Source: Bombilactobacillus bombi (GTDB lineage: Bacteria; Bacillota; Bacilli; Lactobacillales; Lactobacillaceae). Taken from it: a stretch of 64,000 nucleotides of DNA. Positions 1-64,000 of the stretch are shown here, piece after piece; the stretch's first letter is position 1; every line of letters starts with the position of its first letter. Both the position numbers and the translations under genes were made by a program. The stretch lies in contig NZ_CP031513.1 of assembly GCF_003522965.1 (NCBI RefSeq), positions 1,240,001 through 1,304,000 of the forward strand, read 5' to 3'. The notes beneath the pieces were generated by a model. It was not told the origin of the DNA. It saw only the letters and a program-made list of their open reading frames with translations, and did no database searches.

Positions 1-190
1 CTTCTCCTACGGCATGATTTGGAACTTTAGATACAAATTGAGCTTGATCGCCAAAAAGCGCCAAAGATACAGCCACATTAGCCTCAGATCCTCCATAAAG
101 AGCAGAAAATTGATTTGCTTGGATAATGCGTTCATTTTCTTGTGGCTTTAAACGCAGCATCATTTCCCCAAAAGTAACTACCTTTTTCAT
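1..190 (-). CDS. kdgK: 2-keto-3-deoxygluconate kinase, PfkB family (N-terminal part only)
   Basis: The reading frame starts with ATG at 190 and leaves the window at base 1, giving the first 63 residues. They begin MKKVVTFGEMMLRL and contain the PfkB N-terminal sugar-binding signature YGGSEANVAVSLALFG, typical of KDG and related sugar kinases. The family phosphorylates 2-keto-3-deoxygluconate to KDPG, the substrate of the aldolase whose stop lies only 3 bases upstream. A GGAG ribosome site sits inside the end of that aldolase gene, so the two are one operon. The ATP-binding half lies outside the window, so the exact sugar acid cannot be checked. Confidence 0.82.
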   Translation of the reverse strand, partial: MKKVVTFGEMMLRLKPQENERIIQANQFSALYGGSEANVAVSLALFGDQAQFVSKVPNHAVGE

Positions 191-193
191 TAT

Positions 194-847
194 CTACTCC
201 TTTTCTGATCTAATCCGCAATAATTCTTGATGATAAGCTTGAGCTTGTTGAGTTACAGCGGCAAAATCGTTTTGAGCAGCTGCACCTGTCAAATTGCTAC
301 CAGCACCAACAGCTACTACCCCAGCTGCAAACCATTCATGCATATTCTCCAAATTGACACCACCAGTAGGCATAATATTAACCTGTGGTAGTGGTGCTTT
401 AATCGCCTTAACAAACTTTTGTCCCAAAACATTTCCAGGAAAAGCTTTAATAATCTCTGCTCCATAACGCATTGCTGTTTGGACTTCGGTAATTGTCATG
501 CAACCAGGTAAATAAGGAATTTGATATTCATTGCATAATAATGCTGTATCTTGATTAAAAGAAGGACTGACAATAAACTTAGCACCCGCTAAAATTGCAA
601 TACGTGCTGTAATTGGATCTAACACTGTACCTGCTCCAATAACCACTTCAGCATCAGCAGCATATTCTTGAACTAATCGGGTGATATTTTGATCAGCCGC
701 AGGAGCCGTAAATGTCATTTCAATCGCTTTAATATCACCCTTAATACAAGCAATTGCAGTTTGATAAGCTTGATCTTGAGAATCACCTCTGACAACTGCT
801 ACCACTCCGGCGCGTTCTAAAGCGTTAATAGTCTCTGTTTTTTGCAT
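194..847 (-). CDS. kdgA: KHG/KDPG aldolase (2-dehydro-3-deoxy-phosphogluconate aldolase)
   Basis: This 217-residue class I aldolase has the usual family length. Visible landmarks are the N-terminal VVAVVRG strand, the catalytic glutamate region EMTFTAP, IGAGTVLDP, FIVSPSFNQD, YLPGCMT, the Schiff-base lysine in EIIKAFPGN and the phosphate-binding IMPTGGVNLEN. It cleaves KDPG to pyruvate and glyceraldehyde-3-phosphate in the cytoplasm. Its start has a GGAGG-like site (rc of cctcct just upstream). It is translationally close to the KDG kinase that follows, so the pair forms the lower Entner-Doudoroff-type branch of a sugar-acid pathway. A role in hexuronate or gluconate breakdown is inferred; upstream enzymes are not in the window. 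Confidence 0.92.
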   Translation of the reverse strand: MQKTETINALERAGVVAVVRGDSQDQAYQTAIACIKGDIKAIEMTFTAPAADQNITRLVQEYAADAEVVIGAGTVLDPITARIAILAGAKFIVSPSFNQDTALLCNEYQIPYLPGCMTITEVQTAMRYGAEIIKAFPGNVLGQKFVKAIKAPLPQVNIMPTGGVNLENMHEWFAAGVVAVGAGSNLTGAAAQNDFAAVTQQAQAYHQELLRIRSEKE

Positions 848-1379
848 TATTTTTCCTCCTTACATACATTCATTAACGAAATAATTATTTTTTAAAAAAT
901 AATTTAATTTATTAGTAACACTAATTTTAAAGTGTTTAAATGATTATGCGTAAATACAATTTCTCTTGAGATTATAAAAGGTAATATTTTTTTCTTATGA
1001 TGAAAGTTTTAAATTCTATATCACCATAAGGCCGAACCTATGAGCTGGTTGATCAAATATATTGCGATAACAATAGTCCAAAAACAAGATTTAGACAAAA
1101 TATTTCGTTAATATTTATAACAAGCTATTAACGACTTGATAAAGCACAAATTAGATACTTTTTAAGACACAAATCCTACGATCAACACGACTTTAATTTT
1201 GACAATTCATTTAATAATAGTTTATCACCATAAATTTAAGACACAGTAAGATGCTCTGAATTTAATTATTAAGCATGATCGTAACGACAGCTTTAATAAT
1301 CACATATTTCTACCCTATTAATCACAAATAATCTAGTTAGAAACAACCATAATTCAGTTTTATCAAAAAGACATTATCA
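848..1379. other. AT-rich non-coding stretch
   Basis: No intact open frame, RNA gene or convincing repeat was seen. The stretch holds the promoter region of the kdgA-kdgK operon at its left end. The rest is full of stop codons on both strands and looks like eroded DNA continuous with the transposase remnant that follows. Confidence 0.4.
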
Positions 1380-1730
1380 TTAGTGAAATTGCTGATTTTA
1401 TTGAAAAATATATGATGCTTATTATGCACCTCCAAATGATTTTTAATTTCATCAAAATAATTGATGGGCAAACCCAACTGCTACTCTACCAAATTTTATC
1501 TAAATTTGGCAGAACAGTTATCCTAAACCGACTAATAAGTTAGAGTATAATCTATATTTATTAGTATGTTTTAACTTTTCCAGTGATACTCGAGTCAGCA
1601 TTTATGGTACTAATCTGATTGAATCTTTTAACAAAAAATCAAGTGACAAGCCAAAAACGAGAATGATTTCCTAATAAAGTAGCCTTGGAGTGAACATTAG
1701 TATTGTATTGAATTCATATTAATTAATTTT
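1380..1730 (+). pseudogene. Decayed IS256-family (mutator-type) transposase remnant
   Basis: Translating in pieces gives SEIADFIEK, then after a one-base shift IYDAYYAPP, then NFIKIIDGQTQ. Near 1610 comes YGTNLIESFNKK, which resembles the conserved C-terminal block of IS256-family transposases (the STNAIES/TNLIESFN region). Stop codons and frameshifts separate the pieces, and no inverted-repeat ends were identified. This is an old dead copy; family assignment rests on that one block and on the order of the fragments. Confidence 0.5.
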
Positions 1731-2012
1731 ACTAACAAACAATATCATTCAACATTATATTATCTCAATTTTATGATTAATCTACAAAATATTTCAATCT
1801 AAACAATTACTTTACACATTAGTAGTATTAGAAAATAAGATGTACAATGAATATAAAATCACTTTGATAGAAATAAACGATTGATCAAATATTAAAAACA
1901 ATTCAATTTATTAATCAACACAAATTAGATATACATCAGTACCTAACTGTTATTAAATTTTTATAGTCTGTTCTAATTAAACTTGTAATCTACTATTTCT
2001 CTATTTTAATAA

Positions 2013-2054
2013 TAAAAACCTGAATCTTTAATACTATATTACTAAAGATTCAGG
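2013..2054 (-). terminator. Rho-independent terminator of the aldolase-permease-dehydrogenase operon
   Basis: A perfect 12-bp stem (CCTGAATCTTTA, 2019-2030, pairing with 2043-2054) with a 12-base loop is followed on the minus strand by a run of five T residues. It lies about 50 bases after the stop of the DapA-family gene. Confidence 0.85.
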
Positions 2055-2103
2055 AGATATTAGACCTATAATAAACAATTAAATATATTATTAACAATAC
2101 CTA

Positions 2104-2997
2104 TTATAAAGAACGAACTTCTTTATACATTTTAGATGCCTTATTTTTTTGTTCATTTGTTAGGGGAGCTGCTGGTGTCAAACAAAAACCATTATTAGTA
2201 ATTCCCTGTAAATTAACTATATATTTGAAAGTAGACATAAATGGTGTACTTATATTTAATAAATCAGAAGCATGCTCAATAATATTTTGATTCTTAGATA
2301 CTCTGTCTTCATCATCATTCTCATAGCTTTTAATTAAATCTACACAGACATCACTAATGATATTTGACAAACCACCTACTACTCCTTGTCCTCCTGATTT
2401 AATAACCTCTAAGCAATTGCCATCAAAACCCGTATAAACTTTAAAATTAGGAAATTTACTATTCACATTTTTAATTATGCTAATAGTGTGCTTAACATCA
2501 CCAATAGTATCTTTAATGCCTACAATATTGTTATTTTCTTTTAATAATGAAATAAGCAAATCATTATTTATATCATAGCCTGTTCTTTCTGGATAATTAT
2601 ATATAATAATATCACCATTAATAGATTTTGCCATTTTGTTAAAGAAAATAAATAAACCATCATTTGTAGCAGACATATAATATGGCCCAACTAATAATAT
2701 ACCGTCAGCACCTAATTCTATTGCTTTATTAGCAAAGTCAATACTAAGTTGGTCATCCATTCGATTAGCACCAACATATACTTTTGTCCTATGATTTATA
2801 TATTTTATACCGTCCTCAACTAATTGATTACAAACATCTAATGTTTGGGCATAAAATTCTCCACAACTTCCCAATAATGCAATAGCTGAAATACCATCGC
2901 TTATAAGACGATCATATAATTTGTGCATTGCCTCAAAATCTACAGTATTCTCATCCTTTAAAATTGTTAATATTGGACAAATATATTCTTTTTCCAT
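2104..2997 (-). CDS. DapA-family class I aldolase (2-keto-3-deoxy acid aldolase-like)
   Basis: A 297-residue TIM-barrel enzyme of the dihydrodipicolinate synthase/N-acetylneuraminate lyase superfamily. It shows GSCGEFYAQT (the GS/TGE substrate-carboxylate loop), GADGILLVGPYY, the tyrosine motif YNYPERTG and the Schiff-base lysine motif VGIKDTIGD. The motifs look more like keto-acid aldolases than lysine-pathway DapA or NanA, and its neighbours are not lysine or sialic acid genes. I chose the ATG at 2997 because GGAGAG lies 7 bases ahead; an earlier in-frame ATG overlaps that site. It is the last gene of an operon with a permease and an alcohol dehydrogenase, which suggests cleavage of a 2-keto-3-deoxy sugar acid. 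The true substrate is unknown. Confidence 0.75.
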   Translation of the reverse strand: MEKEYICPILTILKDENTVDFEAMHKLYDRLISDGISAIALLGSCGEFYAQTLDVCNQLVEDGIKYINHRTKVYVGANRMDDQLSIDFANKAIELGADGILLVGPYYMSATNDGLFIFFNKMAKSINGDIIIYNYPERTGYDINNDLLISLLKENNNIVGIKDTIGDVKHTISIIKNVNSKFPNFKVYTGFDGNCLEVIKSGGQGVVGGLSNIISDVCVDLIKSYENDDEDRVSKNQNIIEHASDLLNISTPFMSTFKYIVNLQGITNNGFCLTPAAPLTNEQKNKASKMYKEVRSL

Positions 2998-3041
2998 TCT
3001 AGTACTCTCCATTCTTTATAATATTAAATTTTATAAATTAT

Positions 3042-4331
3042 TTAACCAAAAAAGAAATAAGCAATTATTTCATTTATTATAGAAACTATCCACATTACAG
3101 GTACACCATACTTTAAAAAACTTTTAGTATCTACTTTCATATAATCTAGTCCCCAAATATTCCAAGATTGTGTAACATCGGTTGAAATAGCAAGTAAACT
3201 AGGAATTAATAGTAGTGGAAGAAGAAAATAGTCACTGAACAAATGTGTACCTGATAATACTGCTGCAGTAGCAGCTCCAGCACCCCAAACATGTAAAGGA
3301 CCCCTAAATAACGCTAATGGAGCCAAAACGCCGAAAATTATAGCCAATAGAAGATGACTATGCGGTAAAATAGCACTAAACAATGGTTTAAATTGACTAG
3401 CATTAATCGAAGCAGCCCCAGTAAACATAGTTAAAGCCATTAAAAACATTATTAATCCAGCAATATCAGAAATAGATTTTTTTATTGTATTATCTAAGAA
3501 GGATACAAATTTTTTATAATTTGACATTTGATTTGTTAATATCATGGCAATAATTGTAGCTAAGGTTAATGCTGGTACTGCATCCCATTTAAATAACATA
3601 TTCATTGCAACAGGGATAATAGGAACAATATAAGAAAATTTAGAAACTTTTTTTATACTATTATCTCCTGTTTCTGCACCTATTATTTCTAAATTTTCAT
3701 GAGCTTTTGTAATATCTATTTTTTTTCTATTTAATATTAATAATAAAATCACAAATACTATTTGAACTATTGCAGCAATCCATCCAAATGATAAATATTT
3801 AGTATCGTATGTTACTGATGGAAAAAATGGTTTTATTTGATTAAATAAAACAACATTAACATACATTGGAGCCCCAATAGCTAAGCAAAAAGTAGTCAAA
3901 GCTAAATCGCGTGGTATTCCTATTGATAATAGAATTGGTAACAAAATAACACCTATTGCAATAACTGAGCCCACTCCATAAGCGCTTACAAAAATAAATG
4001 AAGTTACTAATAATACTAAAATAGCAGAAATCAATGGCTTATTTTTTCCAATTTTATTAGTCTCCTCAGAAATAGAAGACGCAATACCGCTCTCAACTAA
4101 TACACGTCCAAACCATGAACCAAAAATTATATATATAATTGTAGGACCATAATTTAAAGCAGGTTCTGTAAAAACTTTTTTAATAGCAGTATTAAAAGGA
4201 ACGAGTCCAATTATAGACCAAATTATGGCCATAACAAACAAACCAATAGTTAAATTTCCACCCTTTAAAATGAAAACAATAAAAGCAAAAAAACTAATTA
4301 ATAATAATATAGGAATAATCATTGAGCTCAT
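3042..4331 (-). CDS. Polytopic permease, ion-transporter (GntP/citrate-like) superfamily
   Basis: A 429-residue, very hydrophobic protein with about 11-12 predicted membrane segments, a hydrophilic loop near residues 200-235 and a glycine/alanine-rich segment FRGPLHVWGAGAATAA in the C-terminal half. Overall look and length fit ion-transporter superfamily carriers for organic anions such as gluconate or citrate, but I cannot name the subfamily with certainty. It sits between the DapA-type aldolase and the alcohol dehydrogenase in one transcription unit. It is therefore the likely uptake system for the compound these enzymes degrade. The start is supported by GAGGAG 7 bases upstream. Confidence 0.65.
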   Translation of the reverse strand: MSSMIIPILLLISFFAFIVFILKGGNLTIGLFVMAIIWSIIGLVPFNTAIKKVFTEPALNYGPTIIYIIFGSWFGRVLVESGIASSISEETNKIGKNKPLISAILVLLVTSFIFVSAYGVGSVIAIGVILLPILLSIGIPRDLALTTFCLAIGAPMYVNVVLFNQIKPFFPSVTYDTKYLSFGWIAAIVQIVFVILLLILNRKKIDITKAHENLEIIGAETGDNSIKKVSKFSYIVPIIPVAMNMLFKWDAVPALTLATIIAMILTNQMSNYKKFVSFLDNTIKKSISDIAGLIMFLMALTMFTGAASINASQFKPLFSAILPHSHLLLAIIFGVLAPLALFRGPLHVWGAGAATAAVLSGTHLFSDYFLLPLLLIPSLLAISTDVTQSWNIWGLDYMKVDTKSFLKYGVPVMWIVSIINEIIAYFFFG

Positions 4332-4370
4332 ATTTTTGCTCCTCTTATTAGGCTATTTAAATCTTGCCTA

Positions 4371-5492
4371 TTATTTATTAGGTTGATAATCTTTATCAAT
4401 AATTAAAACTGGTTTGATAGTTTTGCCTGAAACAGAGTCAGCGTTAGCTTGATTAATATCTTCAAAATCATAAAATTTTTCAGTCTTATCAAAATCAAAC
4501 ATACCCAGTTTGTAGAACTCTAATAAGCGAGGAATATCCACTTGAGGAATAGAATCGCCCATATTAACACCAACAATTTTCTTGTCATCAACACATAAAT
4601 CGTTCCAAGTTGAAAGTTGAATTAACTGTGTTGTCACAGCAATTGCGGCACAAGTACCACCTTGAGCCAAAGCTTGGACAGCATTAGTAATAACACCAGC
4701 AACACCCGTAGTATCAACTGTCCAATCCACACCATAGCCACCAGTTAATTCTTTGATTTTGGCAACAGCGTCTTCATCTTTACTATTAATTGCATGAGTA
4801 GCACCTAACTCTTTAGCTAATTCTAAACGTTCAGGAACAATATCCACAGCAATTACTTTAGTACAACCAGCGATTCTGCCTGCCATCATTGCAGCTAAAC
4901 CAACAGCACCAGTACCAAAGACAGCAATCGTATCACCAGGTTTAGGTTGTAAAGTATTAAAGACAGTACCGGAACCTGTTACATAACCACAGCCTAAAGG
5001 CCCTACTTTACGTAAATCAATTTCAGGATCGATTTTAACTGCATTGCGTTGGTCCACAACAGTTGTAGTAGTAAATGATGATTGATTGAACATATCTGAG
5101 ATATGTTGGCCGTTTTCTTGAAAATGATCTTCACCATCAGCCCGAACACCAGACAAATTATAATCACCATAATGACGACATTGAGTTGGCACTCCTTTTA
5201 AACAGTTATCACAAATGCCATCAGCATAAAATGACAAAATAACATGATCACCAACTTTAAAATTGGAAACTTGGTCGCCAACTTTTTCGACAATTCCAGC
5301 ACCTTCGTGACCCAAAATTACGGGATAACCTAAATCGGCATCACCTTTACGAATAGCCTCATCTGAATGACAAATACCACTTGCAACCATATGAACTTGC
5401 AAATCGGTATGACCTACTTCGTGTAAGTCAATATCATCTTTTATTGTAAAATCTGCACCCTTTTTTTCAACAACAGCTGCTTTAATCTTCAT
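4371..5492 (-). CDS. Zinc-dependent alcohol dehydrogenase (aryl/benzyl-alcohol DH type)
   Basis: A 373-residue medium-chain dehydrogenase. Catalytic zinc ligands are visible in GICHSD and GHEGAG, and the NAD-binding fold in VFGTGAVGLAAM with an acidic residue in VIAVDIVPERL favouring NAD. The structural-zinc lobe has three cysteines (CDNCLKGVPTQC) and an aspartate where the first of four is usual. Start ATG at 5492 was chosen because an AGGAGAT site precedes it; the longer frame would read through the operator. It is first in the operon with the permease and aldolase, directly behind a LacI-type operator. It probably oxidises a hydroxyl of the sugar-derived substrate, though it could equally reduce an aldehyde product. 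Confidence 0.8.
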   Translation of the reverse strand: MKIKAAVVEKKGADFTIKDDIDLHEVGHTDLQVHMVASGICHSDEAIRKGDADLGYPVILGHEGAGIVEKVGDQVSNFKVGDHVILSFYADGICDNCLKGVPTQCRHYGDYNLSGVRADGEDHFQENGQHISDMFNQSSFTTTTVVDQRNAVKIDPEIDLRKVGPLGCGYVTGSGTVFNTLQPKPGDTIAVFGTGAVGLAAMMAGRIAGCTKVIAVDIVPERLELAKELGATHAINSKDEDAVAKIKELTGGYGVDWTVDTTGVAGVITNAVQALAQGGTCAAIAVTTQLIQLSTWNDLCVDDKKIVGVNMGDSIPQVDIPRLLEFYKLGMFDFDKTEKFYDFEDINQANADSVSGKTIKPVLIIDKDYQPNK

Positions 5493-5518
5493 CTTCTTGC
5501 ATCTCCTAATAATATTGA

Positions 5519-5530
5519 GTAAACGTTTAC
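5519..5530. promoter_or_regulatory. LacI-family operator (perfect palindrome) before the dehydrogenase operon
   Basis: GTAAACGTTTAC is a perfect 12-bp palindrome with the central CG typical of LacI/CcpA-type sites, 26 bases upstream of the dehydrogenase start. An almost identical site lies at 7441 before the divergent operon, and a LacI-type regulator gene is at 11084-12061. A minus-strand promoter may lie just upstream (TTGATT then TAACAAT), placing the operator downstream of the -10. Confidence 0.7.
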
Positions 5531-6223
5531 CTAAGGATATTGTTACACTTTCCTCAAAATAAATCAACAGAAAAATAACTTTTTTAAATTTTTAATTCTA
5601 AACCGAATATCTTTCGATTAATAAAAATCACAATTTAATTTAAAAATTATAAAACAAACTTTTGTAAAGATAATTATTACAAAAATTTCAAAAGCATGAA
5701 TTATCTTAAATATTTTAAATAGTATGCACTTTAATTACAAAATAATAGTACTATAAAAAAAATACAAAATTCAGAAACATATTGTGAAATTATTAAAATC
5801 ACTAAACATACAATTTAAAACTAAACTTAAATTATTTAGTTCTTCTTATTCATGCATAATTAATTATTTTGACTAATAACTAAATATATTAAATGAAATT
5901 AATATTTAAAAATATCTTTAGATGTGAGTCCGAGAAAAATACTTTAGTTCTTAAAGTCAATCCTTCAAGACAAGGTTAAAATATCATGAGCCAATCATAT
6001 TGGCAATTTTTTATATATTATTTATATAAACTTTAATTACAAAGTATACTAATTTTTGAGTAAAAAAGGACCTAAACAAAGTTGAAATTGTAATATAAAA
6101 ATTAAGTAATTTTTACAGTTATAATAGATCTCATATTTATGTGATAATTAAAGAGATTTTGTATTATTTGATTAATTATATCGAAAATTTATATATAGAT
6201 TTATATTAAAATTATTATAATTG
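5531..6223. other. Very AT-rich intergenic DNA left of the IS30 copy
   Basis: It contains the promoter side of the dehydrogenase operon and otherwise only short homopolymer-rich sequence. No frame, RNA or repeat could be supported. It was presumably continuous with 7257-7440 before the IS30 insertion. Confidence 0.45.
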
Positions 6224-7256
6224 GCAGATTACAGTTTAATCCGAATAAGCTCTAAAAACTTCAATGGCAGTCCGGTAATGGTGCAGCTTTAAAGGGCGGT
6301 TATTAATCAGTTCCAAAGCCTCCAGTACTTGCTCAGCTGTCACCTGATTAAAAAGTTAGTTTTCTTGGGAAAGAACCAGCGCAGCTTCCGGTTAAAATAC
6401 TCATTACTGCCCCGTGCCCAAGGCGAATAGTGATGACAGAAATAAGTGGTTAAGCCATAGTCCTGTTCCAAGTCCTGATATTGGGCAAACTCTTTCCCAT
6501 GATCTACTGTAATGCTTTGAACGGTGCTGCCGAACCGGTGCATAAAGCTCGCAAAGGCTTGATTTAAGGATTGGGCTGTCCGATCAGGAGATTTCATCGC
6601 CCAAAAGAAGCAACTATGTCGTTCCAAAAAGGTAACTAAACAAGCTTTGCTTTGCCCGCGACTGGATAAAATGGTATCCACTTCCCAATGGCCAAATGTC
6701 TGGCGTTGATTAATCGCTGCTGGACGCTGTTCAATACTTGTACCTGGTTTGATATTGACCTCGAGTCTCTGGGCTGCGCTGGCGGCGACGATTACGCTCC
6801 GGTAAATCCTGACAGTCAAAGTCTAATTGACCTTGATGCAGCCAATTATAAATCGAAGCTGGCGCTATCTTAAATTTGACAGCAATGACTTCCGGAGACC
6901 AAGTCAAGCGTAAATGGTTTTCAATCAATTGCTTGAGAGACGCATTTAGAATAGTTTTGCGCCCACAATGCTGTCTTTTTTGATCGACATCTTGTTGGGC
7001 TAAAACAGGGTCATAGGGTTTTACCCGTTGTAATTCGGTACAGATAGTGGACTTAGCTACACCGACTGCATCAGCGATTTGTTGTTGCGTTTGACCTTGT
7101 TGCCATAAAAGGGCTATTTCTCCGCGGTCAAACTGTGTTAAAGTAGCAGTGCTCAAAGTAATCCTGCTTTCATGGTTTGTGTGATAACTACCATTGTCAA
7201 GGAATTACTTTGGGTTTTTTAGATTAATGCTTGTTCGGATTAATTATAGAATCTGC
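6224..7256 (-). mobile_element. IS30-family insertion sequence (about 1.03 kb, inactivated)
   Basis: Imperfect inverted ends are visible. The left end at 6224-6250 carries GCAGATT and then TTAATCCGAATAAGC. The right end, read on the opposite strand from 7256 to 7229, carries GCAGATT and then TTAATCCGAACAAGC. Size and gene content fit IS30. The element is noticeably richer in G+C than the surrounding AT-rich DNA, a sign of recent arrival. It sits between two divergent promoters carrying the same operator. No target duplication could be firmly read. Confidence 0.85.
6236..7156 (-). pseudogene. IS30-family transposase with two frameshifts
   Basis: The N-terminal 130 or so residues (start at 7156) carry the IS30 helix-turn-helix (FDRGEIALLWQQGQTQQQIADA) and a second helical domain. 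The frame is lost around 6770-6785, where a second frame takes over with IKPGTSIEQRP, TFGHWEVDTIL (first catalytic aspartate), ITVDHGKEF (second aspartate) and GSNEYFNRKLRWFFPK (glutamate). A run of T residues near 6350 causes a second shift; the next frame then encodes NQVTAEQVLEALELINNRP and ends at 6236. All three DDE residues survive, so the break is in frame only. The two shifts make ordinary programmed frameshifting an unlikely explanation. Confidence 0.85.
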
Positions 7257-7440
7257 GAATTGTTTAAATTAAATTAGTAATTTAATAGATATTCAACAAA
7301 TAGGATAAATTATGGTATAAACAACGTAACAATAGTCTTTACAATTTTAAGTTATAATTAAATTTATTAAAGAGTAGCTTTAGTATTTAAAATTATATGT
7401 TAAATTAATATGTTTTAGTAATTATCTTGAATTTTTTTAG

Positions 7441-7452
7441 GTAAACGTTTGA
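7441..7452. promoter_or_regulatory. LacI-family operator before the isomerase-kinase operon
   Basis: GTAAACGTTTGA matches the perfect operator at 5519 in its first ten bases. It lies about 65 bases ahead of the isomerase start on the plus strand. It is the natural partner site for the same LacI-type protein. Confidence 0.65.
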
Positions 7453-7514
7453 CATATATTATGAAAGGGATTTCAAACATTCCTTTAAAAACAATAAATT
7501 GTAGGAGGTATAAA

Positions 7515-8249
7515 ATGTCTATCATTTTAAATACGTTAATTTTTGAAAAAGAAATTCAGAAAGGAATAAGTCAAGTAGCTTTAGTAAAGCGAATACATGA
7601 TATAGGCGTAAATGGTATCGAAGTCAGAAGAGAATATTTTAAAAATTATACAAATGAATTGGAACAGCTAAAAAACGAAGCAGATAAATATAATATGACT
7701 GTTAATTATAGTGTACCAGAGTCAATTTTTACAAAGGATGGAACTATAAACGAAAAGCTAAAAGATTATTTTCAAGAAGGTAAACAATTAGGAGCAACAA
7801 AGATAAAGTTTAATATAGGTAACTTCAAAAACTTTAAGGGAAATCTAGATAAAGCTTTAAAACAATTCCCTATTGATGATATTGAAACCAATATTGAAAA
7901 CGATCAGACAGAAATAAGTGGTACATTAGAAGCGATAAAAAGTTTTTTACAAGCCATATATTCAGAAAATATAAATATTGGTTATGTGTATGATTTAGGA
8001 AATTGGGCATTTACTCATGGTGACGCACTTAAAAGTGCAAATGAGTTATCAAAATATACTAGATATGTTCATTTAAAAAACGTTATAAATAAAGAAGGAA
8101 AATTACAGACATCTGATAATTTAAATATAGGAATGTATGATTGGCGTCTGATTTTAAAAAAATTACCTGTTAATGTGGACGTTGCATTAGAATATCCTAT
8201 GGAGTCCGATGAATTTATTTATAATCAATTAAAATTATTAAACAAATAA
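7515..8249 (+). CDS. Sugar phosphate isomerase/epimerase, xylose-isomerase-like TIM barrel
   Basis: A 244-residue protein of the AP-endonuclease-2/xylose-isomerase-like family. It shows GVNGIEVRREYF near the start, repeated beta-alpha units, the acidic metal-site strands IETNIENDQT and IGYVYDLGNW, the histidine strand YVHLKNV and a C-terminal VALEYPM. These enzymes move a carbonyl or epimerise a sugar at a divalent metal. I chose ATG 7515 because GGAGG lies 7 bases upstream; the longer frame begins inside the operator region without a ribosome site. It is first in an operon with a PfkB kinase and a SIS isomerase, so it probably produces the ketose or keto-acid that is then phosphorylated. Substrate unknown. 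Confidence 0.7.
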   Translation: MSIILNTLIFEKEIQKGISQVALVKRIHDIGVNGIEVRREYFKNYTNELEQLKNEADKYNMTVNYSVPESIFTKDGTINEKLKDYFQEGKQLGATKIKFNIGNFKNFKGNLDKALKQFPIDDIETNIENDQTEISGTLEAIKSFLQAIYSENINIGYVYDLGNWAFTHGDALKSANELSKYTRYVHLKNVINKEGKLQTSDNLNIGMYDWRLILKKLPVNVDVALEYPMESDEFIYNQLKLLNK

Positions 8250-8297
8250 TCAAACAATTTGTTTTCTATTTATACTAAACAACTAGGAGTGTTAATG

Positions 8298-9254
8298 ATG
8301 AGTGAATTTATTACTATCGGCGAACCGCTAGTGATTTTTGCTTCAAAAAATAAAGATAAATCATTAGTTGATTCAAATGATTTTCATAAAGTTATGGGAG
8401 GAGCAGAACTTAATGTTGCAGTAGGTGTTAGTAGATTAGGGCACACAGCACAATATATTTCACAGGTCGGTTCAGATCCTTTTGGTAAATATATTAAAAA
8501 AACAATATTGAGCCATAATATAGGTGTAGATTATCTATATGAAGATCCTAATCATTTTACAGGATATCAATTAAAGCAATTGGTATCACATGGGGATCCC
8601 AGTACATTTAATTATCGTAAAAATTCTGCTGCATGTTATTTAAACAAAGATGTAGTAAATAAAATAGATTTGTCAAATGTTAAAATAGCACATATGTCTG
8701 GTATCTTTCCTGCTATTTCAGACATAGCAGAGGAAACCTTTAAAAATTTATTTAGCAATCTTATTAGAAATAATATAGTAACTACTTTTGATCCCAACTT
8801 AAGGCCTCCTTTATGGTCTTCTCAAGATAAAATGATATCTACTATTAATGAATTAGCAAATTATGCTCAAATAGTATTACCAGGAATAGAAGAAGGAAAA
8901 ATACTTGTAGGAACAAAAGATCCTGAAAGAATAGCTGATTTTTATTTGAAAAGTAAGCATACAAAAGTTGTAATAGTAAAAATTGGTGCAAAAGGCGCAT
9001 TTGTCAAAAAAGATAATGGCGATAAATATACAGTAAACGGATTTCATGTAAAGAATGTTGTGGATACTGTGGGCGCGGGAGATGGCTTTGCACTAGGAGT
9101 TATAACAGCATTATTAGAAGGTCAATCATTAAAAAGAGCTGTTATTCGAGGGAATGCAATTGGTGCTTTACAAGTACAAACCCCAGGAGATAATGATGGC
9201 TACCCTACACAGGAACAGTTAAAGAATTTTTATAAAAAAGAAGGAATACTTTAA
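8298..9254 (+). CDS. PfkB-family sugar kinase (2-keto-3-deoxygluconate kinase-like)
   Basis: 318 residues. The substrate-binding signature MGGAELNVAVGVSRLG and the C-terminal PfkB signature DTVGAGDGFALGVITALLEG with its catalytic aspartate are both complete. Length and N-terminal TIGEPLVIF resemble KDG kinases. Two adjacent ATGs (8295 and 8298) follow AGGAG; the second has the better spacing. This is a second PfkB kinase in the window besides the one cut at the left edge. Its coupling with an isomerase and a SIS protein suggests a ketose or keto-acid kinase with a different substrate. Confidence 0.8.
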   Translation: MSEFITIGEPLVIFASKNKDKSLVDSNDFHKVMGGAELNVAVGVSRLGHTAQYISQVGSDPFGKYIKKTILSHNIGVDYLYEDPNHFTGYQLKQLVSHGDPSTFNYRKNSAACYLNKDVVNKIDLSNVKIAHMSGIFPAISDIAEETFKNLFSNLIRNNIVTTFDPNLRPPLWSSQDKMISTINELANYAQIVLPGIEEGKILVGTKDPERIADFYLKSKHTKVVIVKIGAKGAFVKKDNGDKYTVNGFHVKNVVDTVGAGDGFALGVITALLEGQSLKRAVIRGNAIGALQVQTPGDNDGYPTQEQLKNFYKKEGIL

Positions 9255-9277
9255 TAATTAAGGTGGCCATATTAAAT

Positions 9278-9817
9278 ATGATTAAAACCATAATGAACGA
9301 AATTAATACAGTAATGAGTTTAGTTAATATTGAACAATTAAAAGAAACAGAATCGTTATTAATGCAAGATAGAAAAGTATTTGTTTTAGGTGCTGGAAGA
9401 TCAGGATTAATTGCTAAAGGATTTGCAATGAGATTAATGCAACTAGGCTATACAGTTTATGTTATTGGTGAAACTATAACTCCATCAATACAAAAAAACG
9501 ATATTTTATTTTGTATCTCGGGATCTGGTGAAACACATAATATTATTACTCTAGCCAAAAAAGCAAAAGCAATAGGTGTTACATTAATCACAGTTACTAG
9601 TAATATTGATTCTTATTTATCCAAAATTAGTAATTCTATAGTTTTGATCCCAGGAACAACAAAAGATAATGATGGTGCTGTTAAATCAATTCAATTGTTA
9701 AGTACATTATTCGATCAATGCTCTTATATAATTTTAGATATATTATGTTTACAATTAAGCCATATAAAAAATATTAGTGATAGTACTATTAAATCAAGAC
9801 ATACTAATATGGAATAG
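9278..9817 (+). CDS. SIS-domain phosphosugar isomerase (6-phospho-3-hexuloisomerase-like)
   Basis: A 179-residue single SIS domain. Phosphosugar-binding segments are visible: FVLGAGRSGLIAKGFAMRL, then ILFCISGSGETHNI (the serine-rich phosphate loop) and LITVTSNIDS. Size and sequence style match the HxlB/Phi group that interconverts 3-hexulose-6-phosphate and fructose-6-phosphate. AAGGTGG precedes the ATG at 9278; a GTG at 9263 overlaps that site and is less likely. No 3-hexulose-6-phosphate synthase is present, so the reaction is probably the isomerisation of another 6-phospho-ketose formed by the kinase. The final product could be fructose-6-phosphate. Confidence 0.75.
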   Translation: MIKTIMNEINTVMSLVNIEQLKETESLLMQDRKVFVLGAGRSGLIAKGFAMRLMQLGYTVYVIGETITPSIQKNDILFCISGSGETHNIITLAKKAKAIGVTLITVTSNIDSYLSKISNSIVLIPGTTKDNDGAVKSIQLLSTLFDQCSYIILDILCLQLSHIKNISDSTIKSRHTNME

Positions 9818-9822
9818 CACTA

Positions 9823-9852
9823 TCTAAATCTAAAAATATTTTTAAATTTAGA
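9823..9852 (+). terminator. AT-rich hairpin after the SIS gene (weak terminator)
   Basis: A 14-bp stem with one mismatch begins six bases after the SIS-gene stop. It is A/T-rich and lacks a clear downstream T run, so terminator function is only suggested. Confidence 0.35.
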
Positions 9853-11083
9853 CGAGTTATAAGATTTACATTATGAAATCGTAATAAAGTAATATCTTAT
9901 TTTATGAGATAAAGTAATGGGATAATATTTATTTATTAATACACTCATAGCTTATAATATTTTGTTTCTAAAAATTTTTTGTAACTAAAAAGATCATAGT
10001 AATACCGATTAATTATATATATTCGTATTATACAATAACTATTTAGGGACTCTATTTTAAATATTAATAGAGAATGAAATAAATTTAAAATTAGATATTT
10101 TGAATCTAAGGATTAATTAAAATATTAAAGAATATAATATAATGTGCAATTAGATAGGTAATAATGAATAATTTTTGTTCTGCTGATCCAACATAATATA
10201 AACTTAACTTTATATTGAAAATAAGCTCACAGAACAAACCAATATCTCCAACAATGCTTCGTCAATGATTGTCAGATTATAATCTTCTTGTCAAGAAGTT
10301 AGTCTACACTCTATAATATCAGTATGTAAAATATAATAGGGTTGATTATCATTAAATTAATGTTTTACTTGTTTATACCTTGATTCAGTGTCCTCACTAA
10401 TGACAAAATTCATTGTACAGTCAAAAATGGCTTTAAAGAGAGATAGTTGGATTTTATTGCTGACTAATTTAACTACAAATCTAAAGACTTATTTTTAAAT
10501 TTTTCCAACAAATGAGTAGAATATAAATAATCGTATTGAATTCAAATGTTGCTTGTGACTATTGAAATTTCTAAGTATCTCTACAAGTACAGATTATTAT
10601 TGACTGGTTTTATTAGCCAAGCAAGCACTTAGAAACTATCAGACCTTATATAATATTATGATCAAATACACATATTCTAACGGCCATTATTTTAATATTA
10701 TAAGTCTTTTATGATACAAAGATATAAGCAAAAGACTTTTTAAAGCAATAAATCCCACTTAGTGATTCTTATAAAACATCAAAGTTGCTTTTTATAGCCA
10801 TTATGAGCTATAAAAACTAAAAACAAGATTTACAAAGTATATTTAAAATGTATAAATGTTTAATCATGAAAAAATATTTGCGCATTACAAAGTTTGATAA
10901 CATTATCGTGGTGGCTATTTAACCGTAATTTATATTGATTTCTTCAAAATACAAATACTTTATATAATAAAGTATTAAAAACCATTAAATTGATTAATCA
11001 ATATCTCTCTAAAGCTATATCAATTTAGAATTGATATAAAAATTTTTAAATATAGTTTAGATTAAATTTATAATTGCCATTTA
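9853..11083. other. AT-rich gene desert with possible ISL3-like transposase remnant
   Basis: No intact frame of note. Around 10620-10700 one plus-strand frame reads ALRNYQTLYNIMIKYTYSNG and is then interrupted. The YTYSNG block resembles the C-terminal YSNGPLEG region of ISL3-family transposases. Flanking pieces do not align well by eye, so the assignment is tentative. The remainder shows only stops and A/T runs. Confidence 0.35.
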
Positions 11084-12061
11084 TTAAAAAAATTTTGCTG
11101 GAATAATTATTTTTTTATCTGAATTCTGTTTTGATTTTATTATTTTAACTAGAAGTTCAGCTGCAGTTCCTCCCATAAGAAAAGAATTTTGAGTTATAAA
11201 TTTCGCATTAGGAACAATAGAACGAATTATATTTGTATCTATAAAACCTGTTGTAGTTAAGTTAATATTATCTAATATTCTTTTAGATATGAGATATGGT
11301 ACTATTTCTAATAACCACCTCTCCTTTAATGAAAAAATAACAGTTTTATCATTCGAAGATTTTATTAATTTTAAGAGTTTTTTTATGATTTCTTTCATAT
11401 TGTAAATAGTTTCAGATATTTCAATAATATCAATATTTTGAGTTACAGATTTAATTCCATAAAATCTTTCCCTTCTGGTAGATACACAATCTATTTTAGA
11501 TGTTAAAACTATTATATGTTTAAATCCATTCTTGTTAAAGTATAAAGTAGCAGTCCGAGCAATTTCATAATTATTTGATAACACCTGGGGCCATTTAATT
11601 CCATTAAATTCTCTATCTATCAATACAGTTGGTGTATCATTAAATAAATTACTATTAATAAAATTCCAATTTGTAGTATTAGGTTGAAAAATTATCCCAT
11701 CAAAATTATATGATTTTATATTTTTTAATATCTCTTTTTCTCTTTCTTCACTGGCATTTGTATCAAATAAGACAGCAATATATCCGTTACTTTCTAAATA
11801 AGTGCTTACTCCTTTGAAAATCTCAGTTGAAAAATAATCATCAATATTTGCAACTATAACAGCAATCATTCTACTAGAGTTAGTAACCATTTGTCTAGCT
11901 GCAAAGTTTGGAACATAATGTAGTATATTAATTGCTGAATTCACTTTAAATGCAGTTTTGCTAGACATTCTTTTAAGATCGCCATTTAAAAATCTGGATA
12001 CTGTGGCTGTTGAAACGTTTGCTAATCTTGCCACATCTTTTATGTTAGACTTTTTATTCAT
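11084..12061 (-). CDS. LacI/GalR-family transcriptional regulator
   Basis: 325 residues with a classic N-terminal helix-turn-helix (IKDVARLANVSTATVSRFLNG, residues 7-27). The hinge helix region NFAARQM and a periplasmic-binding-like sensor domain starting RMIAVIVANIDDYF follow. It lies beside the isomerase-kinase operon and is the only LacI-type gene in the window. The two matching GTAAACGTTT operators upstream of the divergent operons are the obvious targets. Such proteins usually repress until a pathway sugar binds, and several in this family activate. The gene is very AT-rich, like its surroundings. Confidence 0.88.
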   Translation of the reverse strand: MNKKSNIKDVARLANVSTATVSRFLNGDLKRMSSKTAFKVNSAINILHYVPNFAARQMVTNSSRMIAVIVANIDDYFSTEIFKGVSTYLESNGYIAVLFDTNASEEREKEILKNIKSYNFDGIIFQPNTTNWNFINSNLFNDTPTVLIDREFNGIKWPQVLSNNYEIARTATLYFNKNGFKHIIVLTSKIDCVSTRRERFYGIKSVTQNIDIIEISETIYNMKEIIKKLLKLIKSSNDKTVIFSLKERWLLEIVPYLISKRILDNINLTTTGFIDTNIIRSIVPNAKFITQNSFLMGGTAAELLVKIIKSKQNSDKKIIIPAKFF

Positions 12062-12931
12062 TATAAAAATTTCCTTAAAAATTTATTTATATAGAATTAA
12101 TAAATATCATATAAAAATTATGAGTAATCTAATTTTGTTTATTTAATGCTAAAGTATTAAAATCTTGAAAGACAATTTTAAGTTTAGCTAATAATTATTT
12201 CTATTGCAACTATCAATCATCAAACAAAATCGAAATAGAAATCACTTTAAGTATTTCTAATTGTACACAATAGTGAAGTGCTCCGTAATATTTAGATATT
12301 AAATTCTAACTATGAATAATATTTTTTCTATAAATATTAGTTTTATGGCAAAGAGTGCTGATAAATATTTTACTTGCCAGTTCAATAACTATTTGAACTG
12401 GTTTTTTTGTTTTTCTATTCATTATTGAACTCGTTACCGTTGCTAATAGTTTATTTTTGATCGAATTGGAGCGTCAAACTATAGATAAATTCGTAATTAT
12501 AAATAATGATAATTATGAATACCATAGCTGTACAAATAATTATTTTGATTTTGTTATTTCTTTCCTACAAAGTACATTATTAAGCTGTTTTTGTAATTTT
12601 AAATAACAAGGCTGTCGATTAAGCGTAATTAAGAGAAACAACTAGTTTTCTCAACTATTCTTAACTAAAATATCATTTTGGCATTAAAGGAAGTACGTAA
12701 ATTGAAAGAAGGCAGAAAAGAGAGTGCTAGTTTGAATTAATTTTTCTGTGCAACGTACATGGTATTTTTTATCTAATATGCTTTTATGTCTCTTTAATTT
12801 TGAAGATTAAACTAATAGAATAAAACCGTTGTTAAAAGACATTGTCTAACCTACTTTCATTACTTTTATTCAATTGTATGATTAAAAGTAATCAATATTT
12901 CCTTTAGTTTATCAAGTTATTTTTAAATATT
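12062..12931. other. AT-rich non-coding stretch
   Basis: No intact frame could be supported. It includes an isolated strong plus-strand terminator at 12377-12409, described separately, which suggests a lost gene or a small transcript reading rightwards from about 12150. Otherwise only short frames with many stops are seen. Confidence 0.4.
12377..12409 (+). terminator. Strong orphan Rho-independent terminator
   Basis: A perfect 9-bp stem (CCAGTTCAA, 12377-12385, with 12393-12401), a 7-base loop and eight T residues. No coding gene precedes it on the plus strand within several hundred bases. Confidence 0.75.
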
Positions 12932-12960
12932 AAAAAAGTATTGATATTTCTATCAATACT
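12932..12960 (-). terminator. Terminator of the PTS operon
   Basis: A perfect 10-bp stem (AGTATTGATA, 12937-12946, with 12951-12960) and a tetraloop, followed on the minus strand by six T residues. It lies about 80 bases after the last small gene of the PTS operon. Confidence 0.8.
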
Positions 12961-13036
12961 CAAAAATATAGAGCCAAAATATATAACTTCTATACTCAAC
13001 TTAAAATTATATTTTTGCTTCATTCATTTAACAGCA

Positions 13037-13321
13037 TCAAGCATGAACACGACGGATACGCATTACATTGTGATTAAGTGAAATATCTTCAATAATTCGT
13101 GCACAAGCAACAGAATCTGGTCCTTTTAATTCAAAAGTATTCACATAAACCGGATGATTATTTTCGCGGGTAATTGCAAAGTCCACGCAATTAGCTTTGA
13201 TATTATGTTGCTTAAAGTAATCCTTAAAGAATCTCTTCGTTTCGTGTTGATGTTGGTATTTAATTTCAATTTGCTTAGGTGCATTCAAATGCAATACAGT
13301 TTTTAAATTACTCAACACCAA
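13037..13321 (-). CDS. Small uncharacterised protein at the end of the PTS operon
   Basis: A hydrophilic protein of about 94 residues that I do not recognise. It has no signal peptide or membrane segment; it contains KQIEIKYQHQHETKRFFKDY in the middle and a basic end, HNVMRIRRVHA. A very strong AGGAGG lies at 13331-13336. The start is uncertain because only TTG and GTG codons are available; TTG at 13321 gives a 9-base spacing and GTG at 13318 gives 12. It follows the IID gene by about 180 bases and precedes the operon terminator. A function tied to the sugar PTS is possible but unproven; it is not the usual ManO (DUF956) partner by sequence. Confidence 0.5.
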   Translation of the reverse strand: MVLSNLKTVLHLNAPKQIEIKYQHQHETKRFFKDYFKQHNIKANCVDFAITRENNHPVYVNTFELKGPDSVACARIIEDISLNHNVMRIRRVHA

Positions 13322-13362
13322 ATCAATCAACCTCCTCTAAATAAAATTTAGTATTGTATGTT

Positions 13363-13376
13363 AGTAATCGCTTACT
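13363..13376. promoter_or_regulatory. Possible catabolite-responsive element (cre-like)
   Basis: Read on the minus strand, AGTAAGCGATTACT fits the CcpA site consensus at all but two positions. It lies between the IID gene and the small downstream gene. This is a weak call from one imperfect match. Confidence 0.3.
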
Positions 13377-13499
13377 TTGAATAACATTGTCAAAATAATA
13401 CTTAGACATTTGTCTGTATATTTTAGTAATGATATTATTTGTACAAGAAAAGGTCAAGAGATTGGCTTAGGATGTTAATCACAAACTTTATATTATCTA

Positions 13500-14327
13500 T
13501 TAAACAACTCCTAACAGACCTAAAACAATTGCTAAAACTAGCACTCCTAATAAGATCCAATTAACATTAACTTTTTTACTTAATAACCAATAACAACCTA
13601 AAGTTACCACTAATGGCACTAGGCCTTTCCATAACTGATCCAAATATGTTTGAATTAAAATAGGCTTACCACCAGTGATTGGAATAGATAGCTTACTTTT
13701 AAAAGTAACCATACTAGCTGTCATACAACCAATCATCATAAGTCCTAAAGTGGAAGCAGCTTTATTTAATAACTGCATACTGCCACTCTTATACATGTCT
13801 GAAATAAATGTGTCTCCTAAAGTAAAACCCATATAAGTGAGATAATATCTGGTTAAAATGGCAGGTACATTATAAATAATCAAAAATAAAATAGGTCCAA
13901 AGATTGATCCTTGACTAGCTAAGCTAATCCCAATTCCAGCAGCAATAACTCTTAAAACTCCCCAAAAAATTGAGTCTCCAATACCTGATAAAGGCCCCAT
14001 TAATGAAGTTTTCAATGCCACAATAGAATCTGTATCAAAATCAGGATCTTCTGAATTTTTCTTTTCCATTGAGGCAACTAATCCCATTACAAAAGTTCCA
14101 ACATTTTGAGTAATGTTATACCAAGTTGTATGACGACTTAAGGCCTCAGCCTGCGCCTTTTTATCATCTTTATAATAGCGATTAATTGCTGGCAAAATTG
14201 AATACATAAAACCTGGTGCATGAGCCTTAGTTGCACCTGCACGGCTAGCAAAAACAGTAAATGAACGCCAAAAAATTGAATTAATCATTTCTCGATCTTC
14301 AGGGGATACATTTTTGGTTAATTTCAT
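13500..14327 (-). CDS. PTS system mannose/fructose/sorbose-class EIID component
   Basis: 275 residues. The N-terminal half is typical of EIID proteins: IFWRSFTVFASRAGATKAHAPGFMYS, a DDKKAQAEAL segment, then SLMGPLSGIGDSIFWG, the most conserved stretch of the family, and several membrane segments towards the end. With EIIC it forms the membrane channel that takes up and releases phosphorylated sugar. Its ATG overlaps the EIIC stop by four bases (ATGA), so the two are translationally coupled. Sequence does not tell mannose, fructose, sorbose or N-acetyl-hexosamine apart. Confidence 0.9.
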   Translation of the reverse strand: MKLTKNVSPEDREMINSIFWRSFTVFASRAGATKAHAPGFMYSILPAINRYYKDDKKAQAEALSRHTTWYNITQNVGTFVMGLVASMEKKNSEDPDFDTDSIVALKTSLMGPLSGIGDSIFWGVLRVIAAGIGISLASQGSIFGPILFLIIYNVPAILTRYYLTYMGFTLGDTFISDMYKSGSMQLLNKAASTLGLMMIGCMTASMVTFKSKLSIPITGGKPILIQTYLDQLWKGLVPLVVTLGCYWLLSKKVNVNWILLGVLVLAIVLGLLGVV

Positions 14328-15157
14328 GAGAAAAAGTCCTCCTCTTCTTGTTCCATTTCATTTGCATTAGTATTAGTTACTACAGCACTTTGACTTTTTA
14401 AAGCGACTTGCTTATTTTCAATATCCATAATTTGCTTATCACGTTGCCATTGTAATACTACGATAATAATTCCAATCGCCGCTACAGCCACTGATGGCAA
14501 TTGTAAATATGCTGTTAAAATAAATCCCAAAAAATAAAATGGAGATAATTTTTTACTCCAAAGCATACGCATTAAAATAGCAAAACCTACGGCTGGTAAT
14601 AATCCACCTGTTGCTGATAATCCTGCCATCAAATTTTGAGGAATTGCACTAACTAAATGTTGTACCGGTTTAGCACCTGCTAATATAGAAAAGAAAGTAA
14701 CTAAAGAAAACACAAAGTAATTTAAGAACCACATACCAAAATGAGTCCAAATTAATCCCTTTTGATTATCACTAGCCGCTACTTTATCAACTACGGGTGC
14801 AAATATATTCATAACTACATTTTTCATAAACATAGATATAAAAGCTGCAAAAACGCCAATAGGTACTGCGATTGCTAATGCTGCTTTTTGATTTACATTC
14901 AAAATAATTGAAAAAGTGGTAGCCAAAACAGTAGCTGTTACTGGTTCAGCGGATAAAGCACCACCAATATCAACAGCACCCATAAAAATAGCTTCTAAAG
15001 AAGCACCCATCATAATTCCAGTTCGAATATCACCAAAAATTAAACCAGTAATCATTCCTACTACAAGTGGTCGTTCAATCATGGTTTGACCCCATAGCCA
15101 ATTACCACCAAAACAAACAAATACACACAAAGCAGCTAATATTGCTGTCTTTAACAT
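14324..15157 (-). CDS. PTS system mannose/fructose/sorbose-class EIIC component
   Basis: 277 residues, strongly hydrophobic, with the family landmarks ERPLVVGMITGLIFGD, GASLEAIFMGAVDIGGALSAEP and VATGG-like GLSATGGLLPAVGFA. It ends in a charged cytoplasmic tail rich in glutamate (MEQEEEDFFS). AGGAG with 8-base spacing selects the ATG at 15157 over a GTG three codons earlier. It follows EIIB by 24 bases. It carries part of the sugar-binding and translocation pathway of the mannose-class transporter. Confidence 0.9.
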   Translation of the reverse strand: MLKTAILAALCVFVCFGGNWLWGQTMIERPLVVGMITGLIFGDIRTGIMMGASLEAIFMGAVDIGGALSAEPVTATVLATTFSIILNVNQKAALAIAVPIGVFAAFISMFMKNVVMNIFAPVVDKVAASDNQKGLIWTHFGMWFLNYFVFSLVTFFSILAGAKPVQHLVSAIPQNLMAGLSATGGLLPAVGFAILMRMLWSKKLSPFYFLGFILTAYLQLPSVAVAAIGIIIVVLQWQRDKQIMDIENKQVALKSQSAVVTNTNANEMEQEEEDFFS

Positions 15158-15181
15158 ATAAATCACTCCTTTAATTAATAC

Positions 15182-15676
15182 TCAATTTACATTTTTTAAT
15201 AACGAAGTAATAGCAGTTTTATTATTGCTGGGTACCACCTGATTAAAAACTGGAATATTAAGTTTAACTAACTCCTTTAATGCTATTAATTCATTTTGGT
15301 CAAGCATCAACGTAGAATTTAACTGAATTGATTGATCAGCGTTGTCTGCAAAACGGCCTACATTAGCAACATTAATTCCATCAATTTCAGAAACATTTTG
15401 TGCAATTTTTAAAGCATCTTGAACACTATTAGTTAAAGCAAACATTCTCATATCTTTACCTTTTGGATTATTAAACACTTTAATCGCATCGTCTACTGAA
15501 CGAATAAGTAATTTTTTACCTGTTGGTGTAGCCATTTTTAAAGTCATCTTGACCATTTCATTATTAGCAGCATTATCATTAGCTACAACAATACCCGGCG
15601 TATCCAATTCCTTAGTCCAAACTAAAGCTACCTGTCCATGTATTAACCGATCATCTACACGTAATTGTGCAATCAT
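15182..15676 (-). CDS. PTS system mannose/fructose/sorbose-class EIIB component
   Basis: 164 residues, the normal size for a free-standing EIIB. The phospho-acceptor histidine is in the N-terminal RVDDRLIHGQVALVW (residue 14), followed by the IVVANDNAANNEMVK segment typical of the family. It takes phosphate from EIIA and passes it to the incoming sugar at the membrane. It is the second gene of a IIA-IIB-IIC-IID operon, the same order as the Bacillus subtilis levDEFG set. Confidence 0.92.
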   Translation of the reverse strand: MIAQLRVDDRLIHGQVALVWTKELDTPGIVVANDNAANNEMVKMTLKMATPTGKKLLIRSVDDAIKVFNNPKGKDMRMFALTNSVQDALKIAQNVSEIDGINVANVGRFADNADQSIQLNSTLMLDQNELIALKELVKLNIPVFNQVVPSNNKTAITSLLKNVN

Positions 15677-15702
15677 TTTAATCTTCCTTTCCTTTATGTT
15701 CT

Positions 15703-16110
15703 TTATGCCAAAAAATCACTATCAGATAAATCTTCCGTTGCACTAACTTGTACTCGTTGTACTTGTGACTCATTAATCAACTGGTCTAAACGCTTACTAG
15801 TTAATGTTTCTGTATCTAATAACACTGACAAAACCACAGCCAAATTAGCTTGTGTCACAATATATACCCCTTCTTGTTCGCCTACTTCTAAAACAACTTT
15901 TTGATTAACACTGCCACCGTTTAAATCTGTAAAGATTACGCAAGGTTTGGATGCTGTCTTAGCAAAATGTTTGATTTCAGGAACATAATCATGTTGATCA
16001 ACATAAGCATCAATGGTATGTATTTCATTACCTCTTCCTGTTAAAATATCAATTGAGCTCTGTAAGCCACTGGCCAAATGCCCGTGGCTAGCAATCAAAA
16101 TAGCTGTCAT
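15703..16110 (-). CDS. PTS system mannose/fructose-class EIIA component
   Basis: 135 residues. The N-terminus MTAILIASHGHLASGLQSS contains the phosphorylatable histidine in the ASHGHLA context, followed by VIFTDLNGGSVNQ, both hallmarks of mannose-class EIIA. It accepts phosphate from HPr. It is the first gene of the operon, 43 bases downstream of a sigma-54 type promoter. The IIA and IIB units are separate genes here, unlike the fused IIAB of many lactobacillus mannose systems, which is another similarity to levD/levE. Confidence 0.92.
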   Translation of the reverse strand: MTAILIASHGHLASGLQSSIDILTGRGNEIHTIDAYVDQHDYVPEIKHFAKTASKPCVIFTDLNGGSVNQKVVLEVGEQEGVYIVTQANLAVVLSVLLDTETLTSKRLDQLINESQVQRVQVSATEDLSDSDFLA

Positions 16111-16152
16111 TATGCCAAACTCCTTTGAGAAATTATTTTACATTTATGTATA

Positions 16153-16169
16153 AGCAAATTTGGTGCCAA
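16153..16169 (-). promoter_or_regulatory. Sigma-54 (-24/-12) promoter of the PTS operon
   Basis: On the minus strand the sequence reads TTGGCAC, five bases, then TTGC: an exact match to the RpoN promoter consensus. It lies about 43 bases ahead of the EIIA start and just behind the LevR-type activator gene, which carries a sigma-54 interaction domain. Confidence 0.9.
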
Positions 16170-16193
16170 GTCGCTATAAAAGCGTATCTTAAG

Positions 16194-16231
16194 CAAAAAA
16201 ATAAGAGTGTTTGCTAAGCAAACACTCTTAT
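16194..16231 (-). terminator. Terminator of the LevR-type gene
   Basis: A perfect 14-bp stem (ATAAGAGTGTTTGC with a 3-base loop) is followed on the minus strand by six T residues. The stop codon of the activator gene falls inside the right arm. It separates activator transcription from the sigma-54 operon. Confidence 0.9.
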
Positions 16232-18777
16232 TTAATTGATTTAAACAGTTCATACATCAATGATAATTCATAATCTGATATTTTAATATTATATTTCAAT
16301 TCAATTGGGCGAAAGACACTATGTGATACTTTAAAGAAATCTTGTTCTTCCATTTCTTTGACAACTATTGACTCATCAATTGTTTTTCTCACCATTAATC
16401 GTTCAATCATTAAAGAAATATGCATATATAAATTGAGTTTTACTTTTCCAGTTAGCTTCAGATGATAATAATTTTCATATTTGGTAATAACAGTTCCTAC
16501 TTCTTGAATAATTACTTCTGGATTCAAAAAACTTAATCGCTCACTAACACCCTTTAATGAGAAAAATTGCACTAATTCATCACTCAATTTTTCAATATTG
16601 TTTAATTGCAAATAAGGTGATAACCATTTTTTGAACTTTAACAAACCACTATTATCTAAAAGATCATAAACATTTAAATGAGAAAATAACTGTGCATCAT
16701 TTAATTCAATGGTAGTAAGGACAAATAATGTCTTGGAGAAAAATTTGAAATCATTACTAGCTATCTTTTCCTTTAATTGAGCATAATCTAATGAGATTAC
16801 TTGAATATTAGGTGGCAAATATTTTTGCATAATTTCTTTAATTTTCTCTGCTAAGCCCAATCCTGAAATACAAGAAATCAAAATATTGGCTGTCTGCGAC
16901 ACTCCTTCATAATATTTAACATCAATTGTATAGCTTTTTTCTGCATGCTCTGCAAGTTCTTTAAAAGATCGATTTTGCTGCATATTTAAGGCTAAATCTA
17001 AAGCTGTAACAGTAGTTAAGTTATTGACAACTAATAAATCTCCATTTAAATGTGACTTAATAGAAGTATATAGTTGACTTAAAGATCCCATATCAATCAT
17101 TAAAATAAAACCTTTTGTAGTATCAAAGTCATCTAATAACTTAATTGTTTCTTTAATGATAGAATCCACTCCAGTATCAATGGGCATATCTAGAGCATCA
17201 AAAAGATAGTTGCCACATAATGAATTAACTACAGTTTGAATACTAGTAGCTGTACTGTCACCATGAGCTACGATTAGTCCTCGTAACTGAACAGTTTCAT
17301 CAACGTAATCTTGCAGCATAATTGCTAAAATAACTATCAAACTTATTTGACTATTTTTATTAAGTATTGGTAATTTTTGATAAAAATGACGTGCCAAATG
17401 TAAAGAGCGCGGACATTGAAGTTGTAAATAATGAAACAACTGAGAATAATCAGCAATCTGAAAATGAAAATGCTGTCGATACAAAACATACATAAGAGGT
17501 TCTATATAGACTGCTGCTTTAAGCCCAAATTGGTGACAAATAATTCGTTGAAAAATCAAACGATGCTGTTGATGCTCGCTTGTTTGTAAAACCCATGATG
17601 GAATTTTTCCTTCTAGCTTAGTCAAACAATCATGAATTTTAGAAATTAATTTGTCCTGATCACTTGTAGAAAATGTTATTTGTAATTCTTCTAATTGATC
17701 TGTCAAAATATCATGTGCATATAACATTTTAGGCTCATTAGGATCAATAATTAAGTTTTCTAATTGACTAGTAGTCTTACTTATCTGTTCAAAGTAAAAA
17801 CTGCTCTGGTCAACATGTAAAATTGATTGCGATTTTTGTTCACGATAAGCAGTTGCACATCCTACCTTGATTAAATTTTTTAAATAACCAATATTTCCTG
17901 GATTATCAACCATTAATAATTGTTTAACAACTTCTCCTGAAATAACCATTGTCTTTTGAACTTGTTGGGCTTCTTGAAAAAACAAACTTTCTAGAATGCC
18001 TAATCGCTCATCTATGGGACGTTTAATATAATTGGGTAAATGTACAACAATTGGAATTCTTCGTTGAAATGTTGTTAACATTACTTGTTTAGGATCCTCA
18101 GTTGTTGCAAAAACCAATCTCACATTAGCATGACAGAGAGTTTTACTATCACCCATTCGATGGAAAGTTCCAGTATCCATAAACGTAAACAACTTTTCTT
18201 GATTTTCACTAGCAAGTTGATGTACTTCATCTAAAAACAAGTAACCACCATTTACTTGCTGTAATAATCCTAAATGATCTTCTGTGGCTCCTGTAAATGC
18301 ACCTTTAACATAACCAAATAAAATACTAGAAATTAATTCTGGATTATTGGCATAATCTGCACAATTTAATACTACATATGGTGCATTATGAGCGATTACA
18401 TGTTCATAACGGGCTTCTTCAACTATTTTTTGTGCTAGATAACTTTTTCCAACACCAGAATTTCCTGTGATTAAAATATTAATTCCTTTAGGTGGATATG
18501 ATACTGCGGTCTTACATTGATTAACAATCTTTTGTAAACTTCCTTTTGAACCAATAAAATTAGCAAAAGGCGACTGGTTATCTTCTATAGCAGATTTTTT
18601 ATAAGACCAAAGAACTGGATAATTTGGTATTTTTTTTATTATTTTGTCTTTAGCCAGTTGATTCAGATAATGACTTGTAATTGACCGCGATAAATTAAGC
18701 TTTTGTGCTAATGAATTAGTTGTTATAGAATCGACCTTAGTTAGTTCTTCTAATATTTTGGTTTGCGTATTATTCAT
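16228..18777 (-). CDS. levR: LevR-type sigma-54-dependent activator with PTS regulation domains
   Basis: 849 residues. An N-terminal winged-helix domain is followed by an AAA+ sigma-54 interaction domain with Walker A GNSGVGKS (about 105-112), the RNA-polymerase-contacting loop GAFTGA (about 159-164) and Walker B YLFLDEVH. The rest looks like PTS regulation domains flanking an EIIA-mannose-like domain (LRGLIVAHGDSTATS, near residue 500), as in Bacillus LevR. PTS phosphorylation of such domains couples activity to sugar supply. ATG 18777 is preferred because GAGG overlaps an earlier in-frame ATG. The partner promoter lies directly downstream, so this protein should drive the mannose-class PTS operon when RpoN is present. 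Confidence 0.92.
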   Translation of the reverse strand: MNNTQTKILEELTKVDSITTNSLAQKLNLSRSITSHYLNQLAKDKIIKKIPNYPVLWSYKKSAIEDNQSPFANFIGSKGSLQKIVNQCKTAVSYPPKGINILITGNSGVGKSYLAQKIVEEARYEHVIAHNAPYVVLNCADYANNPELISSILFGYVKGAFTGATEDHLGLLQQVNGGYLFLDEVHQLASENQEKLFTFMDTGTFHRMGDSKTLCHANVRLVFATTEDPKQVMLTTFQRRIPIVVHLPNYIKRPIDERLGILESLFFQEAQQVQKTMVISGEVVKQLLMVDNPGNIGYLKNLIKVGCATAYREQKSQSILHVDQSSFYFEQISKTTSQLENLIIDPNEPKMLYAHDILTDQLEELQITFSTSDQDKLISKIHDCLTKLEGKIPSWVLQTSEHQQHRLIFQRIICHQFGLKAAVYIEPLMYVLYRQHFHFQIADYSQLFHYLQLQCPRSLHLARHFYQKLPILNKNSQISLIVILAIMLQDYVDETVQLRGLIVAHGDSTATSIQTVVNSLCGNYLFDALDMPIDTGVDSIIKETIKLLDDFDTTKGFILMIDMGSLSQLYTSIKSHLNGDLLVVNNLTTVTALDLALNMQQNRSFKELAEHAEKSYTIDVKYYEGVSQTANILISCISGLGLAEKIKEIMQKYLPPNIQVISLDYAQLKEKIASNDFKFFSKTLFVLTTIELNDAQLFSHLNVYDLLDNSGLLKFKKWLSPYLQLNNIEKLSDELVQFFSLKGVSERLSFLNPEVIIQEVGTVITKYENYYHLKLTGKVKLNLYMHISLMIERLMVRKTIDESIVVKEMEEQDFFKVSHSVFRPIELKYNIKISDYELSLMYELFKSIK

Positions 18778-18842
18778 CATTATCCTCATATAATAATCCC
18801 ATTTTGCCTATAATTTAACTGTATATTATTATAACAAAGTAA

Positions 18843-18868
18843 AAGCGACCTTTTAAATCTGGTCGCTT
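18843..18868 (-). terminator. Hairpin terminator upstream of levR
   Basis: An 8-bp stem (AAGCGACC with GGTCGCTT) and a 10-base loop, followed on the minus strand by TTTT. It would stop transcripts arriving from the MFS gene or the decayed frame beside it. Confidence 0.6.
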
Positions 18869-18899
18869 CATTATTTATTATTTTGTAGGCAAAAATTAG

Positions 18900-19157
18900 C
18901 TTAAATTCCACAAGATTATATCAGTAGCCATAATTTGTTCGTCTGTAATTAATTTAATTGTCCATCATCAAACCCAAAATCAATTTAGGTTTATTAATCA
19001 CACTCTGAAAGTAACGTCCAGTAACTGTAAATAAGAAATATTAACCTGCCAATTTTTTAACATCAAAACCTAAATTTAATACTATTTCAACTTTATCAAT
19101 GTTAGAAAATTATTTTAAATCATCTGTGTAGTTAAACGTAAAGAAATCTGCCATCAT
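18900..19157 (-). pseudogene. Decayed small gene of unknown family
   Basis: From paired ATGs at 19157/19154 the minus strand reads MADFFTFNYTDDLK, then after stops IDKVEIVLNLGFDVKKLAG and YFQSVINKPKLILGLMMDN. The pieces stay largely in one frame broken by several stop codons, which looks like a recently dead gene. I cannot name the family. Confidence 0.4.
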
Positions 19158-19163
19158 TATAAT

Positions 19164-20363
19164 TTAAACTATTTTATCTTTCTGGGTATTCAAAGGTGGG
19201 TGATTAGTAATCATAATTCCATCAAAGCCCATTACAACTGCAATTACAGCATATATTAACATTACTGGGACCCAAGAATGCGTCCAACTATTAATCATTC
19301 CGCTAAACACTGGACCACAAGCAGCTAATAAATAACCTACTGATTGAGCAATACCAGAAATTTGAGCTGTTTCAATAACGGAACTAGTGCGTCTTTGAAA
19401 AAAGACCACGCACATACTAAAAGAAGCTCCAGCAGCTACACCTAATAAAATAGCAATTAAAACATTCCAGACAAAATTATGCCGACAAACCAACAGCAAA
19501 ATAGCACCAAAGCCAAATCCGCCGCCCATCAAACAACTAATAAAATACATCCCTGAACGCTTGCGGGCAATGATAGGTGTTAATAAAGAGAGCGGCATAC
19601 CACACAATTGAAAAATTGTCGCTAACAAGCCGCTTATTGTTGTGGAAAAACCGGTATTGGTCCAATAAACTGGCAACCACGTTAACATTGAATAATACAA
19701 TAGCGATTGTGCTCCAAAAAAGAAAATAATCATCCAAGTCAAAGGTATTTTTAATAATTGGCTATTGCCATGATTATGAGGAGTAACTTGCTGCTTAGCT
19801 TGCTTATGGGGTAATTGATGCACTGCCATTGCCCAAATCAGAAGTGCTACTACGCCAAACAAGGAAATTACTGCCATTGCACCAACTAATCCTATCTGTT
19901 GTGCTAACGGCGCAGATGTTCCAGTTCCAATAGAAGCGATAAAACCCATCATAAAAGTATATAAACTAGTTAAAATAACTGTTTTGTGGGGAAAATATTC
20001 TTGAATCACTGCAGGCAATAAAACATTGCCTCCCGAGATTCCCACCCCAACAATCAGTGTTGCTCCTAGTAAAAACCATTTATTGGGCAAAATCCGCAGG
20101 TAACATCCCACAACTAACGTCACTAAAGTTCCTAACAATACTTGCGCATTTCCCTTTTTAATACCTAAATTCGCAATCGTTGGCGATAACAAAGCAAAAA
20201 CAATTAAAGGAATTGTGGTCAACAAGCCACTCATACTAGTAGACAAACCTAGATTATTTTTGAGCCACGGAACCAAAGGCGGCATCATTGTAATCGGTAG
20301 ACGTAAATTGGCCGCAATGAAAAGAATCCCGGCTGCCAACCAATAATAAGTTCTTTTTTGCAC
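19164..20363 (-). CDS. MFS transporter, cyanate-permease (CynX/NimT)-like
   Basis: About 399 residues with twelve predicted membrane segments. The first is FIAANLRLPITMMPPLVPWL, and the LRLPIT and PPLVP pattern with a following GLSTSMSGLLTTIPL is characteristic of the CynX/NimT branch of major facilitator proteins. Members move cyanate, nitroimidazole-like or other small molecules, so the substrate here is unknown. The start is uncertain: GTG at 20363 lies 11 bases after a weak GAGAAAG site, and a longer TTG-initiated version from 20405 is possible. It stands alone between two minus-strand units. Confidence 0.75.
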   Translation of the reverse strand: MQKRTYYWLAAGILFIAANLRLPITMMPPLVPWLKNNLGLSTSMSGLLTTIPLIVFALLSPTIANLGIKKGNAQVLLGTLVTLVVGCYLRILPNKWFLLGATLIVGVGISGGNVLLPAVIQEYFPHKTVILTSLYTFMMGFIASIGTGTSAPLAQQIGLVGAMAVISLFGVVALLIWAMAVHQLPHKQAKQQVTPHNHGNSQLLKIPLTWMIIFFFGAQSLLYYSMLTWLPVYWTNTGFSTTISGLLATIFQLCGMPLSLLTPIIARKRSGMYFISCLMGGGFGFGAILLLVCRHNFVWNVLIAILLGVAAGASFSMCVVFFQRRTSSVIETAQISGIAQSVGYLLAACGPVFSGMINSWTHSWVPVMLIYAVIAVVMGFDGIMITNHPPLNTQKDKIV

Positions 20364-20451
20364 ACAAACACATTCTTTCTCAACAAAATTAAACACAATT
20401 ATCAATTTTACTAAAAATAACCCCCACTAGGCAAATAAATTGTTTCTCATC

Positions 20452-20479
20452 AAAAAAGCTGACGTAGATACGTCAGCTT
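20452..20479 (-). terminator. Terminator after the ASCH-domain gene
   Basis: A perfect 10-bp stem (AAGCTGACGT, 20456-20465, with 20470-20479) and a 4-base loop, followed on the minus strand by six T residues. The stop of the ASCH gene overlaps the stem. Confidence 0.88.
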
Positions 20480-20975
20480 AATTTACTGTCCAATGATTTA
20501 TTTGTTTAGCGTTACATGGCTGTTGCAACAAAAAATTGCGAATTTTTAGTTTGTCATACTTATCTAAGAATAGGTAGGATCGAGGTACGGTGAATTTGCC
20601 AAATTGATTCCGTAATTGGGTTAATGCTATTCTAGGAAATTGGTAAACTTCCAAAATGGGAATCGCGTAACCGACATTTTTAGTGGCGAAATATTTTTGA
20701 ACCATTTCTTGATTATCAACGACACCTAATGCTGTCAAAGCTTGCACAGACCCAACAAGCGGCTGCGCACACTGGATAAAAAGTTCTAAACCACCATTTT
20801 TACCAGTTAAATAAACAAACGCTTGAAATTTATCTTTGAAAAACCGACGTCGATATTCAATAATCTTGTTTCCACTTAAAATACTGGGAGCAATATCGGC
20901 ATGTAAAGATAATAATAACGTCGGCAAATCAGGATGCCAAACTTGCTTGATAGTTGCAGGTAGACTTATTGCCAT
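20478..20975 (-). CDS. ASCH/PUA-like domain protein
   Basis: 165 residues. The segment LLSLHADIAPSILSGNKIIEYRRRFF (read here in short form) matches the start of ASCH domains, where a lysine/glutamate/arginine cluster follows a GxK motif. ASCH proteins have a PUA-like fold and are thought to bind RNA or modified nucleotides. The ATG overlaps the end of the HelD-type gene by 10 bases, so the two are co-translated. Nothing in the sequence fixes its role; a link to transcription or RNA handling is inferred only from that neighbour. Confidence 0.65.
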   Translation of the reverse strand: MAISLPATIKQVWHPDLPTLLLSLHADIAPSILSGNKIIEYRRRFFKDKFQAFVYLTGKNGGLELFIQCAQPLVGSVQALTALGVVDNQEMVQKYFATKNVGYAIPILEVYQFPRIALTQLRNQFGKFTVPRSYLFLDKYDKLKIRNFLLQQPCNAKQINHWTVN

Positions 20976-23254
20976 TGGGCTAAATCTTTCGGAACAGCTG
21001 CAATAATTGGATCTAATTGTTGGTTGGCAATAATACTTAAGCGATGCATGGCCCGCGAAGTAATTGTATAAATCAATTGTTGGTCCTGGTTAGTAAATTG
21101 ACCAGCGGTAGCATTCCACATAATGACAGCATCAAATTCTAACCCCTTGGCTAAGTACGCCGGAATGACTAAATCACCTGTGGCCAACCGTTGATTTTCC
21201 GACTTAATTAAAGTTACAGGAACATGTTGTTGCAGTTGTTGTTGTAATTGTTGTGCTTGGGATAAGTCTTTGGTAATAATCGCAGTGGCATAATTTTGTT
21301 GCTGATTAGCTCGTAATTGTTCACGTGTAGCTTGCAACATTTGTTCAGCAGAAGCTGATACTTTAATATTGGGTAAATCACCTGGTCGGTTGAAAGGAAT
21401 AATTTTCTCACCCACAGTTAATAAATGTTTAGTAAATTCCGTGATTTGCTTTGTAGATCGATAAGAATGCGTGAGTTGAATAACACGTGTTTTTTCAGAA
21501 TCAAATAAACGAGTAATTTCTTTTAAAAGTGTTTGTGAGTTATCATGAGTCAAAATAGCCTGATTCAAATCACCCAACATTGTATAGCGAGCACGCGGAA
21601 AATTGTACTGCAGATAGGCTAGTTGGAATGGCGTATAATCTTGAATTTCATCAATAAAAACAAATTTCATTGTTAAATCACCATGATGTCCAGTAAGCAA
21701 ATCATATAAATACAGATATGGTGAAATATTAGCTAACGAAATTTTGTGTTGTGACCAATCTGCTGCAAATTGAGCTACAAAATTTTGCCATTGTGCATCA
21801 CTAACTTGGTATTTGGTCAATGGCAGCAGTTGCGGCACAACTTTTAAAAATTCATAATATGTGGCAGCAATATTAATAAAACTATTATGTCGAATTTTTT
21901 TAACCACTGGACGCAAAGCATTGGTAACAATTTTGCGGGCTAAGAATTTAGTTTCATCATCACTATTTTTAAATTCTTGATCTGGGTAATCATACATTTG
22001 GCGTAATTCTTCTTGACTTAAATTTTGAATTTGTTCTTGAACCCATTTTTTACGCATTTCACTACTAATCTTACGTTGCACTATCTTGATTAATGCTTCT
22101 TTAGTACCATCAATTCGATTTAACAGGGTATATTGTGGGCCAAAACCATAATAAATATTGGCAATTTGCGCACGCGAAATCAAAACCTGTTTGCGAAAAT
22201 ACAAATTGCGGAAGTGAACTCCCCCTTGCTGAAGTTGCTGGGCATAACTAGTGACTAACTTGAAAAAAGCTAAATCACTGACAAAGCGAGTCGCAGGCGT
22301 AATCGTATCTTGTTGAATGGCTTCGAATTGTTCATATAAATCTTGGACTTGCACTTTAGGTAACCGACGGGCTACATACTGCAAATAAGTCATCTGCACC
22401 ATGTTTTGCTCACCCATTTCGGGCAAAACTTGACTGACATAATCGTTAAAGAGCATATTAGGAGAAAACATTACTACTTGACCAGAAGTTAACTTTTTAC
22501 GATAACGATATAATAAATAAGCCACTCGCTGCATAATCGCTGAAGTTTTCCCCGAGCCCGCTGCACCTTGCACAAATAATAAATCAGACCTAGTATCACG
22601 AATAATCTGGTTTTGCTCTTGTTGAATGGTCGTTACAATACCCTGCATTTGCGTAGAAGCATTGTGACTCAGGGCAGTCAATAACATTTGATCACCAATA
22701 GTTTCCTGTGTATCAAATAGTGAAACAATCTGACCCTCTTCAATAATAAATTGTCGCTTTAGTGATACCTCAACAACTTGCTCTCCATCAGGAGTTTGAT
22801 AGGTTACTTGGCCTAAATTGCCATCATAATAAATTGAAGAAATTGGTGCTCGCCAATCATAAATCAAGAAATGATTTTGTGCATCTGTAAACGAGGCCAA
22901 ACCAATATAAATCGTTTCTGGATGTCCGCTAGGTAATTCTCGAAAATCAATCCTGGCGAAATAAGGATTTTTTTCTAATTTTTGTAAAACACTTAATTGT
23001 TGTTGTGATCTTTGCCAAGCGTTATTCCGTTCTGCCAGCATTTGTTGCTGTTGATGAATTGACAAAGCACCCGCTATGGAAATCGAATCATCACCGGCGC
23101 CAATGTGGACATCATCACCAAAGGTACGATTAATATCATCAATATCTGCTTTGGCATTAGTAATACTACGAGCTAATTTTTGTTCAGCACGTTTAATTTG
23201 GTCAATAATTGCATTTAAATGTTGCTGTTCTTGTCGCTTATCTTTTTCTGCCAT
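20966..23254 (-). CDS. helD: HelD-type RNA polymerase-recycling ATPase (UvrD-like)
   Basis: 762 residues, close to the 774 of Bacillus subtilis HelD. It has an N-terminal helical arm (residues 1-95), the family stretch YFARIDF then IYIGLASF and YDWRAPISSIYYDG (residues 99-144), Walker A GAAGSGKT at 230-237, a Walker B region FIDEIQDYTPFQ and a C-terminal superfamily 1 helicase lobe. The YDWRAPISS motif distinguishes HelD from UvrD/PcrA. HelD pries stalled RNA polymerase from DNA and recycles it. It is first in a two-gene unit with the ASCH protein. Confidence 0.9.
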   Translation of the reverse strand: MAEKDKRQEQQHLNAIIDQIKRAEQKLARSITNAKADIDDINRTFGDDVHIGAGDDSISIAGALSIHQQQQMLAERNNAWQRSQQQLSVLQKLEKNPYFARIDFRELPSGHPETIYIGLASFTDAQNHFLIYDWRAPISSIYYDGNLGQVTYQTPDGEQVVEVSLKRQFIIEEGQIVSLFDTQETIGDQMLLTALSHNASTQMQGIVTTIQQEQNQIIRDTRSDLLFVQGAAGSGKTSAIMQRVAYLLYRYRKKLTSGQVVMFSPNMLFNDYVSQVLPEMGEQNMVQMTYLQYVARRLPKVQVQDLYEQFEAIQQDTITPATRFVSDLAFFKLVTSYAQQLQQGGVHFRNLYFRKQVLISRAQIANIYYGFGPQYTLLNRIDGTKEALIKIVQRKISSEMRKKWVQEQIQNLSQEELRQMYDYPDQEFKNSDDETKFLARKIVTNALRPVVKKIRHNSFINIAATYYEFLKVVPQLLPLTKYQVSDAQWQNFVAQFAADWSQHKISLANISPYLYLYDLLTGHHGDLTMKFVFIDEIQDYTPFQLAYLQYNFPRARYTMLGDLNQAILTHDNSQTLLKEITRLFDSEKTRVIQLTHSYRSTKQITEFTKHLLTVGEKIIPFNRPGDLPNIKVSASAEQMLQATREQLRANQQQNYATAIITKDLSQAQQLQQQLQQHVPVTLIKSENQRLATGDLVIPAYLAKGLEFDAVIMWNATAGQFTNQDQQLIYTITSRAMHRLSIIANQQLDPIIAAVPKDLAQWQ

Positions 23255-23400
23255 GAACTATCACTCCAGGCTTTCTCCAATATTAACGAAATATTTTAGC
23301 ACAACTTAGGTTTAATTAATAGTAATATACAGCCATGATAATTAATTACTATCAGAATAATCTTTGGTCTACAATAAAACTCTATAAACTCAGTCATATT

Positions 23401-23434
23401 AAAAAACTAGAGCATATTTTGCTCTAGTTTTTTT
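23401..23434. terminator. Bidirectional terminator after the ABC export operon
   Basis: Stem ACTAGAGCA with TGCTCTAGT, flanked by A and T runs on both sides, so it can stop transcription in either direction. It ends the GntR/ABC operon reading leftwards. Confidence 0.85.
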
Positions 23435-23459
23435 AATATGCTTGATACATTATCCGATT

Positions 23460-24230
23460 TTAGCGAATAGTTTCCACACCATGTAGAAGTGCCATATTTG
23501 TAGAGCCTGAAATAATAATTAATCCGGTTAAGAACAAATCCATATTCCAAACTGAACGGGCACCACTAACAAAATTACCATTTACAATAGAAACCCCCAC
23601 ACTGAAAACATTAGAAATGACATAAATAACTATGACAATCACCACAATATAAACCAATACTCGTACTACTCTTTGAGCACCTCCAGGAATATAACTTAGA
23701 AAAATAGTACTGATATAATCAATTAAATGCACTAGTAAAATAATCAAAATTGGTGATAACAAGGTCAAAATGAGACCACTGGCTGTTGCACTAATCACTG
23801 GTCCATTGACTAAGACATGCCAAGATAAGCCATTAATTGACGCATCAGGTGTTGTGAAATATGCCAACCAAAAACTCAAAAGCAAAAGCACCAGATGGAT
23901 AAACTGTACAACAATCAAGCCTACCCAAGAACTACAAATATCAGCTAAATATAACTTATTTCCAGAAATGGGAATTAATCGAAAACGATTGCTCTTCATT
24001 AAATTTTTAGAAGAGATAATCAAACGCACCAGATAAATAAACATAAATACCATAGACCAACCTGCAATATTAGCCATTAAACTAACTGACCATGCTTGAC
24101 GGGCATCTATTGAAAACATACTAAAAACAAAAGAGACAGCTACAACCAAAAGATAAATCAAAAACGTTTGCGTCAACATCCATAATTGAGCCTGTAACGT
24201 CGCTTTAAACACTCGTGAAAATTTCGTCAT
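23460..24230 (-). CDS. ABC-2-type membrane protein (second permease of pair)
   Basis: 256 residues with about six membrane segments. It begins MTKFSRVFKATLQAQ, like its upstream paralogue (MTKFTQTLKATVQSR). It shares the soluble RFRLIPIS-x-KLYLAD loop and the end MALLHGVETIR. The pair arose by tandem duplication. Together with the ATPase they should form a heterodimeric exporter or a lantibiotic/cell-wall-stress type ABC system as in ytr operons; no substrate can be read from sequence. Confidence 0.72.
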   Translation of the reverse strand: MTKFSRVFKATLQAQLWMLTQTFLIYLLVVAVSFVFSMFSIDARQAWSVSLMANIAGWSMVFMFIYLVRLIISSKNLMKSNRFRLIPISGNKLYLADICSSWVGLIVVQFIHLVLLLLSFWLAYFTTPDASINGLSWHVLVNGPVISATASGLILTLLSPILIILLVHLIDYISTIFLSYIPGGAQRVVRVLVYIVVIVIVIYVISNVFSVGVSIVNGNFVSGARSVWNMDLFLTGLIIISGSTNMALLHGVETIR

Positions 24231-24268
24231 TTCATCCTCTCCTCCTCAAATACGTTGTCTGGTACTTA

Positions 24269-25039
24269 TTAACGGATAGTTTCCACATTACGCAAAAGAT
24301 AAATATTAATAACACCAATGACAATAATAAAACTACCTACAATACCATTGGTTAACCAAATAGCTCCCGACTCTTGTGCTAGAGTGCCTGTATAAAATGA
24401 AACTAAGACTTTACCTAAATTAAAAATTATATAAATCGTCAAAGCAATGACAATAATATAAATAATCACTTTAATAAATTTTTGTGCCCCACCTGGGATA
24501 TAATTCAAAATCACTGTGCTAATAAAATCAACCAAATGAACTAATAAAATCAATAAAATGGGCGATAATAAACTCAATACATCACTACCAATATCGCCTG
24601 CACTGATATTATTGTATTGAAACCCAGCTTTAAAACTGGCCCCAAAACTATTACTAGGCAAGGTAAACCACATAATACCCAATGAAATGATTATAAAAAT
24701 TGCCTGCATAATATGTGCATAAATAAAACTAATTAAAGAACTTAAATTATCAGCCAAGTATAATTTGGTTTCGGAAACCGGAATCAGACGAAATCTATTA
24801 CTTCGAAGGTCATTACGCGAAGTCCAAGCTATCTTGATTAAAATAGCAATCGCAAAAATCATAAGCCATAGCACTACGTTAATAAATAAACTTAATGACC
24901 AATACTTGCGGGCTTCTCCAAAAAACATCGTAAAAATAAAAGAAACTGCAATCACTGCCACATTCAAAACCAATAAACGTGTTACCATTTTAATGCGGCT
25001 TTGAACTGTAGCTTTCAGGGTTTGGGTAAACTTAGTCAT
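24269..25039 (-). CDS. ABC-2-type membrane protein (first permease of pair)
   Basis: 256 residues with about six membrane segments, a hydrophilic RFRLIPVSETKLYLAD loop near residue 75 and the end IYLLRNVETIR. ATG 25039 is chosen because it matches the start of the paralogue and overlaps the ATPase stop by 8 bases, as expected for coupled translation; the longer frame would overlap the ATPase much further. See the paralogue at 23460-24230 for the pairing. Confidence 0.74.
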   Translation of the reverse strand: MTKFTQTLKATVQSRIKMVTRLLVLNVAVIAVSFIFTMFFGEARKYWSLSLFINVVLWLMIFAIAILIKIAWTSRNDLRSNRFRLIPVSETKLYLADNLSSLISFIYAHIMQAIFIIISLGIMWFTLPSNSFGASFKAGFQYNNISAGDIGSDVLSLLSPILLILLVHLVDFISTVILNYIPGGAQKFIKVIIYIIVIALTIYIIFNLGKVLVSFYTGTLAQESGAIWLTNGIVGSFIIVIGVINIYLLRNVETIR

Positions 25040-25745
25040 AGTCCTCATCCTCTGCATATAAACTTTCAAAGTAATCTTCAATTGATAGATGTTCTTGCTC
25101 TAAAATATCATCCGTCGAGCGGTGTTCTAAAATAGTTTGATCCTTAATAATAATTAATTCGTCCAAGATATGCGCAATTTCTTCCAAATGGTGACTACTA
25201 ATAATAATAGTTGCCTCTTCGGAAACCCAATTTAACATTCCTTGAATGATTTGCTTACGACTCATCACATCAATACCACTAAACGGCTCATCTAATAAGT
25301 ACAATGATGCTTGACGGGCTAAGGTCAAAGCAATTGTTAGGCGCTCTTTTGTCCCTTTGGACAAAATTGCTAACCGCTCATCAGTTTTTAATTTTAAAAA
25401 TTTTGCTAATTCTTGATAACGTTCCAGGGAAAAGTCTGGATAAACAGTTTGATAGAAAAACACGACATCATGAATAGTTGTCTGTCGACTAAATCCTAAA
25501 AGTTCATCAGAATAACTTACTACGGCCTTTTTAGCAACTTCAGAAGCTGAACCATTGACAGAAATTTCACCTTGATAATTTTTAGCCACACCAGCAATCA
25601 GGCGCATTAAAGTCGTTTTCCCAGCACCATTGGCTCCTGCTAAACCAACAAAATGTCCTGCAGAAAGAGTTAAATTAACATCATGAAGAATAGTTTTATT
25701 ATTTTTTCGATAGGTTAAGTTATTTATTTGCACTAGATTGGTCAT
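25032..25745 (-). CDS. ABC transporter ATP-binding protein
   Basis: 237 residues. Walker A GANGAGKTTL (about residue 37), a signature in the divergent form LSKGTKERL instead of LSGGQ, and Walker B LYLLDEPFSGID are all visible. The LSKG form is shared with YtrB-like ATPases. It overlaps the GntR gene upstream by 26 bases and the permease downstream by 8, so it belongs to a tight four-gene operon. It powers the two ABC-2 membrane proteins. Confidence 0.88.
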   Translation of the reverse strand: MTNLVQINNLTYRKNNKTILHDVNLTLSAGHFVGLAGANGAGKTTLMRLIAGVAKNYQGEISVNGSASEVAKKAVVSYSDELLGFSRQTTIHDVVFFYQTVYPDFSLERYQELAKFLKLKTDERLAILSKGTKERLTIALTLARQASLYLLDEPFSGIDVMSRKQIIQGMLNWVSEEATIIISSHHLEEIAHILDELIIIKDQTILEHRSTDDILEQEHLSIEDYFESLYAEDEDYD

Positions 25746-26112
25746 TGTCTTTTATCCTTTCTGCTAAGTACATTTTAATATAGTAAAAAATTTCGCCTTG
25801 ATCTAATCCCATAGCTGTTAGTGATTCATACATATCAGCAATTGTTTGTTTAATCAATTGATCTTTTAATTCATCAACTACCTGCACATTTTCGGTTACA
25901 AAGTTTCCTAACCCACGTTTGGTCACTACCACTTCTTCTTGCACTAATTCATTCACTGCTTTTTGAATGGTATTAATATTGACCTCTAACTTAACAGATA
26001 AGTCGCGGACAGACGGAATCTTAGCTCCCAAAGAATATTTACCAGCAATAATTTGCCGATTAATGATATCTTTAATTTGCAAATAGATCGGAACATTGTC
26101 TTTAAATTTCAT
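25720..26112 (-). CDS. GntR-family regulator, YtrA subfamily
   Basis: 130 residues. A GntR winged helix fills the first 70 or so residues (VPIYLQIKDIINRQIIAGKY, then KIPSVRDLSVKLEVNINTIQKA), followed by a short helical dimerisation tail rather than a ligand-binding domain. That short form is the YtrA subfamily, usually found at the head of ABC-exporter operons and often repressing its own operon. Here it is the first gene of exactly such an operon, supporting autoregulation. Nearby bacteriocin genes were not seen. Confidence 0.88.
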   Translation of the reverse strand: MKFKDNVPIYLQIKDIINRQIIAGKYSLGAKIPSVRDLSVKLEVNINTIQKAVNELVQEEVVVTKRGLGNFVTENVQVVDELKDQLIKQTIADMYESLTAMGLDQGEIFYYIKMYLAERIKDNDQSSANK

Positions 26113-26285
26113 GACATTTCCCCTCTCATCTCTGTACTACAACACTATAACACCATTATGACACTTTGCCAAGTAAAAACTGCATTATTTCCCACTTTTT
26201 CTCATTAAAAAATCACATAGTATTTACTATTAAATTATTCTCATTTTTGATATGATAGAACTATCCTAAAGAAAAGAGTGACGAC

Positions 26286-27191
26286 ATGAAACAGGGAACA
26301 ACAATTCTTACTTTAAACAATGGTTACCATTTGTGGACCCGGACAGTGGGTCAAGGAGATATTAAGTTATTATGCCTTCACGGCGGACCTGGCGGCACCC
26401 ATGAATATTGGGAAAACTTTGGTGATGAACTAGCCGATTTAGGGGTGCAGGTTTCAATGTATGACCAATTAGGCTCTTTTTATTCCGACCAACCTGATTA
26501 TAGTAATCCTGAAATTGCGGCGAAGTATTTGACTTATGATTATTTTTTAGAAGAAGTTGAAGAAGTACGGCAAAAATTAGGCCTGGATAATTTTTATTTA
26601 ATCGGTCAGTCTTGGGGTGGTTTACTAGTACAAATGTATGCCGCTAAATACGGTCAACATCTAAAAGGTGCCATTATCTCCAGTATGGTTGATGAAATTG
26701 ATGAATATGTAACCAACGTCAATCAATGCCGACTCAACACTCTAGGAGCTGACAAAGTTGCTTACATGGAAAAAATCGAACAAGAAAACCGTTTAGATGA
26801 TCCTACCTACCAAAGCTATGTTGATATTTTAAATGCTGAATATGTTGATCGTAAACAACCAGAAGCTATTCGCCATTTAGTTTCTACAATGGCAACTGAT
26901 GTGTACAATGTCTTTCAAGGCGATAATGAATTTGTGATTACGGGCAAGTTAAAAGATTGGCACTTTCGTCAGCATCTTCACGAAATCACAGTTCCCACTC
27001 TTTTAACTTTTGGGGAGCATGAAACTATGCCTCTTGCTACAGCAAAAATTATGCAACAAGAAATTCCTCATGCACGTTTAGAGACAACACCCAATGGTGG
27101 CCACCATCATATGATTGATAATGCCCCAGTTTATTTTGCACATTTGAAAAAGTTTATTCGTGATGTTGAAGCTGGAACTTTTAATGAATAA
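26286..27191 (+). CDS. pepI: Proline iminopeptidase (prolyl aminopeptidase)
   Basis: 301 residues, alpha/beta-hydrolase fold. HGGPGG near residue 32 forms the oxyanion region; the nucleophile is S109 in GQSWGG; and a histidine is present in NGGHHHM near the end. The combination HGGPG plus GQSWGG is characteristic of proline iminopeptidases (peptidase family S33). The enzyme releases N-terminal proline from short peptides in the cytoplasm, a common function in lactobacilli. It is monocistronic, with a GAAAAGAGTGA-type site before the ATG and a hairpin after the stop. Related esterases share the fold, so activity is inferred. Confidence 0.85.
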   Translation: MKQGTTILTLNNGYHLWTRTVGQGDIKLLCLHGGPGGTHEYWENFGDELADLGVQVSMYDQLGSFYSDQPDYSNPEIAAKYLTYDYFLEEVEEVRQKLGLDNFYLIGQSWGGLLVQMYAAKYGQHLKGAIISSMVDEIDEYVTNVNQCRLNTLGADKVAYMEKIEQENRLDDPTYQSYVDILNAEYVDRKQPEAIRHLVSTMATDVYNVFQGDNEFVITGKLKDWHFRQHLHEITVPTLLTFGEHETMPLATAKIMQQEIPHARLETTPNGGHHHMIDNAPVYFAHLKKFIRDVEAGTFNE

Positions 27192-27220
27192 AATTCTCAA
27201 TAATAATATTATTTTATTAC

Positions 27221-27256
27221 AAAAAAGACCGGGATAAAATTATCTCAGTCTTTTTT
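27221..27256. terminator. Bidirectional terminator between pepI and the LysR gene
   Basis: Stem of AAAAAAGAC plus further pairs with two mismatches, closing on GTCTTTTTT; A and T runs on both sides let it serve the convergent pepI and LysR transcripts. Confidence 0.85.
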
Positions 27257-27309
27257 GTAACTTATTTCTCAACGTCTTAAAACTTTTCAAGTTTAAATTG
27301 AATTAACAT

Positions 27310-28191
27310 TTAAACATTCATTTTCGATAATTCAGCTACCAATTGGGTTTCCGCTTCCGATAAAACATATTCTTGTCGCTGCACAATAGAAATATTAAAA
27401 CGTTCTGGATAAGGATCGGTAAGGTAAATTTTATGTAACTGGTCGGTTGGTAAAATTGCATCATCTGCTAATAAAGCAACTCCCAAATTTGCCCGCACCA
27501 AACCTTTAACCCAACTAATATCTGGAGCAGAATAGACAATATGAGGATTAATAGCAGCATATTTACAAAAATTTTGAAAAACTTTTAGATGCACGTATTG
27601 CGCTGTAACCCCAATAAATTGTTCATCCGCCAAGTCAGCAAAAGCAATTTGGTTTAATGAAGCCAAATGACTTTTCGGACTCACTGCAATACAAAATGGT
27701 CGTCGACCAATAATCTTAGCTTTTAAATCTGAATATGTTAAAGGTTTCGGCGAAGCCATTAAGGCCAAATCAATCTCACCATTTAAAATTTTTTTCAAAA
27801 GCGCATTAGAACCCGTTTCAGTAATTTTAATTAATGATAACAGACTTAGTTGCTGTAATTTTTCAGCCAATTGGGGCAAATAAGCAGTTCCAATAATCGG
27901 TGGTAACCCAAAGCGTATTTCTCTTTGTGCTGTTGCTGCTAGTTCCTTTTGTGTATTGGTAAGTTTCAATTGAATCGCAGTAGCACTTTGATAAAGTATC
28001 TTTCCAGCTCGAGTAACATGCAAGCGCTGATGAATACGATCGCGCTCAATCAATTTGACAGCAAATTCTTTTTCTAGACGTTTAATAGCAGCTGTAATAG
28101 TAGGTTGTGATACATGACAAGCAATTGCTGCTTCAGTAAAACTTTTTTTATCAACTAAAATTTTAAAATAATCCAAATCTCGTGTATTCAT
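27310..28191 (-). CDS. LysR-family transcriptional regulator at end of citrate operon
   Basis: 293 residues. The helix-turn-helix is at residues 1-60 (RDLDYFKILVDKKSFTEAAIACHVSQPTITAAIKRLE, shown in pieces: SFTEAAIACHVSQPTI), followed by a periplasmic-binding-like effector domain. It lies 15 bases after citG, so it is probably the last gene of the citrate lyase operon rather than an independent unit. LysR proteins commonly respond to organic acids and are autoregulated, so a second layer of control beside CitI is plausible, but the target and ligand are unknown. Confidence 0.85.
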   Translation of the reverse strand: MNTRDLDYFKILVDKKSFTEAAIACHVSQPTITAAIKRLEKEFAVKLIERDRIHQRLHVTRAGKILYQSATAIQLKLTNTQKELAATAQREIRFGLPPIIGTAYLPQLAEKLQQLSLLSLIKITETGSNALLKKILNGEIDLALMASPKPLTYSDLKAKIIGRRPFCIAVSPKSHLASLNQIAFADLADEQFIGVTAQYVHLKVFQNFCKYAAINPHIVYSAPDISWVKGLVRANLGVALLADDAILPTDQLHKIYLTDPYPERFNISIVQRQEYVLSEAETQLVAELSKMNV

Positions 28192-28206
28192 ATTGGTTCC
28201 TATTTT

Positions 28207-29058
28207 CTACAAAATTTGTTCTTGTAAAGCTAAAAAAATCGTTAAAATTAATAAATCAGCGCTACCGCCGAGACTCAAATTCTTCATTATAAAAACTTGA
28301 TTAAGTTCTTGTAAAAATTGCTTACCCGCTAATGTTTTAGCCCCACCTAAATCCAAAAAATGCCGGGCTTGTTGTTGAGCCCAAGGGATAATCTGCGGTG
28401 TTTGCGCTCTTTTAATCAAATTAGTGTCTTGTGAGTGTTGTAAAATCACCATCAAAGTATCTAGCAAACGCTCATTAAGAGTTCCTGTAGCTTGTTTCAA
28501 GGCTGGTAATGCCCAGTTAGTAACAGTAGGAAATCCTTGCTGAGCTTCACCACGAATACCAGTTAAACCATATTGCAAATAAAGACGTTGCCCTGCTGTT
28601 AAACTTTGCTTCTGCTTTAAATTTTCTGTTTGGAGATCATTTTGAGTTAACCCAACTAACATCTGTTGCACCACAAACGTAAAAGTCAATTCATTGTGTT
28701 GCTTTCGATAAGCTTGCGCCCCAACCGCAATTCCTAAAGAAAAAATGGCTCCTTTATGGGTATTAACACCCTTAGTGGCTGTTAACATCGATTGCTCAGC
28801 TTTCAAACCCCAACGACGCAATTGAACAAATAATTGAGTTAAATCATTTTTAGTAAACTGATTTCCTAACTGACTACAAGCTGTGAAGTACTCAGTCAAA
28901 CTTAAAGCACTATCAATAAATGTGAATACATCCATGTCTGGATGTGGTCCTGAAGATACTGGATCCACCAATCCCGGTTTTGGTTGTACACTGACTTCAT
29001 ATAAAAGTGATTTAAGAGCATCAGCAACCAACGGGTCAGTTATTGGTAGTTCTTTCAT
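28207..29058 (-). CDS. citG: Triphosphoribosyl-dephospho-CoA synthase
   Basis: 283 residues. N-terminal SLLYEVSVQPKPGLVDPVSSG and DMDVFTFIDSALSL are typical CitG signatures, as are GVNTHKGAIFSLGI and the C-terminal NLSLGGSADLLILTIFL. The enzyme makes the ribosylated dephospho-CoA precursor of the citrate lyase prosthetic group from ATP and dephospho-CoA. It lies 8 bases after citX. The gene is complete and of normal length. Confidence 0.93.
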   Translation of the reverse strand: MKELPITDPLVADALKSLLYEVSVQPKPGLVDPVSSGPHPDMDVFTFIDSALSLTEYFTACSQLGNQFTKNDLTQLFVQLRRWGLKAEQSMLTATKGVNTHKGAIFSLGIAVGAQAYRKQHNELTFTFVVQQMLVGLTQNDLQTENLKQKQSLTAGQRLYLQYGLTGIRGEAQQGFPTVTNWALPALKQATGTLNERLLDTLMVILQHSQDTNLIKRAQTPQIIPWAQQQARHFLDLGGAKTLAGKQFLQELNQVFIMKNLSLGGSADLLILTIFLALQEQIL

Positions 29059-29066
29059 TAAACGAG

Positions 29067-29609
29067 TTACTCCTTTATTTGAAATTCTTGCTGATATAAT
29101 CGGCTAATAGCATTCTGTAATTCAGATACTGAATGTCTGCGTGAACGTGCACACTCTTTAGCTGGCCTTTGGCAAAGAAAACATTTTCTCATTGGTAAAT
29201 CCAAATCTGAACGTGAGATTGCTCGTAAATTGGTTGTAGACAGTACATCTAAATCAAACAATCTCCCTAATGGATCACGTTCTTCAAAAACGACAGTTTG
29301 CCGCTTTATAACCTCTGCACTTTGACGACAGATCAGAAAAGCTTCATTACCAGTAGGTAAATTGTCCTCTAAAATCACTTTGATATCTGTTCCTAAGAAG
29401 TTTTCAAGACGTTGATATCCCGCAGTAAACAATTTATGCAAAGCACTATTATTTTTAATAGGACCTGGAATATTTAATTTTATATCTACTAAAGTTTGAT
29501 GAGGATATGTTTGAAGAATTTGTTGTTGAATTGCTACTCGCCGATCGCGACTTGCTAAGATATCAGTTATACTTTGTTCTAATCCACTTGTAAAAATATT
29601 TTTAACCAT
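29067..29609 (-). CDS. citX: Apo-citrate lyase phosphoribosyl-dephospho-CoA transferase
   Basis: 180 residues, the usual size. IPGPIKNN, GNEAFLICRQSAEVIKRQTV and ERDPLGRLFDLDVL form the conserved core of CitX. A cysteine cluster follows (KCFLCQRPAKECARSR). It transfers the prosthetic group made by CitG to the serine of the acyl-carrier subunit CitD. It follows the citF gene after a terminator-like hairpin, so its expression may be lower than that of the lyase subunits. Confidence 0.92.
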   Translation of the reverse strand: MVKNIFTSGLEQSITDILASRDRRVAIQQQILQTYPHQTLVDIKLNIPGPIKNNSALHKLFTAGYQRLENFLGTDIKVILEDNLPTGNEAFLICRQSAEVIKRQTVVFEERDPLGRLFDLDVLSTTNLRAISRSDLDLPMRKCFLCQRPAKECARSRRHSVSELQNAISRLYQQEFQIKE

Positions 29610-29623
29610 TATTTTCCCTTCGG

Positions 29624-29663
29624 AAAAAGGGATAGGGACAAATTATCTGTCCTCATCCCTTTT
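29624..29663 (-). terminator. Hairpin between citF and citX (partial terminator)
   Basis: A 16-bp stem with two mismatches and a 7-base loop, followed on the minus strand by five T residues. It lies between the lyase subunits and the maturation genes, which still need to be expressed, so read-through is expected. Confidence 0.7.
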
Positions 29664-29675
29664 AATGATACATAT

Positions 29676-31214
29676 TTAATCCTTCACAGCTTTAATTTGG
29701 TCAATAATTGTTCCATCACGATATTCTACTAACGCTACTGTTTGCTCAGTAAATTCTAATGGCGCTGCTTGTCCAACTTTTTTAGCGGCCATTGCTTGCA
29801 ATTCTTCAATTGTGTAAATTGGCAGCGCACTAACCTTACTCAACGCTTGCTTTAAATCTTGTCGTTTAGGATTAATTGCAATTCCATATTCAGTTACCAA
29901 AACGTCGATGGAATCTCCTGGTGTGACTACAGTCGTTACATCAGGTACAACCGTAGCAATTCTTCCTCGAACTAATGGGGCACAGATAATTGTCATTTTA
30001 GATGTAGCAGCATCTTGATGACCACCAACTGCTCCGCGAATAACACCATCAGAGCCAGACATCACATTAACATTAAACTTGGTATCAATTTCTAAAGCAC
30101 TTAAAATTGCGACATCTAATTGATCAACCATCGCACCTTTATTATCTGGATCAGCATACCAAGAGGCATCAATTTCTTGTTGATTGGCATTCTTTTGCAT
30201 GGACTCAGCTGCACCCTTATCAAAGTCTTGCACATCCATGACCTTATTAACTAATCCTTCTTCTAGTAAATCAATCATTGGCTTAGTAATGCCTCCCAAT
30301 GTAAAGGAAGCCTTAATATTTTGATTTATCATTGCTTGACGTAAGTAGCGTGTCACTGCCAAAGCAGCTCCACCAGAACCTGTTTGAAATGAAAAACCAT
30401 TTTTAAAATATGGAGAATGAACAATTACTTCATTAACTAAAGAAGCAATCTTTAATTCTTTGGGATCTTTAGTAAAACGAGTAGCCCCTGAACCAATTTT
30501 TTCTGGATCTCCCACTTGATCAACCTGAACTACATAATCGACTTGTGTTTGTTTAATTGAAGCAGGTGTATTAGGATATGGTACTAAATTATCAGTCAAC
30601 AATACTACCTTATCAGCATATTGTGCATCCATCAAAGCATAGCCAAGCGAACCAAATACTGCTTTGCCTTGCATACCATTAGCGTTTCCTAACCGATCAG
30701 AATTGGGTACTCCTAAAAAAGCCACGTCAATTTTGATATCTCCATGCTCAATCGCCCGAGCCCGATCCCCATGAGAACGAAAGATAACTGGATTTTTCAA
30801 GCCTCCGTGGGAAACAAAATCTCCCAAAGAGCCCCGCATTCCTGAGCTGGTAATATTAGTAACAGTCCCGGCCTTAATAGCTTCAATAACCACATCATTC
30901 ATTACGCCGGTTAAAGACGAAGGAGCTAGGGTTAGATTTTTAATTCCAGAATCAATAATAACTCGCATTACTTGGTTAAAAATAAAGTCACCATTACGAA
31001 AATGATGGTGAAATGAAATAGTCATACCATCTTTAACAGTTTGTTGAACAACTTTGGCAATCGAATCACACACTTTATCATTGCCAGTTGTAACATGTAC
31101 TTTTGGAGCAACACGCTGGATGTCGGGTTGACCAATATCAGTTGTCTTAAATCCTTGATAGTCTAATTGCTTTAACAAAGCTTCTGGTAATTCACGATTG
31201 ACACTATTCTTCAA
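29676..31214 (-). CDS. citF: Citrate lyase alpha subunit (citrate:acetyl-ACP transferase)
   Basis: 512 residues. The start is a TTG at 31214 placed 9 bases after AAGGAGG; it overlaps the citE stop by 11 bases. The sequence contains CoA-transferase-like stretches such as [44 protein letters not shown] and [12 protein letters not shown]. It exchanges the acetyl group on CitD for citrate, the first half of the citrate lyase reaction in the cytoplasm. The order citD-citE-citF and full length indicate an intact enzyme. Confidence 0.95.
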
Positions 31215-32118
31215 TGTAATTGCCCTCCTTATCCACAATCTGGGATGCTTGAGCTAACATCATTACTCGTTGAGCTCGCATCACTACAGGTCGATCAACC
31301 ATTTGACCATTCATTGAAATAACGCCAGATCCTTTAATCTTGGCTTCTTCAATAGCATTCATCACATTCTTAGCATTATCAATTTCTGCTCGAGTTGGCT
31401 CGTAAACTTTATTAACCATTGGAATTTGACGAGGATTAACTAAAGACTTACCATCAAAACCAAGTTGATGAATATATTCTGTTTCGCGATAAAATCCTTC
31501 TGGATCGTTCATATTACTAAAGACTGTATCAAATGCTGCAATACCAGCAGCACGGGCAGCATGCAAAACCATATTACGGGCAAACTGTAATTCAGCACCA
31601 TCTGGATAACGATGTGTCTTCATATCTGTTGTATAATCTTCAGCAGATAAGGCTATGCCTATCATTCGTTGTGAGGCTAAGGCAATTTGGGGAGAATTTA
31701 AGACGCCTTTGGCACTTTCAATTGCTGCCATTAAGTGAGTCGATCCTTCTTCTCGGCCAAATTTTTTCTCTGCAGCCAGCACATCTGCTTCTAGTTGGGT
31801 TACCATTTCAGCTGTTTCGGTTTTTGGCAACCGAATTACGTCAATACCAGCTTTTACCATTGCCAAAATATCATTGTGATAATAAGGAGTATCAGCACCG
31901 TTAATCCGCACAACTAATTCAGCATCCCCATAATCTTGCGTTTGTAGTGCTTCATAAACCAAATCACGGGCTGCATCTTTTTCATTCATGGAAACAGCAT
32001 CTTCTAAATCAAACATAATGGAATCAGCACCATAAATACCTGCATCTTTCACCATTGCTGGGTTATTGCCAGGTACAAACATCATGGTCCGCCGTAAACG
32101 TTCATTCATTGTAGCCAT
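31204..32118 (-). CDS. citE: Citrate lyase beta subunit (citryl-ACP lyase)
   Basis: 304 residues. [16 protein letters not shown] at the N-terminus, [11 protein letters not shown] with the acidic metal ligands, [10 protein letters not shown] and [13 protein letters not shown] are classic CitE motifs. It cleaves citryl-ACP to oxaloacetate and acetyl-ACP with Mg2+. ATG 32118 follows GGGAGG by 10 bases and lies 3 bases after the citD stop, so the longer reading frame is not used. Confidence 0.95.
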
Positions 32119-32120
32119 AA

Positions 32121-32414
32121 TTATAAAACCTCCCATGCTGGAGTATCGCTTGTTTGAGCAGCACGTTGTGCTGCTGCTATCGTACGTGCTTTAATTACAC
32201 AATCAAGTGCACCTTTATCAACTGCTTTAACATGAGCTGCATTGATTCCTAACTGTTCCAAGGTGGTTTGAATAACATGCTTAATTTGTGCTCCAAATTG
32301 TTTAGCAACATCCGATTCTAATTCAATCGTAATTCCAGAAGCAGCTTGGGTAATCATAATTTGAATATCGGAAGATTCTAAAGTTCCTGCTACGGCAGTT
32401 TCTTTAATTTCCAT
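32121..32414 (-). CDS. citD: Citrate lyase gamma subunit (acyl carrier protein)
   Basis: 97 residues. The N-terminus reads AGTLESSDIQI, with Ser14 at the position that carries the phosphoribosyl-dephospho-CoA group in characterised CitD proteins. Length is exactly typical. Its ATG overlaps the citC stop by 11 bases. It carries the acetyl/citryl thioester between the alpha and beta subunits. Confidence 0.95.
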   Translation of the reverse strand: MEIKETAVAGTLESSDIQIMITQAASGITIELESDVAKQFGAQIKHVIQTTLEQLGINAAHVKAVDKGALDCVIKARTIAAAQRAAQTSDTPAWEVL

Positions 32415-33456
32415 TAATTTTCATTCCTTTCTGAATTCTCACTTGTAACTGTTTTAAGTTATCTTTAATAAATTGATAAGTAGATATCGGTACTAAACTT
32501 TTAAGTTCTTTAAGATTATTTTGAGCAATCATTTGACGAACCGCAGAAGCACTGATTACTTTTTGTTGTTGATCTTGCTTTCGTTCAATTACTTTTAAGG
32601 TCACTTGTGGCGGTAATTCTTCTGCCAAAACTCGATTATAAATTGCCGTTGTAGGTGATAATGGCTCTGTTCCTACAAAACGCAGCGTAATTTGACAAGC
32701 TGGAGCAATTAAATCTCGAAAAATATGCGCGTCTAGTGTGGTTTGATATTCTGTAGTATTTTGATCAGATTTGAGAAAGTAAGCTGGAAAAGTTGCGTAG
32801 CTAACCATATAGTCGCCACCACTAACTACTATTGCATGTGGTAAATCTTGCAAGCCAGCTTGTACTAATTGTAATCGCTCAGCCGTGGAAAAAAGTGAGG
32901 CGTCAGTATTAACTACAAATACATAAACATAATCACATTGTTGCAAAGCCTGTTCAACTAAGTATCGGTGACCATAAGTGAAAGGGTTAGCGTTCATAAC
33001 GATCCCCCCAATTTTTTGTGTTGGAAGACTCTTTACTTGTGGTAATTGATCTAGATAATCATGAATATCTGGAGTTCCAGTCTCTAAAAAAGCGGCCTGG
33101 TGAGAATGTGCTAATTCATGAAAACCAACATGTTGAAAACTAGAGCTGTATTGAATTTTGGTAAAAACAAATAAATGAAAAATTTGACGTTGATATAATC
33201 TACTAGTTAATTCACTAATAATTTGATTAAATCGCGCTCCCGGAGTACTATCTAGCTGACAGACACCAACATATTTAATTACATTATGAGCTGCCGAAGC
33301 AGTGGCCACTAATTGATTATCTTCATAGAGACCTAACGTTAAGTCTAGCTGTTGAACTTCTGCTGGTGAAAAATTATTAATTCCTCGCTCCTCCAGGAAT
33401 TGTTGCCAACTATTTTTAACATCGGAAAGCTGCAAATTTAATTCAACTATCGCCAT
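32404..33456 (-). CDS. citC: [Citrate (pro-3S)-lyase] ligase
   Basis: 350 residues. An N-terminal acetyltransferase-like region is followed by a nucleotidyltransferase domain with GGIVMNANPFTYGHRYLVEQ (HxGH-type motif in variant form) and the C-terminal ISASAVRQMI. It activates citrate lyase by acetylating the prosthetic group of CitD with acetate and ATP. ATG 33456 follows GAGGC and lies 7 bases after the citM stop; an earlier in-frame ATG lacks a ribosome site. Confidence 0.93.
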   Translation of the reverse strand: MAIVELNLQLSDVKNSWQQFLEERGINNFSPAEVQQLDLTLGLYEDNQLVATASAAHNVIKYVGVCQLDSTPGARFNQIISELTSRLYQRQIFHLFVFTKIQYSSSFQHVGFHELAHSHQAAFLETGTPDIHDYLDQLPQVKSLPTQKIGGIVMNANPFTYGHRYLVEQALQQCDYVYVFVVNTDASLFSTAERLQLVQAGLQDLPHAIVVSGGDYMVSYATFPAYFLKSDQNTTEYQTTLDAHIFRDLIAPACQITLRFVGTEPLSPTTAIYNRVLAEELPPQVTLKVIERKQDQQQKVISASAVRQMIAQNNLKELKSLVPISTYQFIKDNLKQLQVRIQKGMKINGN

Positions 33457-33463
33457 AAAAGCC

Positions 33464-34624
33464 TCACTTTTGACCTTGAGAGTATTTTTGAACTGCATGA
33501 CTAACTGTTGGAACTACTCGCTCATCAAAGACGTCTGGAATAATTTGTTGTGCTGTCGGTTGAGAAATAACATTCGCTAAAGCGACTGCAACTACTTGTT
33601 GTAATTGGGCGTCAACTCGTTTTAAATTGCTGGATAATAATCCTTTAAAAAGTCCTGGAAAAGCTAAAATATTATTTACTTGATTAGGATATTTACTGGA
33701 TCCGGTGGCAATAACTGCAGCACCAGCTTGTTGGGCAACTGCTGGATCAATTTCTGGAATTGGATTAGCTAAAGCAAAAATAATAGGTTGAGTATTCATT
33801 TTTTGAACATCTTGGGATTGCAAAACATTTTTATCCGATAAACCAATAAAAACATCTTGATGTTCAATTACAGCTGCTAGTGGTTGACCTTGTAAATTAG
33901 TAGGCGTTTGCAAGAGTTTTGCTAAATTTCTTTGATAACTGTTATAATTCATATCAGTAGCAGTAATAACACCATGTTGATCAACTAAAATTAAATTTTT
34001 AATACCGATTTGATATAAAAGACGTGCAGTTGCTAAACCAGAAGCACCAACACCATTAACGACAATTTTCAAATCTGTTAGTTGCTTTTTTACTACTCGT
34101 GCGGCATTAATTAACCCCGCCAATACAACAATAGCAGTCCCCTCTTGATCATCATGATAAACCGGAATGTCCAAAACTTGGCTTAACTGCTCTTCAATTT
34201 CAAAACAGCGTGGAGCAGCAATATCTTCCAAATGAATCCCAGCAAAAGACAACGCAATGTTCTTGATAGTAGCAACTGCATCAGCAGTATCGACTTGATT
34301 TAAAGCCAACGGTATTGCATTGATATTAGCTAGATCCTTATATAGCAATGCCTTACCTTCAATAACGGGTAAACCTGCTGCAGGTCCAATATTACCTAGT
34401 CCTAAAACCGCTGTTCCGTCCGTTATTAACGCTACTAATTTACCACTCATTGTATACTTAGATTTGAGTGCTGGATGAGCTTCAATCTCTTTAGAGAGCA
34501 TTGAAACACCAGGAGTATATGCTTGTGCTAATTCTGAACGATTGGTAACTGCTAAATTGGATTTAATATCTAAAACTCCAGTATGAGCTGCATGCAATTT
34601 CAAAATATCTTCTAATTCGCTCAT
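33464..34624 (-). CDS. citM: Malic-enzyme-family oxaloacetate decarboxylase of the citrate operon
   Basis: 386 residues of the malic enzyme fold: [13 protein letters not shown] near residue 36, [14 protein letters not shown], the NAD-fold [15 protein letters not shown] and [11 protein letters not shown]. Position as the first gene of the citrate lyase operon, divergent from citI, and length match CitM of Lactococcus, a soluble oxaloacetate decarboxylase derived from malic enzyme. It would turn oxaloacetate from citrate lyase into pyruvate and CO2. True NAD-dependent malic enzyme activity cannot be excluded by sequence alone. Confidence 0.85.
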
Positions 34625-34680
34625 TATTAGTCCCTTCTCCGTATTATAAACTTAACTTATCTTTAGTTTACTCGCGTTTT

Positions 34681-34721
34681 TTAAATTTATCAAATTAATT
34701 TAGAATTTTTGATAAATTTAA
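34681..34721. promoter_or_regulatory. Long inverted repeat in the citI-citM divergent promoter (likely CitI operator)
   Basis: A perfect 14-bp inverted repeat, TTAAATTTATCAAA at 34681-34694 pairing with 34708-34721, separated by 13 bases. It sits between the divergent citI and cit operon starts, in AT-rich DNA of the kind bound by CitI in other lactic acid bacteria. Confidence 0.6.
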
Positions 34722-34746
34722 AATATTTTTCAAATTAAAAAATAAT

Positions 34747-34761
34747 ATGTTTGACAAACAT
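34747..34761. promoter_or_regulatory. Palindrome next to the citI start
   Basis: ATGTTTGACAAACAT is a perfect 7-1-7 palindrome, 26 bases before the citI ATG. It could be a second operator for CitI or a site for another regulator. Confidence 0.5.
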
Positions 34762-34787
34762 GATTAAATTTAAGGAGAATTGCTGCT

Positions 34788-35738
34788 ATGACTAATTTAA
34801 ATTATCGCCAACAATTAGCTGACATTGCCCGTGATTATTATTTATCACAGGCAACTATTACCGAAATTTCTGAAAAATACCATCTCAGTCGTTATCTGAT
34901 TACTAAAAGCCTTTCTGAAGCAATAGATAACGGAATTGTACAAATTTTAATACAAGATCCAATCAATCGAAATCTGGAATTAGAGGCTAGATTTAAAAAG
35001 CTCTTTACTATTAAAAATGTCTATATTATCAAAGATGCCGACTCTTTCAACGACAATAGTGATAATATTATTGCTTTTGCTGCTCAAATTATTCAAGAAC
35101 TGATTAGCGACAGCAAGATAGTAGCTGTTACCTGGGGACAAACTGTTCTTAATATTATTAATCATTTTCAAGTTCAAGCTCAAGAAAATTTACTATTCAT
35201 TCCTTTGACAGGAGCCAATTTAAAAACCGATTCTCCTGCCGGTTCAACTCCGGTCGTTCAACGTGCTGCTGCCAAATTTGGTGCCCACTATCAAACATTG
35301 CCAGCCCCCTTATATATTATGAATGATCAAGTGCGCCAACAATTAGCAGAAGAAGCTGCCATTGCGCCAGTTTTTGAGAAAATGAATCAAGCAGATTTAC
35401 TATTTACAGGGTTAGGAACTTGGGCTTCTATTGAATCCATTCCCCTTTGGCAACAACAAAAAAAGCAAATTTTAGCAGGTTTGCAATCACAGCAAGTTGC
35501 TGGATTACTGTATGGTCGACCTTTTGATTGTGATGGCAATATCTTAAATACTAAACATGATAAACTTTTCGGCGCCTCTTTAAATACTATTTTACAAATA
35601 CCAATACGAATTGGTATTGTCAAAAGCAAGTTTAAAAGTGCTGCTCTTCTGGGTGCTTTACGCGGTTGTTTATTAACTGATGTAATCATGACTGAATCAG
35701 TGGCCCAACGTGTACTTTTAGATAATAAAGTTAAATAA
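34788..35738 (+). CDS. citI: CitI-type SorC/DeoR-family regulator of citrate metabolism
   Basis: 316 residues. An N-terminal helix-turn-helix (ITEISEKYHLSRYLITKSL, residues 23-41) is followed by a sugar-binding-like domain with AVTWGQTVLNI, IPLTGANLKTDSPAGSTPVV and LFTGLGTW, as in SorC-family effector domains. CitI activates the citrate genes in the presence of citrate in Weissella and Leuconostoc. It is divergent from citM with paired operator candidates in between, exactly that arrangement. AAGGAGAA precedes its ATG. Its 3' end overlaps the convergent hydrolase gene by 8 bases. Confidence 0.88.
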   Translation: MTNLNYRQQLADIARDYYLSQATITEISEKYHLSRYLITKSLSEAIDNGIVQILIQDPINRNLELEARFKKLFTIKNVYIIKDADSFNDNSDNIIAFAAQIIQELISDSKIVAVTWGQTVLNIINHFQVQAQENLLFIPLTGANLKTDSPAGSTPVVQRAAAKFGAHYQTLPAPLYIMNDQVRQQLAEEAAIAPVFEKMNQADLLFTGLGTWASIESIPLWQQQKKQILAGLQSQQVAGLLYGRPFDCDGNILNTKHDKLFGASLNTILQIPIRIGIVKSKFKSAALLGALRGCLLTDVIMTESVAQRVLLDNKVK

Positions 35739-36516
35739 GACCTATTAAAAATTTGTCCAAAATCTGATTAAATACTTGCGCTTGTTCTGCCATCGGCAAG
35801 TGACCTGCTTGGGCAATTACTTGTGCTTGTCCATGAGGAGCTAATTGGGCCGTCTTTTGTGCAAAATGACAATCAAAAAAAGGAGACCTTTGACCAGCAA
35901 CTACTAATAATGGAATGTTCAAATTACAAATTATATCCCGCCAATCTTGGCTTGCATGATCCAATAATAATGAATAGTTTAAATGACTATCATAAGGCAC
36001 CTGTTGTTGTAATTTTTTATTTTGATAATAAATTTTGTCAGGCAAGTTTTGATAAGTAGCCCGACCAAACGGTTGCTGCAAATAACTCGCAAAATTAGTT
36101 ACAGTTAAATCTTTAAAACCATAAGGCCAATTTTTTGTATTAATCATTTTGGGACTCTGATCAATATCCACTACTGCCTGCAAGTTTTGTGTTCCAAAAA
36201 TACTAATGTAGCTAAACCAAGTCGCAGCACCCATTGAATTACCAATTCCAATGACATTTTCTAATTGCAAATACAATAATAGCTCATATACATCAGCAGC
36301 ATGACGGCTAATACGCAATCCCTTAGCAGTATGTTCAGATAATCCCTGATTACGCGCATCAATAGTAATTACACGATAGTCATGTTGTAATAAAAATTCT
36401 TGGGTTAATTGCCAAACCGTGCTATAACTACCCAAACCAGCTAATAATACAACCGGTTGACCGGCGCCCATATCTTGATAACTAATACGAACTTGATCTG
36501 TTGTTAAAAAGTTCAT
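35731..36516 (-). CDS. Alpha/beta hydrolase
   Basis: 261 residues. LLAGLGSYSTVW provides the oxyanion region, IGNSMGAATWF carries the nucleophilic serine (G-N-S-M-G), and VIAQAGHLPMAEQ holds the catalytic histidine. This is a typical small esterase/thioesterase-like hydrolase with no signal peptide. It sits between citI and the antiporter gene on the minus strand, 35 bases from the latter, and might be carried along in that operon. Substrate unknown; no link to citrate use is visible. Confidence 0.75.
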   Translation of the reverse strand: MNFLTTDQVRISYQDMGAGQPVVLLAGLGSYSTVWQLTQEFLLQHDYRVITIDARNQGLSEHTAKGLRISRHAADVYELLLYLQLENVIGIGNSMGAATWFSYISIFGTQNLQAVVDIDQSPKMINTKNWPYGFKDLTVTNFASYLQQPFGRATYQNLPDKIYYQNKKLQQQVPYDSHLNYSLLLDHASQDWRDIICNLNIPLLVVAGQRSPFFDCHFAQKTAQLAPHGQAQVIAQAGHLPMAEQAQVFNQILDKFLIGLI

Positions 36517-36551
36517 TTAATAACCTTCTTTTTAATCTGATAAAATTAATT

Positions 36552-37970
36552 TTACCAGATACCAATAATTTTCATCCAGAAGGTTCCTAGAACTCCCCAT
36601 ACAAACAAATAGAAGAAAGCTAAAATAAAGTTATACTTCCACCAGCTACTTTGATCAACATAACCTGTACCAAAAAGAACAGACGCTGGGCCGTTAGCAT
36701 AATGCGTCGTAGAAGAAAAGATTGCTCCTGTAAATCCTAACAACATCGCAGCTAAAACTGGAGGTGCACCAGCAGAAATTGCTACACCTAATAAAGCCCC
36801 GTACATCGCGGAAACATGAGCTGTTCCACTAGCAAATAAATAGTGACTGTAAAAGTAAAAAATTACTAAAATAGCCAAAACAATACCCCAACTGACACCA
36901 TTTAAGGCACCACCAATAGATTTTGATAACCAGGGAATAAAACCTAATTTATTTAATTCATTAGCCATAAAAATTAAAATCGAAAACCAAACTAAGGTAT
37001 TCCAAGCACCTGTTTCTTGAAGAATATCCTTAACTGTTAAAACACCACAAATTAATAAGACAGATACTGCCATAAAGGCTACTAATGAGGCTTCCATATT
37101 GATAAAACTGGATAGCATCCACAAAATCAAGGCCATAATAAATACTGCAGCCATAATCTTTTCTGGAAAAGTAACTTTACCAAGTTTAGCTAATTCCGTT
37201 TCAGCCCATTCTTTAGCATTTGGGGTGTCTTTAATTTCTGGAGGATACATTTTGTAAATTAACCATGGAACAACAATCAAACTGATCAATCCAGGCAACA
37301 AAGCAGCCATGAACCAACTCATCCAAGATAGATTAACATGTAAACTCTTAGCTAAAGCAACTGCTACTAAGTTAGGAGCCATTGCAGTCATGAACATCCC
37401 ACTAGTAATTAAATCACCGTGATATTCAGCAAAAACCAAGAAAGAACCAATTTTACGTTCGGTACCATCACCTACCTTAGATCCATAAGTTTCGGCTAAA
37501 GATTGAATAATGGGATAAACAATTCCCCCTGCACGTGCTGTATTACTGGGCGTTGCTGGTGAAGTTAATAAATCAACTCCAATTAAAGAATATGCTAATC
37601 CTAAAGTCTTTTTACCGAATAAACGAACAAAGTGTAATGCTACACGCCGTCCAAGACCAGTATTAATAAAGCCCCGGGACATAAAATAAGCCATCGCAAT
37701 CATCCATACTGTTCCGTTACCAAAACTAGACATAGCGACATCCATAGGAACAATCCCTAATAAAACGGTAAGCGTAATGCCAATAATTGCTACACCAGCA
37801 ATGGGTAAGGGCTGTGTAATACAACCAATAATTGTGGCTACAAAAATTGCCAGAATATGCCATGCTGCAGGTGTTACTCCCACTGGACACCAAGGGGTAG
37901 TAAACCAAATAAGCAAGCCAATTACTAGCGGCCAGATAAATTTAGAATATTTAACTTTATTCAGTTTCAT
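36552..37970 (-). CDS. citT: DASS-family anion transporter (citrate/succinate antiporter type)
   Basis: 472 residues with about 12-14 membrane segments. LLTSPATPSNTARAGGIVYPI near residue 135 (quoted in part as SPATPSNTARAGG) is the hallmark of the CitT/SoDiT1 branch of the divalent-anion:sodium family, and a second signature SSTTHYANGPASV appears near the C-terminus. CitT exchanges external citrate for internal succinate. Placement as the last gene after fumarase, fumarate reductase and malate dehydrogenase fits that exchange. Malate, fumarate or oxoglutarate exchange remains possible. Confidence 0.83.
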   Translation of the reverse strand: MKLNKVKYSKFIWPLVIGLLIWFTTPWCPVGVTPAAWHILAIFVATIIGCITQPLPIAGVAIIGITLTVLLGIVPMDVAMSSFGNGTVWMIAMAYFMSRGFINTGLGRRVALHFVRLFGKKTLGLAYSLIGVDLLTSPATPSNTARAGGIVYPIIQSLAETYGSKVGDGTERKIGSFLVFAEYHGDLITSGMFMTAMAPNLVAVALAKSLHVNLSWMSWFMAALLPGLISLIVVPWLIYKMYPPEIKDTPNAKEWAETELAKLGKVTFPEKIMAAVFIMALILWMLSSFINMEASLVAFMAVSVLLICGVLTVKDILQETGAWNTLVWFSILIFMANELNKLGFIPWLSKSIGGALNGVSWGIVLAILVIFYFYSHYLFASGTAHVSAMYGALLGVAISAGAPPVLAAMLLGFTGAIFSSTTHYANGPASVLFGTGYVDQSSWWKYNFILAFFYLFVWGVLGTFWMKIIGIW

Positions 37971-37991
37971 GAGATTTCTCCTTCTCTCGAT

Positions 37992-38918
37992 TTAAATCTG
38001 TTCTAAAATTGCTGCTAGTTGGGTGGCTGAAATTTTCATTTTTTTCAGCTCATCTTGGGATAATGGGGTTGCAATAACTTGAGCAATACCTTCATTATTA
38101 ATGATTGCAGGTGAACCCAAATACATATCATATAGTCCATACTCACCATTTAGAGGAGCTGATATCGGCACAACTAAATTTTGATTATCTAAAATTGCTT
38201 GACAAATTTGAGCTAAGCAACGTGCTACTCCATAAAAAGTCGCACCCTTGTTTTGAATAATATAACCGCCCTTACTACGTACTTGTTGCTCTAATTCTTC
38301 TTTATCAGTCTCAGCTAAGGTTATTAATTCAGCTAATGGTCGACCTAAAACAGTCGTTTCTTCAAAATTAACAAAAGAACTGTCACCATGTTCACCTAGT
38401 ACGTAGCTATTAATATCATTAACAGCAACATTTAATTTTTGAGCTAATGCGACTTTTAAACGAGCTGTATCTAAAGAAGTTCCAGTTCCAATCACTTTAT
38501 TCTTCGGAAATCCAGATAACTTTTGTGTTAAGGTGGTCAGAATATCCACAGGATTACTAGAAACTACAAAACAGCCTTGAAACCCACTTGCAACAATGGG
38601 TTCGACAATTGATTTTAAAATCTGGTAATTTTTTTGTACTAAATCCAGCCGACTTTCTCCAGGTTTGCGTGGAACTCCGGCTGTTATCACAACAATAGCT
38701 GCATCTTGAGCATCAGAATATTCTCCAGCCGATATTTTAGTGTTACTTTCAAAGGGAATAATATCTTCTAAATCAGCTACATCTCCGTTAACATGATCTT
38801 TTTTGAGATCAGTAATAACTAATTCATCTACTTGACAATTTTGCAATAAAGAAAAAGCAAACGATGATCCTACCGCACCGTCACCTACTAATAATACTTT
38901 GCGTTGATTAATCTTCAT
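37992..38918 (-). CDS. Malate dehydrogenase with lactate-dehydrogenase-like backbone
   Basis: 308 residues. The backbone is that of bacterial L-lactate dehydrogenase: GDGAVGSS nucleotide loop, SSNPVDILT, D150/R153 in LDTARLK and catalytic H177 in GEHGDSS. The substrate-specificity position of the active-site loop reads VPRKPGESRLDLV: R84 replaces the glutamine (Q102 in the standard numbering) of lactate dehydrogenases. Arginine there is the classical determinant of oxaloacetate/malate recognition. With fumarase and fumarate reductase in the same operon, NADH-dependent reduction of oxaloacetate to malate is the expected reaction. A hydroxyacid dehydrogenase for another dicarboxylate is the alternative. 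Confidence 0.85.
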   Translation of the reverse strand: MKINQRKVLLVGDGAVGSSFAFSLLQNCQVDELVITDLKKDHVNGDVADLEDIIPFESNTKISAGEYSDAQDAAIVVITAGVPRKPGESRLDLVQKNYQILKSIVEPIVASGFQGCFVVSSNPVDILTTLTQKLSGFPKNKVIGTGTSLDTARLKVALAQKLNVAVNDINSYVLGEHGDSSFVNFEETTVLGRPLAELITLAETDKEELEQQVRSKGGYIIQNKGATFYGVARCLAQICQAILDNQNLVVPISAPLNGEYGLYDMYLGSPAIINNEGIAQVIATPLSQDELKKMKISATQLAAILEQI

Positions 38919-40318
38919 TACTTATCCCCTTTTTGCAGATATTTGAAAACTTGTTGTCCTGCTTGCCGCCCAAAAATAATGGTTTCAGCGATTGAATTGC
39001 CACCGATACGGTTATTACCATGTAGCCCACCTGCTACTTCACCTGCAGCATATAGGCCAGGAATTACTTCGCCCTTTTGACTCATTACTTGAGTGTTAGC
39101 ATTAATTGCAATTCCGCCCATTGTATAATGCACTGCTGGCGCAATGTGAATTGAATAATATGGTGCTTGTGTTAATTGCCGCTCCATTCCAGTACTTCGC
39201 TGATATTCGTTATCTTGGTGCTTTTGAACAGCTTGATTCCAAGTTTGAATGGTCTGCTCCAAGATATCGGCCGCAAAATTATTTTGTTGAGCTAAATCAA
39301 CTAAGCTTTGGCCAGTTTTTACTAAGCCGATGTGATCATAAAACTCAATAGCTTTCACACGTTCACGTACACTTTGGTCAAAAATTAAAGTAGCACCATT
39401 TTCTTTCAAATTATTAATAGCAGCAGTAACGTTTTTACGTGTATCTAATTCATTAACAAATCGTTCACCGTTTTTATTAACTAAAATGGCTCCTTCGCCA
39501 CGCACCGCTTCTCCGATTAAATATGGATGTTCACCATCTTGTTGAACCGTTGGGTGAACCTGAATTTGATCCATATCTACTAGTTGAGCTCCTATAGCTG
39601 CGGCTAATTCAATACCATCCCCCACAGCTCCTGGTTGGTTAGTAGTCTTTAAATCAGCTAAATCAGGGCGATATTTTTTAATTAATTTTTGACCAGCACC
39701 AAATCCACCTGTAGCTAAAATGACTGCTGGCGCCAAAATGGTTTTACTTTGCCCATCAATTTGTGCTTGAACCCCTTTAACATGCCCATCTTCTTGTAAT
39801 ATTTGCGTCACTTTTATATCGGTAAATAATGGTAAGTGCGCTTGATCTATTTGTTTGAGCAATTCAGTCACTAAAAATCCACCGATAGGAGCCATCGAAG
39901 CTGGACGATGGGTCCGCATTACCTTCATGCCGCCAGTAATTGTCAAATCATCTAAATGAATATCATGAGCTGCCAACCAATCAATAGCCAACGCGCTATG
40001 TTCTGTAAAATAATGTAATAAAGCGGGATTATTTTGTTGACCGCCACCTTGATAAACATCATCATAAAAATCTTGATAGCTATCAACTATCTGATGATTT
40101 AACTGCACCATAGTTTCTGCAGCATTCATTCCTGACGAAGCTTTCGTAGTATTGCCACCAATTTTGGGCATTTTTTCTAAGATTACTGGTTTTAATCCTA
40201 GTTCATGTGCTTGCAAAGCACTAGTTAAACCAGTTCCACCTGAACCAATAATGATTACATCATATTGCTCTTGGAGTTGTTCTTTTGCAGTTGCTTGAAA
40301 AATAAATTTTTCTGTCAT
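38918..40318 (-). CDS. Soluble fumarate reductase flavoprotein (flavocytochrome c-type)
   Basis: 466 residues. FAD-binding IIIGSGGTGLTSALQA near residue 22, GGNTTKASSGMNAAET, the active-site EAVRGEGAILVNKNGERFVNEL followed by DTRKNV with the catalytic arginine, HYTMGGI and GNNRIGGNSIAET are all present. Histidine and arginine in the last two motifs bind fumarate carboxylates in Shewanella FccA, so this one should be a true fumarate reductase. It has no heme, FMN-bind domain or signal peptide, so it is cytoplasmic and must take electrons from a soluble donor. Its ATG overlaps nothing but touches the fumarase gene (10-base gap). Confidence 0.88.
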   Translation of the reverse strand: MTEKFIFQATAKEQLQEQYDVIIIGSGGTGLTSALQAHELGLKPVILEKMPKIGGNTTKASSGMNAAETMVQLNHQIVDSYQDFYDDVYQGGGQQNNPALLHYFTEHSALAIDWLAAHDIHLDDLTITGGMKVMRTHRPASMAPIGGFLVTELLKQIDQAHLPLFTDIKVTQILQEDGHVKGVQAQIDGQSKTILAPAVILATGGFGAGQKLIKKYRPDLADLKTTNQPGAVGDGIELAAAIGAQLVDMDQIQVHPTVQQDGEHPYLIGEAVRGEGAILVNKNGERFVNELDTRKNVTAAINNLKENGATLIFDQSVRERVKAIEFYDHIGLVKTGQSLVDLAQQNNFAADILEQTIQTWNQAVQKHQDNEYQRSTGMERQLTQAPYYSIHIAPAVHYTMGGIAINANTQVMSQKGEVIPGLYAAGEVAGGLHGNNRIGGNSIAETIIFGRQAGQQVFKYLQKGDK

Positions 40319-40328
40319 GTTTTACCTC

Positions 40329-41714
40329 TTAGTTTTGATCGATATTTGTCATATTGATTGGCACAACCCATTTATCAAATTGCTCGGAAGTTACTTTGCC
40401 TGATTTGACAGCAGCTTCTTTTAGTGTGGTTCCAGCTTTTTGAGCCTGTTGAGCAATCTTAGCACTATCATGATAACCAATATGTGGTGATAAAGCAGTA
40501 ACCGTCATTAGAGATTTATCAACTAATTCTTGCATTCGTTCTTCATTGACCGTCATGCCGGAAATCATCTTATCGGCAAAGCCCATCATTGTTCCACTCA
40601 ATAATTGAGCTGATTCTAAAAAGGCATCAATTAAAACTGGCTTATAAACATTCATTTCAAAGTTGCCTTGGCTCGAAGCTAAATCCACTACCACATCGTT
40701 ACCCATAACTCGAACAGCAGCCATAGTAATTGCTTCTGCTTGGGTCGGATTAACTTTTCCAGGCATAATTGAAGATCCTGGTTCATTAGCTGGAATATTC
40801 AATTCATTATAGCCAGCACGCGGACCGCTGCCTAAGAATCGCACATCATTAGCAATTTTCATTAAATCAGCAGCCAAAGTTTTCATTGCTCCATGGACAA
40901 CATTCAAGCCTGAATGTGCTGCCAAACCATAAAATTTATTAGTCTTGGCAGTAAATTCAATATCGTATAATTGACTCATTTTATCGGCAATTAAGTCAGC
41001 AAAATGAGGAGCAGCATTTAAACCAGTACCAACAGCAGTTCCTCCCATTGCTAATTCATTCAAAGTAGGAGCTAGCTGTTGCAAATAACTCAAATCATGT
41101 TCAATCATGCTGACCCAGCCACTCACTTCTTGCCCAAAAGTCAACGGAGTTGCATCTTGTAAATGAGTACGACCAATTTTTACTACATGCCAATATTGTT
41201 CTTGTTTCTTTTTTAATTCGGCAATTAAATGTTGTGCTGCTTTTTCTAAATCACGGACTGCTACAGCTGCAGTAATATTCATTGCAGTTGGAAAAATATC
41301 ATTAGAACTTTGACCATGATTAACATCATCATTAGGTAAAATTTCTAAATCAGAATTAATTTGACCGGCCATATGAGCCACTACTTCATTGACATTCATA
41401 TTAGTTTGCGTTCCTGACCCAGTTTGATAAACAACCAATGGAAAGTCCTTGCGCAATTGGTCATCGTTTAAAGCTAATAATTGATCAATAGCTTCGACAA
41501 TTAAATCTGCTTTTTCTGCAGCAATTGCTTTTTCATTTTTGTTAGCAATTGCGGCTGCTTTTTTAATTTGTAACAAAACTTTGATAATTTCTAAAGGCAT
41601 TTTACTGCCTGTTTGAAAGTTATTACGACTACGTTCAGTTTGGGCACCCCATAATGCGGTATCCGGAATCTTAACTGGTCCTAAAGTATCCTCTTCAATA
41701 CGATATTCTGCCAT
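40329..41714 (-). CDS. fumC: Fumarate hydratase class II
   Basis: 461 residues. Motifs in order are TERSRNNFQTG, GSGTQTNMNVNEV, DDVNHGQSSNDIFPTAM, GRTHLQDATPLT, MGGTAVGTGLN and the superfamily signature GSSIMPGKVNPT, with the catalytic serine in that loop. It converts malate to fumarate here, the middle step between the malate dehydrogenase and fumarate reductase encoded downstream. It opens the four-gene operon, with GGAGG before its ATG and a cre-like site upstream. Confidence 0.95.
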   Translation of the reverse strand: MAEYRIEEDTLGPVKIPDTALWGAQTERSRNNFQTGSKMPLEIIKVLLQIKKAAAIANKNEKAIAAEKADLIVEAIDQLLALNDDQLRKDFPLVVYQTGSGTQTNMNVNEVVAHMAGQINSDLEILPNDDVNHGQSSNDIFPTAMNITAAVAVRDLEKAAQHLIAELKKKQEQYWHVVKIGRTHLQDATPLTFGQEVSGWVSMIEHDLSYLQQLAPTLNELAMGGTAVGTGLNAAPHFADLIADKMSQLYDIEFTAKTNKFYGLAAHSGLNVVHGAMKTLAADLMKIANDVRFLGSGPRAGYNELNIPANEPGSSIMPGKVNPTQAEAITMAAVRVMGNDVVVDLASSQGNFEMNVYKPVLIDAFLESAQLLSGTMMGFADKMISGMTVNEERMQELVDKSLMTVTALSPHIGYHDSAKIAQQAQKAGTTLKEAAVKSGKVTSEQFDKWVVPINMTNIDQN

Positions 41715-41742
41715 GATTACAACCTCCAGATGATTTTATATT

Positions 41743-41758
41743 ATGCAATCGTTACCAT
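41743..41758. promoter_or_regulatory. Possible cre site upstream of fumC
   Basis: Read on the minus strand, ATGGTAACGATTGCAT matches the CcpA consensus WTGNAARCGNWWWCAW at all but two positions, about 30 bases ahead of the fumC start. It suggests carbon catabolite control of succinate formation. Confidence 0.35.
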
Positions 41759-41918
41759 TTGATTGCCAATTTAAATATATTATTCACAATAGTTTATAGT
41801 CAAACTTTGTGAAAGCAATAACTTTTATTTATAAACGTGTAATAAGCCTAATGTTTGTTAAAATTAAAACAGATAGCATTGTATTTGAGAATTTATTTTT
41901 ATTGTGGAGGTTATTTTG

Positions 41919-42578
41919 ATGAAATATACAATTTATATGTTGCGCCATGGACAAACCTGGTTTAACCGTTACAACAAAATGCAGGGTTGGTCGGATAGTC
42001 CCCTAACTCCTGCTGGTGAAGAAGTGGCTCGCCAAGCTGCCCAAAGGCTAAGCAATGTTGCGTTTGCAGCAGCTTTTTCTTCCGATGCTCGTCGAGCGAT
42101 TGATACCTGCAAAATTATTACAGACGCTAATATTAATAAAGAACATTTGCATCCTACCAAGTTGATTAATTTTCGAGAGCAATTTTACGGTTATTTTGAA
42201 GGTATGAATTCCACTGAAGCTTGGTATATGACTTTAAAACCTCATGGACTAACTAGTTTTCAAGAAGCATCTAAAAAAGTTGGATTAGATAAAGCTAAAG
42301 ATTATATGAAAGCTGCTGATCCCTTCCATGACGCTGAAAATGCTGCCGAATATTGGGAACGCATCAATACGGGGTTTGAATATTTAGATGGTATCGCTCA
42401 TGAAAATGATAAAATTTTATTGGTCAGCCACGGAACTACAATTCAATCAATATCAATGAAATACGGTGATGGCACTTTTGTAGTCAATGCTGGGCCCGCT
42501 AACTCTAGCTTAACTACTGTTGTTCGAAATCAAGGTCAAACAATTGTAACTGATTACGCTCGAAAACTGGTTGACTAG
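41919..42578 (+). CDS. Histidine phosphatase (phosphoglycerate mutase-like)
   Basis: 219 residues. YMLRHGQTWFNRYNKMQGWSDSPLTPAG carries the phosphorylated histidine in LRHGQT; the second catalytic histidine is in LLVSHGTTI. The length and WSDSPLT pattern fit broad-specificity phosphatases of the superfamily, not glycolytic PGAM. ATG 41919 is chosen because GGAGG lies 8 bases upstream. It precedes the ApbE gene by 8 bases and reads divergently from the citrate/succinate operon. Substrate unknown. Confidence 0.8.
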   Translation: MKYTIYMLRHGQTWFNRYNKMQGWSDSPLTPAGEEVARQAAQRLSNVAFAAAFSSDARRAIDTCKIITDANINKEHLHPTKLINFREQFYGYFEGMNSTEAWYMTLKPHGLTSFQEASKKVGLDKAKDYMKAADPFHDAENAAEYWERINTGFEYLDGIAHENDKILLVSHGTTIQSISMKYGDGTFVVNAGPANSSLTTVVRNQGQTIVTDYARKLVD

Positions 42579-42586
42579 AAATAGCT

Positions 42587-43543
42587 ATGAATAGAATTCA
42601 AAAAAGTTATTACAACTTAGGAACTTTGATTAATCTCACACTCTTTGGCAATCCAGATTTACAAGAATTGGAGCAGTCCCACAATTTAATTGCTCATTAT
42701 GAAGATTTATTCACCGTTAATCGTTCTCACTCGGAAGTAATGCAAATCAACCAAGCTGCCGGTCAACATCCTGTTGTTGTTAGTGATGCAGTTTACAGTT
42801 TGGTCAAACAAGCGATTTTATTAAGTCAAGAAAATTTTGGATTTAATGCTTTAATTGGACCATTAGTTAAACTATGGAAAATTGGTTTTGACGATGCCCA
42901 AGTACCATCTGAATCGCAAATCTCACAATGCTTACAACTAATTAATCCCTGGGATTGTGAACTGGATGATGATAAATTAACTGTTTATTTAAAAAGGGCT
43001 AACATGCAATTAGATTTAGGAGCAATCGCTAAAGGATATATTGCCGATCGTATTCATGACTATTGGCAAGCCTTAGGAAAACTCGCTGGAATAATTGATC
43101 TGGGTGGCAACTTATTATTAATGGGTAATTCTCCACTTCATGATAATCAACAGTGGTCAATTGGTATCCAAAGTCCACAATCCCAACACAGAAAGTCGAT
43201 TGCAGCTATTAACTGGGGCCCTTGCTCAGTAGTAACTAGTGGTATTTATGAACGGTATCTAGAAACTGCTAACAGTTATTATCATCATATTTTGAATCCC
43301 AAAACTGGTAAGCCCCTTAATAATAATCTAGCAAGTGTTACTATTTTTTCGAAACATTCAATTGATGGTGAAATCGAAACAGGGAGGCTTTTCTTTGCTG
43401 GAGGGCCTTTAGTGGGGTGGGCCAACAAACGATCAGATATCTACGGAGCTGTTTTTGTTACTAAAGACAAAAAAATCATCCTGCAAAAGCTCCCACAAAC
43501 TGCAGTCACTCTACTGGATGATCATTATGAACTTACTAATTCC

Positions 43544-43564
<21 letters not shown>
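42587..43564 (+). CDS. apbE: FAD:protein FMN transferase (ApbE family)
   Basis: 325 residues. N-terminal region with LFTVNRSHSEVMQIN; the flavin-transfer core LDLGAIAKGYIADRI, GIIDLGGNLLLMG and VTSGIYERYL; then YYHHILNPKTGKPL with the histidine and a metal-binding loop. ApbE links FMN covalently to a threonine or serine in FMN-bind domains. The window encodes one such target, the 814-residue reductase at 45577-48021 with DAISGATRTS near its end. No export signal or lipobox is seen, so the enzyme works in the cytoplasm, matching the cytoplasmic target. Confidence 0.9.
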
Positions 43565-44389
<825 letters not shown>

Positions 44390-44878
44390 TTAATCAATGG
44401 CTAAACGTTTTATAACTTCACTATAGTTAGGATACAAGTGTAAAAGCGTTGCCTTTTTCAAAAGTTCAAAATCCCTGTAATCGAATCCTGGAGATACCAC
44501 ACAACTAACTAAACCAAATGCATCATGCATTGATACTTCAGAAGCAAAAATTGTATTTTTAGGTACAGCAAATTGAAATTGCTCTCCATTTTTAATGTCT
44601 TTTCCTAATTTAACTTGATAGTAATTCCCCTCGGGTGCAATACAGTGAATAGTAACTGGAGACCCATCGTGAAAATACCAAATTTCATCATGGTTTAATC
44701 GGTGAAAGTGAGAACAATTTTTATCATCTAATAAAAAATAAATAGAAGTATAATAATAACGTTGATCTTGGCTAATACTATCTAAAAATTTCATCCCACT
44801 AGTATATACTTGGCGATACCAGCCTCCTTCTTGATGTGGTTCTAATTCCAATGCTGAAATATAATCTTGTTTGTTCAT
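44390..44878 (-). CDS. Cupin-fold protein (DUF985/cupin_5 family)
   Basis: 162 residues. The start LEPHQEGGWYRQVYTSG followed by YFLLDDKNCSHFHRLNHDEIWYFHDGSPVTIH matches the cupin_5 (DUF985) family with its HFH...E metal-site pattern. Function of the family is poorly known; a sugar-binding or isomerase role is suspected for some members. GGAAG with 8-base spacing selects the ATG at 44878 over one two codons earlier. It lies 24 bases before the SDR gene and probably shares its transcript. Confidence 0.78.
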   Translation of the reverse strand: MNKQDYISALELEPHQEGGWYRQVYTSGMKFLDSISQDQRYYYTSIYFLLDDKNCSHFHRLNHDEIWYFHDGSPVTIHCIAPEGNYYQVKLGKDIKNGEQFQFAVPKNTIFASEVSMHDAFGLVSCVVSPGFDYRDFELLKKATLLHLYPNYSEVIKRLAID

Positions 44879-44978
44879 ACACATGGCTTCCTTGTTTTAA
44901 TATTAACTACATTTTAATTTTTAAAGTTTCAATGCCATTTGTCAACTATTCTTTTAAAGAATTATTTTACGAATAACT

Positions 44979-45011
44979 AAAAAATGCTGAGTTCATTAAA
45001 CCCAGCATTTT
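44979..45011 (-). terminator. Terminator of the flavin-reductase operon
   Basis: Stem AAAATGCTGAGT with two mismatches closing on CAGCATTTT, followed on the minus strand by T residues, 7 bases after the stop of the 181-residue flavin reductase gene. Confidence 0.82.
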
Positions 45012-45017
45012 TATATA

Positions 45018-45563
45018 TTATCTATGAAAATGATTAATATAATCTATAAAGTCATTAAAACAGTTTTGCAATTTTTGATCTTCTACTTTTTCTGTCAAGT
45101 TCCCTAACTTATCAAAAGCCTTGGCAGTATTACCTAATAAGAATTCATTCCCAGGCAAAACATATGCATCAATTTCTGGGCAAACTAAAATCTGTCGTAA
45201 TTGCAGTTGAGCTCTGGAAGCACCCTGTGTTCCATAAGAAGCTCCCACTACCATTACCGGTTTAGCTTTAAAGGGATGAACCTTATAAGACATCCATTCC
45301 AATAAACTCTTGAGTGCCGCTGGAATTGCATGATCATACTCCGGTGTACTAATAATTATACCGTCAGCTGCTGTAATTTTCTTTTCAATATCTACTAATT
45401 CAGAATAATTATTTAAATCATCGTCCTCACAAAAAGCTGGTAATTCCGTTAATTCACAAATTTCAATTTCTGCTTGTTTAGAAAATTTCTTTTGGATATA
45501 TTTTAATAAAATGCGATTATAAGAAAAATCCGCATTTGTTCCAACGATTGCAAATAGCTTCAT
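45018..45563 (-). CDS. NAD(P)H-dependent FMN reductase, partner of the multidomain reductase
   Basis: 181 residues of the flavodoxin-like NADPH-dependent FMN reductase family: GTNADFSYNRILLKYI at the N-terminus (phosphate loop), IISTPEYDHAIP near residue 78 and GASYGTQGASRAQ near residue 112. It aligns throughout with the first 180 residues of the 814-residue protein directly upstream, so it is a tandem paralogue of that domain. The gap between the two genes is 13 bases. Likely role: supply of reducing power (reduced flavin) to the ene-reductase or to similar acceptors. Confidence 0.86.
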   Translation of the reverse strand: MKLFAIVGTNADFSYNRILLKYIQKKFSKQAEIEICELTELPAFCEDDDLNNYSELVDIEKKITAADGIIISTPEYDHAIPAALKSLLEWMSYKVHPFKAKPVMVVGASYGTQGASRAQLQLRQILVCPEIDAYVLPGNEFLLGNTAKAFDKLGNLTEKVEDQKLQNCFNDFIDYINHFHR

Positions 45564-45576
45564 TTAATTTGCTCCT

Positions 45577-48021
45577 TTATTCTACTTTGCTTAAAGCATC
45601 TTTAACTGCTTCTTTGAGGGCAGCACTAGTTCTTGTTGCACCTGATATAGCATCCACATTATAGGTGTTTTTAGTAACCATTGTTTTTGGTAGAGTTTCT
45701 AAAGCTTCTTTGCTAACATCTTGGCTTTCACTTTGCTTTAAAACTTCGACATTTTCGAGTTTTTTATTATTATCCAAAGTGATCCGAACGACAATTTCGT
45801 CTCCCATGCCAGCATTACTTTTACCTAAATATTGATTACTAGCTGTTACAAATGATTCTTCCTTTTGTAAGTCACTGCCTAAATTATTAGTAGTTACTTG
45901 CATAGCTGGTTGTACCATCGTAGCAGTATTTGTTGGCGTTTGAATATCTACTTTTACTTGAGCTGCATTTTGTCCTGCAATTTTTCCCGATATCAAACAA
46001 TCAGCAAGATTACCACCACCAGCATATTGATTGGCGAAAGGAGCCCCTAATTCACCTGCTTCATATAAGTGAGCGATTGGTTGACCGTTTGGATTCAAAA
46101 CTTGGCAGCGTGAATTTCTTCTAGCTCCACCTTGGGTATTCAACATATTCTGCCGCATCAAAATAGCATAATAAGGCCCATTTTCACTAAAACTTGTTAA
46201 TGTTTTAGGCTCTCTTTGATATGCATAATCTTTGCCTTTCTGAGCAAAATAATTAAAGTCGGTAATGGTTTGCTGCAAATTATCGGCATTAGTCCCAATT
46301 TTATTAGCTAACTCAGCTAAGTTATTGGCTTTAATAGCAAATTTCAAAATATCTGGATAACCATTGAGATTATCATTATCAGCTTGAATTTTGTCATATT
46401 GTTTTTGATCAAAAATAACAGCTGGATGTTCTTGTGACAATGGTATCCGCCAGAAACCATGATTATAAATATGTCCATGACGATTAATGTCGTCTTCCTT
46501 AAAATAACGAGTACCATCATCGCCAATCGTAATAATACTGCCTGTGAATAAAATTGGCCAAAAAATATTCGTCGCATATTTACTACGCACGCCTTTAGGT
46601 TGCTTTGGCGATAAACCATGGAGCTGTCCTAATGATTCATAACTACGCATATGCCATAAATCAGCACCAACTTCTAAAGCCATCTTAATACCCGCGCCTT
46701 TATTATAAGTTGTCCCAATTGGTGATAGATATGGTTCTTGCAGATAGTCTTCAATCATTTGTTGATTATTTTCAAAACCTCCAGTAGCTAAAACCACACC
46801 ATTTTGCGCTTGAATATTTCGCACTACGTGTTCATGTTCAACTTGTACACCAATAATTGTTTTTGTTTGTAAATCTTGAATTAAATGAAGTGCTGGTGAA
46901 TTAAACCAAACATCAATTTTATCGGCACTCTCAACCACCTTTTGTCGTAAGATTTTCCATAAGGCAGCATCCGCAATTCCTTCATGAACAACAGTCATAT
47001 CTGCACTATGTACACCTGAAAATTCGGGATATTCTTCAGTAACTGCGCTTAAATCGCTTTCAATCCATTGTTTACGAATACTAAATGGCTCAACATCTAG
47101 ATACTTTTTAACATAGTTATTCATATCCACTAAACCTTCTACAAAGGTGTTGAGAACATCATCGTCAATTCCAATTGGTTCAGCCATTTGCTTATAATAA
47201 GATTTCAGATTATCAAAATTATCTCCCGAAGCAATTAATTGGTGCGAAACTTTAGTATTTCCGCCTTCCGAACCTTCTGGAGCGGCATCTACTAGTAAAA
47301 CCTTGGCACCTTCATCAGCAGCAAAACGAGCAGCTGTCGCGCCAGCACCACCAAATCCTAAAACTACAACATCATAATTAGCATCCCACTGGATTTTAGG
47401 ACTAGAAGCAAAAACAGACTGGGTAAGAGCTTGAACTGTTTTTTCTTGATCTGGTATTGTTTTTGTTTTTTGGTCAATTAACTTATTTGAATTAATAAAT
47501 TTAATGAATTCACTAATACATTGCTCTAAAAAAGAAACTGTTTTTTCATTTTTAATATTACCTTCACTATCAAAAGCAGTCTTTGCATTACCTAATAAAA
47601 ACTCATTTCCTGGCAAAACACGCGGGTTTACACCTGGTGAATCTAAAATCTGTCGCAAATGCACCTGAGCACGGCTGGAACCTTGAGGATGATAGGAAGC
47701 ACCGACAATCATCAATGACTTATTAGCTAAGGGATGTATTCGATATGATAACCACTCGATTACGCTTTTTAATGGTGATGGTACAGAGTGATTATGTTCA
47801 GGAGTACTAATAATAACCCCATCAGCCGCAGCAATCTTTTCGGCTAAAACTGTTATACTTTCAGGATCAGCTGCAGGGTGATTCTCATTAAACAGAGGAA
47901 TATCCTTAATTTCGCAGATTTCTAATGCAAATTGATTAGCAAAATGTTTTTGAATATATTGTAACAACATGCGATTATATGATTGCCTAGCATTAGTGCC
48001 TACAATTCCCACAATTTTCAA
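45577..48021 (-). CDS. Three-domain flavin ene-reductase (FMN_red + FAD_binding_2 + FMN_bind)
   Basis: 814 residues. Residues 1-180 form an NAD(P)H:FMN reductase domain; about 215-695 a fumarate-reductase-type FAD domain starting VVVLGFGGAGATAARFA; about 735-814 an FMN-bind domain with flavinylation motif DAISGAT, T796 being the likely ApbE target. In place of the HYTMGG and NRxGG carboxylate-binding motifs of fumarate reductases it has LNTQGG and NQYAGGGN. Hence the substrate is probably not fumarate. Layout and the adjacent flavin reductase resemble the hydroxycinnamate reductase HcrB/HcrA of Lactiplantibacillus plantarum. No signal peptide, so it acts in the cytoplasm with NAD(P)H. Substrate is inferred only. 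Confidence 0.87.
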   Translation of the reverse strand: MKIVGIVGTNARQSYNRMLLQYIQKHFANQFALEICEIKDIPLFNENHPAADPESITVLAEKIAAADGVIISTPEHNHSVPSPLKSVIEWLSYRIHPLANKSLMIVGASYHPQGSSRAQVHLRQILDSPGVNPRVLPGNEFLLGNAKTAFDSEGNIKNEKTVSFLEQCISEFIKFINSNKLIDQKTKTIPDQEKTVQALTQSVFASSPKIQWDANYDVVVLGFGGAGATAARFAADEGAKVLLVDAAPEGSEGGNTKVSHQLIASGDNFDNLKSYYKQMAEPIGIDDDVLNTFVEGLVDMNNYVKKYLDVEPFSIRKQWIESDLSAVTEEYPEFSGVHSADMTVVHEGIADAALWKILRQKVVESADKIDVWFNSPALHLIQDLQTKTIIGVQVEHEHVVRNIQAQNGVVLATGGFENNQQMIEDYLQEPYLSPIGTTYNKGAGIKMALEVGADLWHMRSYESLGQLHGLSPKQPKGVRSKYATNIFWPILFTGSIITIGDDGTRYFKEDDINRHGHIYNHGFWRIPLSQEHPAVIFDQKQYDKIQADNDNLNGYPDILKFAIKANNLAELANKIGTNADNLQQTITDFNYFAQKGKDYAYQREPKTLTSFSENGPYYAILMRQNMLNTQGGARRNSRCQVLNPNGQPIAHLYEAGELGAPFANQYAGGGNLADCLISGKIAGQNAAQVKVDIQTPTNTATMVQPAMQVTTNNLGSDLQKEESFVTASNQYLGKSNAGMGDEIVVRITLDNNKKLENVEVLKQSESQDVSKEALETLPKTMVTKNTYNVDAISGATRTSAALKEAVKDALSKVE

Positions 48022-48155
48022 AATGTTAAATCCTCCTTGATTTTTTTACAAATATTAACAAATTTTATTATAACTCCTTGAAAAGAATTTGTGAATGGTA
48101 TAATTTTAACAAAGTCAATCTTATGTCTTTCAAAATTATTTTTATTATTAAGCAA

Positions 48156-48189
48156 GAAAAAAGGCTAGAACAATGAATGTTCTAACCTT
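48156..48189 (-). terminator. Terminator of the amino-acid ABC operon
   Basis: An 11-bp stem with one mismatch (AAGGCTAGAAC with GTTCTAACCTT), a 7-base loop, then six T residues on the minus strand, just after the last permease gene. Confidence 0.88.
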
Positions 48190-48207
48190 GATAAGTAACA
48201 ACTATAT

Positions 48208-48870
48208 CTAAGCTAACTTTTTGTCGATATGATTACCTAATACAGATAAGCTGAAGCAGACAATAAAATATAAAACTGCTAGGGCAGCAAACATTGGCAA
48301 AATATAGTTAGCATTTTGCCCGTAAATAACCTGAGCATGTTGCATTAATTCTGGTACTACAATGATAGTAGCTAAAGAAGTATCCTTAATTAAAGAAACA
48401 AATTGACTAATCATTGCTGGAATCATCTTTTTGTAAGCCTGTGGTAAAATAATATGCCACAAAGACTGCAAAAAAGTCATTCCCACTGAACGCGCTCCTT
48501 CGGTTTGGCCAATATCTACTGCATTTAAACCAGAGCGAACAATCTCGGCAATCATGGAAGACTCAAAAATCGTCATGGCCATAATTGCAGCTGGAATTGT
48601 TTCGGGTTTAAATCCAAAATTAGGCAGTCCAAAATAAGTAAAGAAAATGATTAGTAATAGAGGTAAATTACGAATCAAATCAATTACAAAACCAAAAATT
48701 GCTGAAACATATTTAATTTTAGAATAGCGAATAATGCCTAAAATAGAACCAAAAATAAAACTTAAGACTACGGAGATTACGGAAATATAAACGGTCACTC
48801 CAAGCCCCATTAATAAGAAACGGATATTCATCCATGAATAAGCTTGAATCCAATTTTGCAATGTTGACAC
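48208..48870 (-). CDS. Polar amino-acid ABC transporter permease (second)
   Basis: 220 residues with five membrane segments and the GlnP/HisM-type cytoplasmic loop EGARSVGMTFLQSLWHIILPQAYKKMIP (EAA loop, here EGARS...ILPQA). With the neighbouring permease it forms the heterodimeric channel of a glutamine/glutamate/aspartate-type importer. It is 3 bases from that gene and is last in the operon. Confidence 0.9.
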   Translation of the reverse strand: MSTLQNWIQAYSWMNIRFLLMGLGVTVYISVISVVLSFIFGSILGIIRYSKIKYVSAIFGFVIDLIRNLPLLLIIFFTYFGLPNFGFKPETIPAAIMAMTIFESSMIAEIVRSGLNAVDIGQTEGARSVGMTFLQSLWHIILPQAYKKMIPAMISQFVSLIKDTSLATIIVVPELMQHAQVIYGQNANYILPMFAALAVLYFIVCFSLSVLGNHIDKKLA

Positions 48871-48873
48871 CTC

Positions 48874-49512
48874 CTAGGCAAGCTTTTTTTCCAAATGACG
48901 CATATAGTAGCTGAGCGGCATTGTGACAATCAAATACATAATACCTACGACAAAGTAACTATTAATCGTATCAAAAGTTGCCGAGGCAATCGAATTAGCT
49001 TGATACATTAAATCAAAACCAGCTACAAACGCTAACACAGACGAATTTTTCACTAGATTAATAAACTGATTACCTAGTGGAGGAATAACAATCTTAAAAG
49101 CCTGCGGCAAAATAATTTGTCGCATTGCTTGTCCATAAGTCATACCGACTGAACGTGCACCTTCCATTTGACCCGGATCAACTGATTGAATTCCAGAACG
49201 AATAGTTTCTGCAATAAAGGCTGAAGTGTACAATGTTAATCCAATTGTTCCCGCAGTAAAACCATTAATCTTCACAAAATAAAGTGGAATAACTAAATAA
49301 AAAAACATAGTAATAACTAATAATGGAATATTACGAAAAACTTCAACATAAGTGCGCCCTATCACTCGTGCTACTTTGTTTGGTAAAACTTCCATAATGG
49401 CAAATACTGATCCAATAATCAGGCTAAAAAACAGCGCCAAAACACTTGATAAAACTGTCCAGCCCAAACCAACTAATAACTGCTGGCCATAATGAGTAAT
49501 AATATTAATCAT
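48874..49512 (-). CDS. Polar amino-acid ABC transporter permease (first)
   Basis: 212 residues, same family: LPNKVARVIGRTYVEVFRNIPLLV and the EAA loop EGARSVGMTYGQAMRQIILPQAF. It overlaps the binding-protein gene by four bases (ATGA), indicating translational coupling. Partner of the permease at 48208. Confidence 0.9.
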   Translation of the reverse strand: MINIITHYGQQLLVGLGWTVLSSVLALFFSLIIGSVFAIMEVLPNKVARVIGRTYVEVFRNIPLLVITMFFYLVIPLYFVKINGFTAGTIGLTLYTSAFIAETIRSGIQSVDPGQMEGARSVGMTYGQAMRQIILPQAFKIVIPPLGNQFINLVKNSSVLAFVAGFDLMYQANSIASATFDTINSYFVVGIMYLIVTMPLSYYMRHLEKKLA

Positions 49513-50324
49513 TTGCGATACAACTCCTTATAGTTAAATCCTGGAACACCGCCAAACCATTTTTTAATTAGCTGATTATATTCGCCGCTCCGTTGCATTT
49601 CATCAATTGCTTTGTTTAAAGCTTTAGTGAAATCTTTTTGATTTTTATTAACCGCAACACCATAAGGTTCCTTAGTGAAAGTCCCACCAACAACTTTATA
49701 ACCTGGATTTTGCACTGCTAAACCATATAAAATGCCATTATCAGTTGTTAAAGCTTCTCCTTGACCAGATTTCAACGCATTCATTGCTTGCGCATAATCT
49801 TGCAATTCAATAACTCGTGCTTTAGGTGAGGCCTTTTTTATGTTTTGTACTGAATTAGCCCCAACAACCCCAATGACTGTATGCCCGTTCAAATGATGAG
49901 CATCTTTGATTGGAGAATTATTAGGTACTAATAGTGATTGCCCCGCATCAAAATAAGATTTAGAAAAATCTAAAACTTTTTGTCTTTCAGGGGTGATAGT
50001 CATCGTTGCCACTACTGCATCAACATTGCCATTTTTGAGTAAGGGCGTCCGGGACTGCGATGTTACAGTTACAAATACGGCTTTCCCTTTTGGTCCCAAA
50101 ATATGTTTAGTCAGATGCTTAGCCACATCAACATCAAATCCTTTTTGTTGACCATCACGGACATCAATCAGTCCAAACAAACTGACATCGCCTTTAACAC
50201 CCCAAGTAATTGTATTAGTTTGGCGCGCATTTTCTAGTACTGACTGTTGTGACAAACTCTTACCGCATCCAGCCAATAAAAAAACACTTATTAGTAGAGA
50301 GAAAAGCAAATATTTTCTTTTCAT
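49509..50324 (-). CDS. Amino-acid-binding lipoprotein, copy 1
   Basis: 271 residues. The signal peptide ends in lipobox LAGC with lipidated C20. The mature part is a family 3 solute-binding protein: GVKGDVSLFGLIDVRDGQQKGFDVDVAKHL, VTSQSRTPLLKNGNVDAVVATMTITPER and FSKSYFDAGQSLLVP. The arginine/aspartate pattern suits glutamine, glutamate or aspartate. It lies between the ATPase and first permease genes. A nearly identical second copy is at 51211. Confidence 0.9.
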   Translation of the reverse strand: MKRKYLLFSLLISVFLLAGCGKSLSQQSVLENARQTNTITWGVKGDVSLFGLIDVRDGQQKGFDVDVAKHLTKHILGPKGKAVFVTVTSQSRTPLLKNGNVDAVVATMTITPERQKVLDFSKSYFDAGQSLLVPNNSPIKDAHHLNGHTVIGVVGANSVQNIKKASPKARVIELQDYAQAMNALKSGQGEALTTDNGILYGLAVQNPGYKVVGGTFTKEPYGVAVNKNQKDFTKALNKAIDEMQRSGEYNQLIKKWFGGVPGFNYKELYRK

Positions 50325-50335
50325 AACTAATCCCC

Positions 50336-51073
50336 CTAGTGTGTGATAATCTTACTTAAGAATTGTTGAGCACGTTCGGTTTTTGGTTGTTCAAAGAAGG
50401 CATCCTTTTGATCATCTTCAACAATTTGACCTGCATCCATAAAAATAACTCGATTAGCAACTTCTTTAGCGAAGCCCATTTCATGCGTCACAATCAAAGA
50501 AGTCATGTCACTTGCTGAAGTAATTCGTTTAATAACTTGTAAAACATCATCAATCATTTCTGGATCTAGCGCTGAGGTAGGTTCATCAAACAATAATAAA
50601 CGTGGCTTCATGGCTAAAGAGCGAGCAATGGCAACTCGTTGTTTTTGTCCACCAGAAATCTGTGAAGGCATATTATTAGCTTTATCTTTTAAACCTACCA
50701 TATCTAATAATTTAAAAGCGCGCTCGCGATTTTCTTCTTCGGACATTTTGAGTACTATTCGTGGTGCTAACATAATATTTTCCAAAACAGTCTTATTAGC
50801 ATACAAATTAAAATGTTGAAAAACCATCCCGACATCCCGCCGTAAAATATCAAAATTAGTTTTAGGAGAAGATAAATCATGATTATTAACTATTAACTTC
50901 CCGCTTTGAATCCGTTCCAAACCATTAACTGTTCGAACTAATGTACTTTTCCCAGATCCTGAGGGACCTATCAAAACTACTGTTTCGCCCTTATCAATTT
51001 CCAGATTTATATCTGTCAAAGCATGAAAATGTCCATAATATTTTTGGACATCATGAAATTCGATCATTGACAT
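50336..51073 (-). CDS. Polar amino-acid ABC transporter ATPase
   Basis: 245 residues. Walker A GPSGSGKSTL, signature ISGGQKQRV, Walker B LLLFDEPTSALDPEM and H-loop VTHEMGFA are complete, typical of GlnQ-type ATPases. ATG 51073 lies 8 bases after AAGGGG; an ATG two codons earlier is too close. It energises the importer formed by the downstream permeases. Confidence 0.92.
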   Translation of the reverse strand: MSMIEFHDVQKYYGHFHALTDINLEIDKGETVVLIGPSGSGKSTLVRTVNGLERIQSGKLIVNNHDLSSPKTNFDILRRDVGMVFQHFNLYANKTVLENIMLAPRIVLKMSEEENRERAFKLLDMVGLKDKANNMPSQISGGQKQRVAIARSLAMKPRLLLFDEPTSALDPEMIDDVLQVIKRITSASDMTSLIVTHEMGFAKEVANRVIFMDAGQIVEDDQKDAFFEQPKTERAQQFLSKIITH

Positions 51074-51210
51074 TGTCATCGCCCCTTAGGTTTAGTTACT
51101 TTCTATTTTATACTTAACACCTAATATTAGGCAATTTTTTTAATAAAAAAATCTCATAAAATAATAAAATACAGCTTAATTTCTCATTATCTTTTGAAAA
51201 AAACATAATA

Positions 51211-52026
51211 TTAAGAGCGATAAAGTGCTCGATAATTAAATCCGGGAACATTTTTAAACCATTTTTTAATTAATTGATTATATTCTCCATCTTGTTCCAT
51301 TTCCCGAAGTGCTCGATTAATAGCACACACAAAGTCTTTTTGATTTTTATTAACTGCGACACCATAAGGTTCATAAGTAAAGGTACCATCAATTACGCGA
51401 TAACCTGGATTTTGTACTGCCAAACCATATAAAATACTATTATCAGTGGTCAAAGCTTCTCCTTGACCAGATTTCAAAGCATTCATGGCCTGTGCATAAT
51501 CTTGTAGCTCTAATACTTTAGCTTTAGGTGAAATTTTTTTAATATTTTCTGCGGAACTCGCTCCAACCACACCAATAACTGTATGTCCATTTAAATGGTG
51601 TGCATCTTTGATAGTCGAATTCTTAGGTATCAATAACGATTGTCCAGCATCAAAGTACGATTTGGAAAAATCAACTACCCTTTTACGCTCTGGAGTAATA
51701 TTCATAGTTGCAATCATAGCATCAACATTACCGTTTTTCAGTAAGGGTGTCCGTGATTGTGAAGTTACAGTTAAAAACTTAGCCTGTCCCTTAGGACCTA
51801 AAATGTGTTTGGTTAAATGCCGAGCCATATCGACATCAAATCCTTTTTGTTGTCCATCGCGAACATCAATAAGGCCAAACAATTTTACGTCGCCCTTAAC
51901 ACCCCAAGTAATTGTCTTACTTTGACGCACATTTTCTAATACTGATTGTTGTGCCAAGCTTTTACCACATCCAGTTAAAATGAACAAACTGCATAGTAAA
52001 GCAAGAAAGACGCTCTTTTTCCTCAT
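51211..52026 (-). CDS. Amino-acid-binding lipoprotein, copy 2
   Basis: 271 residues with lipobox LTGC (C20). It aligns without gaps to the copy at 49509 and most positions are identical, including the whole DVRDGQQKGFDVD and ALKSGQGEALTTDN regions; the signal peptide and last 25 residues differ most. Start 52026 is chosen because it matches the paralogue; the longer frame has no sensible extension. It stands 137 bases upstream of the ATPase and may share the operon promoter or have its own. Duplicated binding proteins feeding one channel usually broaden ligand range. Confidence 0.9.
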   Translation of the reverse strand: MRKKSVFLALLCSLFILTGCGKSLAQQSVLENVRQSKTITWGVKGDVKLFGLIDVRDGQQKGFDVDMARHLTKHILGPKGQAKFLTVTSQSRTPLLKNGNVDAMIATMNITPERKRVVDFSKSYFDAGQSLLIPKNSTIKDAHHLNGHTVIGVVGASSAENIKKISPKAKVLELQDYAQAMNALKSGQGEALTTDNSILYGLAVQNPGYRVIDGTFTYEPYGVAVNKNQKDFVCAINRALREMEQDGEYNQLIKKWFKNVPGFNYRALYRS

Positions 52027-52136
52027 TAATGAACTCTCCTCGAATTTATCTAGCTTGAAAAATATATTTAGATGCAACTATCCAATTATATATTAATTCT
52101 AGTATAATATAATTAAATTTGCATGGGGTGTGAATA

Positions 52137-53733
52137 TTGAAAACAATTAATAAATTTTTTAAATACATAACTTATTTTTTTATAACAGCAATGAGTTTAT
52201 CCGCAACGTTAAAATTAATTTTTAACTTGATACAGGCTAAAGACCATTTTCTATCCGAAATATTAACTATTGTAATATATCTAACTATAATATGTATTTT
52301 ATCAATGTTAATTTATTTTAATCACCCTAAAATTAGTAAAATTTTAGAAAACAATAATTTAAGAAAGTCGATTTATGCTGTTTGTCTCTGTATTTTGCTA
52401 ATCTGGCAGGTAATTATGATTACTAACTTGACCACTTTTGTAGGTTGGGATCCGCAACAAACGCTTCTTTCTCTAGTTGCTAGACCCAAAATGGGAGGAT
52501 GGTTGCATGAATATTTATCATATGATCCTAATAATCTAGCTTTATATTATTTATTTGCGTTTATTCAAAAGTTCTGTCATATATTTCATATTCCTTTTTC
52601 CATGTTTATTATTAATTATTTTAATATGTTCATTATTGATTTATCACTTATCCTATTATGTTGGGCTATTCGTATTTTAACTAATAAAATCTCTGCATTA
52701 ATTGGTTTTGTCACAATCATTTTATTATTTGGCTTTTCACCTTGGATTATTGTTACCTATACGGATACATTATCGTTATTGCCCGTAAGCTTCGGAATTT
52801 TAGCTTTTGCACTATTAATAAAAAGAAAAAGTTATATTGCTGCTTTATTGTTAGGAATTGCTGGTAGCTTAAGTTACTTTGTTAAGCCATCCAGTGCTAT
52901 TTACTATATAGCCGCAATAATTGTTCTCATTTTGACTAGTGGCTTTGATAAATCAGGCATCAGGCATCAGGCATCAGGCATCAGGCATCAGGCATCAGGC
53001 ATCAGGCATCAGGCATCAGGCATCAGGCATCAGGCATCAGCTAATATTAACCACCATAACAGTTTTGTCAACGATAATTGTCAATTCTGGTTTGCAATTA
53101 TTTAATACTCATCAGACAATGTATCCTATTGATTCACACCTCGCAACCTCACCAACACAATACTTAATGATGGGAGCTCAAGGAAACGGTGGCTACAGCT
53201 TAGAAGATGTACTTTCTAATATTAATGATCCTGACAAGCAAAGTTTACCTCGTAAAAATATTAATGAGTATTTAAATCGTGTACAGAAAATGGGAATTTT
53301 CGGTTATCCTAAATTTTTGGCTAACAAATTTTATCAAACTAATAGCGATGGATCTTTTGGATGGGGGACTGAAGGAGGCCCTGACTTTATTAATCAAAAC
53401 ACCCGTCCATATTCTGATGATTTTGGTGGACTTTTACGGCGTTTTTATTGGCCATTAGGAGATTTAGCTTACATCTTTTTCACAATAGCGCAAATGTCCT
53501 GGATTTTAATCACTATTTTATTAGTTTTATCTTTTAAAAAAATAGAACGACTAACTTTATTGACCAAAAATTGGCTTTATTTAACTATTATTGGCGCTAA
53601 TGTGTTTCTATTATTATTTGAAGCCGGTAGAAGTAGATTTTTAATTCAATTTTTACCTGTATATATTATCCCCTTAACAATTGTTGTGACAGCTATACTG
53701 TATCCTCAAAATACAAAACTTACTTCTAATTAA
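52137..53733 (+). CDS. Phase-variable GT-C-like integral membrane protein (out of frame here)
   Basis: A multispanning protein with the look of membrane glycosyltransferases of the GT-C fold: an acidic WDPQQTLLSL after an early membrane segment, YDPNNLALYYLF, YTDTLSLLP and later EAGRSRFLIQFLPVY. A 7-bp tandem repeat at 52952-53040 splits it: the first frame runs 52137-53105 (322 residues), and the homologous C-terminal half continues in another frame to 53733. Removing one repeat, or adding two, would join them into 529 or 536 residues; one extra copy would stop at 53042. The start is TTG with GGGGTG 6 bases upstream. I infer a surface-sugar transferase; the exact family (XrtG-associated/TIGR03766-like is one candidate) is uncertain. 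Confidence 0.72.
52952..53040 (+). repeat. Tandem heptanucleotide repeat, 12.7 perfect copies of ATCAGGC
   Basis: Twelve perfect units from 52952 to 53035 plus ATCAG. The repeat has no stop in any forward frame and encodes the cyclic heptapeptide SGIRHQA whichever frame is used. Because 7 is not divisible by 3, every gain or loss of a unit changes the downstream frame. Confidence 0.98.
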
Positions 53734-53752
53734 CTTTGAAGTGAGTTTTTTT
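53717..53752 (+). terminator. Terminator of the GT-C-like gene
   Basis: A 10-bp stem with one mismatch (AACTTACTTC with GAAGTGAGTT), then seven T residues. The stop codon lies in the loop. Confidence 0.8.
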
Positions 53753-53831
53753 ATTATTATATTTTTTTACTATAACTTTTAGCGTATAATATTTAACGTT
53801 TTGTTATTTTCTAATTTGGGAGGATTGTGGA

Positions 53832-55274
53832 ATGGATGATTTAAATCCAGATCGCAAAAAATTCATTAGTTGGCCAGTAGTGGCTTTAATGGATTTTGTT
53901 ACAGTTATCGGTTTTGATGATATTATTTATAATTTTCAAAATCAGGGGCTAGCAGTTGTAACCACTTGGATTTTGATGCTCTTTGTGTTTGTTGTACCTT
54001 ATGAAATGATTGTAGGACATTTGGGTTCAGTCTTTAATCATGATGGTGGCGGCATGACTTCCTGGGTTCGCCATACTAGTGGCGATTTATGGGGCTATAT
54101 TTGTGCTTGGACTTACTGGGTCTCTGGCTTGCCTTATATTGTTGATGTGGCTAATTCTATGGTTATTTCTTTTGGATGGATGATTTATGGTAATAATTCT
54201 CTATCTGACAAAATGAGTAATGCCATGTTTGCTTTATTAACTGCTGTTATCTTTACAATTTTTATTTTTGTTGAACATCGTCTGAAAAATGCTCTCCAAA
54301 TTTTCAGTGTTATTGGTGGTGGGGCCATGTTTATTATGACTATTTTATATGTCATTATGACTATTGTTTACTTAGGTAAGGGCGGAGCTCCGCATACTCA
54401 GCCTTTTAATGTACAATCTTTCATCCCGCATGTAGATATGAAGTATTTAGGCTCTTTTGCCTTAATCATTTTTGCTATGAATGGCTCAGAATTTGCAGCA
54501 CCTTATGTCACTGAAATGAAAGACGCTAAACACGATTTTCCTAAAGCTATGTGGATGTTGGCCATTATGACTGGTTTTTTAACTGTTCTGGGCTCATTTT
54601 CTTTAGGAATCTTTTTCAATGCACATCATTTACCTAATGACCTCAAAATGAATGGTTCTTATTATGCCTTTCAAAAGATGGGTGCTGAATTTGGCTGTGG
54701 TCAATTCTTTCTCTATGCTTTTGCAATTACACAAGCTATTTATATGATGGCCCAGCTAGCAGTCCTTTTAGATGGTGGCACGCGCATGTTTCTTTCTGAT
54801 ACAGCCAAAAAATATTTACCAGCTGGATTAACTAAATTGGATAATCGTGGTCTACCTATTAATGGCTATTGGCTGACAACTGCTATTTGTACTTTTATTA
54901 TGGTTGCTAGTGCAACTTTGCCTAATATGAATTCTATCTTTAATCAGTTATTAAATCTCAACGGCATTGTTTCACCTTATACAACTTGCTTCTTGTTCTC
55001 ATCTTTTATTTTAGTTCGACTGCATGATGATAAATATCCAACAGACTTTGTTTATATTAAAAATAACAAATTAGCTGTTGCTGTCGGAGTTTGGTGCTTT
55101 GCCATCACTTTCTTATTTGCTACTTTAGGCATTTGGCCCGTCGATGAAAAACCTGGAACACCAACTTTTTATCACGTCTTAGCTCTAAATATTATTGAAC
55201 CATTAGTGATGCTGGTTATTGGCGCTGTTTTACCACTGATTGCCAAATATCAACGAGAACATTCACATAATTAA
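53832..55274 (+). CDS. APC-superfamily amino acid permease
   Basis: 480 residues with about 12 membrane segments. The N-terminal FISWPVVALMDFVTVIGFDDIIYNFQNQG replaces the usual glycine-rich TM1 motif. Then AMNGSEFAAPYVTEMKDAKHDFPKAM occupies the position typical of glutamate/GABA antiporter-type APC carriers (MGSEFxAPY...FPKA). Most members exchange or take up amino acids; which one cannot be read here. It stands alone with a GGGAGG-like site and its own terminator. No decarboxylase lies next to it, so it is not an obvious acid-resistance pair. Confidence 0.8.
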   Translation: MDDLNPDRKKFISWPVVALMDFVTVIGFDDIIYNFQNQGLAVVTTWILMLFVFVVPYEMIVGHLGSVFNHDGGGMTSWVRHTSGDLWGYICAWTYWVSGLPYIVDVANSMVISFGWMIYGNNSLSDKMSNAMFALLTAVIFTIFIFVEHRLKNALQIFSVIGGGAMFIMTILYVIMTIVYLGKGGAPHTQPFNVQSFIPHVDMKYLGSFALIIFAMNGSEFAAPYVTEMKDAKHDFPKAMWMLAIMTGFLTVLGSFSLGIFFNAHHLPNDLKMNGSYYAFQKMGAEFGCGQFFLYAFAITQAIYMMAQLAVLLDGGTRMFLSDTAKKYLPAGLTKLDNRGLPINGYWLTTAICTFIMVASATLPNMNSIFNQLLNLNGIVSPYTTCFLFSSFILVRLHDDKYPTDFVYIKNNKLAVAVGVWCFAITFLFATLGIWPVDEKPGTPTFYHVLALNIIEPLVMLVIGAVLPLIAKYQREHSHN

Positions 55275-55277
55275 CCA

Positions 55278-55304
55278 AAGCAACCTTTTGAGGGTTGCTT
55301 TTTT
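55278..55304 (+). terminator. Terminator of the APC permease gene
   Basis: Perfect 8-bp stem AAGCAACC with GGTTGCTT, 7-base loop and six T residues. Confidence 0.9.
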
Positions 55305-55358
55305 AGTTAATTAGTTGCATATTGCCAATAGAAGTTCAATTTATTAAGGAGCAAATTT

Positions 55359-56615
55359 TTGGAAGAAAACAATCAAGTTATTATTGCTGGCGTTAGTCAC
55401 TTACAAACAGACTTTGACTACTCAATGGCAGAATTGGCCCAATTAGTCGCAGCCAACAATCTCAAAGTAGTTGACCAAATCAGACAACAAATAGATCAAA
55501 TTAACAATAAAACCTATTTTGGTTCAGGAAAAGTTCAAGAAATTAAGCAACTGGCTCAATACCATAATGTGTCTTTAATAATTGTTAACGATGAATTGTC
55601 ACCTGCGCAAGTCCGCAATTTAGAAAAAGCAACCCAATTGCACTTTTTAGATCGTACAGAACTTATTTTGCAAGTTTTCGCGCAAAGAGCCCATAGTCGT
55701 CAAGCCCAACTACAAGTAGCTATTGCTCAATTGCAATATCAATTACCGCGCATTCATCCTTCGGGTAATCCTTTAGATCAACAACGAGGCCAAAGTGGTT
55801 TAGCCAATCGTGGTGCTGGTGAAAGCAAGCTAGAGCTCAATCGTCGCACTATTCGCCAACAGATTACTAAATTAAAACAAGAATTGCGCCACGTTGAACA
55901 AACTCTAAATACGCAAGGTGCAAGACGACAAAATTCAAAATTACCACAAGTGGCCTTAGTTGGATATACTAATGCAGGCAAATCTACTACTTTAAATGGC
56001 ATACTCGATTTAGTTGCCGATAAAAATAGTAAAAAAGTTTTTGTTAAAGATCAGCTTTTTGCTACGTTGGATACTTCCATTCGCAAAATTACTTTGCCCC
56101 AAAAGCCCAGCTTTTTATTATCTGATACTGTGGGATTTGTCAGCAAATTACCGCACAATTTAATTGAAGCTTTTCAATCCACACTTGCTGAGGCGAAAAA
56201 TGCAGATCTTTTAGTACAAGTAATTGATGCTTCCGATTCTCATCGAGAACAAATGATGCAAACTACACAACAAACATTAAGTGAAATTGGTATTACTAAT
56301 AAACCCATGATTTATGCTTATAATAAAGCGGATCAAACCTCAGACTTTCAAGGACCGCAAGTTATTGGTAATAATATTTATTATTCTGCATTGCAAGAAA
56401 GCTCTTTGAAAACTTTAATTGAATTAATTTATCAAAAATTATTCTCCAATTATCGAGTAATAAAAGTGCTGATTCCTTACAGTAGCTCTCAATTAAATCA
56501 ATCTATTAATCAACTTGTCATTCAAAACCAATCCTACACTAATGAAGGCACTATTTATCAATTGCTAGTGAGCCCTACAGATTATGAATCTTTGACTGAA
56601 TACCAAATTGATTAA
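55359..56615 (+). CDS. hflX: Ribosome-associated GTPase HflX
   Basis: 418 residues. The N-terminal nucleotide-binding domain ends in RGQSGLANRGAGESKLELNRR, the glycine-rich linker of HflX. The G domain shows GYTNAGKST (G1), SDTVGFV (G3) and YNKAD (G4). HflX splits stalled 70S ribosomes under stress. Start is TTG at 55359 with AAGGAG 8 bases upstream; no better ATG exists nearby. Length is normal for Firmicutes. Confidence 0.93.
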   Translation: MEENNQVIIAGVSHLQTDFDYSMAELAQLVAANNLKVVDQIRQQIDQINNKTYFGSGKVQEIKQLAQYHNVSLIIVNDELSPAQVRNLEKATQLHFLDRTELILQVFAQRAHSRQAQLQVAIAQLQYQLPRIHPSGNPLDQQRGQSGLANRGAGESKLELNRRTIRQQITKLKQELRHVEQTLNTQGARRQNSKLPQVALVGYTNAGKSTTLNGILDLVADKNSKKVFVKDQLFATLDTSIRKITLPQKPSFLLSDTVGFVSKLPHNLIEAFQSTLAEAKNADLLVQVIDASDSHREQMMQTTQQTLSEIGITNKPMIYAYNKADQTSDFQGPQVIGNNIYYSALQESSLKTLIELIYQKLFSNYRVIKVLIPYSSSQLNQSINQLVIQNQSYTNEGTIYQLLVSPTDYESLTEYQID

Positions 56616-56722
56616 GCTAATAAATCCATGGGAGATAATTATTTTTTTTTAATTTTGGTATTTACTTTTAATTATGAACATTGTAAACTAAGTACAATAT
56701 TTAATAATGAGGAGAGGTTCAA

Positions 56723-58369
56723 ATGAAATTTAATAAATTTTTAGTTGCTGGAGCCACTGTTTTATTAAGTGCCAGTGCACTAGTAGGATGTGGATCTTCA
56801 TCCTCCAAAGCACAAGCACCAAAAAGCACAGTGAGAATATCTGCATCAGATGTCATTGCGACGATGGATTCATCTATGAACACTGATGTTATTGGCGCTC
56901 AAAATCTTACTAATACAATGGAAGGCTTATACCGTTATAAGGGTAAAGATATTAAACCTGCGATTGCTACCAAGGTGGTTAAACCAACTAATAATGGTTT
57001 GACTTATACTTTTCCTTTACGGACCAATGCTAAATGGAGTAATGGTGATCCTGTAACCGCGGATGATTTTGTTTATGCCTGGCGGCGAACAGTCAATCCT
57101 AAAACCAAATCTCAATATGCTTATATCTATGAAGGCATTGCCAATGCCAAAGATATCACAGCTGGTAAAAAACCGGTCGATTCTTTAGGTGTTAAAGCTT
57201 TAGATAAACATACTTTCCAAGTAACACTAGAAAAACCTATTCCTTACTTTGATCAATTAATGACCTCTTCAACATTCTATCCACAAAATCCTAAAAATGT
57301 TGATAAATGGGGCAAAAAATATGGTACCAATTCTAAGACTTTAGTCTTCAACGGTCCTTATAAATTAGCTAAATGGAATGGCCCAGACAATAGTTGGACT
57401 GAGGTTAAAAACAATAGTTATTGGAATGCAAAAGATGTCAAAGTAAAGACAATTCAGTATCAAGTAGTTAAAGATGCCTCTACCGCCTTGAATTTATATC
57501 AATCTAATAAGTTAGACCGTGTTAATTTAACAGGCGATACTTCCAAGCAAATGAAGGGATCTAAGGGCTACAGTATTCAAAAACAAAATTCTACTTTCTA
57601 TATTGAAATGAACGAAAAGAAAAATGAACTTTTTAAAAACCAAAAGATTCGCCAAGCTCTTTCTTTAGCAATCAATCGTGAACAATTAACTAAGAAAGTC
57701 TTAGGTAATGGAACTACTCCTGCACATTCATTTACTCCATCTAATATGTCATTTGATCCTCAAAACAAGAGTAAGGACTTCACATCTGAAACTGCTAAAA
57801 CCGGCAAAGCTAATACTACTTATGATGTAGCTAAAGCGAAGAAGCTTTGGAAAGAAGGATTGGCTGAAACAGGTAATACTGGTAAAAAGTTCAACTTAAC
57901 CCTATTAGGTGATGATACTGATATTTCTAAACAGCAAAATGAATTCTTACAAAATCAATTAGAAAAATTGCCTGGTCTAAAAGTAACCTTGAATAATGTT
58001 CCTTTCAAGAGCAGATTGTCTAGATCAACCAGTGGTGACTTCGATATGGTAGTAACTGGTTGGAATGCCGACTTTCCTGATCCAATCAATTTCTTAACTC
58101 TCTTTACAACAGGAGCAAGTAATAATAAAGGAAATTGGTCAAATGCTGAATACGATTCTTTAGTTAATAAGAGTATGAATGAAGATGCTAATAATCCTGC
58201 GGCACGTTGGAAAGATATGGTTGATGCTCAAAATGTCGCCAATGAGCAACAAGGTGTTATTCCCCTATATCAAAATGGTGCAGCTTTCATGACTCATTCA
58301 CGTGTTAAGGATTTGGATTACGGCCCATCAGGCAGTTATAACATGGTTTCACTTCGTGTTAAAGATTAA
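56723..58369 (+). CDS. oppA: Oligopeptide-binding lipoprotein OppA
   Basis: 548 residues, family 5 solute-binding protein. The signal peptide ends in LVGC with lipidated C23. Mature motifs include NLTNTMEGLYRYKG, SNGDPVTADDFVYAWRRTVNP and IRQALSLAINREQL. It captures peptides at the cell surface for the OppBCDF complex encoded just downstream. A GAGGAG site precedes the ATG, and a hairpin separates it from oppB, a common way to make the binding protein in excess. Confidence 0.94.
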   Translation: MKFNKFLVAGATVLLSASALVGCGSSSSKAQAPKSTVRISASDVIATMDSSMNTDVIGAQNLTNTMEGLYRYKGKDIKPAIATKVVKPTNNGLTYTFPLRTNAKWSNGDPVTADDFVYAWRRTVNPKTKSQYAYIYEGIANAKDITAGKKPVDSLGVKALDKHTFQVTLEKPIPYFDQLMTSSTFYPQNPKNVDKWGKKYGTNSKTLVFNGPYKLAKWNGPDNSWTEVKNNSYWNAKDVKVKTIQYQVVKDASTALNLYQSNKLDRVNLTGDTSKQMKGSKGYSIQKQNSTFYIEMNEKKNELFKNQKIRQALSLAINREQLTKKVLGNGTTPAHSFTPSNMSFDPQNKSKDFTSETAKTGKANTTYDVAKAKKLWKEGLAETGNTGKKFNLTLLGDDTDISKQQNEFLQNQLEKLPGLKVTLNNVPFKSRLSRSTSGDFDMVVTGWNADFPDPINFLTLFTTGASNNKGNWSNAEYDSLVNKSMNEDANNPAARWKDMVDAQNVANEQQGVIPLYQNGAAFMTHSRVKDLDYGPSGSYNMVSLRVKD

Positions 58370-58380
58370 TTAACTCAGTA

Positions 58381-58424
58381 ATAAAAGCGAAGTTCAAATA
58401 AACATTAAGCTTCGCTTTTATTTT
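58381..58424 (+). terminator. Intercistronic hairpin between oppA and oppB
   Basis: A perfect 12-bp stem (ATAAAAGCGAAG at 58381-58392 with 58410-58421), a 17-base loop and TTTTG. It is probably an incomplete terminator or a stabiliser of the oppA transcript. Confidence 0.75.
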
Positions 58425-58446
58425 GTTTATAAAGGAGACGGCCACA

Positions 58447-59379
58447 ATGACCAAATATATAATTAAACGTGTTTTTTATATGATTTTGACCTTGTTAATC
58501 GTCGCCAGTGTAACGTTTTTCATGATGAAAATGATGCCCGGAACTCCTTTTACCAATCAGGATAAATTATCGGCAGCCCAACTAAAAATCATGAATCAAC
58601 AATATGGGTTGAATAAACCTATCTGGCAACAATATCTTATTTACATGGTGAACCTATTACATGGCGATTTTGGAACTTCCTTCCAATTCAATAACCAACC
58701 CGTAGCTTCCTTAATTATGACTCGCTTGCAGCCTTCAATGTTAATCGGAGCTCAAGCGATGATTATCGGCTCAATTTTAGGAATTTTATTAGGTGCCATT
58801 GCTGCTATCAATAAAAATACTTGGATTGATAGTTTGGCAACTTTCGTTTCTATTTTGGGAATCTCTGTTCCTAGTTTTGTTTTAGGTGTTTTGCTTCAAT
58901 TTTATTTGGCCTTTAAATGGCATATGTTCCCTATCGCTCTTTGGAATGGCTGGCAGTCTAGTATTTTACCGTCAATTGCCTTAGCAGTTTCTCCCCTTGC
59001 CCAAATTGCTCGCTTCATGCGGACAGAAATGGTTGATGTTTTAAATAGTGATTATATCGAACTTTCCAAGGCCAAAGGGAATACTCGCTGGCAAACAGTA
59101 GTTAAACATACTTTGAGAAATTCTTTAATTCCTGTTATCACTATTATCGGACCATTAACTGCCAACATTCTTACTGGTTCGCTAGTTGTTGAAAATATCT
59201 TCTCTATTCCTGGAATTGGTGAACAATTTGTCAAGTCAATCATGACTAATGATTATCCAACAATTATGGGACTTACAATTTTCTACTCTATTATGTTTAT
59301 GGTTATGTTATTGATTACTGATATCTTGTATAGCATTATCGACCCACGAATTCGGCTCACCAATAAGGAGGGTAACTAA
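58447..59379 (+). CDS. oppB: Oligopeptide ABC transporter permease OppB
   Basis: 310 residues. N-terminal YIIKRVFYMILTLLIVASVTFFMM, PGTPF, a YGLNKPIWQQY segment and the EAA loop ELSKAKGNTRWQTVVKHTLRNSLIP are typical. Six membrane segments form half of the channel. ATG 58447 has GGAG 10 bases upstream; the longer frame has no good site. It lies between OppA and OppC. Confidence 0.94.
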   Translation: MTKYIIKRVFYMILTLLIVASVTFFMMKMMPGTPFTNQDKLSAAQLKIMNQQYGLNKPIWQQYLIYMVNLLHGDFGTSFQFNNQPVASLIMTRLQPSMLIGAQAMIIGSILGILLGAIAAINKNTWIDSLATFVSILGISVPSFVLGVLLQFYLAFKWHMFPIALWNGWQSSILPSIALAVSPLAQIARFMRTEMVDVLNSDYIELSKAKGNTRWQTVVKHTLRNSLIPVITIIGPLTANILTGSLVVENIFSIPGIGEQFVKSIMTNDYPTIMGLTIFYSIMFMVMLLITDILYSIIDPRIRLTNKEGN

Positions 59380-59381
59380 TT

Positions 59382-60401
59382 ATGGCTGATATTAAAATTA
59401 CTGCTGATAGCTTCAAGAAAATCACCAGCGATCAATCAGAAAATCAAGAAAAAATTAGCGCACCTTCATTAACCTTCTTTCAAGATGCTGTGCGCCGTTT
59501 GCGGAAAGACAAAGTGGCCGTGGTTTCCTTCTTTGTTCTTGTAATTATCATGATTATTGCTTTTGCAGCGCCCATTTTATCACCACATGATCCTAATTCC
59601 CAAAATCCGGATTATGCCAATTTACCACCAAGAATAGCTAATACTAACATTCCTGGATTTCGTGGACGCATTAAAAATAGTGCTGGGATTGTAACGAATC
59701 CATATGAAATTAACAATGTTCCTAAGAATCGCACTTATGTCTTGGGTACTGATTATCTGGGACGTGATTTATTTTCTCGAATTCTTTATGGTACTCGTCT
59801 ATCTTTAATAATTGCTTTTATTGCTACTTTGGTTGATTTAATTATTGGTTTGCCTTATGGTATTATTTCCGGTTGGAAAGGTGGCACGGTTGATTTAGTT
59901 TTGCAACGTATCATTGAAATTATTTCTTCAGTGCCTAACTTAATCGTTGCTATCTTGCTGTTGTTAGTTTTGAAACCTGGACTAACCTCTATTATTTTAG
60001 CTATTGCTTTTAGTAGTTGGGTTACCATGGCGCGACTGATTCGAGCCCAAACCTTGCAGCTCAAAGAACAAGAGTATATCTTAGCTTCAATCACTATTGG
60101 CGAATCGCCCTGGCGGATTGCTCGTAAACATTTGATTCCTAACCTATCTTCAACCATTATTATTCAGACAATGTTTTCTATTCCGAGTGCAATTTTCTTT
60201 GAAGCTTTCTTAAGCTTTATTGGAATTGGTATTCCAGCACCTAATGCTTCTTTAGGAACCTTGTTATCCGATGGTCAAAAGGCTTTCCGTTTCTTGCCTT
60301 ATCAAATGTGGTATCCAGCCTTAGTTCTTTGTATTTTGATGATTGCATTCAACTTATTCGCTGATGGCTTACGCGATGCCTTTGATCCAAAATCTGAATA
60401 G
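59382..60401 (+). CDS. oppC: Oligopeptide ABC transporter permease OppC
   Basis: 339 residues. DAVRRLRKDKVAVVSFFVL, the extracellular loop with NPYEINNVPKNRTYVLGTD, GTDYLGRDLFSRILYGTRLSL and an EAA loop ASITIGESPWRIARKHLIPNL are all typical of OppC. It pairs with OppB in the peptide channel. Only two bases separate the genes. Confidence 0.94.
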   Translation: MADIKITADSFKKITSDQSENQEKISAPSLTFFQDAVRRLRKDKVAVVSFFVLVIIMIIAFAAPILSPHDPNSQNPDYANLPPRIANTNIPGFRGRIKNSAGIVTNPYEINNVPKNRTYVLGTDYLGRDLFSRILYGTRLSLIIAFIATLVDLIIGLPYGIISGWKGGTVDLVLQRIIEIISSVPNLIVAILLLLVLKPGLTSIILAIAFSSWVTMARLIRAQTLQLKEQEYILASITIGESPWRIARKHLIPNLSSTIIIQTMFSIPSAIFFEAFLSFIGIGIPAPNASLGTLLSDGQKAFRFLPYQMWYPALVLCILMIAFNLFADGLRDAFDPKSE

Positions 60402-60413
60402 GAGGTTAAAATA

Positions 60414-61490
60414 ATGGCACATGAAATTCTCGAAGTAAATAATCTTAAAATTAATTTTAAAACTTATGCTGGTACAGTGCAGGCAATTCGTGACGTTAGC
60501 TTTAACCTTAAAAAAGGCGAAACGTTGGCTATTGTTGGTGAATCTGGTTCTGGTAAATCTGTTACTACTAGAAGTATTATGGGGTTGTTAGCGCCAAATG
60601 CCCAAGTAGTCAGTGGTGAGATTAAATACAAGGGTCAGGATTTATTAAAAGAAAGTGAAAAGCAAATGGATGATCATCGCGGTAATGATATTGCTATGAT
60701 TTTCCAAGATCCAATGACCTCGCTGGATCCAACTATGCCCATTGGTAAACAAGTTGCTGAACCACTTTTAATTCATGGCAAAATTTCTAAAGAAAAAGCC
60801 CTCAAACGGGCTCAAGAAGTCCTAGAATTAGTTGGTATTCCAAATGCAGCTGCACGGATGAAAGATTATCCTCACCAATTTTCTGGTGGTCAACGCCAAA
60901 GAATTGTGATTGCGATTGCTATAGTCAATTATCCGGAAATTTTAATTGCAGATGAACCCACTACAGCATTAGATGTGACTGTTCAAGCACAAATTATTGA
61001 TCTTATGCGCGAACTACAAGAAAAATTAGAAACTTCAATTATTTTTATTACTCATGATTTGGGTGTCGTTGCTGGAATTGCTGATCGTGTTGCAGTTATG
61101 TACGCGGGCAAAATTGTAGAGTACGGAACGGTGGATGATATCTTTTATAAGCCACAGCATCCATATACTTGGGGCTTACTAAGCTCCATGCCTACTTTAG
61201 ACATCGGCAATGGTAAACTAGCCTCTATTCCAGGTACTCCTCCTGACTTGTTAGATCCACCTAAGGGTGATGCGTTTGCTCCTCGTAATCCTTATGCTAT
61301 GAAAATCGATTTAGAAGCACAGCCACCATTTTTCAAAGTGAGTCCTACACATTATGCTGCTACGTGGTTATTGCACCCAGATGCACCTAAAGTGGCTCCT
61401 CCTGCAGCTATTCAAAAGCGTTCCGAAGAATATGACCGTTTAATTAAAGCTGGCCAAGTAGAAAATACAGCCGAAGGAGGATTGAATTAA
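60414..61490 (+). CDS. oppD: Oligopeptide ABC transporter ATPase OppD
   Basis: 358 residues. Walker [15 protein letters not shown], signature FSGGQRQRI, Walker [15 protein letters not shown] and H-loop THDLGVVAG are complete. The C-terminal peptide-transporter extension ([14 protein letters not shown] and [11 protein letters not shown]) is present. Start has GGAGG 8 bases upstream. Confidence 0.95.
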
Positions 61491-61491
61491 A

Positions 61492-62439
61492 ATGACAACT
61501 GCCAAAAAAATTGTGCAAGTTCAACATCTTAAACAATATTTCAGTCCTGGAAAGCCTAATGAAGTCAAAGCTGTCGATGATATCAGTTTTGATATTTATG
61601 AAGGTGAAACTTTCGGACTTGTAGGTGAATCAGGTTCTGGTAAAAGTACTACCGGTCGGAGTATCATTCGTCTTTACAATCCTACTAGCGGCAAAATTAT
61701 GTTTGATGGTAAAGATATCAGCAAAATCAAAAGTCATAGCAAGCAGATGTTGGAATTTCGCCGAGAAATGCAGATGATTTTTCAAGATCCATATGCTTCT
61801 TTAGATCCCCGAATGAAGGTCAAAGATATTATTGCTGAAGGCTTAGATGTGCACCATTTAGTTAAAAATGATCAAGAACGCGATGCTCGGGTGGAAGAAT
61901 TGCTTCAAATTGTTGGTCTCAATCCAGATCATGCTACCCGTTATCCACATGAGTTTTCTGGCGGACAACGTCAAAGAATTGGTATTGCTCGAGCATTAGC
62001 AGTTGATCCCAAGTTTATTATTGCTGATGAGCCTATTTCAGCTTTGGACGTTTCTATTCAAGCGCAAGTCGTTAATCTAATGAAAGATATTCAGCGTAAA
62101 AAGAACCTCACTTATCTTTTCATTGCCCATGATTTATCCATGGTTAAATACATCAGTGATCGAATTGCCGTCATGCACCAAGGACGTCTGATGGAATTAG
62201 GAACAGCCGATGAAGTCTATAATCATCCCCTTCATCCTTACACTAAAAGCTTGTTGTCAGCTGTTCCTTTACCTGATCCAGAATTGGAACGCAAACGTGA
62301 GCGAATTCCTTATGATGCTTCTGTAGAACAAAGTGGAACTGAAGAACGTAAACTCAGAGAAATCGTTCCTGGTCATTTTGTCTATAGCACTAAAGATGAA
62401 GTTGATGAATATCGCGAAGCTGAAATCATTAATAACTAA
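61492..62439 (+). CDS. oppF: Oligopeptide ABC transporter ATPase OppF
   Basis: 315 residues. [42 protein letters not shown] and IAHDLSMVKYIS are intact, with the C-terminal HPYTKSLLSAVPLPDP segment. The gene begins one base after the oppD stop and completes a standard oppABCDF set. Confidence 0.95.
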   Translation: MTTAKKIVQVQHLKQYFSPGKPNEVKAVDDISFDIYEGETFGLVGESGSGKSTTGRSIIRLYNPTSGKIMFDGKDISKIKSHSKQMLEFRREMQMIFQDPYASLDPRMKVKDIIAEGLDVHHLVKNDQERDARVEELLQIVGLNPDHATRYPHEFSGGQRQRIGIARALAVDPKFIIADEPISALDVSIQAQVVNLMKDIQRKKNLTYLFIAHDLSMVKYISDRIAVMHQGRLMELGTADEVYNHPLHPYTKSLLSAVPLPDPELERKRERIPYDASVEQSGTEERKLREIVPGHFVYSTKDEVDEYREAEIINN

Positions 62440-62441
62440 TA

Positions 62442-62476
62442 AAAAGCAGATACTTTAAAAGTATCTGCTTTTTTGT
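62442..62476. terminator. Bidirectional terminator between oppF and the surface-protein gene
   Basis: A perfect 14-bp stem (AAAAGCAGATACTT with its complement), 3-base loop and flanking A and T runs serve both the opp operon and the convergent surface-protein gene. Confidence 0.92.
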
Positions 62477-62511
62477 CATTTTTTTGCCGGACTATTTTTA
62501 CAATTTCGAAT

Positions 62512-64000
62512 CTAGATACTATTAGTTACTGACCAATTCAAAGTAGTACTATAGTGACCTAGTTGAGGATTATTTAAACCATTTTTTAAAAAAATACCCG
62601 CAACTTGTTGTTTATTTACCCACCAAGAATCGGCTAAGTGATTATTAACATTAGTATTAGAAACATTAGCCGGTAAAACTTTATTAAAAATGACAGTGTC
62701 ATTGGTCGTATTCAAATTTTGTTCGGTACTATTACTCCCCGACGCTTTATAAAAAAGAGAATTATATAGTATATGACCTTGATTATTTTCTAATTCATTT
62801 TGTAATTTAACTGACACTGCTAATTTATTATTAGGTATTTGCGTATATTCTAATTGCAAATTTTGTTGCACTTCATCTCTATTAGAGATAAAATATGGAG
62901 CTTTGCCCTTGTTATTAAGAATATGCTTCCCAAAATCCATCAAATTAGGGACCGTTAATCTCAATAAATATACATTCCCTAATTGTAAATTCCTAGTTGT
63001 GCCTAAGTCTAAACTATCCAAAATACCGTCATTATCAAAATTAGTCTGCAGTTGAACTGGTGCCAAATTAAGGTCTTTTTGTCCATAATCAATCTCAATT
63101 CCTTGTTCAACTTTAAAAGTTGTATTGACTGGAAAATATCCATTAACAGCAATTTGATCAAAATCACTGGCCTGATAATTAGTGTCATATTTAATACTTT
63201 GAGTTTGCTGTTTGTTTCCTGCACTAACTGTCAAACGCAAATCATTAGTTAACCTTATTCCTGGTGAATCTGCTGCTGATGCCGTTTTATTATCACGTGA
63301 CAATGTGAAATTGTCGACTTTTGCTGTTTTATTTTTAGCAGTAAAAATATTAGCTTCAGTATACTTACCAGATGCGATGACCGCTGGATTTTTATACCCA
63401 TTTTCATTACTGGCAATTTTAGTATGACCTTTATCAAGTAATTTATTACCTGCGTATGCTGGCACATTAATAACATCATAAAAATAATTTAATAAACTAT
63501 TTTCAGGAATTTTACCACTACTATCTGTATCAAAGATAGGACTTTGGCTTTGCTTATCATCTTGACCATAAAATTTATAATTATGTTTTTGTGGCGTTGC
63601 TGTTACGCCTTCACTAGCTGGTATTTTCCACACTAGCTGATTCACATCTTTATTAGGCGTCATAGAAAATTCATTAAATGCTTGACTAACCGGAGGAACC
63701 AGCATTTCATTATTAGCCGGATCCATATATCCATAAATTGATAACTTTTTTGCATCCGGATTTACATCTTGATATTGGAGTGGTATTTGTAAGTCATCAC
63801 CCAAAGCATAAACTTTTTTACCTTTAGTTTTATCCAAATTAAGAGATAAATTACTTAATCTAATTTGGCGAACGGTTGATGCTTGAAAGTTATTAACAGC
63901 CATCACCTTTAGAATATCTGAGGGAGCAAAGTTTGTGATTTTATTTTTAGGATTATTACGATTGTAATTATCAATTAGTAAATTAATATCATTAATATTA
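62512..64000 (-). CDS. C-terminal part of a large extracellular surface protein (possible WxL-like end)
   Basis: At least 495 residues; the frame stays open to the window edge, so the true start and signal peptide lie outside. The GTG/ATG at 63906-63901 has no ribosome site and is an internal codon. The sequence is hydrophilic, rich in asparagine, threonine and serine with few cysteines, as in secreted cell-surface proteins. FDNDGILDSLDLG resembles a calcium-binding TSP3 motif, and the final GHYSTTLNWSVTNSI resembles the end of WxL wall-binding domains. No LPXTG anchor follows. A role in wall attachment or complex-carbohydrate binding is inferred. Confidence 0.6.
   Translation of the reverse strand, partial: NINDINLLIDNYNRNNPKNKITNFAPSDILKVMAVNNFQASTVRQIRLSNLSLNLDKTKGKKVYALGDDLQIPLQYQDVNPDAKKLSIYGYMDPANNEMLVPPVSQAFNEFSMTPNKDVNQLVWKIPASEGVTATPQKHNYKFYGQDDKQSQSPIFDTDSSGKIPENSLLNYFYDVINVPAYAGNKLLDKGHTKIASNENGYKNPAVIASGKYTEANIFTAKNKTAKVDNFTLSRDNKTASAADSPGIRLTNDLRLTVSAGNKQQTQSIKYDTNYQASDFDQIAVNGYFPVNTTFKVEQGIEIDYGQKDLNLAPVQLQTNFDNDGILDSLDLGTTRNLQLGNVYLLRLTVPNLMDFGKHILNNKGKAPYFISNRDEVQQNLQLEYTQIPNNKLAVSVKLQNELENNQGHILYNSLFYKASGSNSTEQNLNTTNDTVIFNKVLPANVSNTNVNNHLADSWWVNKQQVAGIFLKNGLNNPQLGHYSTTLNWSVTNSI

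Follow-up and report, generated by a model that had tools for sequence, protein, structure and literature searches.

Hydroxycinnamate reductases of Vibrio and flavin reductases of gut bacteria belong to the wider background of the enzymes compared here and were not used as evidence. In L. plantarum WCFS1, the genes hcrR, hcrA, hcrB, and hcrC are reported to encode proteins of 315, 204, 812, and 186 aa, respectively (PMC11126511). HcrB is described as NADH-dependent, and HcrA is reported to improve HcrB production and to reduce HcrB proteolysis (PMC10295242). Strains of F. rossiae without HcrB carry an hcrB-like gene, par1, whose deletion is reported to abolish the reduction of sinapic, ferulic, and caffeic acids; the par1 homologs of L. 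plantarum WCFS1 are given as lp_0952 and lp_0055, both described as not induced by p-coumarate (PMC10295242). Par1 has the reported accession WP_161000921.1 (PMC12715276) and a reported identity of 25 per cent to HcrB (PMC11126511). One account places it in the short-chain dehydrogenase group SDR_a5 (PMC10269891), which conflicts both with its description as hcrB-like (PMC10295242) and with its reported identity to HcrB (PMC11126511). The par1 par2 mutant is reported for F. milii FUA3583 (PMC10216370). In UrdA, the substrate carboxylate is reported to be held by Arg560, His520, Arg411, and the amide of Gly563, and the R411A and R560A variants to be inactive (PMC7921117).

The window (the whole stretch of 64,000 nucleotides that we analysed) comes from the complete, 1.84-Mb genome of Bombilactobacillus bombi. 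It carries the gene of an 814-aa protein that, judged from its sequence relatives, probably saturates the C=C bonds of plant phenolics with NAD(P)H, as a self-contained enzyme with three flavins. The gene and its surroundings comprise the following features:

45577..48021 (-): putative Par1-family three-flavin ene-reductase, 814 aa (open reading frame, Pfam domains, family tree, structural model)
47584..48021 (-): FMN_red domain, aa 1–146, predicted site of NAD(P)H:FMN electron entry (Pfam, 8e-35; groups with HcrB/PAS domains)
46009..47373 (-): FAD_binding_2 domain, aa 217–671, predicted ene-reductase site (Pfam, 1.5e-30)
45589..45810 (-): FMN_bind domain, aa 738–811 (Pfam, 1.2e-14; the sole one found in the genome)
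45634..45636 (-): T796, predicted ApbE flavinylation site (motif DAISGAT; Ser in 79, Thr in 9, and a gap in 2 of 90 family members)
45018..45563 (-): stand-alone FMN_red partner, 181 aa, proposed HcrA-like role (Pfam, FMN_red tree, 51 per cent identity to the first domain)
42587..43564 (+): ApbE flavin transferase (the sole one found in the genome)
48067..48095 (-): promoter-like TTCACA-17-TATAAT, 11/12 (consensus only)
44980..45012 (-): terminator-like hairpin after the partner gene, closing the two-gene unit (consensus only)

The 814-aa open reading frame starts with TTG, immediately preceded by AGGAGG, and its Pfam domains follow the order FMN_red–FAD_binding_2–FMN_bind. Because the N terminus is itself the flavodoxin-like fold, the protein is taken to be cytosolic. 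The first-pass annotation had described a covalently flavinylated ene-reductase that includes its own NAD(P)H:FMN reductase and has a flavinylation site at T796, a stand-alone paralog of the first domain next door, and an ApbE gene nearby. The domain assignments support this description: the FMN_red domain covers aa 1–146, the motif D790-A-I-S-G-A-T796 is present, and both neighboring genes are where they were said to be. The enzyme is well conserved; judged by its family, its catalytic class is clear, and its substrate is a matter of inference. Among lactobacilli, the same three domains occur in three orders: FMN_red–FMN_bind–FAD (HcrB), FMN_red–FAD–FMN_bind (the window protein and a 792-aa relative), and FMN_bind–FAD–FMN_red. 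The last is found in a 763-aa protein (L145:347–2638), whose preceding open reading frame looks ApbE-like by eye.

The FMN_bind domain carries the [S/T]GA[S/T] motif of ApbE-flavinylated proteins (PMC8238504), and in the complete genome ApbE and FMN_bind are each matched once, the FMN_bind match being the window protein. Across the seven genomes of the genus, ApbE was found in five and an FMN_bind domain in four; two genomes have neither, and since one has ApbE without FMN_bind, the co-occurrence of the two is not strict. In B. mellifer and genome G108, the two genes have ApbE as their neighbor, and it lies within 3.5 kb of 13 of the 90 distinct family members (many of these loci are short).

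A terminator-like hairpin also closes the preceding unit upstream of the 814-aa gene. Because hairpins close both that unit and the partner gene, and a promoter-like site lies upstream, the 814-aa and 181-aa genes look like one short operon; the consensus scan returned 22 promoter-like sites against 20.7 expected in shuffled sequences, and 5 terminator-like sites against 2.7. Further along the window, at 52952–53040, a 7-base unit, ATCAGGC, is repeated 12.7 times with 100 per cent matching, and two overlapping open reading frames in different frames (52137–53105 and 52939–53733, both +) seem to form one membrane protein. The unit length is not divisible by three, which suggests slippage and phase variation.

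The relationship of the two reductase modules was examined in a tree of FMN_red domains (67 rows after thinning of 119 distinct sequences), in which stand-alone domains (HcrA and the partners of PAS proteins) separate from fused ones (HcrB and PAS proteins). The window domain groups with the HcrB and PAS domains (support 96/91), apart from 18 other family members and together with domains from G108, G004 (B. mellifer Bin4, of the same genus as the host), and G255. Its 181-aa partner groups with the neighbor of an FMN_red-PAS gene in G255 (99/96). A second FMN_red gene follows within 35 bases on the same strand in 7 of the 34 fused family members; the window clade accounts for four of these and the G255 group for three. 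None was found near the other 27 (two of which have fewer than 200 bases downstream). Four of these seven are present in the thinned tree, and their reductase domains group with that of HcrB. Based on this tree, the 7/34 pairing, and the reported role of HcrA, the 181-aa protein is probably a heterodimer partner. It is an hcrA-like neighbor that lies downstream, not upstream, and falls outside the HcrA clade. In Gilliamella wkB108 (L097), a fused FMN_red domain groups with that of HcrB and a stand-alone one with HcrA, and HcrB-like enzymes may thus occur in the same gut.

The family to which the window protein belongs is a large and little-studied set of lactobacillus FAD/FMN proteins. The gene is present in three of the seven Bombilactobacillus genomes, and in the Lactobacillaceae-level family survey at least 102 of 397 sampled genomes gave a match at an E-value of 1e-100 or better (two candidates scored per genome). 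The examined loci contain 114 family open reading frames, 90 of them distinct; fused members number 34 in the count of downstream genes and 35 of 90 in the residue survey, as duplicates were removed differently. In B. mellifer Bin4, a second family member (L152:4671–6009) is broken by stops. Relatives of the window protein also occur in 153 plasmid records, mostly from Enterococcus (95) and Lactiplantibacillus (36); none of these covers 80 per cent of the query, and the best span the FAD and FMN_bind part. A LysR gene lies within 3.5 kb of 48 of the 90 family members (many loci being short), and none adjoins the window gene.

In a tree of FAD domains (96 rows, reconstructed by a quick method), the 90 family members come together in a single starred clade. 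Within it, proteins from two Bombilactobacillus genomes and G108 group with the window protein (support of 97), and this group then joins loosely (80) with four Lactobacillus proteins, including one from L. apis. The label "bee" in this tree was assigned by us, partly from species names, and also covers G002, G108, G271, and G358. VprA is the outgroup nearest to the family, on a long branch, and HcrB sits among the Frd and UrdA rows (the outgroup branches are long, and one join is flagged as doubtful).

The active site was mapped with a MAFFT alignment that included flavocytochrome c3 (1qo8), UrdA (6t85), HcrB, and VprA, and a hidden Markov model built from 49 family members and aligned to the PDB chains placed the motifs in the same way. 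In the 814-aa protein, LNTQGG occupies aa 627–632 and NQYAGGGN aa 664–671, and four positions are of particular relevance:

46141..46143 (-): L627, at the ligand site of FccA His504/UrdA His520 (MAFFT and HMM alignments, numbering)
46138..46140 (-): N628, at the site of FccA His505, the second His of HHTMGG (MAFFT and HMM alignments, numbering)
46024..46026 (-): Y666, at the site of FccA Arg544/UrdA Arg560, 90/90 (MAFFT and HMM alignments)
46480..46482 (-): R514, beside the site of FccA Arg402/UrdA Arg411, 89/90; candidate proton donor or carboxylate ligand (alignment)

Specifically, the numbering of the UrdA and flavocytochrome c3 chains identifies FccA His504 and UrdA His520 as the first His of HHTMGG, and the ligand His therefore falls on L627; a mapping to N628 was ruled out on the same grounds. 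Among the 90 distinct family members, position 627 is occupied by Leu in 86 cases, by Gly in 3, and by Val in 1, and none has the ligand His there, which makes its loss firmer. Position 628 is Asn in 80, His in 6, Trp in 3, and Thr in 1. The six members with His at 628 read HTHGG and adjoin a DASS transporter; as their His corresponds to the second one of HHTMGG, they do not regain the ligand. Of the residue set of soluble fumarate reductases, five of six are replaced (His504 by Leu, Arg544 by Tyr, Glu378 by Trp, Arg381 by Leu, and His365 by Leu), and Arg402 is shifted by one, its site being N513, followed by R514 and H515. In the alignment, candidates for equivalents of the missing His and Arg from elsewhere in the sequence are R514 and H515, just past the Arg402 site, and the conserved H521 (H515 and H521 are each present in 87/90 members).

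These results bear out the proposal of the first-pass annotation that the His and Arg that hold fumarate are absent, with Leu at the His site in 86 and Tyr at the Arg site in all 90 family members. The replacement of the classical ligands also supports its claim that the protein is not an orthodox fumarate reductase. The predicted fumarate reductase at 38918–40318 does keep these ligands (HYTMGG and NRIGG), again as described. It lies in a run (36552–41714) of a DASS transporter, a lactate/malate dehydrogenase, the fumarate reductase, which has no FMN_bind domain, and a fumarase, perhaps a malate-to-succinate electron sink.

A DASS gene adjoins 15 of the 90 family members. A basic residue at position 665 occurs in 11 of these 15 versus 10 of the 75 others (Fisher P-value = 7e-6, kinship ignored), which is a hint only; the 814-aa protein has Gln at this position. 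At loci L081, L083–L086, and L088, family members, mostly two per locus, stand beside a DASS transporter and a LysR gene, have a basic residue at 665, and sometimes read HTHGG; their substrates are perhaps carboxylates. Bee Lactobacillus members at L072, L073, and L075 have GWSEAGP in place of LNTQGGP and REGY in place of RHGH, and adjoin a gene weakly similar to FumC.

The link to Par1 was traced through gene positions and homology. In a Lactiplantibacillus genome (G257), four consecutive genes match the hcrRABC lengths exactly (hcrB being read from its second start), and its HcrB is the one compared here; a 629-aa family member is the third gene from asnS (confirmed by NCBIfam). Because lp_0956 is reported to be the Asn-tRNA ligase (PMC7278804), the 629-aa protein is assigned to lp_0952. 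The position of the 792-aa member, 42 open reading frames (of at least 70 aa) from a contig end with dnaN and recF- and gyrase-like genes (dnaN alone was family-checked), suggests lp_0055. The window protein is 51 per cent identical to the 629-aa protein over 623 aa and 46 per cent identical to the 792-aa protein over 820 aa; it is thus an FAD_binding_2 plus FMN_bind homolog of both and falls in one clade with them. The draft genome of F. milii FUA3583 contains two family members, of 625 and 644 aa, which are 53 and 49 per cent identical to the window protein and both have LNTQGG and NQY; the 644-aa protein is 66 per cent identical to the 629-aa protein. Outside the family, the same genome encodes a further FAD protein, of 582 aa, that is 26 per cent identical to HcrB. 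From the lp_0952 anchor and the two FUA3583 members, we infer that the window protein belongs to the Par1 family.

Because an initial AlphaFold model (16 sequences, pLDDT of 72.4) covered the active site poorly, a second one, built from 49 sequences, was used instead (mean pLDDT of 87.8, pTM of 0.72). For the FAD part of the latter (approximately aa 209–693), VIA-align gave Z = 39.7 for flavocytochrome c3 (rmsd of 4.1, 427 residues aligned), 38.3 for UrdA (4.1, 434), 38.0 for ketosteroid delta4-dehydrogenase (4.4, 435), and 37.9 for the delta1-dehydrogenase (3.2, 440). The rmsd to the model is 3.2–4.4 Å for ketosteroid and cyclohexanone dehydrogenases; it is 5.5–6.6 Å for most flavocytochrome c3 entries and 4.1 Å for 1qo8 and UrdA 6t86. 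With this predicted structure, the fold comparison is close to tied (Z of 36–40 for both kinds of enzyme) and does not tell an acid substrate from a ketone.

We favor, with a probability of roughly 0.55, the reading that the gene encodes a Par1-family NAD(P)H:ene-reductase with three flavins and that its most likely substrate, serving as an electron sink, is a hydroxycinnamic acid of pollen or nectar or a derivative of such an acid. NAD(P)H would reduce the FMN of the N-terminal FMN_red domain, in a heterodimer with the 181-aa partner. Electrons would then pass to an FMN attached by ApbE to T796, as the motif, the domain, and the sole available target suggest, and from there to FAD, which would deliver a hydride to a conjugated C=C bond at its beta carbon while R514 or H515 supplies a proton. 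It is the relationship to Par1, and no assay, that points to this substrate: hydroxycinnamate reduction is reportedly lost when par1 is deleted, so a substrate of this class remains likely, via Par1 and without the classical His/Arg carboxylate clamp. In the first-pass annotation, hydroxycinnamates had been proposed on the model of L. plantarum HcrB; the substrate class stands by way of Par1, and the HcrB model does not. Several points weigh against the favored reading: the substrate would be an acid while the clamp is absent; paralogs are so many that substrates may differ at 50 per cent identity; lp_0952 and lp_0055 are described as not induced by p-coumarate; one account puts Par1 in SDR_a5; FUA3583 encodes the additional 582-aa FAD protein; the window gene has no adjoining LysR gene; no phenolic acid decarboxylase was found in the host genome; three of the seven genus genomes carry the gene; and ApbE and FMN_bind do not strictly co-occur in the genus.

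Since HcrB keeps both residues, His and Arg mark carboxylate binding rather than fumarate as such, and their absence speaks against an acid site of the HcrB type. Their loss would mirror the loss of the carboxylate itself if the enzyme acted on a neutral conjugated substrate (a vinylphenol, enone, enal, or hydroxycinnamoyl amide or ester), an explanation that we regard as possible and clearly less likely than the favored one. Flavocytochrome c3, UrdA, HcrB, and the predicted fumarate reductase all keep the ligand His and Arg, whereas VprA, the nearest outgroup in the FAD tree (on its long branch), has Phe and Tyr; the dehydrogenases of ketosteroids and cyclohexanone fit the model at 3.2–4.4 Å; and basic residues at 665 accompany a DASS neighbor (11/15 vs 10/75, kinship ignored), with Gln in the window protein. 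However, the fold comparison is tied, and free acids are reportedly no longer reduced in vivo once par1 is deleted (PMC10295242).

The resemblance of the FMN_red pair to the HcrA/HcrB and FMN_red/PAS pairs would also suit an NADH flavin reductase that reduces O2 to H2O2 and has no dedicated ene substrate; coupled FMN reductases of L. acidophilus and L. johnsonii are cited in this role, and H2O2 is named in the reference titles. This seems improbable, as a complete FAD domain and family-wide conserved residues in the active-site region would go unexplained. Even less probable is a cryptic reductase of fumarate or another dicarboxylate serving the neighboring malate–fumarate genes. A fumarate reductase, a fumarase, and a DASS transporter do lie within 12 kb, and 15/90 family members adjoin a DASS gene, yet there is neither a clamp nor any equivalent of His365, Glu378, and Arg381, and an orthodox fumarate reductase is already present. 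We give the lowest credence to an orthologue of HcrB with the classical carboxylate clamp: the three shared domains, the 63 per cent identity of the FMN_red domains, and the adjoining partner gene are outweighed by the domain order, the FAD-domain identity of 27 per cent, the missing clamp residues, and the separate clade, which together contradict it.

As we tentatively suggest at somewhat below even odds, Par1-type enzymes might represent a second way of reducing hydroxycinnamates that arose independently within the FAD_binding_2 superfamily. Such enzymes would hold the substrate without the His/Arg clamp, either by a new site around R514, H515, N628, and Y666 or because the true substrate is a masked acyl group (an amide, ester, or thioester). 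Bee-gut lactobacilli would have taken over an HcrB-like heterodimeric reductase module and would use pollen phenolics, for example phenolamides, as electron acceptors. Bee pollen is reported to contain phenolamides and flavonoids (PMC7144025). For bee-gut bacteria, the enzyme would open a way to pass electrons to pollen phenolics. The residue set L627, N628, Y666, R514, and H515 provides a handle on hydroxycinnamate binding by clampless enzymes, and many lactobacillus FAD/FMN proteins become tied to Par1. The comparison also corrects a tempting inference: because HcrB keeps the clamp, losing His and Arg does not make a protein HcrB-like.

Compared with the known enzymes, the window protein shares with HcrB (lp_1425) the same three domain types and a small FMN_red partner gene. 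HcrB, however, has the order FMN_red–FMN_bind–FAD_binding_2 and keeps HHTMGG and NRLGG in its FAD domain, both of which are absent from the window protein, and the FAD domains are 27 per cent identical over 320 aa. UrdA and flavocytochrome c3 fumarate reductase have the same FAD-domain fold (Z of 36–40); their carboxylate ligands are replaced in the window protein, and where they have a haem or free FMN domain, the window protein would use the fused FMN_red module for electron entry. VprA (lp_3125) is similar in its FAD_binding_2 fold, in the Tyr at the Arg site, and in the loss of the His site, with Phe and Tyr at the His and Arg sites and vinylphenol substrates that lack a carboxylate. At approximately 500 aa, it is too short for two FMN domains, it is 25 per cent identical to the window protein and has Tyr also at the Arg402 site, and the window protein scores 114 bits against the VprA model NF053717 of NCBIfam, below the curated cut-off of 600. 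The closest counterparts appear to be Par1 and Par2 of F. milii, with which the window protein would share the FAD_binding_2–FMN_bind family, the LNTQGG/NQY fingerprint, and 49–53 per cent identity; the two F. milii members have no fused FMN_red domain, and Par1 is known genetically, not biochemically.
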